This document shows, piece by piece, positions 1 through 64,000 of a DNA stretch of 64,000 nucleotides (positions are counted from its first letter, which is position 1; every line of letters starts with the position of its first letter). The notes under the pieces are model-generated. The model was not told where the DNA came from. It searched no databases and worked only from the letters and a program-made list of their open reading frames with translations. Origin of the DNA: Candidatus Bipolaricaulota bacterium. Lineage in GTDB: Bacteria > Bipolaricaulota > Bipolaricaulia > RBG-16-55-9 > DRXL01. The DNA is taken from the NCBI GenBank assembly GCA_938091745.1, contig CALLJK010000018.1, positions 1 through 64,000 of the forward strand. Reading direction: 5' to 3'. Made by a program: the position numbers and the translations under genes.

Positions 1-1086
1 GCTGAGCTGAATCGTACCACAACTTCCTGGGGTTGCCCAGGCAACAGGCTGAAGCTCGCCCCAGACACAATACTAAACGGCGCTGGCGCACTCACCGTCC
101 CACTCAGCGTCCCTCCCCCAGAGTTCCAGATCACAAACGACCCCTGCACCTGCTGATTGATGAACGTCTGGGGCAGAGTCAAACTGGTCGTAGAGAGACT
201 AATCGCTGGAGTCCTGCTGAGACACAAGTAGTCATAGCCCCACTGGGAAGTGCAGATCTGTGAGCCTTCGTAGCCGCCCTCAAAGTCCCCTTCCCCAGGA
301 GGAACAGCCAGGGGTTGCATCTTCATTCCCGCTGGCACCGCTTCTCCAGTCGCTTGCCCACAGGCCGTCGCTTGAATCTGAGGCTCAGCATCATCCTCCA
401 GCTCGTCGTCCTTGTCCGCCTTGATCTTCACCCGCACCTGATGCGCGATCTTCTCCTCATTCCCCTCACTAGCTATCCCCAGAATCGCTACTCCGTTGGC
501 CTCATCGAACAGGGCTCGCACCTTACCTACTCGCTTGCCCTTCTGCGCCAGCTTCCCCTCAAACTCTTGGAACTTCGGCTTCTCTCGAAGCTTGCGTAGC
601 AGCTTCTCCACCTTCTGCTGGGGCAGGAATCTCACAACCCGCTCCTCTCCCGTCGCGGAGATGTTGAGGGTCTTGTTGCCCTGACGGACCAAGCCCACGG
701 CTGCGCTCTGACCATTGGCTCTCGTCCAGACTAAGTGCGCATTCTCGCCAAAGGGAATTAATACTTGCTGCCCGCCGGCAAGCTGGACCGCTTGCGCTTC
801 GTCAACATTGATGCCGAACCCGCGGCGCTCCAGCTGCGCTTTGACCGCTTGGAGCTGGGAGTCTGCTAACGCCTCTTGGAGCAATGCGGAGCGATCTGGC
901 TCAAGGATTGGGCTGGAACAGCTGCCACCGAGAGTGCTTAACGGTTGGAAGTTGGCTTCAGAAGCAGAATCAGGCTTCAGCGGGGGGGGGGGTGACATGC
1001 TGAGACTTCAAGAGCGACGTACAGCCGACGAGGACCGAGATGATTCCAATGGCGATGGCGAGCTTAGCCAGGCGAGCCGTGTACAT
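1..1086 (-). CDS. Surface lipoprotein, frameshifted at a poly-C tract, 3' end outside window
   Basis: Not recognised as a named family. Starting at the ATG at 1086 (a strong AGGAGG site lies just upstream), the protein opens with a lipoprotein signal ending in the lipobox LVGC, then SLLKSQHVTPPP. The coding strand then has 11 consecutive C residues and as read reaches a TGA after 38 codons. Removing one C (or adding two) opens a frame that continues without a stop to the window edge, about 330 further residues. That part is hydrophilic, has a Lys/Glu-rich middle, and ends in a beta-sandwich-like segment (SFVIWNSGGGTLSGT...) resembling ASH/choice-of-anchor or CARDB-type Ig-like domains. A good promoter precedes it. 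It is either a phase-variable surface lipoprotein or a sequencing slip in the homopolymer. The reading of the open frame is direct; the domain name is inference. Confidence 0.7.
982..992. repeat. Homopolymer of 11 G (C on the coding strand)
   Basis: Eleven G on the plus strand lie 31 codons after the start of the lipoprotein gene, just after its signal peptide. The length puts the gene out of frame; 10 or 13 residues would restore it. This is the position and type of tract used for slipped-strand phase variation, but also a common place for sequencing error. Confidence 0.85.
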
Positions 1087-1166
1087 ACTCTCCTCCTTTT
1101 GCGCTCCTTCCCCTGCTCCCTCAAGGCTTGAGGCGGGAGTGAGCGGCTTTGTATCTTCTCACCCTC

Positions 1167-1195
1167 TATATACCACAAAACGAGGAAAAAGTCAA
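1167..1195 (-). promoter_or_regulatory. Promoter of the lipoprotein gene
   Basis: On the minus strand TTGACT (1195-1190) is followed after 17 bp by TATATA (1172-1167), about 80 nt upstream of the ATG. Near-consensus sigma-70-type. The rest of 1087-1323 shows no gene. Confidence 0.7.
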
Positions 1196-1323
1196 GAGGG
1201 TAATACGAAAATCCTCTACAGATCGGGAGTTGGGTTTATACCTAAAGCTTGCACCGTGGCAATGGAAAGCGCTTTGTGGCTTCTCTGTTTCCCCCACTGC
1301 TCAGCCGCTGCCGACTATAAATT

Positions 1324-2115
1324 CTAGAAATAATACGGCCTAACGCGGCGTTTCACGAGCAAAGCGAGCAACGCGCCCGTGACAAACCCCCCAGCGTGTG
1401 CCCAATACGCTACACCGCCGCCTTCAATAGGGCTGGAAATCCCTCCCAGAAACTGCATCACAAACCAAAAGCCCAGCAGAAAGATCGCGGGAAGTTCGAT
1501 CAACCTGACAAAGAACGGAAAGAGCGGCACGAGCGTCAAGACCCTCCCATAGGGGAAGAGCACAAAGTATGCGCCCAACACCCCAGAGATCGCCCCGCTC
1601 GCCCCGACCATCGGGATCACCGTGTTTGGATTGGTGAGAATCTGCGCGAACGCCGCGGCCACCCCTGACACTAAATAAAAGAAGACAAACCCAACGCGCC
1701 CAAAGACGTCCTCGATGTTATCGCCGAAGATCCATAAGTACCACATATTGCCCAAGATGTGCCAGAACCCCGCGTGCATGAACATCGCCGTCAGCAGCGT
1801 CAGCCAGACTGTGAATGGGATCAAAGGGGGCAAGTCAGCCCCACGCGTGATCTCGCAGGGCATGACACCAAAACGAAACGTGAACTCGTCCTCCGCAGAG
1901 ATCACGGAGAACCGGCTGAGCAACTGGCTCGCTAGAGCTCTAGGGATCTCGCAGCCAGCTTGCTGCCAGGCGCGCACCCACTGGCGGGTGTTCTCCGTCG
2001 CCGGGGTAGTGCTGAGTGAGAACTGATAGAGAAAGACTAAGACATTTATAACAATAATCACGACGGTGACAACGGGGAACGAGCTGCTATGTCTATAGTC
2101 GCGCAGCGGGATCAT
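1324..2115 (-). CDS. Rhomboid family intramembrane serine protease
   Basis: 263 aa, a polytopic membrane serine protease cleaving transmembrane substrates within the bilayer. The rhomboid signature is clear: HAGFWHILGNMWYLW (about 113-127), the catalytic GASG serine at about residue 173, and the partner histidine in AHAGG at about 240. Six or more hydrophobic segments are visible, with a soluble loop of roughly 50 residues after the first. The start is set by a promoter whose -10 box ends only 6 nt before the ATG, so the mRNA is probably leaderless. It is divergent from the MscS gene. Substrate unknown. Confidence 0.93.
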   Translation of the reverse strand: MIPLRDYRHSSSFPVVTVVIIVINVLVFLYQFSLSTTPATENTRQWVRAWQQAGCEIPRALASQLLSRFSVISAEDEFTFRFGVMPCEITRGADLPPLIPFTVWLTLLTAMFMHAGFWHILGNMWYLWIFGDNIEDVFGRVGFVFFYLVSGVAAAFAQILTNPNTVIPMVGASGAISGVLGAYFVLFPYGRVLTLVPLFPFFVRLIELPAIFLLGFWFVMQFLGGISSPIEGGGVAYWAHAGGFVTGALLALLVKRRVRPYYF

Positions 2116-2121
2116 AGAGTG

Positions 2122-2150
2122 AGTCTAGCACAAGATGCTCTTTGGGGCAA
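2122..2150 (-). promoter_or_regulatory. Leaderless promoter of the rhomboid gene
   Basis: TTGCCC (2150-2145), 17-bp spacer, TAGACT (2127-2122), then 6 nt to the ATG at 2115. Transcription would begin at or next to the start codon. Confidence 0.65.
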
Positions 2151-2157
2151 GCCCCTC

Positions 2158-2187
2158 TTGCACTCTCCTATCCTCATCTGTTATAAC
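2158..2187 (+). promoter_or_regulatory. Promoter of the MscS gene
   Basis: TTGCAC (2158-2163), 18 bp, TATAAC (2182-2187), 11 nt before the ATG at 2199, leaving almost no leader and no Shine-Dalgarno site. Confidence 0.55.
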
Positions 2188-2198
2188 AGCTACAGAAT

Positions 2199-3236
2199 AT
2201 GGAGATGAAAATTTCTTTCTGGGACTATCTGATTCCCACGCTCATCCTAGTCGGGTCTTTGGTCGCTGGGATCATCGGGCGGCGCTATCTCTTTCGCTAT
2301 CTGCACATCTGGGCGCAACGCACCACCTGGGAGTTCGACGATATTGTTATCACTGCCATGCGCGGGCCGTTCGTGCTCTGGATCGCCGCGCTGGGGATTT
2401 ATTTAGCCCTAGAGTTCTCGAAGCTGTCGGACGAGCTTGTCGCGCTGCTGGGGAAGGTTTTATTGGCTTTAGTCGTGCTCTCGATGACGCTTGTAATAGC
2501 GAATATTGTCAGCGCTCTCTTCCAGCGGGCAGTCGCGCGAGGGGAGGTCGAAGCTCCAGCGACCAGCCTGACGAGAACTTTTATCAAAGTTGGCGTGATT
2601 ATCGTTGGGCTGCTCGTGCTTTTGTCGACGCTGGGAATCTCCATTACGCCGATCTTGACAGCATTTGGGATCGGGGGTTTAGCCGTCGCACTGGCGCTGC
2701 AAGACACGCTGACCAATCTCTTTGCCGGGTTCAACGTCTCGATGGCTCGTCAAGTGCGCGTCGGCGACTATATCAGATTAGATTCGGGACAAGAGGGCTA
2801 CGTGACAGATATCAATTGGCGCACCACGAGCATTCGGGATTTTTCGAACAATCTCATTATCATCCCCAATGCCAAGCTCGCCCAGAGCATCATCACGAAT
2901 TACTATATGCCCGACAAGCCCGTAACGGTCCGCATCCCCGTGAGCGTCAGCTACAGCTCCGACCCAGAGCACGTCGAGCGCGTCTTATTAGAGATCGGGC
3001 AGCAAGCGATCACGGAGATGCCTCAGCTCGATCCCAGCTTCGCTCCCGTGGTGCGCTTCACAAATATGGGGGAGTTCTCGCTCGATTTTCTCTTAGTCGT
3101 GCGGGCTAAGACGTTCGACGATCAGTTCAGTGCGCAGCACGAGCTGCGCAAGAGAATTTTTAAGAGACTGCGCGAAGAGAAGATCGAGATTCCCTTCCCG
3201 GTGCGCACGATCTATCTGAGAGACGAAAGGGGATAA
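2199..3236 (+). CDS. Small-conductance mechanosensitive channel (MscS family)
   Basis: 345 aa. Four to five N-terminal membrane segments (about 8-160) lead into the MscS pore helix and beta-domain: GIGGLAVALALQDTLTNL at roughly 160-180, then VGDYIRLDSGQEGYV and the TTSIRDFSNNLIIIPN stretch typical of the family. It should release solutes on hypo-osmotic shock. A second ATG lies two codons in, but the position of the -10 box favours a very short or absent leader. A lipoprotein gene follows 4 nt after its stop and is probably co-transcribed. Confidence 0.92.
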   Translation: MEMKISFWDYLIPTLILVGSLVAGIIGRRYLFRYLHIWAQRTTWEFDDIVITAMRGPFVLWIAALGIYLALEFSKLSDELVALLGKVLLALVVLSMTLVIANIVSALFQRAVARGEVEAPATSLTRTFIKVGVIIVGLLVLLSTLGISITPILTAFGIGGLAVALALQDTLTNLFAGFNVSMARQVRVGDYIRLDSGQEGYVTDINWRTTSIRDFSNNLIIIPNAKLAQSIITNYYMPDKPVTVRIPVSVSYSSDPEHVERVLLEIGQQAITEMPQLDPSFAPVVRFTNMGEFSLDFLLVVRAKTFDDQFSAQHELRKRIFKRLREEKIEIPFPVRTIYLRDERG

Positions 3237-3240
3237 GCTT

Positions 3241-4530
3241 ATGAAGCTTTTTCTCGGCATTCTCGGTGCTGCGTGTTTTTTCACTCTTGTGGGGTGCACG
3301 GTGTTGCCATCGGGGCCAGGAGCGGTTATCGGTGACTTCATGGTGACGCTTTCTGTGAATTACTACGAGCGCACCGCGCGCGTCTTCCAAGGTGACCTTG
3401 TCCGGCTCTCTCTGACTCTCGTCAATCGTGGTCGTCCTCGGACATTGCTTTTGACCCGACGTCCGGCATACGATTTTGTCGTGACAATGCCGGGCGGCAT
3501 AGAGGTCTGGCGGTGGTCGTATGGGAAGGCTATTGAAGATACTTATAAAGAGATCGAAACTTGGGCGTGGGGTAGCACGCTCAAAGCACACACTACGTGG
3601 GATCAGCGCGATCTTGACGGTATCCCTGTCCCGGCGGGGAGGTATTGGGTGCAAGGGGTGCTCTATACTGACATTGGGGCTTTACAGTCCCAGAGGGTTG
3701 AGCTACGCATCCGACGTGGCTCGCCGCTAAAACTTGAACTAGAGATCCCTTCCCAAGCCCCTATCTCTCTGCGCGGGGAAGGCTATTGGAAGCTTGGGCA
3801 GCCTATTCCCCTCACCCTCAAGCTGAGAAACATCACAGAGCGATCGGTCGAGCTAACGCTGCTAGGGCGTCCTGCCTACGACTTCATCGTGACCACAGAC
3901 TATAGAAGAAGAGAAGTCTGGCGCTGGGCGCAAGGGCAAGCGATCCAAGAGATCGCGGAGCTGCGCCGTCTTGCTCCAGGGGAAGCGATAGAGTTTTCCG
4001 GTGAGTGGGATCAGCGCGATAGCGTAGGCCAGCCCATCGCGCCAGGACGCTACTGCGTGCAGGGGATGGTGCACCTTGATCCTGAAATCAAGGACCAGCC
4101 AGTGAAATGTCTTTCAATTGGGCGTGGGCTGCCTGTGGATCTTGAGCTGGAGGTACCTGAGCGCGTCAAGCGTGGTGAGAGTGTAACGCTTGTGTGGAAG
4201 ATCATCAACAAAAGTGCTTGCCCTGTGACTGTCGTCGATATCGGGTTAGACTTTATGGTGACCACTCCTGATGGGAGAGTCATCTTGTCTAGCATTAAGA
4301 GATGGTGGGGATTCATGCCACCTATAAAACCGATAGAGAGCACTGTTATGACGCTCCAGCCTGGCGAGATGAGGAAGTTTGAAGGAGGCATCTGGGATCA
4401 ACTCGATGACGAAGGCTATCTCGTACAAGCGGGGGTCTATCTTGTGCGCGGCTTCTTATGGGCGAAGCAAGAGACGGATGCTCTAGATGTGATGCAGAGC
4501 GCGCCGCAGCAGCTCCTGATAGAGCCGTAA
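3241..4530 (+). CDS. Lipoprotein with three tandem BsuPI-like beta-sandwich repeats
   Basis: 429 aa with a lipoprotein signal (lipobox LVGC, Cys at about 19). The rest is three homologous repeats of about 130 residues. Each contains a phrase like RPAYDFVVT (first two copies) or GLDFMVTTPDG (third), then VWRWSYG/VWRWAQG or a diverged form, a WDQRD/WDQLDDEG motif, and PAGRYWVQG/APGRYCVQG/QAGVYLVRG. This layout matches the intracellular proteinase inhibitor BsuPI-type domain (inference from pattern). The last repeat is the most diverged. It lies 4 nt after mscS. Its stop abuts the convergent livF stop with no intervening base. Function unknown; a cell-surface inhibitor or binding protein is plausible. 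Confidence 0.8.
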   Translation: MKLFLGILGAACFFTLVGCTVLPSGPGAVIGDFMVTLSVNYYERTARVFQGDLVRLSLTLVNRGRPRTLLLTRRPAYDFVVTMPGGIEVWRWSYGKAIEDTYKEIETWAWGSTLKAHTTWDQRDLDGIPVPAGRYWVQGVLYTDIGALQSQRVELRIRRGSPLKLELEIPSQAPISLRGEGYWKLGQPIPLTLKLRNITERSVELTLLGRPAYDFIVTTDYRRREVWRWAQGQAIQEIAELRRLAPGEAIEFSGEWDQRDSVGQPIAPGRYCVQGMVHLDPEIKDQPVKCLSIGRGLPVDLELEVPERVKRGESVTLVWKIINKSACPVTVVDIGLDFMVTTPDGRVILSSIKRWWGFMPPIKPIESTVMTLQPGEMRKFEGGIWDQLDDEGYLVQAGVYLVRGFLWAKQETDALDVMQSAPQQLLIEP

Positions 4531-5229
4531 CTAGACCCCACCCAAATAGACTTGCTGCACGTGCTCATCAGCACGAAATTCTTCGGGCGTGCCCGCTTTG
4601 ACGATCACGCCCGTCTCTAACAGATAGACTCTATGGGCATGAGCCAGCGCAAACGGCACGTTCTGCTCAGCTAATAAAATAGTGACCCCGGAGTCGTTGA
4701 TCTGCTTGAGTGCTTCAGCAATCGTTTTGCGCACGATGGGCGCCAGCCCCAGCGTCGGCTCGTCTAAGAGCAAGAGCTCCGGCCGGCCCATCAGCGCCCG
4801 CCCAATGGCTAACATTTGTTGCTCGCCCCCAGAGAGCGTCCGCGCCATCTGGCGCTCCCGCTCCCGCAAGATAGGAAAGAGCTGATAAATCTTCTCCAGC
4901 TCGCTCTCCGGATCAAAGTTTTTGAGGCGAAACGCGCCCATGAGCAAATTGTCTTTGACGCTCATCTCGGGGAAGAGATGGCGTCCCTCCGGGCAGTGGA
5001 TCACTCCCAATTGCACAACCTTTACAGGATCACGCGGCAGCGGTGCCCCATTGAAGCTCAGCCGGCCTTGGCCGTCTTTGAGCCCGGAGATCGTGCGTAA
5101 GAGCGTGGTCTTGCCTGCCCCATTGGGGCCAATGATAGAGACGAACTCCCCTTGCGAGACCCTCAAACTGACGTTCTTTAAGACGTGCGCCTTGGCGTAG
5201 TAGACATTGAGATCTTCGATGACTAACAC
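4531..5229 (-). CDS. livF: Branched-chain amino acid ABC transporter ATP-binding protein LivF
   Basis: 232 aa ATPase, one of two in a LIV/HAAT-type importer. Walker A GPNGAGKTTLL, signature LSGGEQQMLAIGRAL, Walker [14 protein letters not shown] and the switch His region LAEQNV are all present. The frame stays open upstream into livG, but the likely start is the GTG at 5229, one base after the livG stop. This gives the usual 230-240 aa length and VLVIEDLNVYY as N terminus. Last gene of the livJHMGF block. Confidence 0.92.
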   Translation of the reverse strand: MLVIEDLNVYYAKAHVLKNVSLRVSQGEFVSIIGPNGAGKTTLLRTISGLKDGQGRLSFNGAPLPRDPVKVVQLGVIHCPEGRHLFPEMSVKDNLLMGAFRLKNFDPESELEKIYQLFPILRERERQMARTLSGGEQQMLAIGRALMGRPELLLLDEPTLGLAPIVRKTIAEALKQINDSGVTILLAEQNVPFALAHAHRVYLLETGVIVKAGTPEEFRADEHVQQVYLGGV

Positions 5230-5230
5230 T

Positions 5231-5983
5231 TTAGAACCCACCGCCGGCGAGATAGGCTTCTTGAACTTGGGGGTTGCGCGCCACTTCTTCGGGGGTGCCT
5301 TCGGCGATCTTCTCCCCAAAGCAGAGCACGACAATGCGGTCTACCAAACGCATCACCCCGCGCATATTGTGATCGACCAAGACAATCGTTTGCCCTTCGT
5401 TACGAAGACTTGCGATCAAGTGAGAGATCTCGTCGACTTCCGCAGGGGAGAGCCCAGCAAAGGGTTCATCGAGTAATAAGAGCTCTGGATCGGTACCGAT
5501 GGCCCGGGCGAGCTCTAAGCGTCTCAACCCGCCTTGGGGGAGCATCCCTGGCAGCTCCTCGCGGCAGATACAGTGATTCTCATGGGAAGAGTGTTCGCAC
5601 AAGCCGGTGCGCTCACAGCTCTGCAGGGTCTTCGGCGTGGGATCGGGCGCGCGAGTGAAGATCTCGTTGGGGATGGCTGAGATCTCGACGTTCTCGTAGA
5701 CGGTCTTTCGTGGGAAGTACTGAGCGATTTGGAAGACCCGCGCGATCCCCGCGTTGACTATCTTATACGTCGGCCAATGGGTGATCTCTTGGCCTTTGAA
5801 GAAGATCTGCCCTCGATCGGGCTTGAGTATCCCCATGATGAGATTGAAGACGGTGCTCTTGCCCGCGCCGTTGGGACCGATCAGCCCCACGATCTCCCCA
5901 GGTTCAACGTGAAATGATAAGTCTTTGACGGCCATCAGGCCCCCAAACGACTTGCGCAGGTTCTCTACGTGCAAGAGCGCCAT
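5231..5983 (-). CDS. livG: Branched-chain amino acid ABC transporter ATP-binding protein LivG, Cys-rich variant
   Basis: 250 aa ATPase. Walker A GPNGAGKSTVF, Walker B LLLLDEPFAGLSP and VDHNM are normal. The start is the ATG at 5983, with AGGAGG formed by the end of livM. Odd feature: the helical subdomain, usually followed by an L(S/P)YGQQR signature, here reads SCERTGLCEHSS then HENHCICREELPGMLPQGG. That adds four cysteines and a His-rich stretch and gives an atypical signature LPQGG. Total length is normal for LivG, so this is a replacement rather than an insertion. It may bind a metal or be a lineage variant. Confidence 0.9.
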   Translation of the reverse strand: MALLHVENLRKSFGGLMAVKDLSFHVEPGEIVGLIGPNGAGKSTVFNLIMGILKPDRGQIFFKGQEITHWPTYKIVNAGIARVFQIAQYFPRKTVYENVEISAIPNEIFTRAPDPTPKTLQSCERTGLCEHSSHENHCICREELPGMLPQGGLRRLELARAIGTDPELLLLDEPFAGLSPAEVDEISHLIASLRNEGQTIVLVDHNMRGVMRLVDRIVVLCFGEKIAEGTPEEVARNPQVQEAYLAGGGF

Positions 5984-5987
5984 AGCT

Positions 5988-6998
5988 TTAGCCTCCTCTG
6001 ACCTCTCCCCGTCTCCTTCTGAAAAGCCCCGCGAGCAGCGGCAGCAACCCCTGTCGCGCAAAAAACAGCAAAATTATCAAGAGCGTGAAGAAGATGAGGG
6101 TGGCCCAGCGCTCCAGAAACGAGAGCGCCAGCCCTTCCGTGCCAATGGGCAGCTTCAATTGAGCGAGCTCTCGAATGACTTGCTCGCCCCCCCTGACTAA
6201 GAATCCGCCCCACAGCGCCCCGACAATTATCCCCATCCCTCCGATCACCGATGCGACGATCATCTCTAGGGATGTCGTCAACGACATTAGAGAATTAAAG
6301 AAGATGGCCTCATTGGCGTGCACAGAGAACGCTCCTCCAAGACCGACAACACACGCGCTGACCGCAAACGCAAAGATCTTATACTTCGCTGTATTGATCC
6401 CTGCAGCTTCGACCGCTTCTTCGTTCTCACGGATCGCTTCTAATATTTTACCGACGCGCGAGGTGCTTAGCCAGACGAGAAAGAGCCCCACCCCAGTCAT
6501 CACGCCCCATAGAGAATAATAATTACAGTACTGATTGGCCTTGAAGTCTGGGAAGGGGCACAGAGCAGCTACACCGAACTTCCCTAGCTCTCCTCCTGTC
6601 CAGTCGGCTAAGATAATCACGAGGCGTGCCGCAGCCAGGGGCAAGATCAACGTGATCAACGAGAAATACGGGCCGCGTAAACGCAGTGCTGGCACGCTAA
6701 ACAACAGCCCCGCCAGAACCGCCATCATCACTCCTAGGGGGATTGTAGCCCAGATGGGCCATTTTACGTAGAGATTGAGCAGCCCCGTCGTGTAGCCTGC
6801 TACAGCGACAAAGAATATGTGCCCGAAGCTGATCTGCCCGGTCATCCCGGAGAGAATGTCCCAGCCCATGGCGTAGACCGCGAAGATCTGGGCATAGGTG
6901 AGGGTCGTCATCCATTTAGAGGGCAGAAACGGCGCGACAACGGCCATCACGATGACCGTGGTCCCTAATATACTAAATCTCACGGCACGCGAGCTCAT
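5988..6998 (-). CDS. livM: Branched-chain amino acid ABC transporter permease LivM
   Basis: 336 aa inner-membrane permease with about nine hydrophobic helices and the family motif EAIRENEEAVEAAGIN (cytoplasmic coupling loop, about 187-202). GQISFGHIFFVAVAGYTTG near residue 55 is the conserved LivM N-terminal region. It overlaps the upstream livH by 4 nt (ATGA), showing translational coupling. The C terminus is charged (FRRRRGEVRGG). Confidence 0.93.
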   Translation of the reverse strand: MSSRAVRFSILGTTVIVMAVVAPFLPSKWMTTLTYAQIFAVYAMGWDILSGMTGQISFGHIFFVAVAGYTTGLLNLYVKWPIWATIPLGVMMAVLAGLLFSVPALRLRGPYFSLITLILPLAAARLVIILADWTGGELGKFGVAALCPFPDFKANQYCNYYSLWGVMTGVGLFLVWLSTSRVGKILEAIRENEEAVEAAGINTAKYKIFAFAVSACVVGLGGAFSVHANEAIFFNSLMSLTTSLEMIVASVIGGMGIIVGALWGGFLVRGGEQVIRELAQLKLPIGTEGLALSFLERWATLIFFTLLIILLFFARQGLLPLLAGLFRRRRGEVRGG

Positions 6999-7906
6999 TC
7001 TGTCCTCCCAAAGAGCCCTTCAGGCTTAATGAAGAGAATGGCTATCAATACCAAGAGTGACGAGACCCCAACCCATGAAGACCCCAGAAACTCGAAGCAT
7101 CTGAAAGAGAAGCAGACGCGAATCGAGGGAGAGTACGTCATGAGCACTTCTAAAAGCCCAATCAAATACGCCGCGACAATCGAGCCCTTCAAGCTCCCCA
7201 GCCCGCCTACGACTACTATAGCGAAGCTGATAATTAACGGGTCACGCCACATGAACGGGTCGATCTTCACCCATGAGGCGAAGAAGACCCCGGCGATCCC
7301 CGCTAAAGCCCCAGAGATCGCCCACGTAAGCGTGTAGACTCTTCTCACGTCAATGCCCACCAATGCTGCACCTTCGTGGTCTTGGGCTGTCGCTAAGATG
7401 ACTTTGCCCCAGCGCGCGCGGTGCACGAAGAGCCAGAAGAGCAGAATCGCAAGCCACGACGCGCCAAACGCAATAATGCGATTCGTAATGACAGTCGTCT
7501 TATGAATCTCGATGCTGCCACTGATAAACGGCGCCAGTAGCTGGGTATTAGTCGTGAAGAAGATCTTTATTAACTCTTCGATGATGAGCGCGCACGCGAG
7601 GGTAGCGATCAAGGTGACGATGGGTGAGCGCTGGACATGGCGCACGAGCCCTTGATAGAAGACTACTCCCAACAAGGTACAGAGAGCGACAGCTAGCGCG
7701 AAGGCGCTATAGAGATTCCAATGGAGATACTGTTGGGCAAACCATGCCGTATACGCCCCGACCATCAAGAACGCCCCGTGCGCTAAGTTGAGTACTCTTC
7801 CCACCCCGAAGATCATGGTGAAGCCGAGGGCGACAAGAGCATAGAGGGCGCTAATCAAGACCGAATAGATGACAATGCGCTCTACGATGACGAACACTTG
7901 ATCCAT
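6995..7906 (-). CDS. livH: Branched-chain amino acid ABC transporter permease LivH
   Basis: 303 aa permease, partner of LivM. Conserved GVGRVLNLAHGAFLMVGAY (about 34-52) and the coupling-loop motif ATAQDHEGAALVGID are visible, with about eight membrane segments. The C-terminal segment, with CFSFRC and then FIKPEGLFGR, is family-like apart from the extra cysteines. It begins 48 nt after the binding-protein stop, beyond a GC-rich hairpin. Confidence 0.93.
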   Translation of the reverse strand: MDQVFVIVERIVIYSVLISALYALVALGFTMIFGVGRVLNLAHGAFLMVGAYTAWFAQQYLHWNLYSAFALAVALCTLLGVVFYQGLVRHVQRSPIVTLIATLACALIIEELIKIFFTTNTQLLAPFISGSIEIHKTTVITNRIIAFGASWLAILLFWLFVHRARWGKVILATAQDHEGAALVGIDVRRVYTLTWAISGALAGIAGVFFASWVKIDPFMWRDPLIISFAIVVVGGLGSLKGSIVAAYLIGLLEVLMTYSPSIRVCFSFRCFEFLGSSWVGVSSLLVLIAILFIKPEGLFGRTE

Positions 7907-7920
7907 AATTTTTAATTTTT

Positions 7921-7947
7921 AGGGGCGAAGCATGCCGCCCCGCCCCT
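7921..7947. other. GC-rich hairpin between binding-protein and permease genes
   Basis: AGGGGCG (7921-7927) and CGCCCCT (7941-7947) form a perfect 7-bp stem. There is no T tract on the transcript side, so it is not a classic terminator. In this position such a hairpin commonly stabilises the abundant binding-protein mRNA (inference). Confidence 0.5.
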
Positions 7948-7954
7948 TATATTT

Positions 7955-9400
7955 CTACCCGACGAAGCATTTCGCGACGCTGCGCGCGAACGTCTGCCAC
8001 GCTTCGAATCGTCCGCCCTTGGGCTTGCCCTTCTTCTTCCAGTCCTCAACAGCTGCACGATACTCTGCAGCAGCCTTGCTGATGCACGCGTCGATGCTGA
8101 TAGGATTTCCTTGCTCGTCGGGGCGCAGACGATACTGCTTGGGCCAGATCACCACGCGCAATGGGTCCTTCTGCGGGTTGGCCTTCAACGGATCTTTGGC
8201 TAACGTCGTCCACAGTACCCACTTGGCCACGACGTACTCGGGGCCATACTTGGGGTCATGGGGATAGACGTCGTCCTTCCCCCGGAACTGCACCCGCCCC
8301 ACTGTGCCGACATAGTCTGTCTTCTCCAGTTCTTCGACGAGCTTATCTGCGTCAGTGCCCTTGGCACGGTCAATCGCTTCTTTCAAGATAAACAATCCAT
8401 CGTATGTGGTGAAGGCCGTATACAGCGGGCGGGACGGTGATGTCTCCCCGTAGCGTTCGACGTATGCTTGGAAGAAGGGGAGCGTCTTGGGGGTGAGCGG
8501 CGTCTCGCCGGTAGCAGCGTCCGCGTAGGCATGGCCCATGACGCGCCCGCCGGTGCTCTTCCAGTATTCGAACGCTTGGCCTTCTGTTATGATCCCGATA
8601 ACTGGTGTGTCGACCTTGAGCTCATACGTCTGGCCCACGAAGGGCACTCCCGTATTGAACGCAAACCCGGGGATGATCGCATCGGCATCGGAATCCCCAA
8701 TTTGCTGGAGGATCGCATTGAAGTCTGGGTTGTTGATAGGGAAGTTGATCGCTTTAGCGACTTGAACGCCGGCTTCTTGGGGAAGGCGCTCTTGTAAGAA
8801 CTTTAGGTAATCTCGGCCGAAATTGCTGTCCTCCATGACCAAGGCGACCTTTTGAATGCCTAGCTCCTCCCTCATTAGACCTTTGGCCATGCCTACGGTG
8901 TCCTGGGCCAAGACCTCGCTGTTGAACATCAAGCGAAAGTAATATTTGTATTTTTCGTAGTCGCTCTTGACGAGCTCGCTGAACTGCTTCCCGCTGGTGC
9001 CGGTGTTTAAGAAGGGTTTCTTCAGCCGGGCCATCGAAGGGATCATGCCCATGACCGCTTCGTCGAGGAAGCCCCCAACGATAACTTGAGCGCCCTTCTC
9101 AACCAGCTCTTCAAAGGCTGCCCGAGCTACATCTCCCCGCAGGACTTGGTCGTCCCGAATGAGCCCGTCCATGGTGAGCTTGGGCGGCGGCAGCTTCTTC
9201 TCATCGACTAACTTATTGATCTCTTCTAAAGCCAACTGTGCCCCGCGTACCATAGCACGCCCCACGTCCAATAGATCGATAGGCCCAATCAGCCCGATCT
9301 TCACCGGTGGCTGCTGGCCCCAGCCCAACACCGAGCTCAGCGTCAGTGTCCCTGCCCCAACGCTGAGCACTTTCAAAAAGCGACGACGATTCATCCTCAT
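7955..9400 (-). CDS. livJ: Branched-chain amino acid/amide ABC transporter substrate-binding protein (Tat-exported)
   Basis: 481 aa periplasmic-binding protein of the HAAT/Leu-Ile-Val type. The N terminus MRMNRRRFLKVLSVGAG is a twin-arginine signal, so the protein is probably exported folded. The mature part begins near VKIGLIGPID and shows the two-lobe pattern (VALVMEDSNFGRDYL, PLYTAFTTYDGLFILKEAID). The C-terminal extension is longer than in classic LivJ, which is about 370 aa. A GGAGG site and a promoter precede it. The adjoining oxidoreductases suggest an organic acid or amide ligand rather than a simple amino acid, but the ligand cannot be read from sequence. Confidence 0.88.
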   Translation of the reverse strand: MRMNRRRFLKVLSVGAGTLTLSSVLGWGQQPPVKIGLIGPIDLLDVGRAMVRGAQLALEEINKLVDEKKLPPPKLTMDGLIRDDQVLRGDVARAAFEELVEKGAQVIVGGFLDEAVMGMIPSMARLKKPFLNTGTSGKQFSELVKSDYEKYKYYFRLMFNSEVLAQDTVGMAKGLMREELGIQKVALVMEDSNFGRDYLKFLQERLPQEAGVQVAKAINFPINNPDFNAILQQIGDSDADAIIPGFAFNTGVPFVGQTYELKVDTPVIGIITEGQAFEYWKSTGGRVMGHAYADAATGETPLTPKTLPFFQAYVERYGETSPSRPLYTAFTTYDGLFILKEAIDRAKGTDADKLVEELEKTDYVGTVGRVQFRGKDDVYPHDPKYGPEYVVAKWVLWTTLAKDPLKANPQKDPLRVVIWPKQYRLRPDEQGNPISIDACISKAAAEYRAAVEDWKKKGKPKGGRFEAWQTFARSVAKCFVG

Positions 9401-9431
9401 AACTCGTCCTCCTCCGGCACTCCGTGTGCTT

Positions 9432-9461
9432 ATCTTAGCCGTTTGACGGCCCTGTGTGCAA
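9432..9461 (-). promoter_or_regulatory. Promoter of the liv operon
   Basis: TTGCAC (9461-9456), 18 bp, TAAGAT (9437-9432), about 32 nt before the ATG at 9400, with GGAGG in the leader. Confidence 0.5.
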
Positions 9462-9462
9462 G

Positions 9463-10590
9463 TCAGCTCTTGGCGTAGCGCGCTATCGCGTCTTCATCGA
9501 GCTCGACTCCCAGCCCCGGTCCCAACGGCACTGAGATATAACCATCAGGGTCAATCGTTAACGGCTTCTTCAAGAAGAAGTCACGCGCTTGGGGCGTCCA
9601 GCCTGGGGGCTCGTAGGGAAACTCGGCCCACTCGCAATTGGGGCACGCGCCCATCACTTGGAGATTCGCAGCGAAGCCCAAGCCGCTCGTCCATGTGTGT
9701 GGGGCAATGCGCAGCCCGAACGCTTCTGCCATCCCCCCGATCTTCTTGGCTGTCAGAATCCCGCCGGAGAGTGTCGCGTCCGGCTGCAAGATATCTAATG
9801 ACTGATTGAGAATCAGCTCACGAAATTCGTGTAGGTCTGAGTTCATCTCTCCACCAGCGAGCGCGATCCCGACTCTCTGACGCAGCAGCCGATACCCGTG
9901 ATAATCGTTCTTGTCCAACGGCTCTTCGAGCCAGAGCACCCCCAGCTCTTTCAATTCTTCAGCCACACGCTGCGCTGTTGCCAAATCCCAATGGGGGGCT
10001 TCGCCTAGGCCTGCCACACGCCAACCCATGTTCGCGTCTACTATTAATTCTATCTTTGGGAAATGCTCGCGCACCGCGCGCGCGACTTTCATATCTTCAC
10101 GCCAGTCGAGACTGTGAAATCTGAGTTTTACCGCGCGAAAGCCCAGCTTCTGAATCTGCTCGACGTACTCTAAGCGTTCTTCGACGCCCTTCAGCTCCCC
10201 GGTGCTGGCGTATGCCTTGATGCGCTCCTGATAGCCTCCTAAGAGTTTATACACCGGGACATTGAGAGCTTTGCCGATGATATCCCACAGCGCCGGCTCG
10301 ACGTACCATAATCTCAGCCCAAGAAACGTCGCCGAGCGCAAAATCTTTATAATCTCTTCGACGTTAAACGGATCGCGCCCTAAGAGAAACGGCGCGAGCA
10401 GTTCTCCCAGCTTCAGTCCTTCTTGCCCAAATGCAAACCCCGCTGAGTAGCCTGTGATCCCCTCGTCGGTCTCCAAAATAACTAAGTTCACTCGGTGGAA
10501 CGCTTGAGGATACCCCGGCAGCCACGCGGGATAGAACGGCTGCTCTAAGGGGTACTCTAAGAGCTTGACTGTGATGCCCGTGATGCGCAT
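9463..10590 (-). CDS. Mandelate racemase/muconate lactonizing enzyme-like protein (enolase superfamily)
   Basis: 375 aa. The N-terminal capping domain (about 1-125) is followed by a TIM barrel with the expected residues: KLRFH on the second strand, metal ligands Asp in VDANMGW, Glu in WLEEPL and Glu in AGGEMN, an Asp in LQPDATLSGG, and a His in IAPHTW. This fits abstraction of a proton alpha to a carboxylate. The first catalytic strand has Lys-x-Arg rather than Lys-x-Lys. The substrate is unknown; position beside the liv importer and two dehydrogenases suggests a sugar acid or similar (inference). Confidence 0.85.
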   Translation of the reverse strand: MRITGITVKLLEYPLEQPFYPAWLPGYPQAFHRVNLVILETDEGITGYSAGFAFGQEGLKLGELLAPFLLGRDPFNVEEIIKILRSATFLGLRLWYVEPALWDIIGKALNVPVYKLLGGYQERIKAYASTGELKGVEERLEYVEQIQKLGFRAVKLRFHSLDWREDMKVARAVREHFPKIELIVDANMGWRVAGLGEAPHWDLATAQRVAEELKELGVLWLEEPLDKNDYHGYRLLRQRVGIALAGGEMNSDLHEFRELILNQSLDILQPDATLSGGILTAKKIGGMAEAFGLRIAPHTWTSGLGFAANLQVMGACPNCEWAEFPYEPPGWTPQARDFFLKKPLTIDPDGYISVPLGPGLGVELDEDAIARYAKS

Positions 10591-10592
10591 GA

Positions 10593-10672
10593 GGACCCCT
10601 CCCCTGGCCCCTCCCCGACACGGAGAGGGGGAATTTCCCTCTTCCCTTTAGGGAAGGGGCCGGGGTTAGGTC
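10593..10672. repeat. Family A palindromic element, copy 1
   Basis: Intergenic GC-rich element with two hairpin halves (CCCTCCCC/GGAGAGGGGG and TTCCCTTTAGGGAA), ending in GGGGTTAGGTC. On the minus strand this end reads GACCTAACCCC and supplies the last sense codon and TAA stop of the downstream SCP2-like gene. Confidence 0.8.
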
Positions 10673-11070
10673 TGCACCCCCTTCTCCGCTAGGAATTTCT
10701 TATAGACTTCGACGGCTTGGGGCATAGTGCGCGTCAATTGCATGATGCCGCTCACCTTGCCCTTGGGCTGGATCAGCCTCTTGGTGAACGCGAGCATCGC
10801 GTTCTCTTGCCCCGTGTAGAGCTTGTGAAAGAGATCTGCCGTGAGCGTCAGAGATGCGCCCTCCTCGCCACCGGGATGAGTTTCACAGATCTGCATCCCT
10901 TCGCCGCGGGCATCCACCCAGAAGTCTATATCCGGCTGCTTGATGTGAATCCCAATGAGCATCTTGAGCGCTGACCAGCCCTCATAGATCTCTTTGACGT
11001 CCTTGAGACGGTTGGCAAACTCCAGCACGAACTCTTTAGCCTGTTGTGGGTCTGTGTAGGGAAAGCCCAT
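10666..11070 (-). CDS. SCP2 sterol-binding domain-like protein
   Basis: 134 aa, no signal peptide, cytoplasmic. The pattern IGIHIKQPDIDFWVDARGEG, then GASLTLTADLFHKLYTGQENAMLAF and KGKVSGIMQLTRTMP resembles the small SCP2/lipid-carrier fold that often accompanies acyl-CoA or steroid metabolism. The stop codon lies inside a repeat element, so the C terminus may have been altered by its insertion. Function in this block is unknown. Confidence 0.7.
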   Translation of the reverse strand: MGFPYTDPQQAKEFVLEFANRLKDVKEIYEGWSALKMLIGIHIKQPDIDFWVDARGEGMQICETHPGGEEGASLTLTADLFHKLYTGQENAMLAFTKRLIQPKGKVSGIMQLTRTMPQAVEVYKKFLAEKGVQT

Positions 11071-11099
11071 GACAGCACCTCCTGCTATGAGTTATCAGC

Positions 11100-11543
11100 T
11101 CATCTGAACTCCCACAGAGGGAGAACCCACTTCTCTGGAACGCTCTTGATCAACCGTTCGTCAGCCGTGATGAGCTTCGTCTTCAAGTGCTCAGCCAACG
11201 CTATATATGTCGCATCATAAGTGCTCGGACGGTGATAAGCGAACGCCAACTCCAAGATGCGTCCTGCAAGATGGCTTGTCTCTTCTCGAGCGATGCGCAG
11301 GCTCTGAAAGAGCCTCCACACCTCGAGAGCCTCTTGAGCAGTCAGTCTGGAGGTGCGCCCTCCTTTGCCTCGCACAGCAATATATAAGCCGTTGAGGATC
11401 TCATCGGCGAGCAAGGCAGGCGCGCAGAGCTGCACCCGCCCCTCCTGATAGCGATCAAGCAGGGCATCGGCTTGGCCTTGATAAGGCTCCTCAGGCAGCC
11501 ACGCGGCCAATATAGCGCTCGCGTCGATCACGAAGGTCTTCAT
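11100..11543 (-). CDS. vapC: PIN-domain toxin, VapC type
   Basis: 147 aa. Starts MKTFVIDASAILAAWLPEE with the first PIN aspartate, then a conserved Glu in LLADEILNGLY. TYDATYIALAEHLKTKLITADERL carries the remaining acidic residues of the Mg-dependent ribonuclease site. It overlaps the antitoxin gene by 4 nt (ATGA), the usual arrangement for VapBC. Confidence 0.9.
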   Translation of the reverse strand: MKTFVIDASAILAAWLPEEPYQGQADALLDRYQEGRVQLCAPALLADEILNGLYIAVRGKGGRTSRLTAQEALEVWRLFQSLRIAREETSHLAGRILELAFAYHRPSTYDATYIALAEHLKTKLITADERLIKSVPEKWVLPLWEFR

Positions 11544-11800
11544 GGGCGCTCCTCCAACAGCTTGCGAGATTCTTCATAGATCTCTTTAGCTTTGATCCCA
11601 GCAGTCTTCCAGCGTTCGCGCAATTCGCGCAGCCGCGCCACCGCCAGACGACGCTCTATCCGCTCATACTCAGCCTCTGCAATCAGTCGTGCTGCAGGGT
11701 GCCGATCCTTGGTGATAATGATTTGCTCCCCGGCTTCCACCTCACGCACAAGCTGCGTCAACTTGTTCTTCGCCTCAGCTATAGAGACGACTTTTGCCAT
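11540..11800 (-). CDS. Antitoxin, Phd/YefM-like, partner of VapC
   Basis: 86 aa from the ATG at 11800; a GTG three codons further upstream is an alternative. N-terminal MAKVVSIAEAKNKLTQLVREVEAG followed by IIITKDRHPAARLI is the Phd/YefM DNA-binding fold. The C-terminal half (ERIERRLAVARLRELRER) is the helical toxin-neutralising part. The start codon lies inside a 7-bp inverted repeat, consistent with autoregulation. Confidence 0.85.
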   Translation of the reverse strand: MAKVVSIAEAKNKLTQLVREVEAGEQIIITKDRHPAARLIAEAEYERIERRLAVARLRELRERWKTAGIKAKEIYEESRKLLEERP

Positions 11801-11816
11801 AGCTATCACCTATGGC
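11796..11816. promoter_or_regulatory. Putative VapBC operator
   Basis: Perfect inverted repeat GCCATAG (11796-11802) / CTATGGC (11810-11816) with a 7-bp centre. It overlaps the antitoxin start codon, just downstream of the -10 box. VapBC complexes typically bind such sites. Confidence 0.6.
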
Positions 11817-11818
11817 TA

Positions 11819-11847
11819 ATTCTATAGCTGCAAACACCGGCTGTCAA
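11819..11847 (-). promoter_or_regulatory. Promoter of the vapBC operon
   Basis: Consensus-like TTGACA (11847-11842), 17 bp, TAGAAT (11824-11819), 18 nt before the ATG. The rest of 11848-11998 shows no gene. Confidence 0.75.
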
Positions 11848-11998
11848 GTTTCGGCTGAAGCTGCCAGCTTCTCACGGCAGGCAGACCTGCCCATCAGGCA
11901 CACCGGGCTTGTTCCAGGGATGATCCCCTGGGTTGCCCATGCCATCCTGATTCCCCGCGATTTCAGCGCACCCGATGCGAGGTTCTAAAGCTCACATC

Positions 11999-13120
11999 TC
12001 AAAAGATCTTCTGGAGAAGCTCGCGCAGCTCCTCCGCGCTGGGCTGGCGCGGATTAAACAGAACTGAGCCGTCAGCTAGAGCCAGCTCAGTTATCTTGTC
12101 AAGATCGCTCTCGCGCACGCCTACATCTCGCAGGCGCAACGGCACGCCGACCTCGCTCATTAACTCGCGCACGCGCGCGATCCCATCTTCGGCTGCAGTA
12201 GCCCCAAGCGCTTGCGCGATCTGTTCGTATTTTGCTCGCTGAACGTCGAGATTGAACTCCATCGTCGCGGGTAACGCTAAGGCGCAGCACAGCCCGTGCG
12301 GCAGATCGTACAGCCCGCCCAAAGAATGGGCAATCGCGTGCGCTAGCCCCACCCAACCGTTATTAAACGCTATACCCGCAATGAGCGCTGCGTACGAGAG
12401 ACTCGCCCGCGCCGTCATATCCGAGCCGTCCCTGACCGCGCGGGGCAGATGCTCAGTGATCAGTTTGATCGCCTGAAGAGCTAAGAGATCGCTGATCGGC
12501 TGCGCCGAGATCGAGACTAAAGTTTCGATAGCGTGCGTGAGCGCGTCCAACCCCGTGTGCGCCGTCACACTTGGCGGGAGCGTCTTCGTCAGCTCCGGGT
12601 CAATGAGCGCTAGCGTCGGAGCTAAGTAACGACTTACTAACGGGAGTTTCTGTTTGCGCTCCGGCACGGTGACCATCGCGATAAAAGTGACTTCGCTGCC
12701 CGTGCCGGCAGTCGTCGGAATAGCAATGAGTGGGCCACAGGGGCCGGGCACAGCATCGTTGCCCTCGTAATCTAAGACTGAACCGCCGTGCGTCTTGACG
12801 GCGTTGAGAGCCTTGGCGCTGTCGATGACGCTGCCGCCGCCGATAGCGATGAGCACATCACGCCCTTGAGCAAGAGCTAACGCGCTCTCGATGCACTGCA
12901 CCGTCGGATTTGGGAGAATTCCGTCGTAGACGGCATAGTCGAGTCCCTCAAGCTGTGCCGTGAGTGCGTCGAGCAATCCGGCTTTGCGCACCCCGCTATC
13001 GGTGATCACAAGCACAGATTTCCAATTGCGAGTGTCCAACTCCAAGCGCAAATTGCCCAGAGCACCGACGCCGAAGAGAATTCTCGTGGGCAGCTCAAAG
13101 CTGAAGAAAGTCTCTTGCAT
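11999..13120 (-). CDS. Iron-containing alcohol dehydrogenase
   Basis: 373 aa group III (Fe-dependent) alcohol dehydrogenase. The NAD(P)-binding IAIGGGSVIDSAKA motif is near residue 90. GLDALTHAIETLVS carries the Asp and first His iron ligands, and GLAHAIAHSLGGLYDLPHG carries the other two His. AAGGAG precedes the ATG. A palindromic element separates it from the aldehyde dehydrogenase upstream; the two could act in series on an alcohol/aldehyde pair (inference). Confidence 0.92.
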   Translation of the reverse strand: MQETFFSFELPTRILFGVGALGNLRLELDTRNWKSVLVITDSGVRKAGLLDALTAQLEGLDYAVYDGILPNPTVQCIESALALAQGRDVLIAIGGGSVIDSAKALNAVKTHGGSVLDYEGNDAVPGPCGPLIAIPTTAGTGSEVTFIAMVTVPERKQKLPLVSRYLAPTLALIDPELTKTLPPSVTAHTGLDALTHAIETLVSISAQPISDLLALQAIKLITEHLPRAVRDGSDMTARASLSYAALIAGIAFNNGWVGLAHAIAHSLGGLYDLPHGLCCALALPATMEFNLDVQRAKYEQIAQALGATAAEDGIARVRELMSEVGVPLRLRDVGVRESDLDKITELALADGSVLFNPRQPSAEELRELLQKIF

Positions 13121-13136
13121 TGTGCACTCCTTGCGT

Positions 13137-13206
13137 GGCCCTCACCCCGCCTGACGGCACCCCTCTCCCGTAGTCACCTACGGGAGAGGGGCCGGGGGTG
13201 AGGGCC
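13137..13206. repeat. Family B palindromic element, copy 1
   Basis: GGCCCTCACCCC at one end and GGGGTGAGGGCC at the other flank an inner hairpin TCTCCCGTAG/CTACGGGAGA. It lies between the aldehyde and alcohol dehydrogenase genes. Confidence 0.8.
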
Positions 13207-13215
13207 TATCCCAGC

Positions 13216-14682
13216 TTACATAAACCAATCGAAGAAATCCGGGCTCATATCTATCTGCACGCTCTTGACTTCCGTGTACAGATCGAGCAGACACTGCAGC
13301 CCTGCCTCGCGCCCAAAGCCGCTCTTCTTGAAACCCCCGTAGGGCACGCCCGCCGGATGCATATTGTAACAATTCACCCAGATTCTGCCAGCCTTCACGC
13401 GATGCGCCACGCGCAGAGCTTTGCTTATATCTTGTGTAAAAATCCCGGCGGCTAAGCCATACTCTACTGAGTTTGCGATCTGCACGGCTTCATCTTCGCC
13501 ATCGAAAGCGATCACTCCGACGACAGGGCCGAAGACCTCTTCGCACGCGATACTCATCGTCGGCTGGACGTCAGTGAAGACCGTCGGCTCGAAGAAGAAG
13601 CCGCGCGCAAATTCTGCTCCCTGGGGTTGCTTGCCGCCTAAGACTAAGCGCGCTCCCTGCTCTTGAGCGAGCTTGACGTAGTGCTTCACTTTGTCAAGCT
13701 GCGCTTGGGAGTGGAGCGTGCCGAACTCGGTCATGGGATCGCTGGGATCACCCATTTTAAGTTTTGAGGCGCGCTCGACGAACGCGTCTAAAAGTCTCTG
13801 ATAGATCGGGCGCTCGATGAGCAATCGCGCCCCAGCAGTGCACATCTGTCCTTGAGCAAAGAAATTTGCCAAGAGCGCTTGCGCAAGAGTTCTGTCAAAG
13901 TCGCAATCAGCGAAGACGATAAACGGCGCCTTGCCGCCAAGCTCCAGCGAGACGCGCGTGATGTTGGGTGCAGCTAATTGCATAATTTTCGTCCCCGTCG
14001 CCGTCGAGCCCGTAAATGCGATCTTATTCACGAATGGGTGCGCGCACAGGGCGCTGCCCACGGTTGCCGGAGTCGGGTCGGTGAGCACGTTATAGACCCC
14101 CGGGGGAAGCCCAATGCTCTCCGTGATCTTAGCTAGCTCTAAAGTCGTCAATGGCGTTGTGGGCGCGGGCTTGATGACAATAGTATTCCCAGCGGCGAGC
14201 GCCGGAGCGATCTTCAGCGCTGCCAGCCACAGCGGGAAATTCCAGGGTGTGATCGCCGCGACGACGCCCAAGGGTTCACGCCGCGTGTATGTCAAATACT
14301 CTCCGGGGACGGGGATGGTCTCACCCATGACTGCCGGGCCGATCCCAGCGAAATACTCAAAGAGGCTGATCGTCGCGGGGATGTCGTGGGCTTGGATCTC
14401 TTTGATGGGGCGTCCGGTCTCTTGACACTCTAAGAGTGCCAGCTCATCAAAACGCTCTTTGAGAGCATTGGCGATAGCTCGTAAGAACTCGCCGCGCTCT
14501 TCATAAGAACGGGCGGCCCAATCAGGAAAAGCTTGCTGTGCGGCGCGCACGGCGCGATCCACGTCGGCTTCAGTGGCGACGGCGCACTCGGCGATGGGCT
14601 CTTGGGTAGCGGGGTTGCGGACTTCATAGTGCTGGGTGGTCTCTTGCCAGCGGCCCCCCATGTACAAGCCGTAGCGTTGCAT
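13216..14682 (-). CDS. Aldehyde dehydrogenase family protein
   Basis: 488 aa NAD(P)-dependent aldehyde dehydrogenase. It has the TPWNFPLW motif, the general-base glutamate in SLELGGKAPFI and the catalytic cysteine in FFAQGQMCTAGARLL. The C terminus contains EEVFGPVVGV and KKSGFGREAGL, as in betaine/lactaldehyde dehydrogenase-type enzymes. The frame is open further upstream, but the ATG at 14682 with AGGAGG is the natural start (MQRYGLYMGGRW). Substrate not assignable. Confidence 0.93.
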   Translation of the reverse strand: MQRYGLYMGGRWQETTQHYEVRNPATQEPIAECAVATEADVDRAVRAAQQAFPDWAARSYEERGEFLRAIANALKERFDELALLECQETGRPIKEIQAHDIPATISLFEYFAGIGPAVMGETIPVPGEYLTYTRREPLGVVAAITPWNFPLWLAALKIAPALAAGNTIVIKPAPTTPLTTLELAKITESIGLPPGVYNVLTDPTPATVGSALCAHPFVNKIAFTGSTATGTKIMQLAAPNITRVSLELGGKAPFIVFADCDFDRTLAQALLANFFAQGQMCTAGARLLIERPIYQRLLDAFVERASKLKMGDPSDPMTEFGTLHSQAQLDKVKHYVKLAQEQGARLVLGGKQPQGAEFARGFFFEPTVFTDVQPTMSIACEEVFGPVVGVIAFDGEDEAVQIANSVEYGLAAGIFTQDISKALRVAHRVKAGRIWVNCYNMHPAGVPYGGFKKSGFGREAGLQCLLDLYTEVKSVQIDMSPDFFDWFM

Positions 14683-14731
14683 AGGCTCCTCCTGCTGCCC
14701 CCCTGTGCAAATTAGAAGCCACCGCACCGAG

Positions 14732-14760
14732 AGTATACACGGCTTGGCAAGAGAAGACAA
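14732..14760 (-). promoter_or_regulatory. Promoter of the aldehyde dehydrogenase gene
   Basis: TTGTCT (14760-14755), 17 bp, TATACT (14737-14732), about 50 nt before the ATG and just downstream of tRNA-Ala. Confidence 0.6.
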
Positions 14761-14772
14761 GATCGGTGGGCG

Positions 14773-14848
14773 TGGTGGAGCCGAGCGGATTCGAACCGCC
14801 GACCTCCCGCTTGCAAAGCGGGCGCTCTCCCAGCTGAGCTACGGCCCC
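14773..14848 (-). tRNA. tRNA-Ala (anticodon TGC)
   Basis: Cloverleaf with acceptor stem GGGGCCG/CGGCTCC, D-arm GCTC..GAGC, anticodon loop with TGC, TTCGAAT T-loop, discriminator A and an encoded CCA (plus-strand TGG at 14773-14775). 76 nt. It is read after tRNA-Ile in the same direction. Confidence 0.95.
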
Positions 14849-14863
14849 GAAGGACAGTTTGAC

Positions 14864-14895
14864 AGTTCTAAGTTACCAGTTTCCAGTTCAAAGTT
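14864..14895. repeat. Inverted repeat, tRNA-Ala side of the S23-type element
   Basis: AGTTCTAAGTTaCCAGTT (14864 onward) continues with related A/T-rich words. It is nearly the reverse complement of 15287-15318: 11 identical bases, then further partial identity. In the minus-strand transcript the two ends would pair. Confidence 0.7.
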
Positions 14896-14909
14896 CAAGG
14901 GTGAGGGAA

Positions 14910-15278
14910 CTACTGCGCAGACTTTAGATATCGAACGAAGCCAGAGATTGCTTTGGAGGTCTCCTCGGCTTGTTGAGAAGCCCGATTAAATTCTTCTACA
15001 TCAATGTATCCTAAATCGAGAGCAATGTAGAGCAAGCTTCGCACCTCTGCACAGGAACCACGTGCAATATGGAGAAAGTTCACGAACTCTCGGTTGGAGC
15101 CACGTCCAAAGCCTTCAGCAACGTTGGACATAATAGAAACAGCAGCTCGTTGAATCTGGTTGCTCAAGCCTGAGTCTTTATGGAATGGGATTTTGTTTGT
15201 AAAACCGTAAATCATCTTGACAAGATCTCTTGCGAGTTGCCAAGCCTTGATCTCCTCAAATCTTTCAATCTTTGCCAC
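14910..15278 (-). CDS. Four-helix bundle protein (S23, 23S rRNA intervening-sequence type)
   Basis: 122 aa from the GTG at 15278; the longer open frame would run through tRNA-Ile and is rejected. KIERFEEIKAWQLARDLVKMIY, then LSNQIQRAAVSIMSNVAEGFGRGSNREF and SLLYIALDLGYI are hallmark phrases of the S23/four-helix-bundle family, first known from genes inside 23S rRNA intervening sequences. Here it lies between tRNA-Ile and tRNA-Ala, on the same strand, flanked by inverted repeats. No strong Shine-Dalgarno site. Role unknown; members are also related to the Avd accessory protein of diversity-generating retroelements, but no reverse transcriptase is nearby. Confidence 0.9.
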   Translation of the reverse strand: MAKIERFEEIKAWQLARDLVKMIYGFTNKIPFHKDSGLSNQIQRAAVSIMSNVAEGFGRGSNREFVNFLHIARGSCAEVRSLLYIALDLGYIDVEEFNRASQQAEETSKAISGFVRYLKSAQ

Positions 15279-15286
15279 AAATCTAA

Positions 15287-15318
15287 CTCTAAACTGTTTA
15301 ACTGGAAACTTAGAACTA
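15287..15318. repeat. Inverted repeat, tRNA-Ile side of the S23-type element
   Basis: On the minus strand reads AGTTCTAAGTTtCCAGTT then further A/T-rich sequence, matching the plus-strand repeat at 14864-14895. Together they bracket the S23-type gene and separate it cleanly from both tRNAs. Confidence 0.7.
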
Positions 15319-15325
15319 TCCCGTG

Positions 15326-15397
15326 TGGGTCTAGGAAGAATCGAACTTCCGACCTCGCGCTTATCAGGCGCGCGCTCTACCACTGAGCTATAGACCC
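15326..15397 (-). tRNA. tRNA-Ile (anticodon GAT)
   Basis: Acceptor stem GGGTCTA/TAGACCC, D-arm GCTC AGTGGTA GAGC, anticodon stem CGCGC/GCGCG with loop CTGATAA, T-arm GGAAG TTCGATT CTTCC, discriminator A, no encoded CCA. 72 nt. First gene of the tRNA transcript. Confidence 0.95.
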
Positions 15398-15408
15398 TAA
15401 CTACTTTT

Positions 15409-15437
15409 ATATTAACATCATCGGCCTTGACTGTCAA
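15409..15437 (-). promoter_or_regulatory. Promoter of the tRNA-Ile/S23/tRNA-Ala transcript
   Basis: TTGACA (15437-15432), 17 bp, TAATAT (15414-15409), 11 nt before the tRNA 5' end. Strong consensus, as expected for stable RNA. Confidence 0.8.
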
Positions 15438-15439
15438 GC

Positions 15440-15467
15440 TTGCCTTCATCGCCAATACTTATATAAT
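15440..15467 (+). promoter_or_regulatory. Promoter of the BNR-repeat protein gene
   Basis: TTGCCT (15440-15445), 16 bp, TATAAT (15462-15467). Divergent from and immediately adjacent to the tRNA promoter. The leader contains GAGGTGAAG before the ATG. Confidence 0.55.
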
Positions 15468-15497
15468 TACTGTACTTTATCTCTGTGAGGTGAAGAT

Positions 15498-16730
15498 ATG
15501 GCTCCTCGAACTCTGTGGAAGTGGTCGGTGCTCGGAGCGGTGCTTCTGCTTGTGGGCTGGGGCAGCCATGCCCAACAATCAGCGTGGCAGTCAGTCGTAA
15601 TCGCTGAAGCCGGCTTTGCCAGTGGCGATCTTGTCTATAATTCGGACTTGGCCGTCGCGCCCGATGGGACGGCCTATGTCGTCTGGGCCGATCTTGGCGG
15701 CGATATCATGCTCAGTGTTGTGCCCCCAGGAGAGGCCCTCCAACCTGGAGAGCCCATTAACGTCTCCGAAGGCGCTGGGGGAGATTGGCCGGTGGCGCCC
15801 GCCGTTGCCCTGGGCGGCGGCCGGCTCTGCATTGTCTGGGAAGGCTGGGACGGTCTTGGGGGAGATATCTTTATTCGCTGCTCCGACGATGGCGCCAAGA
15901 CATGGTTGAGCGCTCCCGTCAAAGTTGCCGAGACTGATACAGCTTCGGGCCAACACGAACTCCAACAGGAATGGGACGGCAACGTGGACGTCTTCGTAGA
16001 TGCGCAAAAGACCGTCTACGTCACGTGGCTTGAAGATTTCTCCAAGCTCGTCTGGAGCAAATCTTCTGACGGCCAGACGTTCTCAGAGTTTCAAGTCTTG
16101 CTCGAGACGTTCGATTATTTGCGTTGGCCCTATTGGGCTCAGGGGCCTAATGGCACGCTCTATCTCGCGTACACGCTCGCCCTCAGCAGCGATGAAGCCG
16201 ATGTCTATTTCTTCAAGAGCGTTAACGGCGGTGCTACGTGGGAGGGGCCGACTCAAGTCACACAAAACCCCGGCTTCTCCGACGCCCCCGAATGGGCTTT
16301 TCTGAACAATACGATCTATAACGTCAACGACGACACCGAGCAAGCTGCTCCTGATAGCGCTGACATTATGCTGACAGTTTCGTCTGACGGTGGCAAGACG
16401 TGGGGTAAGAGCGTCGTCATCGCCCAAGATGGGGCGTTCCCATCTATCGCAACTGATGGGAAGAACCTCTACGTGAGCTTCTCTAGTATCATTGGAGATG
16501 AGCTGACGGGCTTCGTCTGCTCGACTGACGGCGGCCAGACGTGGAAGCGCGATGATATCCCAGATTCTGGCCCGAACTTCGTGTTCTTAAACCTGCGTGG
16601 CCCGGGAATTGATGCTTCTGAGACGGCTATCGCCGTTGACGCCCAGGGGAATGTCTACGTCGCTTGGGCGCGGGGCAGCCGCGAGCTGAGACAATCGCAG
16701 ATCATGCTCGCCAAGCGCACGGGATGCTGA
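15498..16730 (+). CDS. Secreted BNR/Asp-box repeat (sialidase-like beta-propeller) protein
   Basis: 410 aa with an N-terminal signal peptide (cleavage likely after SHAQ, about residue 27). Four Asp-box motifs are visible: SDDGAKTW, SVNGGATW, SSDGGKTW and STDGGQTW, which mark a six-bladed beta-propeller of the sialidase/BNR type. The catalytic arginine triad of true sialidases cannot be confirmed, so an extracellular binding or glycan-related role is safer than an enzymatic claim. Single-gene unit with its own promoter and Shine-Dalgarno site. Confidence 0.8.
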   Translation: MAPRTLWKWSVLGAVLLLVGWGSHAQQSAWQSVVIAEAGFASGDLVYNSDLAVAPDGTAYVVWADLGGDIMLSVVPPGEALQPGEPINVSEGAGGDWPVAPAVALGGGRLCIVWEGWDGLGGDIFIRCSDDGAKTWLSAPVKVAETDTASGQHELQQEWDGNVDVFVDAQKTVYVTWLEDFSKLVWSKSSDGQTFSEFQVLLETFDYLRWPYWAQGPNGTLYLAYTLALSSDEADVYFFKSVNGGATWEGPTQVTQNPGFSDAPEWAFLNNTIYNVNDDTEQAAPDSADIMLTVSSDGGKTWGKSVVIAQDGAFPSIATDGKNLYVSFSSIIGDELTGFVCSTDGGQTWKRDDIPDSGPNFVFLNLRGPGIDASETAIAVDAQGNVYVAWARGSRELRQSQIMLAKRTGC

Positions 16731-16734
16731 AAGC

Positions 16735-16815
16735 TGACCTCTCCCCCAACCCCTCCCCTAAAGGGGGATGGGAGTTCCCCCTTCCCGTGTCGGGAAGGGG
16801 GCAAGGGGGTTAGGT
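16735..16815. repeat. Family A palindromic element, copy 2
   Basis: GACCTCTCCCCC ... GGGGGTTAGGTC with two internal hairpins (CCCTCCCCTAAAGGGGG and TTCCCGTGTCGGGAA). Its right end gives the final Thr codon and the TAA stop of prfA on the minus strand. Confidence 0.85.
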
Positions 16816-17883
16816 CTTCTCCAGCTCTGCCAACTGCTGCTCACGGTAGGCTTTGTCAAGCGCTGTGAGTAACTCGTCGAGCTCGCCCTCGAGAATGCGA
16901 TCGAGCTGATAGAGCGTCAGATCAATACGGTGATCAGTGACGCGATTTTGCGGGAAGTTATACGTGCGGATCTTCTCGCTGCGCGCGGCCGTGCCAATCT
17001 GAATACGCCGTTGCTGCGTGATCTCCCGTTTTTGCTCCGATTCGTATTTTTCTTGGAGCCGGGCGCGCAGGAGCTTCATCGCTTTCTCTTTGTTCTTGTG
17101 TTGGCTCCGTTCTTCTTGGCACGTCACAACGATCCCCGTGGGCTTGTGGATCAAGCGCACAGCTGTAGCGACTTTATTCACATTCTGCCCGCCGGGGCCG
17201 CCAGAGCGAAACGCTTCAAATTCTATGTCTTCGTCGCGAATTTGAATCTGCACGTCCTGGATCTCTGGAAGCACGGCGACGGTCGCTGTGCTCGTGTGAA
17301 TCCGTCCTGATGCTTCGGTCTCTGGGACGCGCTGGACGCGATGGACCCCGCTTTCGAATTTAAATTTCCCGAACGCTCCCGGCCCACTGACTTCAAAGAC
17401 GATCTGCTTGAACCCGCCAAGGTCTGTCGGGTGTGAGTCGAGCACCTCGATGCGCAAATTATGCGCATCTGCGAACTTTTTGTACATTCGAAACAAGTCG
17501 GCAGCAAAGAGCGCAGACTCTTCCCCGCCAGCCCCAGCACGAATCTCTATAATTGCATTGCCCGCATCGCGTGGGTCTTCGGGGACGAGCAGGAGCCGCG
17601 CTTCGTCTAAGAGTTTAGCGCGCTCGGCCTCAGCACGCTCGAGTTCTTCTTTCGCGAGAGCACGCAGGTCCCCATCGCTCTCTAAGAGTTCGCGCGCTTC
17701 GGCTATAGATCTCTCTAAACGCTGCAAGCGCTCGTATAGCTCGATGGGACGCTTCAGCTGCGTATACTCTTGCGAGAGCTTTATATACTGAGCACTATTA
17801 ATAATCTCCGGCTGGCTGAGCTGATGCTCAATCTCATCATATCTCTTGCGCAGCTCTGCTAAGCGATCTAAAAGCTTCTCCAT
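16810..17883 (-). CDS. prfA: Peptide chain release factor 1
   Basis: 357 aa. Contains the GGQ motif in [19 protein letters not shown] (peptidyl-tRNA hydrolysis) and a PxT-type region ([17 protein letters not shown]), so RF1 for UAA/UAG. The stop codon comes from a palindromic repeat; the last residues are LEKT. Divergent from nadB. On the minus strand a TATAAA box lies 17 nt before the ATG, so the leader is short. Confidence 0.95.
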
Positions 17884-17921
17884 GGCTCTTTACTACTTTA
17901 TTTATAGCAAAACGCGAGCCC

Positions 17922-17951
17922 TTGCGCCAATACAGCATATATCTGTATAAT
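17922..17951 (+). promoter_or_regulatory. Leaderless promoter of the nad operon
   Basis: TTGCGC (17922-17927), 18 bp, perfect TATAAT (17946-17951), then 5 nt to the ATG of nadB. Confidence 0.65.
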
Positions 17952-17956
17952 AAAGC

Positions 17957-19528
17957 ATGGCACGTGTGAGCGCTATAGAAAGCGATTTTCTCGTCATTGG
18001 GGCGGGGCTTGCCGGACTCTACGCGGCGCTACGGGCAGTCCAGTACGGGCATGTCTGCTTGCTTACGAAAACGAGCATTTCTGAGACGAACTCGGCGTGG
18101 GCCCAAGGGGGCATCGCCGCGGCTGTTGACGAGAGCGACTCTCCGCAACTTCATCGCGAGGACACACTGAAAGCAGGGCGGGGGCTGTGCGATGAGCGCG
18201 CCGTAGACGTCTTGGTGCGCGAGGGACCACAGTGTATCAAAGAATTAGATAACTTAGGGGTTGCGTTTGACCGGACGCCCTCGGGCTATGAGCTGGGGCG
18301 TGAGGGCGGCCACAGCCGCCGCCGCATCGTTCACGCCGGAGGGAGTTCTACAGGCCAACGTGTCGTCGCGCGGCTCTCCGAGCTCGTCCTGCAGAATCCC
18401 AATATTAAGCTTATAGAGCACACGCCGGTGATCGAGCTGCTGACGGCTGACGGGGTGTGCGTCGGCGCGGCAGTCGCGCCCGATAGAGTCGTGCTCGCTC
18501 GCGCGACGCTCTTAGCTACAGGGGGAGCCGCAGCGCTCTACCAGCGCACGACGAACCCTCCTGGGGCCACCGGCGAAGGAATCGCGCTAGCCTATCGCGC
18601 CGGAGCGGAGCTTGCCGATCTAGAGTTCATTCAGTTTCACCCCACGGCGCTGGCCGTTCCTACAGCACGGAGTTTTCTCATTAGTGAAGCCGTGCGAGGA
18701 GAGGGCGCGTATCTGTTAAACCCTGACGGGGAGCGCTTTATGCTCAAGTACGATGAGCGTGGGGAGCTAGCCCCGCGCGATGTCGTCGCCCGCGCGATCT
18801 TCGAAGAGCTAAGAAAATTCAAGACCGATCACGTCTTTCTCAGTCTGAGACATCTCAAACCTGATCTGGTGCGTTCGCGCTTCATCAATATTTATGAGAC
18901 GTGTCTTGACTATGGGCTCGATCTGACGCGCGATCTCATCCCCGTCGCGCCGGCGGCGCACTACACTATCGGGGGCGTGCGCACGAATCTCTGGGCCGAG
19001 ACGACCGTGAAGAATCTCTTTGCTATTGGAGAGGTCTCGTGCACTGGGGTTCACGGCGCCAATCGCTTGGCGAGCAACTCGCTCTTAGAGTGTCTGGTCT
19101 TTGCACGACGGGCGGTCGAAGCCGCTGTGCGACGAGCTAATCTCTCCCCTAGTCCCTCTTCTAAAGCGAGAGAGGAACTCTCCTTCCCTTTAGGGAAGGG
19201 GCCGGGGGTTAGGTTTGATATGCAGCACGGTCTAGATCGGATCAAGCGCGTGATGACGGAGCACGTTGGTCTGGTGCGAGATCGCGCGGGCTTAGAGCAC
19301 GCTATCGCTGAGCTGAGTGGTCTTGAAGCACACAGTTCAGGGCTCTTGAGAGATCAAGCGCTGGTCGCGCGGCTGATCGCCCAGAGTGCTCTCTTCCGCA
19401 CCGAGACGCGCGGGGTTCACACCCGTTCAGATTTCCCCAATGAGGACCCCAACTGGCAAGCGCACATTATCGTGCACAAAGATTGCCCAATACGCTTGGA
19501 GAAGTCTTTACAGTCGGAGTCGCCATGA
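17957..19528 (+). CDS. nadB: L-aspartate oxidase, carrying an in-frame palindromic insert
   Basis: 523 aa FAD enzyme oxidising L-aspartate to iminoaspartate, first step of de novo NAD synthesis. The FAD-binding VIGAGLAGLYAALRA motif is at about 12-26. TNSAWAQGGIAAA, the active-site region EFIQFHPTAL and GEVSCTGVHGANRLASNSLLE are all present. Residues about 394-419 (NLSPSPSSKAREELSFPLGK...) are encoded by a family A repeat inserted in frame between the flavoprotein core and the C-terminal helical domain. It overlaps nadC by 4 nt. Confidence 0.95.
   Translation: MARVSAIESDFLVIGAGLAGLYAALRAVQYGHVCLLTKTSISETNSAWAQGGIAAAVDESDSPQLHREDTLKAGRGLCDERAVDVLVREGPQCIKELDNLGVAFDRTPSGYELGREGGHSRRRIVHAGGSSTGQRVVARLSELVLQNPNIKLIEHTPVIELLTADGVCVGAAVAPDRVVLARATLLATGGAAALYQRTTNPPGATGEGIALAYRAGAELADLEFIQFHPTALAVPTARSFLISEAVRGEGAYLLNPDGERFMLKYDERGELAPRDVVARAIFEELRKFKTDHVFLSLRHLKPDLVRSRFINIYETCLDYGLDLTRDLIPVAPAAHYTIGGVRTNLWAETTVKNLFAIGEVSCTGVHGANRLASNSLLECLVFARRAVEAAVRRANLSPSPSSKAREELSFPLGKGPGVRFDMQHGLDRIKRVMTEHVGLVRDRAGLEHAIAELSGLEAHSSGLLRDQALVARLIAQSALFRTETRGVHTRSDFPNEDPNWQAHIIVHKDCPIRLEKSLQSESP
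19140..19214. repeat. Family A palindromic element, copy 3, inside nadB
   Basis: CTCTCCCC ... GGGGGTTAGGT with hairpin TTCCCTTTAGGGAA. Read in frame without a stop. It encodes a Pro/Ser/Gly-rich low-complexity peptide. Confidence 0.85.
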
Positions 19529-20433
19529 ACGAATTGAATACTCTTATCGTCCGCGAGATCATTGAGAGAGCGCTGCGAGAGGACATCGGCTCTGGAGACG
19601 TGACAACAGAAGCGATCTGTGAATCAAATCAGATGGGCAGAGCTGTCATTCGCACAAAAGAGCCATGTATTGTTGCGGGCGTTCCAGTCGCTCAGATGGT
19701 CTTTGCGGTTCTTGATGCTCAGATACGATTTATGTCGCGGGTGCGCGACGGCGATCGCCTCTCTGCTAGCCAGACCGTCGCTGAGATCGAAGGGCAGCTA
19801 CGAGCTATCCTAATGGGCGAGCGCACCGCGCTCAATCTCTTGCAGAGACTCAGCGGGATCGCGACGCTGACCGCGCGCTACGTCGAAGCTGTGAGAGACT
19901 TTTCTGTAAAAATTCTAGACACGCGCAAGACCGCGCCAGGATTGAGAATCTTAGACAAATACGCTGTCCGAGTCGGCGGCGGGCAGAATCACAGAATCGG
20001 CCTGTACGACGGCGTGCTGATTAAAACCAATCACATTCGCGCTGCTGGCAGTATCACGAAAGCTGTCGAGCGCGTGCGACGCTCTGCCCCTACGACGCTC
20101 AAGATCGAGGTCGAGGTGAAGAATCTCGCAGAGTTCCAAGAAGCGCTCGAAGCTGGGGCAGATATCATTATGCTGGACAATATGTCGCTGGAAGAGATGC
20201 GCCAAGCCGTCAGGATCGCTAAAGGCCTCTCTCCTGAAGGAGGAGAGGAGACTTCCCCCTTCCCTTTAGGGAAGGGGGCCAGGGGGTTAGGTCCCTTGCT
20301 GGAAGCCTCCGGCGGTGTCACTCTAGAGAACGTGCGCGCGATCGCGGCAACGGGGGTAGATTTTATATCCGTCGGTGCGCTCACGCACTCGGTCAAAGCT
20401 ATTGATATGCATCTGGAGGTGCTTGCGCCATGA
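19525..20433 (+). CDS. nadC: Nicotinate-nucleotide pyrophosphorylase (carboxylating), with in-frame insert
   Basis: 302 aa quinolinate phosphoribosyltransferase. The start at 19525 (MNELNTL) uses an ATGA overlap with nadB. Conserved ILDTRKTAPGLRILDKYAV, GGGQNHRIGLYDGVLIKTNH, KIEVEVKN, and the closing SGGVTLENVRAIAATGVDFISVGALTHS are clear. A family A repeat adds about 24 residues (SPEGGEETSPFPLGKGARG) just before SGGVTLEN, in a surface loop ahead of the last barrel strands. It overlaps nadA by 4 nt. Confidence 0.95.
   Translation: MNELNTLIVREIIERALREDIGSGDVTTEAICESNQMGRAVIRTKEPCIVAGVPVAQMVFAVLDAQIRFMSRVRDGDRLSASQTVAEIEGQLRAILMGERTALNLLQRLSGIATLTARYVEAVRDFSVKILDTRKTAPGLRILDKYAVRVGGGQNHRIGLYDGVLIKTNHIRAAGSITKAVERVRRSAPTTLKIEVEVKNLAEFQEALEAGADIIMLDNMSLEEMRQAVRIAKGLSPEGGEETSPFPLGKGARGLGPLLEASGGVTLENVRAIAATGVDFISVGALTHSVKAIDMHLEVLAP
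20224..20293. repeat. Family A palindromic element, copy 4, inside nadC
   Basis: GGCCTCTCTCC at the left end, hairpin TTCCCTTTAGGGAA, and GGGGGTTAGGTC at the right end. Read through in frame. Confidence 0.85.
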
Positions 20434-21380
20434 CCGTCGTCGAACAATTAGAGATCGCGCAAGAGATCAAGAAGCTCAAAGCCGAGAAGAACGCCGTGAT
20501 CTTAGCCCATAACTATCAGATACCCGAGGTGCAAGATATCGCTGATTTTATCGGGGATTCGCTGGGGCTGTCGCAGGCTGCGGCCAAGACCGACGCTGAT
20601 ATTATCGTCTTCTGTGGCGTACACTTTATGGCCGAGACGGCTTCGATTATCTGTCCGGAGAAGCGCGTCTTGCTGCCTGATCTTGAAGCGGGCTGCTCGC
20701 TCGCCGCGACGATCAACGCTGAGCAGCTCCGTGCTTGGAAGGCCGAGCATCCCAACGCGGTCGTCGTCTCGTATGTGAACACGACCGCAGAAGTGAAAGC
20801 CGAATCAGATTATTGCTGCACGTCCACGAACGCCCTCAAAGTCGTGCAAGCGATTCCCCCTGATAAAGAGATTCTTTTCTTACCCGATATGTTTCTGGGC
20901 GCGTATATTCAGAAAGTAACGGGACGGAAGATGCACATCTGGCCGGGAGAGTGCCACGTGCACGCGGGGATTCGCCCCCGCGACATTGACGCAATGCGTA
21001 TTGCTCATCCCAACGCTGAGTTGCTCGTCCACCCAGAGTGCGGCTGTTCGTCGTCGTGCATGTACTACCAAGCGACGGGGGATTTGAAGGGTGAAGTACA
21101 TATTCTCTCGACTGAGGGCATGATCAAGCACGCGCGCCAGAGCCTCGCGAATGAGTTCATCATTGCGACAGAGATCGGGATCCTGCATCGACTCAAGAAA
21201 GAGACCTCGGGCAAGAGATTCTATCCCGCCAACGAGCGCGCGATCTGTGAATATATGAAGAAGATCACTTTAGAGAAAGTTTTACGCTCGCTGCGCGAAG
21301 AGATCCACGAGATTCGCGTGCCGGAGCCGACGGCAAGCAAAGCGCGCAGAGCGATTGAGCGGATGCTCGCGATTGTGTGA
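20430..21380 (+). CDS. nadA: Quinolinate synthase
   Basis: 316 aa [4Fe-4S] enzyme condensing iminoaspartate with dihydroxyacetone phosphate. AVILAHNYQIPEVQDIADF at about 21-39 is the classic opening. Cluster cysteines lie in IVFCGVHFMAETA, in the Cys-rich mid region and in HPECGCSSSC. Last gene of the nadBCA operon, each junction being an ATGA overlap. No repeat insert in this gene. Confidence 0.95.
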   Translation: MTVVEQLEIAQEIKKLKAEKNAVILAHNYQIPEVQDIADFIGDSLGLSQAAAKTDADIIVFCGVHFMAETASIICPEKRVLLPDLEAGCSLAATINAEQLRAWKAEHPNAVVVSYVNTTAEVKAESDYCCTSTNALKVVQAIPPDKEILFLPDMFLGAYIQKVTGRKMHIWPGECHVHAGIRPRDIDAMRIAHPNAELLVHPECGCSSSCMYYQATGDLKGEVHILSTEGMIKHARQSLANEFIIATEIGILHRLKKETSGKRFYPANERAICEYMKKITLEKVLRSLREEIHEIRVPEPTASKARRAIERMLAIV

Positions 21381-21387
21381 AACTGCT

Positions 21388-21732
21388 CTACTTAGACGTT
21401 GGCAGCTTAGGAGGTTGGATCTCGCTCCTGCGCTTGATGATATAACCCAAAGCACCAAGATAGCTAAGAACCAAGACGATCCGCATCCATAAATGCAATG
21501 GATTGGGGCAGTCATCACAGAATGGCAGAGTGTTCATTAAGCCATAGATAACAAAAACAGCGAATGCCGTAATCCCTACGATCCATGAGAAGAACCTTGC
21601 CGCCCTTGGGAACGTTGCCCTTTGTAGATTTGTTATGATCACAGCCCAATCCCACATAATCAAGCATCCGATTACAAACTGACCCCATATCGTGAATTCT
21701 TCAGCAATCATTTTTCTTGTGGCTTCGTCCAT
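21388..21732 (-). CDS. Small membrane protein of unknown function
   Basis: 114 aa from the ATG at 21732 (MDEATRKMIAEEF). Three hydrophobic stretches (about 13-33, 45-65 and 80-100), with a CDDC motif in the loop between the second and third (LPFCDDCPNPLHLW). Charged C terminus ending RRSEIQPPKLPTSK. Not recognised. Its promoter is divergent from that of mnmA and the gene converges on nadA with 7 nt between stops. Confidence 0.6.
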   Translation of the reverse strand: MDEATRKMIAEEFTIWGQFVIGCLIMWDWAVIITNLQRATFPRAARFFSWIVGITAFAVFVIYGLMNTLPFCDDCPNPLHLWMRIVLVLSYLGALGYIIKRRSEIQPPKLPTSK

Positions 21733-21748
21733 AACGATCACTATTGTA

Positions 21749-21777
21749 CTTATAGCACTTCGCGCTCTCATTGTCAA
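21749..21777 (-). promoter_or_regulatory. Promoter of the small membrane protein gene
   Basis: TTGACA (21777-21772), 17 bp, TATAAG (21754-21749), 16 nt before the ATG. Confidence 0.65.
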
Positions 21778-21783
21778 GATGCG

Positions 21784-21812
21784 TTGAGAAGGCTCTAGTT
21801 TTGCTCTACAAT
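21784..21812 (+). promoter_or_regulatory. Leaderless promoter of mnmA
   Basis: TTGAGA (21784-21789), 17 bp, TACAAT (21807-21812), then 9 nt to the ATG at 21822. Close beside a divergent promoter. Confidence 0.65.
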
Positions 21813-21821
21813 GAGCTTGCT

Positions 21822-23000
21822 ATGAGGCGCGTCTTAGTGGGCATGAGCGGTGGCGTGGACAGCTCTGTCGCAGCACTATTGCTGAAAGAACAGGGCTATG
21901 AGGTCATTGGCGTCACGCTCAACCTATGGTCGTACGAAGACCGCCAGGAGCCGTATAACGAATGCTGCTCGCTGGAAGTGCGCACCGTCGCACGACAGTT
22001 GGGCATCGAGCATCACTTTGTTGACGCGGGCAAAGAGTTCAAAGAGCGCGTCGTTGATATCTTTCTCGCCGAGCACGCTCAGGGACGCACCCCGAGCCCC
22101 TGCGGACGCTGCAATCGTTTGGTGCGCTTTCCCATTCTCTTAGAGCTTGCAGATCGCTTCGGCTGCGAGTATTTAGCGACAGGGCACCACGCCCGCATCG
22201 CCGTCGAAGACGGCATTTACTATCTCTTGACGAGCAGAGATCCCGTGAAAGATCAGTCGTACTTTCTCTACGGGCTGACGCAAAGCCAGCTCAAGAGAAT
22301 TCTCTTCCCCGTGGGCGATCTCGTGAAGAGCGAGGTCTGGCAGATCGCCAAAGCGCATAATTTAGTCGCGGCGCGCAAGCCTGAAAGTATGGATCTATGC
22401 TTCATCCCTCGGGGGGACTATCGCGCATATTTAAGAGCGAAACTCGACGGCGCTCTGATGCAACCCGGCGATATTGTTGATACTTCTGGACGCGTCGTGG
22501 GGCGTCACGAAGGGCTGGCTTTCTATACTATTGGGCAGCGTCATGGGCTGGGAATCGCGCTGGGGCAGCGCGTCTACGTCGTAGGCTTCGATTACGAAAA
22601 AAACAGACTCATTGTGGGCGATGAGCGCGCGTTACTCTCTGAAGGGTTGATCGCGACGGATGTGAATTTCGTTTATTCTCCAGACCTAACCCCTCGATCC
22701 CCTTCCCTAGAGGGAAGGAGAAGCTCCCCTCCCTCTTTAGGGGAGGGGCTGGGGGAGAGGTCCATCACCGTCAAGATTCGCTACCGCAGCCCGCGCGTGC
22801 CCGCAACGCTAGAGCTGATAGATGACAGGCGCGTGCGCATACGCTTTGCGCAGCCGCAGCGTGCTGTTACTCCAGGACAGATCGCGGTCTTCTACGAAGG
22901 CGAGCGCGTCCTCGGCGGCGGGGTCATCGAGCGTGCCCTACGGCAGGCAGACGTCGCCGGGTCTATTGCTGAAGATTCTGTTTTGGTCGAGCACCGCTGA
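21822..23000 (+). CDS. mnmA: tRNA 2-thiouridylase MnmA, with in-frame palindromic insert
   Basis: 392 aa ATP-pyrophosphatase that thiolates U34 of Lys/Glu/Gln tRNAs. The PP-loop SGGVDSSVAALLL is at about 9-21. Catalytic cysteines lie in RTPSPCGRCNR and ESMDLCFIP, and KDQSYFLYGL and GQRHGLGIA are conserved. The start at 21822 is fixed by homology and by the -10 box 9 nt upstream. Residues about 287-313 (DLTPRSPSLEGRRSSPPSLG...) come from a family A repeat inserted in the C-terminal beta-barrel region. The last 63 nt overlap the convergent beta-helix gene. Confidence 0.95.
   Translation: MRRVLVGMSGGVDSSVAALLLKEQGYEVIGVTLNLWSYEDRQEPYNECCSLEVRTVARQLGIEHHFVDAGKEFKERVVDIFLAEHAQGRTPSPCGRCNRLVRFPILLELADRFGCEYLATGHHARIAVEDGIYYLLTSRDPVKDQSYFLYGLTQSQLKRILFPVGDLVKSEVWQIAKAHNLVAARKPESMDLCFIPRGDYRAYLRAKLDGALMQPGDIVDTSGRVVGRHEGLAFYTIGQRHGLGIALGQRVYVVGFDYEKNRLIVGDERALLSEGLIATDVNFVYSPDLTPRSPSLEGRRSSPPSLGEGLGERSITVKIRYRSPRVPATLELIDDRRVRIRFAQPQRAVTPGQIAVFYEGERVLGGGVIERALRQADVAGSIAEDSVLVEHR
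22683..22762. repeat. Family A palindromic element, copy 5, inside mnmA
   Basis: A full copy: GACCTAACCCC at the left, hairpins CCTTCCCTAGAGGGAAGG and CCCTCTTTAGGGGAGGG, and GGGGGAGAGGTC at the right. In frame within the coding sequence. Confidence 0.9.
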
Positions 23001-23837
23001 GCCGCGAAAATTATCTGAAAAATACCCGCACTTGCGCAGCTGAGCAGTTACTCCCCAGAGCCCGTTCTGGGTTATTTCGTTGGCGATAAGCTCTGTGTGA
23101 GACGCACCCACGAGCAAGACCCCAGAGCCTCGGTTTTGAGCGATCTCGCTGTCAGAGAGCGTGACAGTGCCAACGCTCTCGACGCCGGAGCGCCCGCTGG
23201 CTTTAATGAGAATTCTCTGCACAGAAGCTGTGCCCCAGATTTCAAGGCCGTTCTCGCGGCTGCGCTCGATTGCACTGTCGTGCAGCTCGACAGACGCATC
23301 GGGCGAGACGTAGACCCCCCAGCCGTTCTCGATGATCTCCGAATTGTGTACGGAGATATATGCTGAGTCGAGCACGTAGACGCCGACCCAGGGATTGCGC
23401 GCGATGCGAAGAGAGTGAGCAGTGACGCGAGCTGCCCCGCGCACTTGTAGCCCCGACGGGCAGAGCAGTTCGGGATAGAAGAGCGCGCACTCTTTGCCGT
23501 GCTGGGGATTGTCCGACGCTTTGAGCGCGTCCGCGAGCGTCAAGTTCTTGAGCGTCACGGTGATAGGCTGCTCACTCTGCACCAAGACGACGGGGAATCC
23601 CAGCTTCGCTCCCCGGAGTACTGTCTGGTCCACCCCTGCGCCCACGAGCGTGAGACTTTTCGTGATGACGAGATTCTCCGCGCAGACGCCAGGAGCAAGG
23701 GTGATCGTATCGCCGTAGCGTGTAGCGTTAATAGCTGCTTGGAGCGAGCTTGTCTTGCAGTCTATCGGCTGCTCCCTGTGGGGAATATATGCCCATACGA
23801 GGAGACTCAGCAATCCGAAGATCCCTAACGCTCTCAT
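22938..23837 (-). CDS. Secreted right-handed beta-helix repeat protein
   Basis: 299 aa from the ATG at 23837 (MRALGIFGLLSLLVWAY, a signal peptide). SLQAAINATRYGDTITLAPGVCAENLVI followed by SLTLVGAGVDQTVLRG is the start of the NosD/PL-6-like periplasmic copper-binding or CASH-type beta-helix. Repeats of the type ISVHNSEIIENGWGVYV, VELHDSAIERSRENGLEIWG and VTLSDSEIAQNRGSGVLLVG follow, about 24 residues each. Likely extracellular, ligand unknown. Its 3' end overlaps mnmA by 63 nt on the opposite strand. Confidence 0.8.
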   Translation of the reverse strand: MRALGIFGLLSLLVWAYIPHREQPIDCKTSSLQAAINATRYGDTITLAPGVCAENLVITKSLTLVGAGVDQTVLRGAKLGFPVVLVQSEQPITVTLKNLTLADALKASDNPQHGKECALFYPELLCPSGLQVRGAARVTAHSLRIARNPWVGVYVLDSAYISVHNSEIIENGWGVYVSPDASVELHDSAIERSRENGLEIWGTASVQRILIKASGRSGVESVGTVTLSDSEIAQNRGSGVLLVGASHTELIANEITQNGLWGVTAQLRKCGYFSDNFRGSAVLDQNRIFSNRPGDVCLP

Positions 23838-23843
23838 GGCGTC

Positions 23844-23849
23844 ATTATA
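23844..23849 (-). promoter_or_regulatory. -10 box of the beta-helix gene (leaderless)
   Basis: Perfect TATAAT on the minus strand, 6 nt before the ATG at 23837. No convincing -35 box. Confidence 0.5.
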
Positions 23850-23855
23850 CCCGAT

Positions 23856-23884
23856 TTGCCTTAAGAGAGAAGATCGTTTATGAT
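23856..23884 (+). promoter_or_regulatory. Promoter of the gene at 23895
   Basis: TTGCCT (23856-23861), 17 bp, TATGAT (23879-23884), 10 nt before the ATG at 23895. Divergent from the beta-helix gene. Confidence 0.5.
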
Positions 23885-23894
23885 AGCGCCGGGG

Positions 23895-24590
23895 ATGAGA
23901 GGAATGATTGCTACCAAACGTTGCCCACCCGCTGAAGGGCTCATAGCGACAGGGCTCTACTACGTGCACCACGGCCAGCGCAAGCTTGGCGAAGAATCTT
24001 TTCAGCTCTTTGAGTTACCTAACGGCCGAGGGTACCATCTGCAAAGTGTCGCAGTGCTGCAATGGCCACTATCCCACACCCAACGCGTCACGCTGGAGCT
24101 CGACCCTGCCTGGAGCTATCGCGTGGCTCATATCGAACTGGAAGCTGAAGGGCACCTCACGCGCGCGCGCTGCCACCGTGAGGGTGCGCTCATACAAGCT
24201 CGGATTGAAGCGACAAGTCAGCGTCCCAGGGAGCTCTCTCTCCCTGGGGATGGTGCCCTATGGGATTATCCGTCGGCGCTCTTTGCCATCGCGCTGTGCA
24301 AGAGAGTGCGGCTGGCTCCGGGTGACAGTGCTCCTCTCGATCTTGTTCGTCTCGTCCTGCCTTCCTTGGAGCCCACTCCCCTGCGCTGCATGTGCACGCG
24401 GCTCTTCGATCATACTCATACTTTCGAGCTGGGGAATTTCTTCGTGAAAGAAATTGCTGCGCTCTCTCAGTCGCAAGAGATCTTCCACATATGGGTTGAC
24501 GAAGCGGGGGTCCCCTTGCGCATTGATCGTCTCGAGCAAGGGGAGCTTGTGCGCTTCGATCTCGTGCGCTATCGGCTCTTTCGGTTTTAA
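23895..24590 (+). CDS. Conserved-looking protein of unknown function
   Basis: 231 aa from the ATG at 23895; an ATG three codons later also fits. No signal peptide or membrane segment. The pattern is beta-rich: GLIATGLYYVHHGQRKLGEESFQLFEL, then VTLELDPAWSYRVAHIELEAEG, and a C-terminal IWVDEAGVPLRIDRLEQGELVRFDLVRY. This resembles the general build of lipoprotein-carrier-like or DUF3108-type single-domain beta barrels, but I cannot assign a family. The 3' end overlaps the convergent ecfT by 4 nt. Confidence 0.6.
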   Translation: MRGMIATKRCPPAEGLIATGLYYVHHGQRKLGEESFQLFELPNGRGYHLQSVAVLQWPLSHTQRVTLELDPAWSYRVAHIELEAEGHLTRARCHREGALIQARIEATSQRPRELSLPGDGALWDYPSALFAIALCKRVRLAPGDSAPLDLVRLVLPSLEPTPLRCMCTRLFDHTHTFELGNFFVKEIAALSQSQEIFHIWVDEAGVPLRIDRLEQGELVRFDLVRYRLFRF

Positions 24591-25375
24591 AAGGCCCAGA
24601 TCAGTGCTCCTAAGAGCGCTAAGCTTGCTAACGCGACCCCATCACGCCAAGCAAGGCGCGGCTGGTAGAGCCGGGTGCGCGGCCGGTCGGGATCGTAACA
24701 CCGAGCGGCCATGGCTTCGGCGAGGGCCTCGGCGCGCAAGAGCGTGTTTCTCAAGAGGGGTACTAAAATCCCCACGATCTTGCGCGCGCGCTCCGTGAGA
24801 GAGCCCTCAAAGGGGTCAATGCCGCGCGCGCGCATCGCCTTGATGATCATATCGGCTTCGTCGAGAATTAACGGGACGAAGCGCAACGAGACGCTGAACA
24901 TCAGGGCGAGCCCGCGCACGGGCACTCTCAGTTTTGCTAGGGGCAATAAGAGCCCCTCTAAGCCGTCAGCGAGCTGCAACGCTGATGTGGTCACGCCCAG
25001 GATCGCGCTGATCAGCCCAAAGAAGATCAATCGAGCAGAGAGCATCGCGCCGGTGCGCAAGCCCTCATCAGATACTTTCAATGGCCCCCATTGCCAGATG
25101 GGGTTCCCTGGTGCGCCGAAGAGCTGTAAGAGCGCACTCAAGAGAATCAAGACAGTGAGCGCTTGCACGGCGCGTACCATCGGCCAGAAGCCGATTCGCC
25201 CTGCCCACACCGCCAGCGCGAGAAACCCCGCAAACAGTAAATAGTCCCAGAGAGACTGCAAGAAAAAAACAGCAATGGCGAGCACGAACGCTGCGAAGAT
25301 CTTGGTGCGCGGGTCGAGCTTATGCAAGAAAGACTCTTTTGGCTGGTAGCGGCCGACGAGCTTGCGCAGGGTCAT
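24587..25375 (-). CDS. ecfT: Energy-coupling factor transporter transmembrane protein EcfT
   Basis: 262 aa membrane scaffold of ECF vitamin/metal importers (CbiQ/EcfT family). Five to six hydrophobic segments and the two coupling-helix motifs that contact the ATPases are visible: KAMRARGID (about 170) and AMAARCYD (about 220). No EcfA ATPase or S component is in this window, so the partners must be encoded elsewhere. Flanked by convergent and divergent single genes. Confidence 0.88.
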   Translation of the reverse strand: MTLRKLVGRYQPKESFLHKLDPRTKIFAAFVLAIAVFFLQSLWDYLLFAGFLALAVWAGRIGFWPMVRAVQALTVLILLSALLQLFGAPGNPIWQWGPLKVSDEGLRTGAMLSARLIFFGLISAILGVTTSALQLADGLEGLLLPLAKLRVPVRGLALMFSVSLRFVPLILDEADMIIKAMRARGIDPFEGSLTERARKIVGILVPLLRNTLLRAEALAEAMAARCYDPDRPRTRLYQPRLAWRDGVALASLALLGALIWAF

Positions 25376-25398
25376 AGGGTCACCCTATCTTACGGAGC

Positions 25399-25427
25399 TT
25401 GCCGTCCCGACGCAAAGCGATTAGAAT
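25399..25427 (+). promoter_or_regulatory. Leaderless promoter of yidD
   Basis: TTGCCG (25399-25404), 17 bp, TAGAAT (25422-25427), 9 nt before the ATG. Confidence 0.55.
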
Positions 25428-25436
25428 AAAAAAGCT

Positions 25437-25646
25437 ATGCGAGCTTTGGCGCTCTCTCTCATCACGCTCTATCAGAAGCTCATCTCGCCCTTGTTACCGA
25501 ACTCTTGTCGATTCTATCCGTCGTGCTCGGAGTACGCCAAGCAAGCAATTCACAAATACGGGCTTTGGCGCGGGGGCTGGCTCGCGATAAAGAGAATCAG
25601 TCGCTGTCATCCCGGCAACCCCGGTGGGCTCGATCCCGTCCCCTAA
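25437..25646 (+). CDS. yidD: Membrane protein insertion efficiency factor YidD
   Basis: 69 aa, full family length. Contains [31 protein letters not shown] and [10 protein letters not shown], the complete YidD signature with its three cysteines (including the closing CHPGNPGG). It assists YidC-dependent insertion at the inner membrane. Its usual neighbours rnpA and yidC are absent; it is followed 17 nt later by uvrB. Confidence 0.95.
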
Positions 25647-25652
25647 GTGCGC

Positions 25653-25658
25653 TATAAT
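25653..25658 (+). promoter_or_regulatory. -10 box of uvrB (leaderless)
   Basis: Perfect TATAAT ending 5 nt before the first ATG of uvrB, overlapping the end of the yidD region. Weak -35. Confidence 0.5.
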
Positions 25659-25663
25659 CACAA

Positions 25664-27664
25664 ATGATGGGGACCCTAACGCACACCCAGGAGTTTCAGC
25701 TTGTTGCGCCCTTTGCACCCCGCGGCGACCAGCCGAAGGCTATCGCAGAGTTGACCGAAGGGCTGCGCGCGGGCTTGCAACATCAAACTCTTCTTGGCGT
25801 CACCGGCTCGGGGAAGACGTTTACGATTGCACACGTCATCCAGAACGTCCAAAAGCCAACGCTAGTCATCGCTCATAATAAAACGTTAGCCGCTCAGCTC
25901 TGTAACGAGTTTCGCGAGTTCTTCCCGAATAACGCCGTGCACTACTTCGTCAGCTACTATGATTACTATCAGCCTGAAGCGTACATCCCCCAGACCGATA
26001 CGTACATTGAGAAGGACGCGTCAATCAACGACGAGATAGATCGTTTACGCCACGCAGCGACGAGCGCGCTCTTAGAACGTCGAGACGTGATTATCGTTGC
26101 AAGCGTCTCGTGTATCTATGGGCTAGGCACGCCCGAAGAATACGCGGCAATGACGCTGCCGGTGCGCACAGGCGCGATTATCTCGCGCGACGAGATCCTG
26201 CACAGACTTATAGAGCTTCAGTACGAGCGCAACGAGATCGGCTTCGGGCGGGGCACCTTCCGAGCTAAGGGCGACACGATTGAAGTCATCCCAGCGTACA
26301 GCGAAAACGCGATCAGAATTGAACTCTTCGGCGACGAGATCGAGAGGATCTCTGAGCTGGACGCGCTCACGGGCAAACGCTTAAGAGATTTAGATTTTAC
26401 GGTGATTTACCCCGCGACGCATTGGGTGACAGGGAGGGAGAAGCTCGAACGCGCTATAGAATCTATTCGCGCCGAGTTGGAAGAGCGCCTCGCCGAGCTG
26501 CACCGCGCTGGAAAGCTCTTGGAAGCGCAGCGCTTGGAGCAGCGCACAAAATATGATTTGGAAATGCTGCGCGAGCTGGGGTACTGTCCAGGGATCGAGA
26601 ATTATTCGAGGCATCTGGACGGGCGCAGGCCCGGCGAGCCCCCCTATACGCTCATAGACTACTTCCCCAAAGATTTCTTGATGGTCATTGACGAGTCGCA
26701 TCAGACGATCCCGCAGATCCGCGGGATGTATAACGGAGATCGTTCGCGCAAAGAGATTCTGATAGAATACGGCTTTCGGCTGCCCTCGGCACTAGATAAT
26801 CGCCCGTTAAAATTTGAGGAGTTCGAGCGCAAGATGCACCAAGTCATTTACGTCTCAGCGACGCCGGGGCCCTATGAGCGCAAGAGGAGCCAAAAGATCG
26901 TCGAGCAGATTATTCGCCCGACGGGCTTGGTCGACCCTGAAGTCGTCGTCCGGCCGGTGCAGGGGCAGATCGACGATCTCATCGGCGAGATCCGAACGGT
27001 CACAGCCCGCGGCGAACGCGTCTTAGTCACGACGCTCACCAAGAAGATGGCTGAAGACCTAACAGAGTATCTTACAGAGCTTGGGATCAAGGCGCGGTAC
27101 TTGCACTCCGAGATCGAGACGCTTGACAGAGTAGATATTCTCTATGATCTGCGCGCTGGGGAATTTGATGTCTTGGTGGGGGTGAATCTCTTGCGCGAGG
27201 GGCTGGACCTGCCTGAAGTCTCGCTCGTGGCGATCTTAGATGCTGACAAGGAGGGCTTCTTGCGCTCAGAGACTTCGTTGATTCAAACAATTGGACGGGC
27301 GGCGCGCAACGTCCGGGGAAGAGTCATCCTCTACGCTGATGACGTGACCGACTCGATGGCGCGGGCGATTGCCGAGACGCAGCGGCGCCGTAAGCTCCAG
27401 CTTGAGTATAACGAAAAACACGGGATCACGCCGGAGACGGTGAAGAAGGCGCTCAAGGAGTTCATGCCGGAGCTCGCGCGCGAGAGCAAAGAGAAGAGAG
27501 CCAAGAAGAAGCTTACCGTGAAGACGCCAGCGGAGCTCGCTGATCTCATCAAAGACTTAGAGCAAGAGATGTACGCTGCTGCCAAGCGTCTAGAGTTCGA
27601 AAAGGCCGCGAGACTTCGAGATGAGATCAAAGAGCTCAGAAGAGAGCTGATTGGGATTGCGTGA
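25664..27664 (+). CDS. uvrB: UvrABC system protein B
   Basis: 666 aa damage-verifying helicase of nucleotide excision repair. The Walker [16 protein letters not shown] is at about 45-59. The beta-hairpin [33 protein letters not shown] (Walker B) and the helicase motifs [19 protein letters not shown] and QTIGRAARN are intact. The C-terminal UVR domain ([21 protein letters not shown]) for UvrA/UvrC contact is present. Starts with ATG ATG; -10 box 5 nt upstream. Confidence 0.97.
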
Positions 27665-27675
27665 GCTCAATACGT

Positions 27676-27681
27676 TACAAT
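27676..27681 (+). promoter_or_regulatory. -10 box of the MNT/HepT operon (leaderless)
   Basis: TACAAT followed by 7 nt and the ATG at 27689. A -35 in the end of uvrB is ambiguous. Confidence 0.45.
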
Positions 27682-27688
27682 AGAGCGT

Positions 27689-27982
27689 ATGGCTGTGCAA
27701 GTCTTATCAGAAGAGATCAAGCAAAAGATTTTGGCTGTTCTGCGCCGGCATGATGTTGTCCGCGCTGCAATCTTTGGTTCTTTTGCAACGGGACTGGCCA
27801 GAGACGATAGTGATTTTGATATTCTCATTGAGTTTGGTGGTGACAAGAGCTTGCTCGATTTGGCGGCTTTGAAAATTGACCTAGAAGAGGTGTTGGGCCG
27901 GGAGGTGGACGTCGTAACCTACCGAGGATTGCATCCGCGCATACGGCAGCGTGTGCTGCGGGAGCAGATGCCAATTTTATGA
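27689..27982 (+). CDS. mntA: MNT-domain nucleotidyltransferase antitoxin
   Basis: 97 aa minimal nucleotidyltransferase. The catalytic signature [16 protein letters not shown] (GSx10DxD) is complete and a third acidic residue lies in REVDVV. In type VII modules this protein AMPylates a tyrosine of the HepT toxin. It overlaps the hepT gene by 4 nt. Confidence 0.9.
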
Positions 27983-28314
27983 AAGATCCTAAGCTTTTTC
28001 TCGACCATATTCTTGAAAGTATTAGGTTGATTAAGAACTATACTGATGGGATTTCTGAAAAACAGTTTCTTTCATCGCTCCAGCTTCAAGACGCCGTAAT
28101 GCGCAGGATCGAAATCATTGGTGAGGCAGTGAAGAACCTCCCTGATGAGCTCAAAACGCGCTATCCTGAAGTGCCTTGGCGCAAGATCGCCGGAATGAGA
28201 GATATATTGATTCATGAATACTTTGGTGTGGATATCGAACTTACATGGAGAGTAGTGCAGCGAGATTTGCCAGAGTTAGAGCAGCATATTCTCAAGATCA
28301 TGGCAGAGATTTAG
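27979..28314 (+). CDS. hepT: HepT-like ribonuclease toxin
   Basis: 111 aa all-helical HEPN protein. The Rx4-6HxY motif is present as RDILIHEY (about 73-80), including the tyrosine that the partner MNT enzyme modifies. [15 protein letters not shown] is a family phrase. Coupled to mntA; forms a standard type VII toxin-antitoxin pair downstream of uvrB. Confidence 0.92.
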
Positions 28315-28333
28315 ATGCTTATTGCAGGCTGAG

Positions 28334-28362
28334 TTGCATATCTTGTCTTGTCTTATTAAGAT
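28334..28362 (+). promoter_or_regulatory. Promoter of proS
   Basis: TTGCAT (28334-28339), 17 bp, TAAGAT (28357-28362), about 40 nt before the ATG at 28404, which has GAGG 9-10 nt upstream. Confidence 0.45.
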
Positions 28363-28379
28363 AATCCCAATTCCCGTAA

Positions 28380-29849
<1,470 letters not shown>

Positions 29850-29876
29850 CTGCATTCACGAGGAGGAGATAAGAGT

Positions 29877-30311
29877 ATGGCGCTTGCAGAAGGAACCGTT
29901 GCCCCAAAGATTGAAACGGTGGACCAGGACGGCAAGAGAGTGACACTTGACTTTCAGGGCATCACGGTGCTCTACTTCTATCCCAAGGACGACACGCCCG
30001 GCTGCACAGCAGAAGCGTGCTCGTTCCGCGATGATCTTCAAGAGTTTGTGCGACGGGGGATTAGGGTCTACGGGGTGAGCACCGATGATGCAGAGTCACA
30101 CAAGAAGTTCGCGCAGAAGTACGGGCTGAACTTCACGCTGCTTGCAGACCCAAACAAGAAGATCTGTCGCGCGTATGACGTCTTAAATTTACTCGGCTTT
30201 GCTCAGCGCGTGACGTTTATTATCAAAGACGGCGTGATCGCGCGCGTCTTTCCAAAAGTTTCTCCCAATGGGCACAGCCACGAGGTGCTGCAGGCACTGG
30301 ATGAGTTGTAA
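29877..30311 (+). CDS. bcp: Peroxiredoxin, Bcp/PrxQ type
   Basis: 144 aa thiol peroxidase, cytoplasmic. The peroxidatic and resolving cysteines are five residues apart in DDTPGCTAEACSFRD, the atypical 2-Cys PrxQ arrangement. VYGVSTDDAESHKKFAQKYGLNF and FIIKDGVIARVF are family features. A good GAGGAGGAG site lies before the ATG. Probably co-transcribed with proS. Confidence 0.93.
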   Translation: MALAEGTVAPKIETVDQDGKRVTLDFQGITVLYFYPKDDTPGCTAEACSFRDDLQEFVRRGIRVYGVSTDDAESHKKFAQKYGLNFTLLADPNKKICRAYDVLNLLGFAQRVTFIIKDGVIARVFPKVSPNGHSHEVLQALDEL

Positions 30312-30365
30312 CGGAAAATGTCAAGCCCCTACGCCCGGATCTCTTTAAAAAAGTCAGTTATATCC

Positions 30366-30695
30366 TTAAGGCCAATCGTCACCATTCTGGTAGCGTGACC
30401 AATCAGTTTGTTGGAAGGCTTGCACGAAGCTCTTTACGAATAGCTTCGCTGCTTGCTGAGGCAGAACGACTCGTAAGAGCTTCGTCTTAGAGGGGATGGA
30501 CATCTGTCGAACGTTATGAACAAAGCCTGCATCTTTGGTGAAACACAGATCATACTGTTGAGCTACTTGGCGATAGAGCGTACTGTTATCTAAGCCTTTG
30601 AGACGCAAGCTGTTCACAGAATCCACGTCATACCCTAACTCTCGTAACGCATCCACTAAGGACTCAGGCAGGTTCTCATCTAGTAAGATTCTCAT
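30366..30695 (-). CDS. DUF5615-type PIN-like toxin
   Basis: 109 aa. Begins MRILLDENLPESLVDALRELGYDV, with acidic residues in LLDENLP, then CFTKDAGF, the hallmark of DUF5615/Mut7-C-like PIN nucleases. Its start overlaps the end of the DUF433 gene by 4 nt. Predicted toxin of a DUF433/DUF5615 pair; target unknown. Confidence 0.85.
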   Translation of the reverse strand: MRILLDENLPESLVDALRELGYDVDSVNSLRLKGLDNSTLYRQVAQQYDLCFTKDAGFVHNVRQMSIPSKTKLLRVVLPQQAAKLFVKSFVQAFQQTDWSRYQNGDDWP

Positions 30696-30907
30696 CGCGA
30701 AGTAACGAGGAGATCAGAATGAGCCAGCTCTTCTAAAACCCCGCGGATGGCTTCTTCACTCAAGCTCGGATACTCTTGCACTATCTCTGGGATCGTCATC
30801 CCACAAGCCAAAAGCTCTAAGAGCAAAGACACGGAAATCCGTGTATCGCGCACTCGCGGCGCGCCACCTAAATGATCGGGGTCTGAGACGATCCATCTTT
30901 TGTTCAT
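30692..30907 (-). CDS. DUF433 antitoxin
   Basis: 71 aa from the ATG at 30907; a GTG at 30922 would add five residues but lies only 3 nt from the -10 box. LGGAPRVRDTRISVSLLLELLACGMTIPEIVQEYPSLSEEAI is the full DUF433 pattern with its helix-turn-helix-like half. Partner of the PIN-like toxin downstream. Confidence 0.85.
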   Translation of the reverse strand: MNKRWIVSDPDHLGGAPRVRDTRISVSLLLELLACGMTIPEIVQEYPSLSEEAIRGVLEELAHSDLLVTSR

Positions 30908-30925
30908 AGTTATCTCGTTCACCCT

Positions 30926-30931
30926 ATTCTA
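30926..30931 (-). promoter_or_regulatory. -10 box of the DUF433/DUF5615 operon
   Basis: TAGAAT on the minus strand, 18 nt before the ATG at 30907. No clear -35. Confidence 0.4.
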
Positions 30932-30956
30932 ACGCACAACGAAGGCGCGCGCGACC

Positions 30957-31904
30957 CTACGCCCGGATCTCTTGTCTCTGAAAGAGCACATACCCAATCG
31001 CAAAGAGCACGATCGTCCCGGCGATCAGCCCTGTCAGCTGCGGCCAGACTAAGAGTAAGCTTTGGCTCAGCGGCAGCGGTGCCCTCACTCCCCAGCCCTG
31101 CAGTTGGAGAAATTGCAGGATTAGCAGTGGCCCTAATGCTCGCACTTCGGGATTCAGGATGGCCAAAATCGACTCGACGTAGAGCGTATGGGGGGAGAGC
31201 CGCGCTAAAAAGATCTCTAGCTGGATTTGACCAGCCACTCCTCGAGCCAGCCCTTGCGCGATCAGTCCTATCAGCATCCCCCAAAAGACCGTGAAGAAGA
31301 GCCAGACGCTAATAGCAGCCAAAGCCGCCGTCGCTGGCTGGCGGAATCTTACAGAGAAGACCATGGCTAGTCCAAGCCAAATCCCCCCATAAGCGATTGT
31401 CGCCAAGAGAAAGAGCAGCCCGCGCGCGACTTCCTCTCCCGTCGGCGGCACCCCCAAACGAAAGATCCCTAGCCCGATAATCATCAACCAGATCGCGGTC
31501 AGCACCAGGGCGAGCGTGAACAGCCCCGCTAGAAACTTGCCCAATAGTAAAGCGTCGCGATAGATCGGCTGCGCTAACACCCGTGAGAGCGTCCGTCTGT
31601 TGAATTCCCCATTGATAGAATCGAACCCCAGCGCAATCGCGATCAAGGGCACAAGAAACCCTAAAAAGCCCACAAACGCCGGCAAGGGGTCTCGCGAGAT
31701 CGTAAAGAGCCTGAGAAAGAGAAACTCTCCCGACCCTGAGGGCAAATTCTGCAGGGCCATATAGAGCGTCACTGCAGCGGTCAAGAGCACGATGGCTTCT
31801 AAAATACCCATACGCACGCTCGTCAGATGATCGGCCATCTCTTTGGCGACGACAGCCCACAGCCCCCGCCATGGCGAACCTTCACGAGCGGGCTTTGTTA
31901 TCAT
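30957..31904 (-). CDS. ABC-2 type transporter permease (NosY-like)
   Basis: 315 aa with six predicted membrane segments. An N-terminal cytoplasmic phrase [18 protein letters not shown] precedes the first helix, and the mid-protein [37 protein letters not shown] is the ABC-2/NosY coupling region. It is the third gene of a unit with a NEW3-domain exported protein and an ABC ATPase, 7 nt after the ATPase stop. Export of a lipid, polysaccharide or protein is likely; cargo unknown. Confidence 0.85.
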
Positions 31905-31911
31905 AAAGTGA

Positions 31912-32925
31912 TCACCCTTTCAAGGACCTAACCCTCTGATCCCCTTCCCAATGCGGGAAGGGGGAAGGCTCCCCTCCCTCTTTAGGGGAGGGGCCGGGGG
32001 AGAGGTCTTGAAAATATCTTGTATAGACTTCATCTAAGCTTGGCTCCTCTAAGCCCAGCGCGAGCAGCTTCGCCCCCGCCTGCACGGCGACACGCGCCAC
32101 TTCAGCACGCATATCGTCTTGGGCCTCGACTTGGTACACACTGGCGTCGAGAGCTTTCACGTTCACCACGCCAGGGATCTTCTGCAGGGCTTGCGTGAGA
32201 TCCGGCCCGACAGCTCTCAGTTGCACGCGATAGGCCCCGCCTAAGACTTGGCGCGCCAGCTCGACCACCGTCCCTTCCAGAACTATCTTCCCTTGAGAGA
32301 AGAGCCCCACACGGTCACAAACAGCCTGCACTTGGTGTAACAAGTGCGACGAGAGCAGCACTGTGATCTTCTCTTCTTTGAGAGCACGAATGATCTGCAA
32401 AAACTCTCTAGCGGCCTCAGGATCGAGCCCCAGCGTCGGCTCGTCCAAGATGATCACTTGGGGGTGTTTGAGTAAGATCTCAGCGACGCCGAGGCGCTGG
32501 CGCATCCCGCGCGAGAACGTCCCCACCCGACGGTCAGCGACATCTTTCAGCCCCATGCGCTCCAACGAGTCTTTTATTCTTCGCTGAGCGACGGGGCGCG
32601 ACAGACCGTTGAGCTTGGCTGTGTATAAGAGATTCTCCCTTGCGGTCAGCTCGTCGTAGAAGCCGACCTGATCGGGCAGATACCCCACGCGCGACTTCAC
32701 TTCTAGCGGCTGGCGCATGGGATCGAAGCCGAGCACTCGCGCCCAACCGTCAGTCGGCTCGGTCAGCCCTAGGAGCATCAGAATAGTCGTAGTTTTGCCG
32801 GAGCCGTTGGGGCCGAGTATCCCGAAGACCTCGCCCGCGCGGATCTTCAAGTTCAGACCGTCGACAGCGACGATCTCGCCGTAGCGCTTGGTGAGATTCT
32901 GCGTCTCGATGACGATCTCGTTCAT
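31912..32925 (-). CDS. ABC transporter ATP-binding protein with repeat-derived C terminus
   Basis: 337 aa. Walker [17 protein letters not shown] (about 35-50), signature [16 protein letters not shown], Walker [14 protein letters not shown] and the His of LLSSHLLHQ are intact. This is the CcmA/NosF-type exporter ATPase with a C-terminal regulatory region (about 215-305). The last roughly 30 residues ([20 protein letters not shown]...) are encoded by a family A element and are not part of the family. Three nt separate it from the NEW3 gene. Confidence 0.9.
31925..32007. repeat. Family A palindromic element, copy 6, at the 3' end of the ABC ATPase gene
   Basis: Full copy from GACCTAACCC to GGGGGAGAGGTC with two hairpins. 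It is in frame in the minus-strand gene, which stops shortly after it. Confidence 0.9.
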
Positions 32926-32928
32926 AGT

Positions 32929-34083
32929 TTATCTTCGCCCAAAGCGCGAGACAGCCCAGCCCACTGCCCCTAACGCGATGACGATAATCCCGATCCCGAC
33001 AATGCCCCACAACGTCGAGGTCACGACGGTGATGCGAAACTCTGTAGAGTCGGAAGTGCCCTCGCTGCGCGCTGTGATCGTCATCATATAGTCCCCAGCG
33101 ACGGTCTTATCAGAGGGCTTGATTTTGGCTGTGACTTCGGCGAAATTATCTGGGGCGATCTCAGCAATCGTCTTTGGGTCAAACTCGACGCTCCAGCCCA
33201 CAGGGGGGAAGGAGCTCAGCTCGACGTCGCGCGCAGGCGCGCTGCCCCGGTTCTCTATCTTGAGTTTGAGGGTATTCTCTCGACCGGCGGTCGCCTGCGC
33301 TGATAAGCGCCCATCGGGGGTGGTGACATTCAGTTCGGCTTGCCCGGTGATGATTGCTCTTAAGGCGAGCACTGCCTGAGCTTGGCCGCCTAGCGCCCGC
33401 ACGGTGATCGGGTACTCGCCGGCTTGGGCTTGCTTGGGCGGGCGCACTTCGATATCTAAGCTCTTAGACTCGCCGGCCTTGATGGGGAAGCTCGTGACTT
33501 CTTCGCTGCCAAAGCGCAGCTTGAACGTCACTTGGAAGCCCTCGGGAGCCTCGGCTTCGAGATTCACCGTCGTCTCTTGCTCGCCCTTGTTGGTGAGATT
33601 GGCTGAGTAACGAAAAGTCGTGGAAGGGGAGCCGCGGCGCGTGGGCAGCTCTGTCTCGAAGGAAAGTTGCGGGGGCAGCTGCGCTTCGACTGTTAATTCG
33701 ATGGGCAGCTCGCTTGTGGTGCCCTGACCTTGAGCGCGCACAACGAAGCGATAGGTGCCTGCTTGCACGCCTGCGGGAGGCTCAAGCTTGAGATTGAGCG
33801 AGACCGAGTCGTCTGTATCGACATACACAGCTTGGACGGGGCGGCCTCCCCCAGTGAGCGAGGCCTTCCAGCCCTCGGCAACTTCTTTCACGCTCACACG
33901 CACGATCTGCGGCGCCAGCCCGCGATTCGAAAGCGTCAGCGAGATATTCACGGTCTCGCCGGCTTGGACAGACTGAGCTGGGTACGGAGTAGAGAGCGTC
34001 AGCCCGCGGGGCTTTTGCGCCAGGGCTGGAAAGACACAGAGTGCTATGAGAATCATCAGGATTGCACTGATAAATCGCTTCAT
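32929..34083 (-). CDS. Secreted NEW3-domain protein with C-terminal membrane anchor
   Basis: 384 aa. Signal peptide (MKRFISAILMILIALCVFPALAQ), then three beta-sandwich units of about 110 residues of the NEW3 (alpha-galactosidase-associated) type. They show VNISLTLSNRGLAPQIVRVSV, FRYSANLTNKGEQETTVNLE and LKLKIENRGSAPARDVELS. A C-terminal transmembrane helix (LWGIVGIGIIVIALGAVGWAV) is followed by RFGRR. It faces outside and is first gene of the NEW3-ABC ATPase-ABC-2 permease unit, an association seen in other bacteria. GGAGGGAG precedes the ATG. Confidence 0.85.
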   Translation of the reverse strand: MKRFISAILMILIALCVFPALAQKPRGLTLSTPYPAQSVQAGETVNISLTLSNRGLAPQIVRVSVKEVAEGWKASLTGGGRPVQAVYVDTDDSVSLNLKLEPPAGVQAGTYRFVVRAQGQGTTSELPIELTVEAQLPPQLSFETELPTRRGSPSTTFRYSANLTNKGEQETTVNLEAEAPEGFQVTFKLRFGSEEVTSFPIKAGESKSLDIEVRPPKQAQAGEYPITVRALGGQAQAVLALRAIITGQAELNVTTPDGRLSAQATAGRENTLKLKIENRGSAPARDVELSSFPPVGWSVEFDPKTIAEIAPDNFAEVTAKIKPSDKTVAGDYMMTITARSEGTSDSTEFRITVVTSTLWGIVGIGIIVIALGAVGWAVSRFGRR

Positions 34084-34113
34084 TGATCTCCCTCCTCATA
34101 TGGGCTTTCGCTT

Positions 34114-34144
34114 ATTATATCAAACAGTGGGGCGGGGATTGCAA
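34114..34144 (-). promoter_or_regulatory. Possible promoter of the NEW3/ABC operon
   Basis: TATAAT on the minus strand (34119-34114) with TTGCAA 19 bp upstream (34144-34139). Spacing is long. The adjoining 34145-34200 holds only the leader of the next, divergent operon. Confidence 0.4.
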
Positions 34145-34200
34145 CGGCAATGGAGATGTGGCAAACTTAACGAGATGCTTTCTCACGAGGGAGGATAACC

Positions 34201-34419
34201 ATGAGCGCGGTCAAACAACAAGCGAAAGCCCTCATAGATGAGCTTCCTGACGAGGTCGTGCATAGCTTATTAGATTTCATGCAGAAGCTGCAAGAGTGGG
34301 AGGCCACGCGAGAGATTCTGGAGGATGAGGAGTTCTGCGCAGAGATAGAGCGAGGGTTGCGAGACGTCAAGGCAGGTCGTACTGTCGAATGGCGCAAGAT
34401 CAAGCGCACGAATGTATAA
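34201..34419 (+). CDS. Antitoxin-like protein (DUF2281-like)
   Basis: 72 aa, helical and charged: LIDELPDEVVHSLLDFMQKLQEWEATREIL is the short amphipathic pattern of small DUF2281/RelB-like antitoxins. It overlaps the RelE-type gene by 8 nt. Strong GGGAGG site. Family assignment by pattern and context only. Confidence 0.7.
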   Translation: MSAVKQQAKALIDELPDEVVHSLLDFMQKLQEWEATREILEDEEFCAEIERGLRDVKAGRTVEWRKIKRTNV

Positions 34420-34681
34420 AGTCAAGCTTTCGGACACAGCCAGGAAGACATATGAGCGTGTCGCCCGCAATGTCGCTGAACGGCTTGATCGTTGTTTCAA
34501 GATTTTGGAAGAAAATCCGTTTGAATTCACAAAGCACGATATCAAGAAGCTTCACGGGCGATTAGAGGGATTGTTTCGCCTTCGCCAAGGGAAATTGCGT
34601 ATTGTTTATCGCGTGGATACGGAGTTCAAGCTTGTAGAGATCATAGCGATCAGGACGCGAGAGCACGCGTATCGCTCATGA
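34412..34681 (+). CDS. RelE/ParE-family toxin
   Basis: 89 aa. [17 protein letters not shown], then [25 protein letters not shown] and [12 protein letters not shown] match the RelE/ParE mRNA-interferase or gyrase-poison fold, including the conserved basic residues of the sheet. Its stop overlaps the first possible uvrA start, so uvrA may be co-transcribed with this module. Confidence 0.88.
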
Positions 34682-34689
34682 GGGAGAGT

Positions 34690-37686
34690 ATGGCTTCAGA
34701 CAAAATCATCATTCGCGGCGCGAGAGAGCACAACCTCAAAAATATAGATCTCGAGCTGCCTAGAAATAAATTAATTGTCTTCACGGGGATCTCCGGGTCG
34801 GGGAAGTCGTCGTTGGCGTTTGACACGATCTACGCTGAGGGCCAACGCCGCTACGTCGAGTCGCTGTCGGCTTACGCCCGGCAGTTCTTAGGCCAGATGG
34901 ACAAACCTGACGTTGATTTCATCGAGGGGCTTTCCCCAGCAATCTCCATCGATCAGAAGACGGTTCACAAGAACCCGCGCTCGACCGTGGGCACGGTGAC
35001 AGAAATTTATGATTATTTAAGATTGCTCTTCGCTCGGATTGGTAAGCCCCATTGCTATAAGTGCGGCCGTCCCATCGCGCAGCAGACAGCACAGCAGATC
35101 GTAGATCAGATCTTGGAGCTGGGCGAGGGCACAAAGATTCAGATTCTTGCGCCCATCGCCCGCGGGCGCAAGGGTGAATATAAAAAAGTCTTTGAAGACC
35201 TACGCAAGGAGGGCTTCGCCCGCGTGCGCGTCAACGGCGAGATCAAAGATTTGACAGAAGATGAGATCGCACTCGACAAGAAGAAAAAGCACTCCATCGA
35301 GATCGTTGTAGACCGTATCGTCGTTCGTCAGGATAATAAGAACAGAATAGCCGACGCTGTTGAGACCGCGCTCAAGAAAGCGAACGGCTTAGTGCTCGTA
35401 GAGGCAAACCTAACCCCCAGCCCCTTCCCTGAAGGGAAGGGGCAAAGCGTTTCAGTGCGACTGCTTTCTAAAGAAGATGCTGCACCAAAACGCTTTGGGA
35501 GTTCCCCCTCCCCCTTTAGGGGAGGGGACAGGGGAGAGGTTACCTTGCTCTTCAGCGAGCAGTTTGCCTGCCCCGATTGCGGGATCAGCTATGATAAAAT
35601 CGAGCCAAGGCTCTTCTCGTTCAATAGCCCCTTCGGGTCGTGCCCCACCTGCACGGGCTTGGGCTTCAAGATGGAGATCGACCCAGAACGGGTCATTGAT
35701 CCAAAGAAATCGCTGAAAGACGGCGGGCTAATCCCCTGGGCGGAGCGCCAGAGCAAATGGCTCTGGGGGCTGCTCTTTGGCGTCTGCAAGATGTACAAGA
35801 TCGATCCTGATAAGCCCTTGGGACGGCTGCCCAAAGAGCAGCTCGATATCTTGCTCTACGGCACAAACGGCATCCCCATCACGTTTCCCTATACGAATCG
35901 CTACGGGCGCACGCGCTACTTTATAGACTACTACGAAGGGCTGATTCCCGCTCTCGAGCGCGCCTACAGAGAAGCCGAGTCCGACTGGGCCCGCGAAGAG
36001 ATCGAACAGTATATGAGCACACGCCCGTGTGTTGCGTGCAACGGAAAGCGCCTGCGCCCTGAGAGTCTCTCTGTGACTATTGCGGGGAAGAACATCATGG
36101 ACATCTGCGCGCTCTCGATCAAAGACGCATATAAGTTCTTTTCTGAGCTGGAGCTGACAGAACGTGAGCATTTAATTGCCCACCAAGTTCTCAAAGAGAT
36201 CAAGACACGGCTGAAGTTTCTTCTAGACGTGGGCTTGGAATATCTCACATTAGATCGCCCTGCGGGGACGCTCGCCGGCGGTGAAGCCCAGCGTATTCGC
36301 TTGGCAACACAAGTTGGATCTGGCTTAGTCGGCGTTCTGTATATCTTAGACGAGCCGAGCATCGGACTGCATCAGCGGGACAACGTCAGATTGCTTCAGA
36401 CGCTCAAAGGGTTGCGCGACTTGGGCAACACAGTCATTGTCGTTGAGCACGACGAGGAGACGATACGAACTGCTGATTTCATTGTAGATATCGGGCCGGG
36501 AGCAGGCAAGCATGGCGGCTCTATCGTCGCCACAGGGACCGTCGAAGATATCTGCGCTCATCCCGACTCGATCACGGGGCAGTTCTTGAGCGGGCGTCGC
36601 CGGATTCCTGTGCCAACGAGACGCCGCACTCCGAAGGGCTTCTTAACCATCGTTGGTGCGCGCCAGCATAACCTCAAGAATATCACCGTGAGGATTCCGT
36701 TGGGGGTCTTCGTCTGCGTGACAGGGGTGTCGGGTTCGGGCAAGAGCACGCTCATTGACGAGATTCTCTATCGCGGCGTCGCGCACAGATTGGGCTACGT
36801 CACCGAGCGCCCCGGCGAGCACGACGATATTCTGGGCTTAGAGCAGATTAATAAAATCATCGAGATCGATCAATCGCCCATCGGACGCACACCGCGCTCC
36901 AATCCCGCAACGTACACCGGGGTCTTCGACGATATTCGAAAACTGTTCGCGCTGGTGCCCGAAGCCCGCGCGCGGGGCTACCAGCCCGGACGGTTCTCGT
37001 TCAACGTCAAGGGCGGGCGATGTGAAGCGTGCAAGGGCGATGGATTAATCAAGATCGAGATGCACTTTCTGCCCGACGTCTATGTCCCCTGCGAAGTCTG
37101 CAAGGGCCAGCGCTACAACCGCGAGACCCTCGAGATTCGCTACAAAGAGAAGAACATTGCTGATGTGCTCGCGATGACCGTCGAAGAAGCGCTTGCGTTC
37201 TTTGAGCACCATCCGGCGATCAAGAGAAAACTTCAGACGCTCTATGATGTGGGCTTGGGGTATATTCAGTTGGGGCAGCCGGCGACGCAGCTCTCTGGTG
37301 GGGAAGCGCAGCGCGTGAAATTAGCTACAGAGCTGAGCAAGCGCGACACAGGGCGCACGCTCTATATCTTAGACGAGCCGACGACGGGGCTGCACCTAGC
37401 AGACATCGAGAAGCTGCTCGACGTGCTCCATAGATTAGTTGACGCTGGGAATACTGTCGTTGTGATTGAGCACAACTTAGACGTGGTCAAAACAGCAGAT
37501 TATATTATTGATTTAGGCCCTGAGGGTGGGGACGCTGGCGGCTGGGTCATCGCCCAAGGCACGCCGGAAGAGGTTGCCCAGGTGCCGGAGTCGTACACAG
37601 GGCAGTTTTTGAAGAAGATCTTAGCAGCGCAAGCTTCTGTCGGGACCAAAGTCAGAGATGTCGCGGATCGAGAAGTGACAGTCTGA
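34690..37686 (+). CDS. uvrA: UvrABC system protein A, with in-frame repeat insert
   Basis: 998 aa damage-recognition ATPase of nucleotide excision repair, longer than the usual about 940. Two ABC modules: [15 protein letters not shown] and [12 protein letters not shown] Walker A sites; [12 protein letters not shown] and [12 protein letters not shown] signatures; zinc modules [13 protein letters not shown] and [15 protein letters not shown]. Residues about 239-284 ([12 protein letters not shown] ... [13 protein letters not shown]) come from a split family A element in front of the first zinc module. The start at 34690 follows GAGGGAG; 34678 is an alternative. Confidence 0.96.
35408..35541. repeat. 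Family A palindromic element, copy 7, split, inside uvrA
   Basis: Left half ACCTAACCCC with hairpin CCTTCCCTGAAGGGAAGG; right half with hairpin CCCTTTAGGGG and the end GGGGAGAGGT. The halves are separated by a second 55-bp inverted-repeat unit. The whole stays in frame. Confidence 0.85.
35443..35497. repeat. Second palindromic unit nested in the uvrA element
   Basis: CAAAGCGTTT (35443-35452) and AAACGCTTTG (35488-35497) form a perfect 10-bp inverted repeat around 35 bp. It sits exactly between the two halves of the family A element, like a nested insertion. Confidence 0.75.
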
Positions 37687-37700
37687 GTTATGCCGAAAGT

Positions 37701-37730
37701 TTGACAGACGGGAAGAGGGAATGTTATACT
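37701..37730 (+). promoter_or_regulatory. Promoter reading into the cassette region
   Basis: TTGACA (37701-37706), 18 bp, TATACT (37725-37730). No obvious gene follows before the first attC. A 18-codon ORF (37747-37803) is the only candidate. The position resembles a cassette promoter (Pc) of an integron, but this is inference. Confidence 0.6.
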
Positions 37731-37823
37731 ACACACTAAAGTGAAGATGGCCATGCAGAACGTGGGTGCGGAAGGGGGGTTATGCCGCGATGTTGCGGTC
37801 TAGCGGATCTAGCAGGGCGGGCC

Positions 37824-37887
37824 TGCTAACCCGCACTTTCACCTGACAGCGCCCTCGGCGCTGCGGGTGATGCGCATATCGTTAGCC
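37824..37887 (+). other. attC-like recombination site 1
   Basis: GCTAAC (37825-37830) pairs perfectly with GTTAGC (37881-37886). Inside lie TCACC/GGTGA and the 7-bp stem CAGCGCC/GGCGCTG (37847-37863) with a CTC loop and unpaired bases between the stems. R' reads GTTAGCC, one base off GTTRRRY. It overlaps a second small hairpin at 37810-37828. Confidence 0.7.
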
Positions 37888-37905
37888 GCTTTTCCAAGCA
37901 TGGGA

Positions 37906-37911
37906 TATAAT
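37906..37911 (+). promoter_or_regulatory. -10 box within the restriction-modification cassette
   Basis: Perfect TATAAT, 26 nt before the GTG of the endonuclease gene, with GAAGGAAGG as Shine-Dalgarno between. The cassette probably carries its own promoter; -35 weak. Confidence 0.5.
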
Positions 37912-37937
37912 CAATCGCGAAGGAAGGAAGCAAAAGC

Positions 37938-38894
37938 GTGGATCTTTTCGAAAAGTTTCTGAGTGTCAGTGCTGGAGACATCGAATTTGAGCTTCGCGGA
38001 TATGCTTCCGTTGAATGGCTCGACTTTGCGCTCAATCCTCGGCGTCTACGTGGCAGTGACTTCTTGATGCGCTGGTCGCAAGGCGTATGGAGCGAAGAAC
38101 GTATCATTCAAGCCGTTAATAGCACAGATGAATTCTTTGCCATCCCCTATGGCCCGAGCGGAACTGCTCCTAGCGATGATGTCAGGGCTTTTGAGCTTTA
38201 CTTTGAACGACTTGAAGCGGCCGGATTGGGAGAAAACAAGCGACCTGACTTGTTGGTTTTCAAGAAATCGTCGCAAGCAGTTGTAGAGGCTCTTGTTCGC
38301 TCTCTTGGTGGATTAGGTGAGTTGCCCTTTACACCAGAAGATGCCGATGCAATACAAGACCTACTGGCTAAAGCTCTACTTGCAGTAGAGTGTGAAAATA
38401 GCCTTTGGAAAGGCAAGCTTATGCCAGACTACGGCACAGAATTGAAACCCCAAAAGCGTATGGGGGGTAAACTCGGATTAAAGAAAAATGCTGTTGTGCC
38501 AACTTTGATATTGAAAGAAGAAGACCGCGAGCCGCTGCAACTATGGCAGGACACGAATAGAATTCCAATCCATATTTGGCACGTTTTTTATGACATGGCT
38601 TTTGGCATTTCTCTCGACAAGGCGCAAGAGTTGATCAAGCAAGGATTTATCTTGCCCACAAAGCAAGTTTTTCAAGCGCCCGGCGGTGCTACTACCAGAA
38701 AGGTCATCTACAAGATTTACTACCACTATACTTACCCTCTCTGCGATGCAATTCAAGAGCCGGAACTAAAGGCCAAATTTATCGTGGATAAAAATGGGCA
38801 TATTTTGCCATATGTACACTTTGAAGGCGGAAGGATGGATCTGCGGGCGGAAGCTTTAGCAGTATTGCGAGAGGTTGCAGATGTTAAAGGCTAA
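37938..38894 (+). CDS. Type II restriction endonuclease, AccI-like
   Basis: 318 aa from a GTG start with AAGGAAG upstream. A PD-(D/E)xK-like site can be read as KRPDLLVFKK (about 112-121) and AVECENSLWKGK (about 149-160). The following MPDYGTELKPQKRMGGKLGLKKNAVVPTLI is the kind of conserved block seen in AccI-type enzymes (my recollection of the family). It overlaps the methyltransferase gene by 14 nt. Being the first gene of a cassette with its cognate methylase downstream is typical of a complete type II system. Target site not determinable here. Confidence 0.75.
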   Translation: MDLFEKFLSVSAGDIEFELRGYASVEWLDFALNPRRLRGSDFLMRWSQGVWSEERIIQAVNSTDEFFAIPYGPSGTAPSDDVRAFELYFERLEAAGLGENKRPDLLVFKKSSQAVVEALVRSLGGLGELPFTPEDADAIQDLLAKALLAVECENSLWKGKLMPDYGTELKPQKRMGGKLGLKKNAVVPTLILKEEDREPLQLWQDTNRIPIHIWHVFYDMAFGISLDKAQELIKQGFILPTKQVFQAPGGATTRKVIYKIYYHYTYPLCDAIQEPELKAKFIVDKNGHILPYVHFEGGRMDLRAEALAVLREVADVKG

Positions 38895-40452
38895 CTTATA
38901 CAGGCTTCGTTCGTCTTGGGAAGCCAGAGAGCTTTTGAGAGAAAAGGGGCAGTTTTGGACCCCTGATTGGATTGCAGAGCCAATGACTGAATACGTCTTG
39001 GCCGACAAAGGCGGTCTCTTATTCGATCCCGCAGTTGGAACAGGAGCATTCTTTCGCGCGGCTAAAGTGGTAGCCCGTGAAAAAGGTTTAGCCGTTCGTT
39101 TCGCCGGAATGGAAATCGATCCAACGATTCTATCCCAAGCGCTGGAGTCTGGCCTGGAGCAAGACGATATTTCGTCGGTAAGGATTGCCGATTTTGTACT
39201 ACAACCCCCGCAAGCGAAATTTCACGCCATTGTTGCCAATCCCCCTTATATTCGACATCATCGTCTTGCCCCAGAAAAAAAAGCACAGCTTAAACAAATA
39301 GCTATACAAATAATCGGCAGGCAGCTCGACGGGCGAGCAGGCTTGCACGTTTATTTTTTAGTAAGAGCATTATCATTACTTGAAGAGAATGGACGATTGG
39401 CTTTCATTATGCCCGCCGATACATGCGAAGGGAAATTCGCGCCCGACTTATGGGCTTGGATCACGACAAATTTCGCTCTAGATGCTGTTATCACGTTTTC
39501 CCCGGAAGCCACCCCATTCCCCAATGTTGATACAAATCCGATCATTTTCTTTATTCGCAAAGCGCCGCCAAAGCCTCAATTTCTATGGGTCAAGGTTGCT
39601 CGTCCGACGGCGGGTGCACTAAAAAGATGGGTAAGGTCTGGATTTGAGAATGTGTCCGAACCGGATTTATTCGTCATTGTGCGAGACTTGAAAGAAGGTC
39701 TATCTACGGGGCTTTCTCGTGAGCCGCTTCCTCACTACAATACCAAGTATGTGTTAGGTGATTTTGTCAAAGTTATGCGTGGTATTGCGACAGGAGCTAA
39801 TGATTTCTTTTTTATGACAGTCGAGAAGGTTAGAGAACTGGAAATTCCTGAAGAATATTTGATTAGGGCCGTTGGGAGAACACGGGATATTCCAGGAGAT
39901 GAGATCACCCTTGAAACCATCGAAATGCTTGAACGGAAGGGAAGGCCCACTTTACTTTTGTCGCTTAGTGGTGACAACGTTGAAGCCTTCCCAGACTCAA
40001 TAAGACGCTACTTGCAAGAAGGTGAAAGGCTAGGTTTACCTAAGCGACCTTTGCTTGCACAACGCAAGCCGTGGTACAAAATGGAAGTTCGAGTACCACC
40101 ACCGTTTTTGTTTGCCTATTTAGGTCGTCGAAATTCAAGATTCATCCGCAACACTGCTCGGGTTGTTCCTTTAACGAGCTTCCTCTGTGTATATCCCCAA
40201 CATAGTGGCGAAGAATATGTGGAGCAGATTTGGAAAATTCTCAGTCATCCGGACACAGTAGCTAATTTATCAAAAATCGGAAAGTCTTACGGTGATGGCG
40301 CAATAAAAGTAGAACCGCGTTTGCTAGAGAGACTGCCTATTCCTGATCATGTTATCCAACGATTTGGTTTTCCACTACAAATGCGTTTATTTGAGCAACG
40401 AGAGTCTTACACAACGCGGACAGGTTGTAAGGAAGCGGATAAAGGCGGCTAA
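38881..40452 (+). CDS. N6-adenine DNA methyltransferase (type II, gamma/Eco57I-like)
   Basis: 523 aa from the ATG at 38881. The SAM-binding motif is LLFDPAVGTGAFFRAAK (about 46-62), the acidic motif II is GMEIDPTILSQA, and the catalytic VANPPYIRHH is near residue 118. The N6-adenine class and order of motifs (I-IV-target recognition domain) match M.AccI/Eco57I-type enzymes. The C-terminal half (about 260-500) is the target-recognition domain. The TAA stop is part of the R'' box of attC site 2. It should protect the chromosome from the co-encoded endonuclease. Confidence 0.92.
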   Translation: MLKANLYRLRSSWEARELLREKGQFWTPDWIAEPMTEYVLADKGGLLFDPAVGTGAFFRAAKVVAREKGLAVRFAGMEIDPTILSQALESGLEQDDISSVRIADFVLQPPQAKFHAIVANPPYIRHHRLAPEKKAQLKQIAIQIIGRQLDGRAGLHVYFLVRALSLLEENGRLAFIMPADTCEGKFAPDLWAWITTNFALDAVITFSPEATPFPNVDTNPIIFFIRKAPPKPQFLWVKVARPTAGALKRWVRSGFENVSEPDLFVIVRDLKEGLSTGLSREPLPHYNTKYVLGDFVKVMRGIATGANDFFFMTVEKVRELEIPEEYLIRAVGRTRDIPGDEITLETIEMLERKGRPTLLLSLSGDNVEAFPDSIRRYLQEGERLGLPKRPLLAQRKPWYKMEVRVPPPFLFAYLGRRNSRFIRNTARVVPLTSFLCVYPQHSGEEYVEQIWKILSHPDTVANLSKIGKSYGDGAIKVEPRLLERLPIPDHVIQRFGFPLQMRLFEQRESYTTRTGCKEADKGG

Positions 40453-40513
40453 CAAGCGCATCCAGCCGACACGCTCCACTCGCTCCGCGTGCGGCTGATG
40501 CTTACCGTTGGGC
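40447..40513 (+). other. attC-like recombination site 2
   Basis: R'' GGCTAAC (40447-40453) contains the methyltransferase stop; R' GTTGGGC (40507-40513) fits GTTRRRY. The inner stem is GCATcCAGCCGaCACGC paired with GCGTGCGGCTGATGC, leaving single extrahelical C and A on one arm, the hallmark asymmetry of attC sites. 67 bp. Confidence 0.85.
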
Positions 40514-40536
40514 ACCTAAGGGGAAAGATAGAGTAT

Positions 40537-41292
40537 ATGTGTGAGTTGCTTGGCCTCAATTTCAACCAGCCTGTTCGGTGTTCGCTCTCATTCAGAGGGT
40601 TCCGTCATCGCGGCCAACATAATCCGGACGGATGGGGAATAGCCAGATTCGATGGGCGAGTCTGTCAGGTATTTAAGGAACCGATCAAAGCTCCGAACAG
40701 CAAGCTGGCCACGTTTCTACGCGACTATGAATCTTTTGTGAGCAAGATCTTCATTGGTCATGTGCGGTACGCTAGCCGAGGTAATCGTACGCTTCAGAAC
40801 ACACATCCTTTTTCACGGACGTTTCGGTCCCGCGACGTAGCACTTGCCCACAACGGCACTTTAGATATACCAAAGTCTGCATTGAAGTTTCACCCTGTGG
40901 GCGAAACTGATTCTGAGTACCTACTTTGTGCGTTGCTCACGAGATTCTCCAAGGAAAGAATACGCTTCACAGATTTTCAGAGAATTGAGGCTCTCCTTCA
41001 TGAATTCAACAAATTCGGCACTATGAATCTTCTTTTTTCGGAGGGGGATCATCTGTACAGCTATCGCGACCAAGGTAGCTATAAAAGCCTTTACATAACT
41101 GAGCGGACTGCGCCATTTGATAGAATATCTCTGCGAGACGAGGACTGGGAGGTTAATTTGTCTGAGGAGAAGCGCCCGGATCAAAGAGGTTTTGTGATAG
41201 CGACTCACCCTTTGACGGACGAAAAGTGGAATGAGCTACCGCCAGGCTCTCTGCGTGTTTTCAAGGATGGACAGTGCGTTTATGGTGCCTAA
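40537..41292 (+). CDS. Class II glutamine amidotransferase-like protein (YafJ type)
   Basis: 251 aa from the ATG at 40537, which leaves the nucleophile Cys as residue 2 (MCELLGLNFN). GFRHRGQHNPDGWGIA, FIGHVRYASRGNRTLQNTHPF and ALAHNGTLDIP are the Ntn-hydrolase glutaminase motifs. There is no synthetase domain, so the ammonia acceptor is unknown. It is the only gene of the second cassette; the stop lies inside attC site 3. Such genes are common among cassette cargo of unknown role. GGGGAAAGAT upstream acts as Shine-Dalgarno. Confidence 0.88.
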   Translation: MCELLGLNFNQPVRCSLSFRGFRHRGQHNPDGWGIARFDGRVCQVFKEPIKAPNSKLATFLRDYESFVSKIFIGHVRYASRGNRTLQNTHPFSRTFRSRDVALAHNGTLDIPKSALKFHPVGETDSEYLLCALLTRFSKERIRFTDFQRIEALLHEFNKFGTMNLLFSEGDHLYSYRDQGSYKSLYITERTAPFDRISLRDEDWEVNLSEEKRPDQRGFVIATHPLTDEKWNELPPGSLRVFKDGQCVYGA

Positions 41293-41358
41293 CAAGGCAC
41301 TGCATCTGACGGCAATTCCGCTACGCTTTATTACTGCAGGTAACCTTTGTCGTTAAGC
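41287..41358 (+). other. attC-like recombination site 3
   Basis: R'' GCCTAAC (41287-41293) fits RYYYAAC and holds the stop codon of the amidotransferase gene; R' GTTAAGC (41352-41358) fits GTTRRRY. AAGG/CCTT and CTGCA/TGCAG pair inside, with a larger loop than site 2. The remaining bases to 41390 show nothing. Confidence 0.75.
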
Positions 41359-41390
41359 GCCACTCTTGAAATCGCACTGAGCCTTCGGCT

Positions 41391-42266
41391 CTACTTCTCA
41401 TCCCGCGAGACCAGTGCCCTCACTAAGTCTATGGGGAGCGGGAAGACGATCGTGCTCGTGTTGCGCTCCGATGAGATATCTATCAAAGTCTGCAGATAGC
41501 GCAATTGCAGTGACGCCGGGTTCTGCGTGAGAATCTCGGCGGCTTCGCGGAGCTTCGTCGCGGCTTGCAGCTCGCCCTCAGCGTTGATGACTTTGCTGCG
41601 GCGTTCGCGCTCCGCTTCGGCTTGACGCGCAATCGCTCGCTGCATCTCCTGGGGGATGCGCACGTCCTTGATCTCGACAGCTTTGACTTTGATGCCCCAG
41701 GGGTCAGTCTGCTCGTCGATGATCATCTGGAGTCGCTTGTTGAGCTTCTCGCGCTCAGCTAGCAGTTCGTCGAGCTCGACTTGACCCAAGACGCTGCGCA
41801 GCGTCGTCTGCGAGATCTGTGATGTTGCCTGCAAATAATCTTCGACCTGAGTGATTGCCGCCTCAGGGGAGATCACCCTAAAGAAGACGATCGCGTTGAC
41901 GCTCACCGTCACGTTATCACGGGTGATCACTTCTTGCGGCGGCACGTCGAACGTCACCACGCGCAAGTCTACTTTGACGACCTGATCGACAATGGGGATG
42001 ATGAAGAACAGCCCAGGCCCTTTGGCCCCTTGCAAACGCCCTAACCGAAAGATCACGACGCGTTCGTACTCCCGCACGATCTTGATCGCGTTGAGCAGGA
42101 AGAGCACGACGATGGCCAGCACAATGATCAGCGCAGTCGGCATAGCAAAACCTCCTATGAGATTGAGCAGTGTATCCCAACCCAATATAGAGACAAAGAG
42201 AACGACTAAGAACCCCAAAACTCCTAGGACTTCAGTCCACCCTCCTTGACGCGGTCGTCGACTCAT
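41391..42266 (-). CDS. SPFH/Band 7 membrane protein (slipin/stomatin type)
   Basis: 291 aa. Two N-terminal hydrophobic segments ([19 protein letters not shown] and [17 protein letters not shown]) precede the SPFH domain: [54 protein letters not shown] and [29 protein letters not shown]. The C terminus is short, ending in a coiled oligomerisation part. These proteins form scaffolds at membrane microdomains and often pair with NfeD proteases; no nfeD lies next to it here. Confidence 0.93.
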
Positions 42267-42278
42267 AAGCTCTGTGTA

Positions 42279-42351
42279 GGGCCCTCACCCCCGGCCCCTC
42301 TCCCGTGATGACTCACGGGAGAGGGGTGCCCCAAGGGCAGGGTGAGGGCCT
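42279..42351. repeat. Family B palindromic element, copy 2
   Basis: GGGCCCTCACCCCC at the left, hairpin TCTCCCGTGATGACTCACGGGAGA, and GGGTGAGGGCCTC at the right. Lies between the divergent slipin and tpiA genes. Confidence 0.85.
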
Positions 42352-42400
42352 CAACTATCGTTAATATTAACAACGCTGCTAAATAAAAGCAAATTTCTGA

Positions 42401-42406
42401 TATAAT
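42401..42406 (+). promoter_or_regulatory. -10 box of tpiA (leaderless)
   Basis: Perfect TATAAT, 8 nt before the ATG at 42415. Upstream is A/T-rich; -35 weak. Confidence 0.5.
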
Positions 42407-42414
42407 AACGCGTT

Positions 42415-43242
42415 ATGGAGACAGAACGCCGCCGACTGCTGGTCGCTAATTGGAAGATGCACTTCGTGCGCGCGCAAGCGCTAGAGTATCTGAAAGTCTT
42501 TACGGAGCGCGTTCAAGGGTTGCACAAGACGGAGCTTGTGCTGGCGCCGCCGTTCACGCTCCTAGAGGCCGTCGGACGTGAGATCATAAAGACTATGATT
42601 AGATTAGCAGCACAAGATCTCTTCTATGAACGCGAGGGGGCATTTACGGGCGAGATCTCGCCCCTAATGCTGAAAGACTTGGGTTGCTCTTACGTGATCG
42701 TGGGGCACTCGGAGCGCCGACGGATCTTTGGTGAGACCGACGAACTTATCCATAAGAAGATCAAAGCTGCGCTCGAGGCTGAAATCGCTCCCATTCTCTG
42801 TGTCGGCGAGACGTTAGAAGAGCGCCGTGCGGGGGGAACTCAAACCGTGCTCGAATCCCAGATGCGCGGGGCACTAGAAGGGCTTATGCTCTTCGCTCCC
42901 TCACCCCTAGCCCCTCTCCCCTCTGAGGGAGAGGGGAGCAGGGGTGAGGGTGACCGATTAGTGATCGCCTATGAACCTGTGTGGGCCATCGGGACGGGGG
43001 TCAACGCTAAGCCCATAGAAGCCGAAGCGAGCGCGCTGTTTATTCGCGAGCTTTTGGCCCAGCTTTTCAATGCAGAGATTGCGAAAGAAATTCGGATTCT
43101 CTACGGAGGCAGCGTCAAGCCTGAAAATCTTGAAGATTTTCTGAAGCAGCCTAATATAGACGGGGCACTTGTCGGCGGCGCGTCACTTGATCCAGAGGCG
43201 TTCGCGCAGATGGCCCAGATAGCCGAACGCTGTGACGGTTGA
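42415..43242 (+). CDS. tpiA: Triosephosphate isomerase, with in-frame palindromic insert
   Basis: 275 aa glycolytic enzyme; typical length about 250. Catalytic Lys in VANWKMHFV, His in VIVGHSERR, Glu in VIAYEPVWAIGTG, and the phosphate-binding ILYGGSVKPEN and VGGASL are intact. Residues about 161-179 (SPLAPLPSEGEGSRGEG) are encoded by a family B repeat placed just before the catalytic-Glu strand, on the outside of the barrel. Promoter of rpsF overlaps the stop codon. Confidence 0.95.
   Translation: METERRRLLVANWKMHFVRAQALEYLKVFTERVQGLHKTELVLAPPFTLLEAVGREIIKTMIRLAAQDLFYEREGAFTGEISPLMLKDLGCSYVIVGHSERRRIFGETDELIHKKIKAALEAEIAPILCVGETLEERRAGGTQTVLESQMRGALEGLMLFAPSPLAPLPSEGEGSRGEGDRLVIAYEPVWAIGTGVNAKPIEAEASALFIRELLAQLFNAEIAKEIRILYGGSVKPENLEDFLKQPNIDGALVGGASLDPEAFAQMAQIAERCDG
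42897..42952. repeat. Family B palindromic element, copy 3, inside tpiA
   Basis: CCCTCACCCC at the left, hairpin CCTCTCCCCTCTGAGGGAGAGG, and GGGGTGAGGG at the right, in frame. Confidence 0.85.
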
Positions 43243-43267
43243 CAGGTGCTCCAGCGTCTGCTATACT
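43239..43267 (+). promoter_or_regulatory. Promoter of the rpsF-ssb-rpsR operon
   Basis: TTGACA (43239-43244, overlapping the tpiA stop), 17 bp, TATACT (43262-43267). A leader with GGAGG follows. Close to consensus. Confidence 0.75.
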
Positions 43268-43302
43268 CAAAAACCCAACGAGGTATCACAACGGAGGACA
43301 GT

Positions 43303-43599
43303 GTGGCAGCAACGCGTTCATACGAAGTGTTATATATTGTGCGACCGGATTTAGATAAAGCCCAGATCGAACAGACGATCACCAAGTTTCAGAAGGCTGT
43401 CAACGAAAGCGGTGGCCAATTCGTCAAGCTCGACGAGTGGGGCACACGCCTGCTGGCCTACCAGATCAAGAAGTTCGATAAGGGCTATTATGTCTTAATG
43501 GAATTCACAGCGACACCAGACCAGCTCAAGAAGATCGACGAGCGCTTCAAGCTCGACGAGAATATATTGCGGTATCAGATCGTGCGCCAAGATGCCTAG
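43303..43599 (+). CDS. rpsF: 30S ribosomal protein S6
   Basis: 98 aa from the GTG at 43303, preceded by GGAGG. RSYEVLYIVRPDLD, then LLAYQIKKFDKGYYVLMEF are S6 landmarks. It forms the S6:S18 heterodimer on the small subunit. First gene of the classic rpsF-ssb-rpsR order; it overlaps ssb by 8 nt. Confidence 0.95.
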   Translation: MAATRSYEVLYIVRPDLDKAQIEQTITKFQKAVNESGGQFVKLDEWGTRLLAYQIKKFDKGYYVLMEFTATPDQLKKIDERFKLDENILRYQIVRQDA

Positions 43600-43984
43600 T
43601 CTGAATCATGTCGTCTTGATCGGTAATCTCACGGACGATCCCGAACTGCGCTACACCCAGAACGGGATGGCCCGCGCACGGTTTTCTATCGCGGTGAACC
43701 GGCGCTGGCGCGACCGCGACGGCAACCTCCAAGAGGAGACGACGTTTGTGCCTATTGTTGTGTGGGGCCAGCAAGCAGAGAACTGTGTGAATTTTCTGAG
43801 CAAGGGGAGCACAGTCGCTGTCGAGGGGCGCTTGCGCATCGATACATACCAAACGGAAGAAGGGGAGCGGCGCAAGGTCGCCGAGGTTGTCGCCCGTACT
43901 GTGCAGTTCCTTGATCGTCGCGAGGCTGCCCCAGAAGTCAAAGAGATTCCACCAGAAGAAGGAGAGGAAGAGGTCCCGTTCTAA
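43592..43984 (+). CDS. ssb: Single-stranded DNA-binding protein
   Basis: 130 aa OB-fold protein: LNHVVLIGNLTDDPELRYTQNG, FSIAVNRRWRDRDG, FVPIVVWGQQAENC, VAVEGRL. The acidic C-terminal tail ends EEEVPF, the partner-binding tip. Sits between rpsF and rpsR as in most bacteria. Confidence 0.96.
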   Translation: MPSLNHVVLIGNLTDDPELRYTQNGMARARFSIAVNRRWRDRDGNLQEETTFVPIVVWGQQAENCVNFLSKGSTVAVEGRLRIDTYQTEEGERRKVAEVVARTVQFLDRREAAPEVKEIPPEEGEEEVPF

Positions 43985-43990
43985 ATCGCT

Positions 43991-44230
43991 ATGAATAGAA
44001 CGACTACACCGCGGGGTAGGGTGAAGAGCCGCACCGAGTGCAAGTTGTGTGAGCATGATCTTGTGCTCACGTACAAGCAGCCTGAGGAGCTCAAACGCTA
44101 TATGAATAAGCTTGGGAAGATATTGCCCCGTCGCGCTTCGCGCTTGTGTGCCAAGCATCAGCGGCAGTTGGCTCGTGAAGTCAAGCGTGCCCGCAAGCTC
44201 GCCCTCCTCCCGTACGAAGTCGAGCCTTGA
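43991..44230 (+). CDS. rpsR: 30S ribosomal protein S18
   Basis: 79 aa. The middle has PEELKRYMNKLGKILPRRASRLCAKHQRQLAREVKRARKLALLPY, the S18 core. CKLCEH and LCAKH supply the cysteines of a zinc-binding (C+) form. Last gene of the unit; no rplI follows. Confidence 0.93.
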   Translation: MNRTTTPRGRVKSRTECKLCEHDLVLTYKQPEELKRYMNKLGKILPRRASRLCAKHQRQLAREVKRARKLALLPYEVEP

Positions 44231-44255
44231 CGCGAGCTCGCCGGCTCGGTTTAAT
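44227..44255 (+). promoter_or_regulatory. Possible promoter of the GTPase gene
   Basis: TTGACG (44227-44232) overlapping the rpsR stop, 17 bp, TTTAAT (44250-44255), 17 nt before the ATG. Confidence 0.4.
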
Positions 44256-44272
44256 AGTCCTGGTGGTCTACG

Positions 44273-45265
44273 ATGCCGGCGAATCTGCCTCCAGAGTATA
44301 TCGAAGCCGAGCTGCGTTTCCGCGCGGCCAAAAGCCCCGAAGAGAAATTAGCGATCCTTCGGGAGCTCATGGCCCTTGTGCCCAAGCATAAGGGCACCGA
44401 AAAACTGCGCGTCGAGCTCAAGCGCAAGTGGACTAAACTCCAAGAAGAGATCCAGCAGCAACAAAAGAAACAGAAGGGCTCGCGGGGGCTCGCCTACGAC
44501 CACATCGAGCGTGAGGGAGCAGGCCAGATCACGCTCGTTGGGCTGCCCAACTGCGGAAAATCTTCGCTCCTTGCAGCGGTCACCAACGCCAAGCCCGACA
44601 TTGCTGAGTATCCGTTTTCGACGTTCCGCCCCACCGTGGGCATGATGCCCTTCGAAGACGTCCAGCTACAATTGATCGATCTCCCTCCCTTGTCGGAATT
44701 CACCGAGCCGTGGGTCTACAGTCTTATCAGACAATGCGATCTTGTTGCGCTCTTGCTCGATCTTTCATCGGAGACCCCGGGGGATGATCTCTTCGCGGCG
44801 CTGGGCTGGCTCGAAAAAGCACGCATTCGCTTAGTGTCCCATCAATCGCGGGAGCTTGAGGGCCCCGGCACGGTCAAACGTGCGCTCATCGTCGGGACGA
44901 AGAGCGATCTCCCCAATGCTGCGCAACATCTCCAAGAACTGTGCTCCCTGGTTGATTCGCAGTTTCGTGTTATCGCTGTCTCCACTCTGTCTGCAGAGGG
45001 GCTAGGAGATTTAGGTCGGGCGCTCTTTGAAGGGCTCAACGTCGTGCGCGTGTATACGAAAAAGCCTGGTCAGCCCATCAAGAAAGATCTGCCGTATGTC
45101 CTGCCCGCGGGCAGCACCGTGACCGATGTCGCTCGCGCTATCCATAAAGATTTAGCGCAAAGCTTCGCCTACGCGCGGGTATGGGGGTCGTCGGAGTTTC
45201 CCGGGCAGCGCGTCGAGCGAAACTATATCGTCCATGACGGCGATCTGCTTGAGTTCCATGAGTGA
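44273..45265 (+). CDS. DRG/OBG-type GTPase with C-terminal TGS domain
   Basis: 330 aa. N-terminal helical region (about 1-75) rich in Lys/Gln, then the G domain: G1 LVGLPNCGKSSLL, G2 region PFSTFRPTVG, G3 LIDLPPL, G4 GTKSDL. A TGS domain closes the protein (about 255-330: VRVYTKKPGQPIKKDLPYVLPAGSTVTDVARAIHKDL, IVHDGDLLEFHE). G3 has Leu-Pro-Pro rather than the usual DxPG. The order and TGS domain resemble the DRG family better known from archaea and eukaryotes; a ribosome-linked role fits its position after ribosomal genes. Confidence 0.85.
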   Translation: MPANLPPEYIEAELRFRAAKSPEEKLAILRELMALVPKHKGTEKLRVELKRKWTKLQEEIQQQQKKQKGSRGLAYDHIEREGAGQITLVGLPNCGKSSLLAAVTNAKPDIAEYPFSTFRPTVGMMPFEDVQLQLIDLPPLSEFTEPWVYSLIRQCDLVALLLDLSSETPGDDLFAALGWLEKARIRLVSHQSRELEGPGTVKRALIVGTKSDLPNAAQHLQELCSLVDSQFRVIAVSTLSAEGLGDLGRALFEGLNVVRVYTKKPGQPIKKDLPYVLPAGSTVTDVARAIHKDLAQSFAYARVWGSSEFPGQRVERNYIVHDGDLLEFHE

Positions 45266-46847
<1,582 letters not shown>

Positions 46848-46851
<4 letters not shown>

Positions 46852-49800
46852 GCCCATTTGTGCATCTACACGCGCACTCCGAGTACAGCCTGCTCGATGC
46901 GATGTGTCGCACTGAGCAATTAGTGCAGAAGTGCGTGGAGCAGAAGATGCCCGCGCTGGCGCTCACCGATCACGGCAATCTCTGCGGGGCCATCGAATTT
47001 TATAGAAGCGCTATAGAACACGGAATCAAGCCCATCATCGGGTGCGAGCTCTACGTCGCGCCCAAGAGCCGTCACACCAAGTCTAAAGAAGACGGGGCAA
47101 AGTACTTTCACTTGACTGTGTTGGCCCGCAACGAGATGGGCTATCGCAACTTAGTGAAGCTGACAAGCTTGGGATATCTCGAGGGTTTTTACTATAAGCC
47201 CCGGATTGACAAGGAATTGCTGCAGCGCTACAGCCACGGGCTGATTATTCTTTCAGGATGTCGCAGCAGCGAGATCTGTCGCTTATTGGGTCAGAATAAA
47301 TTCGAGAGCGCTCTTGCAGTAGCCCAAGAACTTCGTGCTCTCGTTGGCCCGGAGAATTTCTATATTGAGCTACAGCATCACGGCCTGCCCGAAGACAGCG
47401 CGAGAAACGAACAATTAGTCGAGATCGCGCGGCGTCTGAACGCTCCCATCGTCGCGACCAACGACGTGCACTATCTCTCGCGTGAGGACCGTGAAGCCCA
47501 CGACGTCTTATTGAATATTCAAGGCGAGAAAACCCTCGCCGACGAGGATCGCCGCTCTTACGAAGGCGAAGAGTATTACTTCAAGAGCTATGACGAGCTT
47601 GCTCCGCTCTTTGAGCGCTGGCCCGAAGCGTTAGAGAATACCGTGCGCATCGCGGAGCAGTGCGATCTGAAATTAGATTTTTCTCAAGCGCATCTGCCTA
47701 CGTTTGCCCTGCCCCCTGGCTATAGCAATGCCAACGAATATCTGCGGGCGCTCGCTTATGAAGGCGCACAAGCTCGCTTCGGCACGCTCTCTCCAGAGAT
47801 CAAAGACCGTCTCGAATACGAACTCTCCGTGATCGCCCAGATGGGATACTCTGGGTACTTTTTGATCGTCTGGGACTTCGTGCGGTTCGCGAAGAGTCAG
47901 AATATCCCGGTAGGTCCGGGGCGCGGCTCGGCCGCCGGCAGCTTAGTTTGCTATTGTCTTGGTATCACCGATGTGGATCCCCTCAAGTATGGCCTGATCT
48001 TCGAGCGCTTTTTGAACCCATCGCGCGTCAGCCTCCCCGATATCGATATCGATTTCTGCATGCGCCGCCGCGATGAGGTCATCCGCTACGTCGAAGAGAA
48101 GTACGGGCGCGAACGCGTTGCCCAGATCGCAACGTTCGACAAGATGAAGGCTCGCAGCGTCGTCCGAGATGTCGCGCGCGTGCTCGGGTTCTCATATAGC
48201 GATGCGGACAAGATAGCAAAACTCATTCCCTTCGGAGCGACGCTCGATGAAGCCCTTGAAGGCGTCAGGGAGTTGCGCCGCCGCTACGAGACCGATCCGC
48301 AAGTCCAGAAGCTCATCAATGTCGCACGCAAGCTTGAGGGACTTGCACGCAACGCTGCAACCCACGCCGCTGGAGTCGTCATCACGCCGGGCGATGTGAC
48401 CGACTTTGCCCCGTTGTTGCGTATCAGCGATGGCTCCATACGCACCCAGTACAATATGAAAGATTTAGAGACTATCGGGCTGCTCAAGATCGATTTTCTG
48501 GGGCTGCGCAACTTAACGGCTATTGATGATACGCTCCAAGCGATCAAGAAGCTCACCGGCGAGGAGCTCGACTTGCAGAAGATCCCTTTAGACGATCCTG
48601 AGGTCTACGCCATGTTGCGCCAAGGGCGCACGACAGGGGTCTTTCAGCTCGAAGGGGCAGGGATTACCGCGTTGCTCACGCGCTTAGAGCCTACAGAGTT
48701 TCGCGATCTCATCGCGATCTTGGCGCTCTATCGTCCGGGGCCTCTCGAGAGCGGCATGGCCAACGACTATATCGAGCGCAAACACAAGCGTCAGCCTGTG
48801 ACCTACCCACACCCTGATCTGGAAGAGGTGCTCAAAGAGACCTACGGGCTACCCATCTATCAAGATCAGCTCTTGCTGATGGCGCGCAGGCTCGCAGGGT
48901 TCACCCTCGCTGAAGCTGATATTTTGCGTGTCGCCGTAGGCAAGAAGAAAAAAGACGTTATGGAGAGGATGCGCGCGCGCTTCGTCGAAGGGTGCGTCCA
49001 GAACGGTATTGACCGCGCTAAAGCTGAAGAACTCTTCGCAGATATTGAGAAATTCGCGCGCTATGGTTTCGTCAAGGCCCACTCGACAGCTTATGCGCTC
49101 ATCTCCTATTGGACGGCGTATCTCAAGGCGAAGTACCCTGTACCCTACATGGCGGCGTTGCTGACGAGCGTTGCTGGCAACACTGAAAAGATCGCTGAAT
49201 ATATCCAAGAGTGCCGTGAGCTGGGCATCACGGTGCTGCCTCCGGATATCAACGAGAGCGATGCGGACTTCACACCCTTGCCCAACAATCACATTCGCTT
49301 TGGGCTTGGGGCGATCAAGAACGTTGGGAGCGCAACGGTCCAAGCTATTTTAGCGGCGCGGCAACGCGGCGGGCCATTCCGGAATTTCGCGGATTTCTGC
49401 CGTCGCGTCGCCAGCGATGCCCTCAATCGTGAAGTCTTAGAGAGCTTCATAAAGTGCGGGGCGTTCGATCGCTTCGGCACGCGCAAGGGATTGCTCTCTC
49501 AGGTCGAAGCAGGCCTCGCCCTTGCGGCTCAAGCCCATCAAGAGCGCAAGAGCGGCCAGAAGTCGTTCTTCGCCGACGAGCTGACAGCATCCTCCCTAAA
49601 ATCCCCTCACGGGGAATTCGCCAAATCTGAACTCTTGCGCTTTGAAAAAGAGCTCTTGGGTCTCTATGTGAGCGGGCATCCGTTAGATCACATAGAGGAT
49701 CGGCTCGCACTCATGCGCACGTGCACTATTCAACAGCTCAAAGACCAAGCCGACGGCAAAGAACTCTCTCTCGGCGGGCGCATCGACTCTGTACGTGTGA

Positions 49801-50273
49801 TCACAGCGAATAATGGCAAGCGCATGGCCTTCGTGCGCCTCGAAGATCTCTCCGGGCAGGTTGAAGTCACGCTCTTCTCCGACGTCTATGAGCAAGCCAA
49901 GCGATTCCTGGAAGAAGATCAGATTGTATGGGTGCGTGGGCACGCGGAAAGACGGACAGAGCGCGCCAACGGCATACAATTTATCGCTGAAGAGCTTCTG
50001 TCTCTTGAGGAAGCGGAGCGCTCTGTGCAGCTCTATCTAAATATTGATCCTGAGGACGTCACTGAGCCGTTTGTACAAAAACTGAAAGAGATCTTTGAAA
50101 CCTCGCCAGGGGCTTCATCGGTCTATGTGCGCCTGACAGGGGATGAATCCGTCACGGTGCACCTGGGGGTGAAGGTCGGGTTGACAAAAACTCTCTTAAA
50201 GCAACTCGAAGCGCTCCTGGGTGACCCCATGAGAATTCAGCGCGTCACGCGCAAGGGAGGCCGATGGCCATGA
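46848..50273 (+). CDS. dnaE: DNA polymerase III subunit alpha
   Basis: 1141 aa replicative polymerase. PHP domain at the N terminus (FVHLHAHSEYSLLDAMC, LTDHGNLCGAIEFY). Catalytic aspartates in VSLPDIDIDFCMRRR (about 397-411), GPGRGSAAGSLV upstream, and FVKAHSTAYALISYWTAYLKAKYP after the fingers. A C-terminal OB domain (LGGRIDSVRVI, VTLFSDVYE) is present. A small palindrome CCCCTCACGGGG (49603-49614) lies in the linker before it but does not look like a family A or B element. Coupled to ftsB and to yvcK. Confidence 0.97.
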
Positions 50274-51604
50274 CCAAGACGACAAGCCGTCTGGTGCACT
50301 GGCTCCATCCGGGGATCGGAGTAAAGCGCTGGCTGGCACTCGTTATCTTTTCGTTAGCGCTCTTTATCTTGGGGCTTTTTGTGTTGGTAGGGCAGGACCT
50401 TGTGCGCGCCGTATATAACGTTGTGGCTCCTTCAGCGCTCTCGACGGTGCTGCTTGGGTTGGGGCTCGTCAGTCTTGGTATAGGGGGTGTGGTTCTCGGG
50501 GTGCATCGGGTGAGTCGTTCAATAGTGCGAGCGATTGCCGCATCCGCTGAGGGGCGCGTAGGTGAGATGCTCTTTTCAAAGAGCATCTTGCGCCATGGGC
50601 CACGGATTGTCGCCATCGGCGGAGGGACGGGGTTATCTTCGCTCTTGCGCGGGCTCAAACAGCTCACCGCAAACATCACCGCTGTTGTTACGGTGATGGA
50701 CAGCGGGGGGAGTTCCGGGAAGCTCCGTCAAGAACTGAATATCTTGCCCCCTGGAGATATCCGGAACTGTCTCATCGCTCTGGCTGAGGACGAGTCGCGG
50801 ATCTCGCAGCTTTTCAATCATCGCTTTCAAGGAGGGACTCTCCAAGGGCATTCATTAGGGAATTTAGTCATCGTGGGATTACAAGAGATGACAGGGGGGT
50901 TCGATCGCGCTATCGAAGAGATGAGCACGTTGCTCAACACGCGCGGAAAAGTCCTGCCGGCAACGCTTGCCAACGCTCACCTTATCGCAGAACTTCACGA
51001 TGGGCGCATTGTTCCAGAGGAGAGTGAGATTCCCAAAGCAGGCGGGCCAATTCGAAAAATATGGCTCTCACCAGGGAACGTGCTCGCCTATCCCAAAGTC
51101 TTGGAAGAGATCAGTCGAGCTGATCTCATTATCTTAGGGCCAGGAAGCTTATTTACGAGCATCATCCCCAACTTACTCGTCTCCGGGATCCGCGATGCTC
51201 TCGAGCGTTCCCCGGCAAAGAAATTCTATATTATGAATCTCATGACTCAGCCTGGCGAGACCGATAACTTTACAGCACGTGATCATTTGAGAGTTCTCAG
51301 CGATTATCTCGATGTCCGTGTCCTTGATGTCGTGGTGCTGAATAAACAGCCGATACCTCAAGAACTCTTAGCCCAATACGCGCAGGAGGGCGCTGTCCCT
51401 GTGATTGATGACCTCCGTGAGCCCAATGAATGGGGCATTCAGATCGTTCGCGCTGATCTGTTAGATATTGTGCCGCTGCCGCGCTGGCCTTCGGTCACTC
51501 AAGCTCCAACGGTCAAGCATAACCCGAAGGAACTGGCTCGCGTGATCGCGGGGAGTGCCCCGGAGATCTTTAAGAGAGCGCTGTGGAGAGGAGGAGAGCT
51601 ATGA
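50264..51604 (+). CDS. yvcK: YvcK/CofD-like UDP-GlcNAc-binding protein with N-terminal membrane segments
   Basis: 446 aa. The core from about residue 110 has IVAIGGGTGLSSLLRGLKQLTANITAVVTVMDSGGSSGKLR, PPGDIRNCLIAL and LGPGSLFTSIIPNLLV, the YvcK (gluconeogenesis factor) signature. Unlike the classic cytoplasmic form, it is preceded by two hydrophobic helices (about 25-48 and 60-80), so it is probably membrane-anchored. It overlaps dnaE by 10 nt and the aminotransferase gene by 4 nt. Confidence 0.9.
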   Translation: MAMTKTTSRLVHWLHPGIGVKRWLALVIFSLALFILGLFVLVGQDLVRAVYNVVAPSALSTVLLGLGLVSLGIGGVVLGVHRVSRSIVRAIAASAEGRVGEMLFSKSILRHGPRIVAIGGGTGLSSLLRGLKQLTANITAVVTVMDSGGSSGKLRQELNILPPGDIRNCLIALAEDESRISQLFNHRFQGGTLQGHSLGNLVIVGLQEMTGGFDRAIEEMSTLLNTRGKVLPATLANAHLIAELHDGRIVPEESEIPKAGGPIRKIWLSPGNVLAYPKVLEEISRADLIILGPGSLFTSIIPNLLVSGIRDALERSPAKKFYIMNLMTQPGETDNFTARDHLRVLSDYLDVRVLDVVVLNKQPIPQELLAQYAQEGAVPVIDDLREPNEWGIQIVRADLLDIVPLPRWPSVTQAPTVKHNPKELARVIAGSAPEIFKRALWRGGEL

Positions 51605-52764
51605 GACGCTATCGCTTGCGTATCCCTGGGCCTATCGATCTGGAGCCTGAGGTCTTAGCGTATATGAGCGCACCGCTCATCGCTCACTACGGGCAGGAAT
51701 GGGTCGAGCTCTATACAGAGACTATAACGCTGTTGAAGCGCGTGTGGCAAACTCACGAAGCCGATGTCTTTCTCATGCCGGGGCCAGGGAGCGTCGGCAT
51801 GGAAGCGGCTATCGCGAGCATCTCTGGGGATACCCATAAGCTCCTTGTGCTCACTAATGGCTTCTTTGGGGATCGCTGGGTCACAGTAGCACGGATCTAT
51901 TCGTCACGGGTGATCGTGCTTGAGAGCACGTGGGGGCGCGCCTGTGATGCTGACGCTGTCGAGCAGACCCTGAAACGCGACAGAGATATCAAAGCTGTCA
52001 TTATGGTGCACGGGGAGACGTCCACCGGCGTGCTCAATCCCCTGAAAGAAATCGGCGAAGTCTGTGATCGCTATGGGGCGGTTTTAGTGGTCGATATGGT
52101 CGCGACGCTTGGGGGCACGGAGATCGCTTTTGACGCTTGGCATATTGGGATTGGGGTGAGTGCAACGCAGAAGTGCTTAGAGTGTCCCCCGGGGTTAGCG
52201 CCAATCGCGGTGAGCCCGCGCGCGTGGGAGTTGATCGAGCGCAGCAAGGGCCCAGGCTGGTATATTAATCTCCGCACATGGCAGCACTTTGCACGCGAGT
52301 GGGGCGATTGGCATCCCCATCCGGTCACGATGCCCACAGGGCTGACCCAAGCCCTGCGCTTCAGCCTCAGAAATATCTTAGACGAAGGACTCCCACAACG
52401 CTGGGCACGGCACACAACCATAGCGCTTCTGTTAAGAAACGCCCTAAAAAATCTGGGATTTGAGCTCTTCGTCCCCGATGACCGCGAAGCGATGAACACG
52501 GTGACGGCTGCCAAGGGTCATGCGCGGCTGCCCGCGGCTGCACTGATCCGCGCCCTCAAGGAGAAGTATCACATACTCATTGGGGGTGGGTTAGAGAAGC
52601 TTTCCGGTCAGATCTTTCGCATCGGGCACATGGGGCCGACGGCAACTCGTGACGCTATCGTGCCCACGCTTCTCGCGATTGAAGACGTCTTGCGTTCTGT
52701 GGGAGTAGCTGTCGAGCCCGGGCAAAGCCTGCGGGCTCTCGCGCCCGTCATGGGACCTGAATGA
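51601..52764 (+). CDS. Class V aminotransferase (serine-glyoxylate/alanine-glyoxylate type)
   Basis: 387 aa PLP enzyme. The start at 51601 follows GAGGAGGAG and forms ATGA with the yvcK stop. PGPGSVGMEAAIASI, VHGETSTGVLNPL, VVDMVATLGG and the Schiff-base Lys in GVSATQKCLECPPGLA (about 185) are characteristic of the SgaA/AGT group of fold-type I enzymes. Probably transfers an amino group to glyoxylate or a related keto acid; donor not determinable. The 3' end overlaps the convergent CARDB gene by 17 nt. Confidence 0.9.
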   Translation: MRRYRLRIPGPIDLEPEVLAYMSAPLIAHYGQEWVELYTETITLLKRVWQTHEADVFLMPGPGSVGMEAAIASISGDTHKLLVLTNGFFGDRWVTVARIYSSRVIVLESTWGRACDADAVEQTLKRDRDIKAVIMVHGETSTGVLNPLKEIGEVCDRYGAVLVVDMVATLGGTEIAFDAWHIGIGVSATQKCLECPPGLAPIAVSPRAWELIERSKGPGWYINLRTWQHFAREWGDWHPHPVTMPTGLTQALRFSLRNILDEGLPQRWARHTTIALLLRNALKNLGFELFVPDDREAMNTVTAAKGHARLPAAALIRALKEKYHILIGGGLEKLSGQIFRIGHMGPTATRDAIVPTLLAIEDVLRSVGVAVEPGQSLRALAPVMGPE

Positions 52765-53806
52765 TCGTCTCCTTGAGATTGTTATTCTCGTCGCACTCGG
52801 GGACTTGGTTCTTGCTATCAACAATGACAGTTAGAATGTAGCTCCCCGCGGTGATTATCTGGGTGATGCTGACTTGTGTGCCCGCTCCCGGGGCCAACGT
52901 CGCTGTAGTGACCTCAGCAATGACCTGCCCATTGAGGAGAAACGCCGTCGTCGTCGGTGTGGGGACTGTAGCAGTGCCAATGTTCTCTACGTATACGCGT
53001 GGCTTGAGCAGCCACGTATAGGGGGAGATCTGAGAGAGCTCGGCATAGAGATGGCGGATAGTCAGATCGGGGCAGCCACCGGGAGTAGCTGCGATCACAT
53101 AGACTGCCCGGGCGATGGCACGCGCGGCGCGGCAGCGCACTTTCACGATAGTCGGGTCAGCGCTGAACGTCGGCAAGAGCTGAGCTTCTTCGATCTCCCA
53201 GCGTGCGAAGCGATAGCTCTTCTCCTCAAAAGAGACTTGGGAGCTAGCTTGCAGTAAGACGTCTGTTAAGGTGTCAAAAGCGCGCACAAACGGGGTAGCG
53301 CCCCCGCCATCGCCCAAGAGATCGAGCGGGCGCACATCGATGAACGTTCCAGAAAGATACTGCCCTAAGCTGTCCTGGGCATCTACAGCGATGGCGCACA
53401 GCTCCGCAGGCTGAGAGCGATAGACTGCCTGGACGCGCGCGTTCGCAACAAAGGGCAGCTGTCCCGCGCGCAAGCGCAGCTGTTGCGGCGCTTTCGAATA
53501 TGGCTCACCGTTGAAATCCCACCGATCAAAGTAATGCAGAGCTTGTTGAACACCGCAGTTGTCGAGCTGTCTATAAAGAGCTTGGAGCGTGACTGCTTCT
53601 CCCAGCGGGACGGAGATCGTCACAGGGCGGCCGGAGTAGACTCGTCCGTTGATTAATATCGCGGCGTTCTCGCAGGTCGCGCTGACTTCGAGTTCGAGAG
53701 TTCTGCTCTGAGCCGGAGCTAAGAGCGTCGGTCCGATGGAGAGTATGAACGCGAGAACAAGCAGGCCCCATCTGGTCAGTTGGCTTCCCCTTGTGGGGTT
53801 GCGCAT
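52748..53806 (-). CDS. Secreted CARDB-domain protein
   Basis: 352 aa with a signal peptide (cleavage near PAQS, about 34). The first part (about 40-130) is a beta-rich unit with ILINGRVYSGRPVTISVPLGE, followed by a central unit (130-235). The C terminus (about 243-352, DLTIRHLYAELSQ ... VPECDENNNLKETI) is a clear CARDB/CHU_C-type Ig-like domain. Probably extracellular and non-enzymatic. Its Shine-Dalgarno GGGGGG lies 6 nt before the ATG. Confidence 0.8.
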   Translation of the reverse strand: MRNPTRGSQLTRWGLLVLAFILSIGPTLLAPAQSRTLELEVSATCENAAILINGRVYSGRPVTISVPLGEAVTLQALYRQLDNCGVQQALHYFDRWDFNGEPYSKAPQQLRLRAGQLPFVANARVQAVYRSQPAELCAIAVDAQDSLGQYLSGTFIDVRPLDLLGDGGGATPFVRAFDTLTDVLLQASSQVSFEEKSYRFARWEIEEAQLLPTFSADPTIVKVRCRAARAIARAVYVIAATPGGCPDLTIRHLYAELSQISPYTWLLKPRVYVENIGTATVPTPTTTAFLLNGQVIAEVTTATLAPGAGTQVSITQIITAGSYILTVIVDSKNQVPECDENNNLKETIIQVP

Positions 53807-53831
53807 AGAGATCCCCCCTTCACGTAACTTT

Positions 53832-53837
53832 ATTATA
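53832..53837 (-). promoter_or_regulatory. -10 box of the CARDB gene
   Basis: TATAAT on the minus strand, 25 nt before the ATG at 53806, with a Shine-Dalgarno site in the leader. Overlaps the end region of the archease gene. Confidence 0.45.
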
Positions 53838-53839
53838 GC

Positions 53840-54277
53840 TCAAATATCTAATACGCACTCGACTTGGACTTTATCAGGGTGTTGGAGCACACGGAGATTA
53901 TTGTACGTTACGGCTTTGACGTCTATGCGTGGATCATGCCGCGCGCGATCTAAGGGTTCGCCCGCGATCTTGCCCTGCAAGGTGAAGCCTTGCCCTTGAG
54001 GGGTGACAGCCACGCGGAATTCCGAGAAGACGCACCCCGTGCGGTCACGCTCTAAGATCAATCTGTTGAGCCAGTCCGCTAACAGTAACTCCAGGGACTC
54101 AGCACTCAACTCGACCGTGATCGTCCTGTGCGGGCGCACCGTTTTTATATTGACCATTAAGGCGAAAAGCGCGCGGGCTGCTTCGGCAAAGGCTTCCGAG
54201 ACCGTCCCGCCCCAGGCACGAATTCCCACTTCTGCTGTCACGTCAAAATACTCAAAGGGCATAGCTTCAGCCCTCAT
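53840..54277 (-). CDS. Archease
   Basis: 145 aa from the ATG at 54277, which overlaps the thpR stop as ATGA; a later ATG at 54262 (MPFEYFDVTAEVGI) is equally likely. The sequence FEYFDVTAEVGIRAWGGTVSEAFAEAARALFALM, the mid-part LLLADWLNRLILERD and the close ...DPRIDVKAVTYNNLRV with VECVLDI follow the archease family closely, including the Asp residues that bind calcium. Archease activates RtcB-type tRNA ligases in RNA repair and splicing; RtcB itself is not in the window. Confidence 0.92.
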   Translation of the reverse strand: MRAEAMPFEYFDVTAEVGIRAWGGTVSEAFAEAARALFALMVNIKTVRPHRTITVELSAESLELLLADWLNRLILERDRTGCVFSEFRVAVTPQGQGFTLQGKIAGEPLDRARHDPRIDVKAVTYNNLRVLQHPDKVQVECVLDI

Positions 54278-54808
54278 CCTAACTCCCACGTTGCCACTGG
54301 GGTATAGATAGCTCCACTTGGCGATAATTGACTCTCCATAAGCGTCAGATGCGTGATCGGGGCGTGACAGGCAAACTGCCCAATCTGTGAGAAGATCTGG
54401 ACGAGCTGCCCTGCCCGCCTCGGGCGCTCATCCTTGACACGCCCTACCGTCACGTGCGGCGTGAAGCGTTGTTCCGCTTCAAAGCCCATCTTTATCAGTT
54501 CACGTTCGAGGCGTTCTTGGAGCGAGAGAATTGCTTGGGGAGCTTGACTTGTACCGATCCAAAGCACCCGCGGCCGCTGCACCGTGGGAAACGCGCCCAC
54601 CGTGTCGAACACGAGCTCGAACCTCTGAGCTGATGCGGCAACTTGTGCTCCTAGAATTTTCAAGGCATCGAGGGCAGTCGGTGCGACCTCACCGAGAAAT
54701 TTGAGAGTGACGTGGAAATTCTTCGGATGTACCCACGTTACGCGGGCGTCTAGCGATCTGAACCGCTGGGCGATCGTGTTCAGCTCCGCTTGGACAGCCT
54801 CGGGCAAC

Positions 54809-54831
<23 letters not shown>
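54274..54831 (-). CDS. thpR: RNA 2',3'-cyclic phosphodiesterase (ThpR/LigT)
   Basis: 185 aa 2H phosphoesterase. Two HxTx motifs: FHVTLKFLGE (about 43) and FTPHVTVGRVKD (about 128). Hydrolyses 2',3'-cyclic phosphate ends of RNA. The 5' end overlaps pyrI by 23 nt and the 3' end overlaps archease, so it is embedded in one transcript running from rtcA or pyrB. Confidence 0.93.
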
Positions 54832-56248
<1,417 letters not shown>

Positions 56249-56255
56249 ATCCGTT

Positions 56256-57308
56256 CTACGTGGGACAAGCTCCTGGACACTCAATCTCCCATATCTTTCC
56301 GCGCTCGATCACCGTGAACCGAGAGCCTGTGATCTGCTCTGAGACTGCGATATTCGTCTTGATGTGATCCGTCAGCTCAGCGCAGAAGAATCTCCCACCG
56401 AAGAGTGCCAAGAACGGGATGATCTGATCGGCCATGTGACGGTCCAGCGTCGCGCCGCGGCGCAGCTCTGTGAGCAGAGCCGACGCGGCTTGCTCCCCAA
56501 CTCTTTCGGCAGGCACGCCACGTTCCCCTAGCGCGTCTCCTCCTAAGATAGTCTTTGTGCAATCTGCCCAGAGTACAACTGCCGAACCCAGGGAGAGCGT
56601 CTCTGCATAGCGCGTCTCGATCTCTATAGCTATGTTGGGCAGCTCTTGGGCAAGGAGCTTCTGAGCAGCTTCAGCCTGACGCTCAGCGACCTTACTCTTT
56701 TGCAGATGATGCGACGCTATCGAAAGCCCCTGAATCTTTTGAAGCTGTCCTTGCTCTGGAAAGTCAAACGGCTTTGTAATCTGAGCAGGGCCAAAGTGTG
56801 CGCGCACTCGTGCTCCACCCTTGGGATAGAAGCCCTCGCGCTCGACTTCGAGATGTGCCGGAAATCCCCACTGACTCAGCAAAGCGAAAGTGACGTGCTC
56901 TAAGGCAGCTATCGGCGGGGCCCACTGGCCATAGGTGCCTCCGCCCTCGATCTCAATGTGTACGCGATGAGCACAGCGCGCCAGTGCAATCTGAATAGGC
57001 TGAAGCGCCAACGCTACTGAGCCAGCTGTCTCAATCTGAATTTTGAGAGAATCTGTTTGTATCGGTCCGGGATGAAACGCGATCTCACGTGAGCCGAGCT
57101 GCGCGCCCTCCAGACGAGCTTGGCAGAGCTGGGCTGCGGCACGTAGGCCCGCTAGGTGCTGGGCTTGCACCCCTGGATTGGGCCGCCCCTGCCGAATATT
57201 TATTACTCTCACGGGTTTTTGCAATGCAATGGCCAAACCTAACCCAATACGTAAGACTGAGCCTCCCCCTACAGCACCATCAAGAACGAGCACTCCTTCG
57301 CTTGCCAT
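56256..57308 (-). CDS. rtcA: RNA 3'-terminal phosphate cyclase
   Basis: 350 aa. LDGAVGGGSVLRIGLGLAIALQKPVRVINIRQGRPNPGVQAQHLAGL is the RtcA opening. GGGTYGQWAPPI and FYPKGGARV follow, and HMADQIIPFLALFGG near the C terminus carries the adenylated catalytic histidine. It converts RNA 3'-phosphate to a 2',3'-cyclic phosphate, the end that ThpR and RtcB act on. Upstream of pyrB on the same strand. Confidence 0.94.
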   Translation of the reverse strand: MASEGVLVLDGAVGGGSVLRIGLGLAIALQKPVRVINIRQGRPNPGVQAQHLAGLRAAAQLCQARLEGAQLGSREIAFHPGPIQTDSLKIQIETAGSVALALQPIQIALARCAHRVHIEIEGGGTYGQWAPPIAALEHVTFALLSQWGFPAHLEVEREGFYPKGGARVRAHFGPAQITKPFDFPEQGQLQKIQGLSIASHHLQKSKVAERQAEAAQKLLAQELPNIAIEIETRYAETLSLGSAVVLWADCTKTILGGDALGERGVPAERVGEQAASALLTELRRGATLDRHMADQIIPFLALFGGRFFCAELTDHIKTNIAVSEQITGSRFTVIERGKIWEIECPGACPT

Positions 57309-57330
57309 ACCGCCCTCTCTGTGCTATTGT
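57302..57330 (+). promoter_or_regulatory. Possible promoter of the FAU-1-like gene
   Basis: TTGCCA (57302-57307), 17 bp, TATTGT (57325-57330), overlapping the start of the divergent rtcA. Confidence 0.4.
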
Positions 57331-57367
57331 GTATCCTACTCTGAAGGACAACGTTTGTCGAGTGATT

Positions 57368-58675
57368 ATGTACAGCATTCGATTACGAGGTATCTACGCG
57401 ACGTCGTTGGCAGCGTTAGCTCTCGAGCACGGCTGGCGTGTGGTACAGCCTCCTGAAGAGCTGCAGTCTCGTGTGAGATCAGAAGATCGCTTTGCCCCAT
57501 TCGATCTTGAGGTCAGGGATCGTGATGACCATCAGGGCGTGGTGGTCCTTGGGGATACAGCTTCTGTCGCGGCTTTCAGAGAGCTGCTCTTCGCTGAGCT
57601 CCCTGATGTCATCTGTGTGCCAGCCTTAGCGGAGTTAGGCGCAATTTATCTAGGGATCGTGCACAAGCGACGCGCCTTAGGCTATGAGATAGACTTGGGG
57701 AACTTCATGGGTTTTCTGCCCAAGACAGAGCTAACACACCCGCTCAAGAAGGGTGAGGCCATTCGCGTGCAAATCAAAGAGATCGCTCATGCTCAGCCGA
57801 TCGTCACGACCCAGCTCAGCCTCGCTGGACGATTTGTCGTGCTCTCCCAAGAGCAAGGGGTGGGCGTCAGTAAAGAGATCACTGATTTGCAGGAGCGAGA
57901 GCGGCTTCTCGCTCTGGGACGTAAGTTCTGCGCGAACGGCTGGGGGGTGATCTGGCGCACCAGCGCGTATCAAAAAGATCTTCGCGATCTCAAAAGTGAA
58001 ATTGAGATCTTACAGCGCGAGTTGCCCACGCTCGAGGGTCACCCTGAGGAGGGTATCCCTGGGAAGCTACGCCCGGGCCAGATGACCCTGATCTGTGAGT
58101 TTCCTGGCAGCAGCAAACACGTTCTCGATCAATGGCGTGCGCATTTCGTTCCCACTGAGCCAGGGTATCATCAGAGCCAAGTTGAACAAGGAAATCAAAA
58201 CCAGCCGAGCGTAGGCCAATCGGTCTTCATCGAGCACGTCAAGGTGCCTAGCGAGCTGAGCGTACTGATGCGTGGGCGCGTGATCGCCATAACTCCTACG
58301 AGCATCACTGTGCGTCGCGAGATCAAGGGCATGGGACTCTATGACGGGCTCAATATCCCGAAAGAATTGGGTGACTATGCCGTAACGGAATTTCATCGCG
58401 GTGCTTGGCACTACGAGACGCGCTACTACTCGCGTGATGGCCTACTCAAGGGCATCTATGTGAATATTAACACGCCCATAGAGATTTATGCAGATCGCGT
58501 GCGCTATGTCGACTTAGAGATAGATATCGTGAGGAGCCCTTCTGAGCGAGCGCAGATCATTGATGAGCCTAAGCTTGAGCAGCTTGCTCAGTATGTGAGC
58601 CCTAACTTAGTGCAACGGGCGCGCGCCGTCGCTCATGCGCTCATGGCGCAGTATGATTGCGCTCTCTATAATTGA
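57368..58675 (+). CDS. FAU-1-like RNA-binding/RNase protein (S1 plus DUF402)
   Basis: 435 aa from the ATG at 57368; a GTG two codons upstream is an alternative. The reading frame stays open much further upstream but would overlap rtcA. An S1-like RNA-binding part (about 95-160: LGAIYLGIVHKRRALGYEIDLG and FMGFLPKTEL) resembles RNase E/G N termini. The C-terminal DUF402 domain (about 330-420) has MGLYDGLNIPKELGDYAVTEFHRGAWHYETRYYS, KGIYVNINTPIEIY and VRYVDLEIDIV. This architecture is that of archaeal FAU-1, which processes rRNA precursors. Diverges from rtcA. Confidence 0.85.
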   Translation: MYSIRLRGIYATSLAALALEHGWRVVQPPEELQSRVRSEDRFAPFDLEVRDRDDHQGVVVLGDTASVAAFRELLFAELPDVICVPALAELGAIYLGIVHKRRALGYEIDLGNFMGFLPKTELTHPLKKGEAIRVQIKEIAHAQPIVTTQLSLAGRFVVLSQEQGVGVSKEITDLQERERLLALGRKFCANGWGVIWRTSAYQKDLRDLKSEIEILQRELPTLEGHPEEGIPGKLRPGQMTLICEFPGSSKHVLDQWRAHFVPTEPGYHQSQVEQGNQNQPSVGQSVFIEHVKVPSELSVLMRGRVIAITPTSITVRREIKGMGLYDGLNIPKELGDYAVTEFHRGAWHYETRYYSRDGLLKGIYVNINTPIEIYADRVRYVDLEIDIVRSPSERAQIIDEPKLEQLAQYVSPNLVQRARAVAHALMAQYDCALYN

Positions 58676-58704
58676 GAGAACCAAGGCTACAGGAGGAGAT
58701 AGGT

Positions 58705-59385
58705 GTGCGTGCAAAGCGTCAACAGAAGTCGACAAAGAAATTGCCGTGGTATCGCCAGCCGATGCTGTTGGGGATCACCATTGGTGGCGTGGTTATCGTG
58801 GGGCTCTTAGTTTTAATAATCGTCTTTTCGCGTCCTGGGGAGAGCTTTCAGGTGACGCGCCCCATTGGGCAGGATTTCCTGCCGGAGATGGGTGACCTCA
58901 ATGCTCCCGTAATAGTTTATGAATACGCGGACTATCAGTGCCCAGCATGTGCTTACTTCGCTAAGCAATACAAGCCCAAAATCGAGAGCGACTATATTAA
59001 GACGGGTAAAGTGCGTTTGGTCTTCAAGAACTTTGCGTTTTTGGGCCAAGAATCTGTCTGGGCTGCCGAAGCGGCGTATTGCGCTGCTGAGCAGGGTGGC
59101 TTCTGGGCCTATCACGATAAGTTATTTGCTAGTCAGCGTGGGGAAAATCTCGGAGCCTTCAGCAAGCCCAACTTGGTGCGCTTCGCTCGCGAACTAGGAC
59201 TTAAGACTGAAGACTTTCAGAGATGTCTCGACTCCGGACGCTATAGACAGAAGATCCGAGACGAGCTGCGCGAGGGCGAAGCCCAAGGCGTCACCTCTAC
59301 GCCCAGCTTCATCGTCAACGGTCAGCTCGTGCGTGGCGCAGACTATCTGCGCTTGCGCGAATTGATCGAGAGCTATCTCCCCTAG
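58705..59385 (+). CDS. Membrane-anchored DsbA-family thiol-disulfide oxidoreductase
   Basis: 226 aa from the GTG at 58705, 8 nt after AGGAGG. A basic tail (RAKRQQKSTKKLPWYRQ) precedes one transmembrane helix (LLGITIGGVVIVGLLVLIIVF). Outside lies a thioredoxin-fold domain with CPAC in YADYQCPACAYF, GVTSTPSFIVNGQLVRGA (cis-Pro loop) and a helical insert. Resembles BdbD/DsbA-type oxidases that form disulfides in exported proteins. No DsbB/VKOR partner is visible here. Confidence 0.92.
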   Translation: MRAKRQQKSTKKLPWYRQPMLLGITIGGVVIVGLLVLIIVFSRPGESFQVTRPIGQDFLPEMGDLNAPVIVYEYADYQCPACAYFAKQYKPKIESDYIKTGKVRLVFKNFAFLGQESVWAAEAAYCAAEQGGFWAYHDKLFASQRGENLGAFSKPNLVRFARELGLKTEDFQRCLDSGRYRQKIRDELREGEAQGVTSTPSFIVNGQLVRGADYLRLRELIESYLP

Positions 59386-59433
59386 GGTTTCTCCTTGACA
59401 AAGGTCACGCTCTCTTAGCGAAGAGGAAGGCTT

Positions 59434-61134
59434 ATGTGGCGCGGGTGTGTCTGTGGGCTTCTTGCGGCGGTCTTGGCGGGTGCTTCCGGGCTCGCCCAGC
59501 TCAAGATTGAGCAGATCGAGCTGGGGTTCAATGGGCGTTTCTTCCCAGGAGCGTTTACACCTGTTGCTGTTACAATCAGCTCTGCCGCGATAGCTCAGAA
59601 CTTCACGCTGGAAGTCTCCCAAGAGATCCGGGAATTCACAGAGCGCCGCGCTGTAGAACGATTACGAGTGCCGGTCAGCCTTGCTCCGGGCGCGCGGAAA
59701 GTTCTCTCATTTGATTTTCCCATCTATAGTGTGAGCACGCCGCTCCAGATTAAGCTCATGAACGGCACTCAAGAGCTTGCTCGCTCCACCGTCGAAGTGC
59801 GTGAGCTGTGGAGCGAGAACCCATTGAGCTTAGGGGTTATGGTCGCTCCGATGCCCTCTCTTGAGCTGATAGACCTAGAAAAGCTTCCCAAGCGCTGGAC
59901 GAGCTACGATGGCGTTGGGCGGATCTTCTGGGGGCGAGCCGATCCGGCGCGATTGACCACAGAACAGCGCCGAGCGTTGCAGGGCTGGCTCGTGCGTGGG
60001 GGCGAACTGGTCATTCTCTCGGGCGCTAATTGGTACGAGCAATTCTCTACCCAAGAGTGGTGGGCCCAGCTCTTGCCCATCACAGACGGACGCGTCGTGC
60101 GCTCTGAGTTCAACGGTGCTGAAGTCTTTTGGCTCGAAGGCGACCTGCGCCGAGGAGCGCGGGTGAAGCTCACGTATCACGAGCGTCCGCTTGTGTGGGA
60201 GCGCCCTATAGGGAACGGTACAGTTGTGCTTGTCGCTATTGCAGCTTTACCAGAAGATCTGGAACTCCCTGAGTTATCCTCTCGCCGTCAGACTGCAGAA
60301 GACGATCTCGTGATCGTCAGGGCACTTGGGGCATTGACAGTGCCCTTCCCCTCACGGGAGCTCATTGGGGTGCTCCTGATTCTCTTTGTGCTTGGTGTAG
60401 GGCTTGGTGGAATACTTATAGAGCGGTGGAAAAGGCTACCCCTGGGCGTTGGCGTGAGTGCACTGATATTGTCAGGCGTGCTTTTCAGTTACCAACGCAG
60501 CCCAGAGTTCTCTAGCGAGAAATACTCGCTCGATATAGGGGTTATACAGATCTGGTCTGGGGGGACAGTCGCGTGGGAACGCAGTTGGTACGGGGTCTTC
60601 TTCCGTCACTCTCGTGATGAACAGCTTAGAGTGTCTGCCGAAATGGTGAGCACGCTGAAGCCGTCGCGCCAGGCTATACGCTCTGAGGGAGAGATTGTCA
60701 GGGAGCTTGCCCTGAGCGGGGACTGGGGGCTCCGTTTTTATGGCGAGCGCGACTCTGTCAGCTTTTTCAAAGCAGAGCGCCTCATGGAGCCCTTTGTCCG
60801 CTTCTCGCTCACTGATTCTCACGTGCGGGTATCTAATCATGCCCCTGTGGCATTGCAGGACGTGATCGCGTATAGTGGGGATGCGCTCTATCTGCTGGGG
60901 TCGATCCCAGCCCAGACGGAGATCGTGCGCCCACTGACGGAGCGCATCAGTAAGACTGAATGGGTCAATACTTTAGCATCGGAGCGTCGGAGGATATGGC
61001 AGCACTGGGGGAATATATCGAGCACCAAGACGGGGCTCATCGGGTGGATCGAAGACGTCACTATTTCACCTATTCACCCTGCTCTTGGGGAGAGACGAAC
61101 AACCCTACGGCTTGTGCTCGTTGAGGGAGAGTAA
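59434..61134 (+). CDS. Membrane protein of a MoxR-type cluster (BatA/GATase-like fold suspected)
   Basis: 566 aa. Signal peptide, then a beta-rich domain (about 25-130) and a region with RRALQGWLVRGGELVILSGANWYEQF (about 180-206), the pattern of the Rossmann/GATase-like module found in MoxR-linked aerotolerance proteins. A helical hairpin in the membrane (about 305-352, LIGVLLILFVLGVGLGGILIE, LGVGVSALILSGVLFSY) is followed by another external domain. Function not known. Shine-Dalgarno GAGGAAGG. The next gene starts 2 nt after its stop. Confidence 0.65.
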   Translation: MWRGCVCGLLAAVLAGASGLAQLKIEQIELGFNGRFFPGAFTPVAVTISSAAIAQNFTLEVSQEIREFTERRAVERLRVPVSLAPGARKVLSFDFPIYSVSTPLQIKLMNGTQELARSTVEVRELWSENPLSLGVMVAPMPSLELIDLEKLPKRWTSYDGVGRIFWGRADPARLTTEQRRALQGWLVRGGELVILSGANWYEQFSTQEWWAQLLPITDGRVVRSEFNGAEVFWLEGDLRRGARVKLTYHERPLVWERPIGNGTVVLVAIAALPEDLELPELSSRRQTAEDDLVIVRALGALTVPFPSRELIGVLLILFVLGVGLGGILIERWKRLPLGVGVSALILSGVLFSYQRSPEFSSEKYSLDIGVIQIWSGGTVAWERSWYGVFFRHSRDEQLRVSAEMVSTLKPSRQAIRSEGEIVRELALSGDWGLRFYGERDSVSFFKAERLMEPFVRFSLTDSHVRVSNHAPVALQDVIAYSGDALYLLGSIPAQTEIVRPLTERISKTEWVNTLASERRRIWQHWGNISSTKTGLIGWIEDVTISPIHPALGERRTTLRLVLVEGE

Positions 61135-61136
61135 GC

Positions 61137-61793
61137 ATGCGCTATCTTCTGAGCTTGAACAGATCATGGTCGACGTACGTGAGCTATCTGATCTTGACCG
61201 GGGTCCCGTTATTGCTGGCGTTGCCGTCGCCGGCTCGGGTAGATGCGCTCATCGAGCCTCGCTTGAATTTAGCCCCTGTCTTTATGATAATCGCTACGGT
61301 GCTCTTCGCTGTGTACTCGTTCAACTTCGGACTGACCCATGCAAGGCTCGATATTCCTCCCAAGGAGATCCGTATCAGTCTGTTCGCGCATATTCTCTTT
61401 TTGGTGGTGCTGAGTCTTCCCTATTGGACGGTCTTTGCTGGGATCACCGGGCATGGACTAGACCGTCTCTGTGGGGCTTTAGGATATTTAGGGCTCTATG
61501 GGGCATGTTGGGCAGTGCTTGGCATGCCCATTGGGCGGCGCTGGACCACAGAGATCGCGCAGTTTCATATGAAATACGCTCTGCTCATCGTCGGCATCGG
61601 TGTGACGTTCTTCGTGCTCAGGCCGCTAAATCCGTTCTTGATGCTCTCGCTGTGGTTTGGCGAGGGCGCGCTGCGCGAGCAAGTGGGATTCTTACTCATG
61701 GGCTATCTGGTGTTAGCGACGGCATCAGGTATTCTGTCATGGTGGGGAATTCGAGGGAGGAACCGTGTCCACGTTCAAGACAATACGCGCTAG
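61137..61793 (+). CDS. Polytopic membrane protein of unknown function
   Basis: 218 aa with six hydrophobic segments (for example SYLILTGVPLLLALP, VFMIIATVLFAVYSFNFGL, ISLFAHILFLVVLSLPYW and ALLIVGIGVTFFVL). No family recognised. It overlaps the next gene by 29 nt and belongs to the MoxR-cluster operon; probably a membrane partner of the two neighbouring proteins. Confidence 0.65.
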   Translation: MRYLLSLNRSWSTYVSYLILTGVPLLLALPSPARVDALIEPRLNLAPVFMIIATVLFAVYSFNFGLTHARLDIPPKEIRISLFAHILFLVVLSLPYWTVFAGITGHGLDRLCGALGYLGLYGACWAVLGMPIGRRWTTEIAQFHMKYALLIVGIGVTFFVLRPLNPFLMLSLWFGEGALREQVGFLLMGYLVLATASGILSWWGIRGRNRVHVQDNTR

Positions 61794-63333
61794 CTTGGAG
61801 CGTCGTCAGCGAGTGATGCAAGGGAGTGCCCTGGCGAGCTGGGCCTTGCTGGGCAGCTTGGGAGTGACCGCGCTCATGCTGCTTGGAAGTGCTTTTGGGC
61901 TCTGGGGTACTGTTCCGTTATTCGCTTGGGCGATTGGGAATCTCGTGATTGGCGCTCTCGCGTTTGTTGCGGGATGGCTGCGACCAATTAATACTATAGA
62001 ATTACTCTTTCGCGCAGATCGCCACCTGCGCAGCAACGAGAGGTTCGTGACGCTCTATGAGCTCAGCCTGGGCTATGGCCCTCAAGAGTTTCTCCCGTTG
62101 CTGGAGCGCCAGATTAATCCGCTTTCAGTGAAAGCTGCTCAAGCTCTGCCCCTCCCATCGCGGGACAAGTGGCGCTGGGCGGCCGTCACGATCCTCGCTC
62201 TCGTCTGCGTGAGCATGACGGGCTTCGTTCAGTTGGGATCGTTCTTCGTGCGCACCGAGACAGATCGCTCAGAGACGGCTTCTCAGGCGAGCTTAGAGTC
62301 GCAGCGAGCATCGCAGCTGCTCGAGTGGTTACAGACGCCTCCAGCAGAGCTTGCTCAAAAGCTTATAGCAGTGCGAGAGCGCCTGGAGCAAGCCCGTGCC
62401 GCCCTCGCGCTCAACCCCAACGACCCGCGCGCTCGCGCTGCGCTCCAGCAGCTTCGTGCCGAGCTCGCTCAAGAGCAGCAGCGCCTTACGCCTCCAAGAC
62501 CTCCTGCTGAAGAAGAGCAACCAACGAGATCACGCTCTGAATCATCTCTGGTCGAGGGCTCTCCAGGCGAGCCGCGTCCTCCCCATCAGGGCTCTTCCGA
62601 GGCGCTCGAGCTCAATCAGCTCTTGCAGAGCTTGCGCCGCGTCTCTGAACAAGCACACAGCCTCTCCCCAGAAGAGCTGCAGAAGCTCTTAGAGCAGCTC
62701 CGTGAAACCAATCCTGATGCTGCAGCACTCGCTGAGCAAGTCTTACAAATGACGCAAACCCCTGAAGAGTTTCGCGAACGCCTCGAAGAGATCTTGCGAG
62801 AGCTCGAAGCACGTCAAGCCCTCCGCGAACAATTCGAGAATCTGCAGCGCGAGCTCGAATCAACGCTCGCACAGGCTGGGCCGCAAGTGGCGCATGAAGA
62901 GTCTTCTGCGGGCTTTCCCAGTGCTCTGTCTTCCGACGAAGGAGGCTCTCCTCAGGCTCAGCAGCAGGGCTCAGCCTCAGAAGCTCACGGCATTCAGTCT
63001 CAAGAACGACACGAAGAAGGGCAGACGTCAGCTGGTGCAGGGCGCGGTACCGCTCCGCTCGACCCGGAAGCCGCTCAAGATCTCCCTGATCTGTCCCAGT
63101 TGCGTGAGCGCTCGCGCGCTCTCTCCGTCCCAGGCACTCAAAACGAAGACCTGGAGATACTCTTTGAGATTGTCACAATGGAGTTGCCCCAAGATCCCAA
63201 GGGTTCCTCAAGCGCTGTCCCTGTGCAGATCGACTACGGCAAAGTCGAAGCCCTGCTGGATATGCTCGAAATCCCTGAAGAACTCCGCGACGCTGTGCGC
63301 CAGTATTTTCTGAGTCTGAGCCGTCACCGCTAA
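61765..63333 (+). CDS. Membrane-anchored coiled-coil protein of the MoxR cluster
   Basis: 522 aa from a GTG start. Two transmembrane helices near the N terminus (about 22-48 and 52-72) and one at about 133-152. The remainder is a long Glu/Gln/Arg-rich, coiled-coil-like region (SQASLESQRASQLLEWLQ..., LNQLLQSLRRVSEQAHSLS, LQRELESTLAQAGPQ) with proline-rich breaks. It ends in a conserved-looking tail, VQIDYGKVEALLDMLEIPEEL. The build recalls DUF4175-type proteins often next to MoxR ATPases, but this is a guess. MoxR starts 9 nt later. Confidence 0.65.
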   Translation: MSTFKTIRASLERRQRVMQGSALASWALLGSLGVTALMLLGSAFGLWGTVPLFAWAIGNLVIGALAFVAGWLRPINTIELLFRADRHLRSNERFVTLYELSLGYGPQEFLPLLERQINPLSVKAAQALPLPSRDKWRWAAVTILALVCVSMTGFVQLGSFFVRTETDRSETASQASLESQRASQLLEWLQTPPAELAQKLIAVRERLEQARAALALNPNDPRARAALQQLRAELAQEQQRLTPPRPPAEEEQPTRSRSESSLVEGSPGEPRPPHQGSSEALELNQLLQSLRRVSEQAHSLSPEELQKLLEQLRETNPDAAALAEQVLQMTQTPEEFRERLEEILRELEARQALREQFENLQRELESTLAQAGPQVAHEESSAGFPSALSSDEGGSPQAQQQGSASEAHGIQSQERHEEGQTSAGAGRGTAPLDPEAAQDLPDLSQLRERSRALSVPGTQNEDLEILFEIVTMELPQDPKGSSSAVPVQIDYGKVEALLDMLEIPEELRDAVRQYFLSLSRHR

Positions 63334-63342
63334 AGGAGAGCT

Positions 63343-64000
63343 ATGATCACCGAGAAGAGAATTCGTGAGCTGCAAGAGAAGTTTCACGACCTGATAGCAG
63401 AGATCCGTTCTGTTATCATTGGGCACGAAGAAGTTATCAAACAAGTATTGATTGGGTTGTTATGCGGTCAGCATTTATTGCTAGAAGGGGTGCCAGGGCT
63501 GGGCAAGACGCTGCTGGTACGCACGCTGGGAAGAGCTTTAGGCTTGAAATTTTCACGCATTCAATTTACCCCGGATTTAATGCCTGCGGACATCATCGGC
63601 ACGCGCATTCTCGTCGAAGACGAGTCAGGTCGGCGCCATTTTGAGTTTGCTCGTGGGCCAGTGTTCGCCCATTTGGTCTTGGCTGACGAGATCAACCGTG
63701 CGACGCCCAAGACGCAGTCGGCGCTCTTGGAAGCGATGCAAGAGCGGAGCATCACGGTGAGCGGGGAGACGTATAAGCTAGAAGAGCCGTTTATGGTCTT
63801 AGCGACGCAAAACCCCATCGAGATGGAAGGGACATACCCCTTGCCCGAAGCCCAAATCGATAGATTCTTCTTTAAGATTCTCTTGCGCCCTCCGTCGCTT
63901 GGTGAGCTTGAGGAGATCGTAAGACGTCACGGGGGTGGCCAAGAATCTCAGTCTGTAAGACAAGTCTTAACGCGCGATGAGCTCGTGGAGGTACAGCAGC
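63343..64000 (+). CDS. MoxR-family AAA+ ATPase, 3' end outside window
   Basis: At least 219 aa, open to the window edge. Walker A GVPGLGKTLLVRTLG (about 53-67), IQFTPDLMPADIIGTRI, Walker B LVLADEINRATPKTQSALLEAMQE, sensor LATQNPIEMEGTYPLPEAQIDRF. MoxR ATPases act as chaperone-like activators of VWA-domain proteins in cell-envelope and stress functions. It is downstream in an operon of three membrane proteins. AAAGGAGAG precedes the ATG. Confidence 0.95.
   Translation, partial: MITEKRIRELQEKFHDLIAEIRSVIIGHEEVIKQVLIGLLCGQHLLLEGVPGLGKTLLVRTLGRALGLKFSRIQFTPDLMPADIIGTRILVEDESGRRHFEFARGPVFAHLVLADEINRATPKTQSALLEAMQERSITVSGETYKLEEPFMVLATQNPIEMEGTYPLPEAQIDRFFFKILLRPPSLGELEEIVRRHGGGQESQSVRQVLTRDELVEVQQ

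Follow-up and report, generated by a model that had tools for sequence, protein, structure and literature searches.

The window, the whole 64,000-nt stretch of DNA analysed here, starts at the end of contig C18 of a Bipolaricaulota genome (1.74 Mb, 32 contigs), within a repeat family. The gene of interest lies on the minus strand and runs off that end (Table 1). Its leader begins at ATG 1086 with MYTARLAKLAIAIGIISVLVGC and encodes the peptide MYTARLAKLAIAIGIISVLVGCTSLLKSQHV, a lipobox signal peptide whose cysteine is present (...SVLVGCTS...), as it is in the G003 copies and in G008, judged by eye. After 31 codons the leader enters a homopolymer of 11 C residues on the gene strand, confirmed as an exact match to G11 on the plus strand, and it reaches a stop three codons beyond the tract. 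The initial annotation had reported this arrangement of lipoprotein signal and C tract, which the leader frame and the G11 run bear out, and had claimed that loss of one base restores more than 330 codons, which also holds, since arithmetic on the coordinates gives a leader frame of 361 codons to the contig end with 10 C. The body frame is itself open to the contig end (332 aa) from ATG 998, which lies in frame six bases ahead of the tract. The further claim that the gene is off as read was sound for the leader frame, which stops past the tract, but the body keeps ATG 998 in frame at 11 C, so that the window gene at this length is not strictly unreadable and "off" is to be understood as "not exported."

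Table 1. Features at the C18 end of the window
Feature	Positions	Strand	Remark
Exact 141-base overlap with the start of own contig C7; probable gene continuation	1..141		
Body ORF: own ATG 998, conserved N domain, start of HYDIN/VesB-like Ig repeats, runs off contig end	3..998	-	
Leader ORF in the assembled sequence (38 codons): signal peptide with lipobox LVG|C (codons 19-22), continuing across the tract to a stop	970..1086	-	
Homopolymer tract, G11 (+) / C11 (coding -)	982..992		
Ribosome-binding-like AGGAGGAG ahead of ATG 1086	1090..1097	-	Read from sequence
Promoter-like TTGACT-17 bp-TATATA, common to family copies and segments ahead of a few other genes	1167..1195	-	

The region ahead of the leader had been described as a strong promoter. 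The two hexamers are present at the given spacing, but a promoter scan under a strict rule (T required at the last -10 position) reported no promoter at 1167-1195; the segment is called promoter-like here. The three G003 copies have the same two hexamers, which are changed in copies C17, C14, and C27 of the window's own genome; the second hexamer of G003:C27 is TATATA too. The segment recurs ahead of other genes in the genus (own contigs C28 and C26 and loci in G001, G002, and G005), as if it were shared by a regulon or had spread with duplicates. Directly upstream on the same strand is a rhomboid protease gene (PF01694, window positions 1324-2115).

On the other side, the overlap between C18 and own contig C7 looks like the kind left by a k-mer assembler at a branch, and the two contigs are likely joined in the cell. 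Contig C7, the probable 3' half of the window gene, continues with HYDIN/VesB-like Ig repeats; its frame stops at 941, with a second listed frame (358 aa) starting from 969, and the break sits away from any homopolymer. Further along C7 is a gene for a secreted beta-helix protein, and genes of the same type adjoin the homologues in G008, G001, and G007. The G008 homologue is a complete, intact lipoprotein gene of 1,120 codons. The HYDIN Ig repeat profile scored 18.9 bits on the part encoded in the window, which includes only the start of the repeats, against a cut-off of 45, whereas the Ig repeat profile exceeded the cut-off on the full G008 homologue (72.3 versus 45) and on own C7 (54.8 versus 25.5). 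The N domain (approximately residues 34 to 192 of the window ORF) matched no Pfam or NCBIfam family above cut-off. For the window ORF, Foldseek gave no match at an E value of 0.001 or better, a sequence search of the PDB gave nothing useful or convincing, and the AlphaFold2 model had a mean pLDDT of 56.7.

A repeat of this length is beyond chance for the window: a run of at least 11 occurred in 2 of 100 dinucleotide shuffles, an expectation of 0.02. The search for other long G/C tracts that the initial annotation proposed found none longer than 7 in the rest of the window and five runs of at least 9 in the whole genome, the longest being the tract described here. Across 10 genomes of the family there are 41 such runs (5 in the window's own genome and 36 in relatives), and 6 of the 41 lie at this one site, for which the binomial chance is approximately 4e-11, a value that assumes 25 kb for the family and concerns copies that are not independent. 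Among the other tract loci, 23 in relatives were assessed by ORF overlap only, those of the window's own genome were also looked at, and five plus one more were read closely.

Homologues of the window gene were found in 7 of the 60 genomes searched, a count that stands either besides or including the window's own genome, and a profile search found a family homologue in 8 of the 19 genomes of the order; on these counts the view of the gene as an isolated oddity without relatives was rejected. The named records among the family relatives (6 loci) are Candidatus Bipolaricaulota and Acetothermia. The 5' regions were compared at 17 family loci, leaving out the weaker matches G003:C65, G003:C25, and G006:C25 and matches covering only the Ig repeats. 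The leader is kept at 10 of them (window, G003:C11, G003:C8, G003:C27, G007:C49, G009:C10, G008:C69, G006:C43, and two in G016), and 7 are leaderless (own C17, C14, C27, and C6, two in G001, and G006:C8). An uninterrupted tract of 9 to 12 C is present at 6 of the 10 loci with a leader versus none of the 7 without one, where there are at most 8 C. In the remaining loci with a leader, the tract is interrupted but in frame in G008 (CCCCTCCCACCC) and absent from G006 and G016. A separate remnant at G001:C11:334201-334372 is an operon relic that contains the promoter and first leader codons, followed by pieces of both the body and the beta-helix gene.

The six tract copies occupy one homologous site in four genomes, of which G003 is congeneric with the window (genus g1) and G007 and G009 belong to a sister genus. 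Comparison of tract length in related genomes, as suggested in the initial annotation, gave 11 C in the window, 10 in G003:C11, 12 in G003:C8, 10 in G003:C27, 9 in G007:C49, and 10 in G009:C10; the last entered through the tract search and was then confirmed by profile, so it is not an independent draw. In the g1 copies the frame in which the gene is read depends on the length of the repeat. The lipoprotein frame requires a C count (N) of 1 mod 3 in g1, from frames read at N = 10, 11, and 12, and of 2 mod 3 in the sister genus. In G003:C11 the leader and body are open for 351 codons to the contig end, and in the window and G003:C8 the body is out of the leader frame. The same genome, G003, carries one copy in frame (C11, N = 10) and another out of frame (C8, N = 12), on contigs with coverage of ~561x and ~557x, respectively. 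The other three copies are damaged in other ways: G003:C27 has a stop inside the leader, G007:C49 is out of frame with the lipobox Cys replaced by Arg, and G009:C10 is out of frame and rearranged. Only 3 of the 6 tract copies (window, G003:C11, and G003:C8) have an otherwise sound leader, and 1 of the 6 (G003:C11) has the body in frame with it. Tract length differs between related copies and species while the body stays open.

Synonymous differences from the window body amount to 0.48 for G003:C11, 0.47 for G003:C8, and 0.60 for G007:C49. Over these three comparisons the expectation for the three Pro codons of the tract is approximately 4.65 third-position changes, and 0 were observed (P ~0.01, with relatedness ignored); CCC accounts for 14 of the 44 Pro codons in the bodies of the window, G003:C11, and G003:C8. 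The window and G003:C8 bodies give a dS of 0.74 and a dN/dS of 0.15 over 199 codons with no stop, and the window and G003:C11 bodies give a dN/dS of 0.17, also with no stops, which indicates that the out-of-frame states are recent. Ratios against the window are also low for leaderless copies (C27, 0.11; C17, 0.15; C14, 0.47), so that dN/dS cannot tell a switching gene from a recent loss and was rejected as proof of switching.

From these sequence comparisons, the window gene probably encodes a lipoprotein under slippage control (phase variation) in a Bipolaricaulota bacterium, a reading to which we assign a probability of roughly 0.6. Because the homologous copies differ in poly-C length, each copy is probably switched on and off by slippage. 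In the proposed mechanism, the lipobox signal peptide would be joined to the N domain and Ig-like repeats by a poly-C-encoded Thr-Pro-Pro-Pro linker, and a C gained or lost at replication would bring the body into register with the signal peptide or take it out of register. Copies in genus g1 would yield the lipoprotein at N = 1 mod 3, as with 10 C, but at neither 11 nor 12 C, and the window copy as assembled, with 11 C, would represent the non-exported phase. We infer that switching is reversible within a population and that the lipoprotein is expressed and has a surface role. The contingency locus envisaged in the initial annotation is in keeping with the differences in tract length and frame among homologous copies but fits less well with the truncated copies, the tract-independent break in C7, and ATG 998.

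The main rival to switching is a decaying, repeatedly duplicated lipoprotein family in which the poly-C is an ancestral, error-prone codon run and copies are irreversibly lost by slippage, deletion, and point mutation. The many truncated copies (own C17, C14, C27, and C6), the leaderless copies and relic in G001, and the second breaks in own C7 and G001:C11 are what such decay would leave behind; however, the tract is long and uninterrupted in two genera despite a difference of ~47 to 60% at synonymous sites of the body, the tract-shifted copies keep open bodies, and one complete copy and one in-frame copy exist. We regard decay as possible but somewhat unlikely. Homopolymers of such length are error-prone, and the contig ends within the window copy, itself part of a repeat family, so the true tract of this copy might instead be 10 C and the gene simply on. 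Since six copies in four separate genomes all have long tracts, and of differing lengths, a single sequencing or assembly error cannot account for the tract itself, and we consider it decidedly improbable that error explains the window.

Slippage could also act as a start-site switch, in which the body at 11 C is read from ATG 998 to give a cytoplasmic protein instead of a lipoprotein. That ATG is in frame at 11 C and is kept in all four g1 copies with a leader and tract while the base preceding it varies, and in own C27 the promoter segment is almost directly joined to it, although C27 is a truncated copy. No clear ribosome-binding site lies ahead of 998, and it is hard to see what purpose an exported protein's Ig repeats could have in the cytoplasm; we judge this highly improbable. 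A broader scheme, three-state surface variation from multiple copies in a candidate phylum that is not known to associate with hosts, would combine an exported state (1 mod 3), possibly an unexported state from the internal ATG (2 mod 3), and an off state (0 mod 3), with segments exchanged with truncated sister copies. Own C14 is 98 to 100% identical to the window in four adjacent 50-column bins and 46 to 72% identical further 3', a patchiness that hints at segment exchange, but the scheme as a whole appears improbable to us.

Other tracts were seen in the same taxonomic family. In G006:C144 (L095) a G10 run at 1500-1509 splits an exported protein (MHFKKTVFIGSCVLLVGLVVALAIALS), the remainder of which is encoded in a second frame of ~380 codons, suggesting from sequence a second candidate switch in the family, so that the window locus may not be alone. 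G9 runs of equal length immediately precede the coding part of orthologous genes for a Crp/Fnr-type regulator in the window's own genome (L025, C26:18684) and in G003 (L098, C32:680), and between the run and the conserved CxxC part there is no usual in-frame start codon. A G10 run at own C9:84756 (L014) lies in a beta-helix-like gene with a signal peptide, and two more frameshifts downstream suggest that this gene is a pseudogene.

To our knowledge, slippage switches have been studied almost only in host-associated bacteria. If switchability has persisted in this lipoprotein family in two genera of an uncultured phylum, surface variation would pay off even where no host immune system is involved, perhaps as a defence against phage or predators; the switching is testable in existing metagenome reads. 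No report of phase variation in Bipolaricaulota or Acetothermia was found in the full text of open-licence PMC papers, and the titles and abstracts of Bipolaricaulota literature on homopolymers or lipoproteins mention nothing of such a switch. The slippage mechanism is well known; its occurrence in Bipolaricaulota appears to be new.

The protein resembles choice-of-anchor D/HYDIN-VesB-like proteins (PF22544, NF012200) in that, in G008 and own C7, the Ig repeats 3' of the N domain score above the Pfam and NCBIfam cut-offs, but unlike in those proteins the N domain of the window family matches no profile above cut-off. The next downstream gene in own C7, G008, G001, and G007 is by sequence of the NosD-like, right-handed beta-helix type (PF13229, PF05048; Pfam matches on the own and G008 genes) and stands outside the tract mechanism. 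Homopolymer-tract phase variation of surface proteins is described for the poly-G loci of Neisseria and for the 5' poly-A of Listeria inlA (PMC2831843). The window tract differs in lying within the proline linker that directly follows the lipobox, in belonging to an uncultured phylum, and in that its reversibility is presumed; like the Neisseria and Listeria loci, it is a homopolymer in the 5' part of the coding sequence for an exported protein, and its length decides the frame.

Follow-up and report, generated by a model that had tools for sequence, protein, structure and literature searches.

The tRNA-Ile/tRNA-Ala locus and its spacer

The window, meaning the whole 64,000-nt stretch analysed here, comes from contig C18 of a draft genome of 1.74 Mb (G000; relatives are named by handles of the same kind). 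Its minus strand carries, in this order, tRNA-Ile(GAT), a 476-nt spacer with an S23 gene, and tRNA-Ala(TGC), with the following features.

15409 to 15437, minus strand: candidate sigma70-type promoter of tRNA-Ile, TTGACA-17 nt-TAATAT (read from sequence)
15325 to 15397, minus strand: tRNA-Ile(GAT) (ARAGORN and Rfam)
15285 to 15320, minus strand: predicted 5' strand of the terminal stem (fold of 15400-14770; duplex z -5.9)
15282 to 15317, minus strand: 5' arm, heptamers AGTTCTA AGTTTCC AGTTAAA (C) AGTTTAG AGTTAGA (sequence and arm comparison)
14910 to 15278, minus strand: S23 / 23S rRNA-intervening-sequence protein gene, 122 aa, GTG at 15278 to TAG at 14910 (PF05635, TIGR02436)
14870 to 14898, minus strand: candidate tRNA-Ala promoter within the 3' arm, TTGAAC-17 nt-TAACTT (position shared with relatives)
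14864 to 14898, minus strand: 3' arm, heptamers TTGAACT TTGAACT GGAAACT GGTAACT TAGAACT (sequence; the reverse complement of the 5' arm type)
14861 to 14895, minus strand: predicted 3' strand of the terminal stem (arm match, fold and duplex test)
14773 to 14848, minus strand: tRNA-Ala(TGC) (ARAGORN and Rfam)

The S23 gene between the two tRNA genes, first recognized in a sequence-only reading of this DNA, was confirmed by ARAGORN, Rfam, and the PF05635 and TIGR02436 profiles. The encoded protein matches PF05635 with an E-value of 7.2e-38 and 129.5 bits (curated cut-off 33.8), matches TIGR02436 above its cut-off (E 3.1e-36), and has 2GSC as its closest solved structure (E 1.8e-17). The gene is in the sense direction with respect to both tRNAs and is the sole gene within the element, which contains no transposase, and an Rfam search of the tRNA-Ile/tRNA-Ala spacer matched no intron family. 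G000 has no other S23 copy and no S23 match in its 23S rRNA, which holds a group I intron instead (RF00028, 69.9 bits; L140:1488-3368, equivalent to C18:72371-74238 and outside the window). This intron is also an insertion in a stable-RNA gene but differs in that it splices and rejoins its RNA; beside it lies an ORF of 218 aa that appears by eye to be homing endonuclease-like. Elsewhere in the window, two adjacent ORFs at 11100-11809 resemble, on inspection by eye, a VapBC-type pair of PIN-domain toxin and antitoxin.

The two arms of the spacer are tandem heptamer arrays, with AGTTNNN five times (and one extra base) on the 5' side, starting 7 nt past the annotated end of tRNA-Ile, and NNNAACT five times on the 3' side. 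Near-identical inverted repeats had been described as bordering S23, and they are indeed present: the 21-nt stretches 14861-14881 and 15300-15320 show 90% complementarity, 17 of 18 positions agree between the arms in AGTTCTAAGTTNCCAGTT, and none of 100 shuffled flanks matched the observed arm score. The computed energy of the spacer-end duplex is -57.5 kcal/mol, whereas dinucleotide shuffles give -32.5 +/- 4.2 (z -5.9). Folding of 15400-14770 produced the anticipated long terminal stem, with 14+6+12 bp between 15320-15285 and 14861-14895 and a z of -3.0 for the whole fold. The 3' CCA of tRNA-Ile is not encoded in the window, where the gene ends in CAC (15327-15322) and CCA would therefore have to be added post-transcriptionally; it is encoded in G001, G003, G005 and G006.

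Both tRNA genes have promoter-like sequences ahead of them. The candidate upstream of tRNA-Ile has a counterpart at the equivalent place in G006 (TTGACA-17-TAAGAT). An outward candidate promoter that would keep tRNA-Ala expressed is probably present in the 3' array as well. This sequence ends 21 nt ahead of tRNA-Ala and recurs, identically placed and spaced, in G003 (TTGAAC/TAACTT) and, as TTGACC/TAACTT, in G001 and G005; scored against shuffles, it is not significant in G000 (p 0.83), G001, G003 or G005. No tRNA-Ala promoter was found in the 3' arm of G006. The sequence-only reading had placed S23 and both tRNAs on one transcript, a view weakened by the candidate promoter of tRNA-Ala's own, which makes a single transcript uncertain. 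Because the promoter position is kept in relatives that lack S23, tRNA-Ala in this genus may not need the tRNA-Ile transcript, and because no such promoter was found in G006, a single transcript is likelier there.

Filled, decayed and S23-less sites in relatives

Three genomes of the same genus, G001, G003 and G005, have kept both neighbouring genes of the locus (an ALDH gene and the MAPRTLWKW ORF) at about 78-87% nucleotide identity. The 215-nt spacer of G003 contains both ends of the S23 gene around an internal deletion, with the arms present. The spacers of G005 (71 nt) and G001 (70 nt) are without S23 and without the 5' array. All three genomes retain the outer part of the 3' arm, which in G001 and G005 is seen as GGTAACTTAGAACTG and the -10-like TAACTT at an unchanged distance from tRNA-Ala. 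In other families of the order, 0-22 nt separate tRNA-Ile from tRNA-Ala. Insertion followed by decay is the simplest history for these sequences, with the 70-nt spacers apparently being scars that keep the outer 3' arm. Alternatively, the insertion may be confined to the line of G000 and G003; the species tree of the four genomes is weakly resolved, with 232, 200 and 146 sites for the three splits. G001 and G005 were considered as clean pre-insertion sites and rejected as such, with the outer 3' arm still there in scar-like form. The comparison with relatives that the sequence-only reading had proposed thus yielded S23-less and decayed syntenic sites, but no clean pre-insertion site within the genus. 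An outward promoter would explain why the element was tolerated and later decayed to a promoter-bearing scar.

S23 also occupies the tRNA-Ile/tRNA-Ala spacer of a genome from another genus of the same family, G006, where the neighbouring genes are different from those of G000. The two S23 proteins are about 50% identical, and the G006 arms (AGTGTTGCAGTGCTGC and its complement) are unrelated in sequence to those of G000 and pair with a z of -4.5 against shuffles. In the best protein tree, G006 S23 groups with a Hydrogenedentota copy (95/96). The best tree, the different arms and the different neighbours argue for insertions in G000 and G006 that may be independent; a clade of G000 and G006 S23 is not rejected by the AU test (p 0.26).

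A second stable-RNA site lies between tRNA-Ser(GGA) and a downstream RNA that Rfam identifies as the large bacterial SRP RNA. It is empty, with a spacer of 13-15 nt, in eight genomes (G019, G024, G036, G031, G048, G052, G054 and G056) and holds an intact S23 gene in five (G028, G042, G050, G062 and G063). G020 has an S23 gene with an internal TAG, G034 and G071 have S23 remnants, G044 has a probable one, and long spacers without a recognisable S23 are found in G022, G025 and G037. In filled spacers, the tRNA CCA is followed immediately by the insert, and the old short spacer, GGCCCGTGCAGG, is found at the right end, which fixes the insertion point to one or two bases; between CCA and GGCCCGTGCAGG, comparison of empty and filled sites revealed no target-site duplication. 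The S23 proteins of this site form one group (SH-aLRT 98), which the best tree keeps apart from the G000 and G006 proteins. A TTGNNN-16/17-TANACT sequence is located 7-9 nt ahead of the old spacer in 11 of the 12 long spacers; the SRP start of the twelfth (G063) was unrecognised, so the scan effectively covered 11. The promoter-like score exceeds that of shuffles (p < 0.05) in eight spacers, which are mutually related. Pairing of the ends is not significant for the GC-rich tRNA-Ser elements of genus g12 (G020, G028 and G042).

In the class-wide set of 100 genomes, S23 was located 48-96 nt past a tRNA in 10 cases, two of which are decayed copies, and always on the tRNA strand. These copies represent two to three insertion events. 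Among about 60 examinable named loci from other phyla, no S23 gene was within 600 nt of a tRNA. With relatives' sites that are empty, filled or decaying, S23 behaves as an inserted element that enters stable-RNA operons and not only 23S rRNA.

Comparison with 23S rRNA intervening sequences

Intervening sequences (IVSs) of 23S rRNA are located in helix 9, 25 or 45. The helix 45 IVS of Coxiella burnetii has a 28-bp terminal stem and tandem GACAGAT heptamers just before the start of S23p, and RNase III cuts it at the first heptamer repeat (PMC4990558). These heptamers and the RNase III site tie 23S IVSs to arm-flanked S23 loci. Like the Coxiella IVS, the window element has a sense S23 ORF in a stable-RNA transcript, a length in the range of about 430-480 nt, ends that pair over roughly 28-32 bp, tandem heptamers ahead of the ORF, ORF decay in relatives, and a sporadic distribution. 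Unlike the Coxiella IVS, it lies between tRNA genes, directly past a tRNA 3' end, and not in 23S rRNA, its cutting would separate two RNAs and not fragment one, and its 3' arm contains a candidate outward promoter. The terminal stem, the sense S23 ORF and the sporadic presence by which a 23S rRNA IVS is recognized are all found here and the 23S helix location is not; the element is of the S23/IVS type but newly located, sharing the design of a 23S IVS and not its position. No report of S23 elements in tRNA spacers was found in a literature search that had most subscription papers and preprints beyond its reach.

The proposal that an IVS-type element was inserted in a tRNA operon is well supported by the pairing of the ends, the arms of other S23 copies and the syntenic states. 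We consider it rather probable, with appreciable room for doubt, that the 476-nt spacer is such an S23 element, which entered a former tRNA-Ile/tRNA-Ala operon immediately 3' of tRNA-Ile. At the level of sequence, the anatomy, the arm pairing, the syntenic full, decayed and S23-less states and the recurrence after tRNA genes are established; RNase III cutting, promoter use, movement of the element and any role of the S23 protein are points that we infer. None of the three outcomes named beforehand as counting against such an element, namely ends that do not pair, S23 copies without repeats and the lack of any empty site, was found.

A working mechanism can be drawn from the layout of the locus and its likeness to 23S IVSs. 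The element would most likely be co-transcribed from the tRNA-Ile promoter. In read-through RNA, the arrays would form a terminal stem of roughly 32 bp that RNase III, the gene for which is present in the genome (E 1.9e-68), would cut as in 23S rRNA IVSs, judging from the anatomy and the Coxiella work. Three products are predicted: tRNA-Ile carrying a trailer, a fragment made up of the S23 mRNA/IVS, and tRNA-Ala whose leader would be left to RNase P. The tRNAs would then be completed by RNase P together with 3' processing and with no ligation, the cutting simply separating them, and tRNA-Ala would probably be transcribed additionally from the 3' arm. The sequence-only reading had the paired ends bringing the two tRNAs together; that part is not supported, as IVS excision occurs without rejoining and the tRNAs need no such step.

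Inverted arms, heptamer arrays and other explanations

Inverted arms are not peculiar to the window. With an inverted match score of at least 12 between the 150-nt flanks as the criterion, they surround S23 at 57 of 87 loci (66%) from many phyla and 3 of 93 control ORFs (3%), and direct and reversed matches reach the same score at 14% and 11% of the S23 loci. In a class-wide set of 70 S23 copies, which partly overlaps the set of 87, inverted matches account for 51%, against 13% and 1% in the comparison classes. The arrays are mostly of period 7 (also 8 or 9), and among loci with arms, AGT is favored upstream (46:3) and ACT downstream (44:5). Other S23 copies therefore have inverted repeats of the same design, but the same repeats do not recur: arm sequences vary between elements, even inside one genome, and one repeat sequence common to all S23 genes was rejected in favor of a common design. 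Orphan genes annotated as encoding a "four helix bundle protein" (PF05635/TIGR02436; structures 2GSC and 2RLD) belong to the same family and most have inverted arms of period 7 to 9; ordinary orphan copies lie between protein genes, and the window copy lies between tRNAs. In family f7 (L005, L007, L012, L019, L022, L169 and L175), the S23 gene and its inverted arms have as neighbours an upstream ORF ending ...QIALVGA.RK.TP, the stop codon of which is at the first heptamer, and an ORF starting YFPGCALKDQ (heterodisulfide reductase-like by eye). At L004, L008, L011, L017 and L171, from several genomes, S23 directly precedes an aminotransferase-like ORF (DLKRQYA.IKPEIDAA...), which the S23 frame enters in some cases.

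These arms might instead act at the DNA level, as terminal repeats of a foldback recognized by a mobilising enzyme from elsewhere or by S23, with RNA pairing as a by-product. We regard this as unlikely, although most S23 genes have inverted arms, many of them outside stable-RNA operons, the S23 tree spans phyla, and the boundary between empty and filled sites is exact. Neither a transposase nor a target-site duplication was found, arm sequence is specific to each element, and the common direction of the 10 tRNA-linked copies and their tRNAs suits a role at the RNA level. Foldbacks built from these heptamers but lacking S23 do exist in a few places, such as after tRNA-Val in G005, but an inverted partner is nearby for only about 3 of the 37 arrays of the genus, and S23-less foldback copies were rejected as a common class on that count. 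The S23-less hairpins of inverted AGTTNNN at L276 (G005:C100, after tRNA-Val(TAC)) and L264 (G002:C305) are possible deletion derivatives.

Each of the six genomes of the genus has AGTTNNN arrays, which are absent from G006, G007 and G008. As they are genus-wide and occur without S23, the window arms could partly be local repeats. The arrays would then be the tRNA-Ile terminator and the tRNA-Ala promoter, with S23 merely between them and complementarity resulting from opposed heptamers. The best support for this reading comes from 8 of 39 listed arrays that are 6-13 nt past a tRNA 3' end on the tRNA strand, several with terminator-like T-tract hairpins; opposite-direction arrays precede some tRNAs. 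We nevertheless judge it quite improbable, as G006 lacks AGTTNNN arrays and yet has S23 spacer arms of another sequence that pair, inverted arms flank S23 genes of many phyla, and the 5' array is missing in G001 and G005, where S23 is lost. Five arrays of G000 itself (C11:124086-124110, C11:172783-172807, C17:17750-17774, C32:39162-39186 and C18:72010-72034) are 6-13 nt past the ends of three tRNA-Leu, a tRNA-Val and a tRNA-Asn gene and share the strand of the tRNA; a T-tract hairpin follows at least one of them. Around the remaining AGTTNNN arrays of G000, blastx returned no significant trace of S23.

It is very improbable that S23 is a resident regulator, kept for binding the arrays (as RNA or DNA) and controlling tRNA-Ile/tRNA-Ala or SRP RNA maturation, for although S23 is repeatedly co-directional after tRNAs and its family has a relative in the Avd protein of diversity-generating retroelements (PMC10053308), the gene is decayed or lost in G003, G034, G071, G044 and G020 (stop) with the promoter-like 3' end persisting.

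To return to the inserted IVS-type element, its protein has the four-helix-bundle fold homologous to that of Avd (PDB 4DWL; PMC10053308), a relationship that renders an RNA intermediate conceivable, but no more. Among the ORFs neighbouring S23, no reverse transcriptase and no template or variable repeat was noted. The S23 protein tree crosses phyla. Tentatively, and with considerable doubt, orphan S23 genes across bacteria (and in at least one archaeal bin) could form a single mobile family whose boundaries are inverted heptamer arrays; 23S IVSs would be its best-known insertions and processed tRNA 3' ends one of its targets, perhaps reached via an RNA intermediate.

The origin and movement of 23S rRNA IVSs have been an open question since about 1990. 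As this S23 element is not in 23S rRNA and defined stable-RNA sites are seen empty, filled and decayed, insertion point, loss and consequence can be read directly. Its apparent exit promoter suggests how an essential tRNA operon can be split by an element and the element tolerated. Additionally, inverted heptamer arms connect IVSs with the many "four helix bundle protein" genes that had lacked an explanation, and provide a testable signature.
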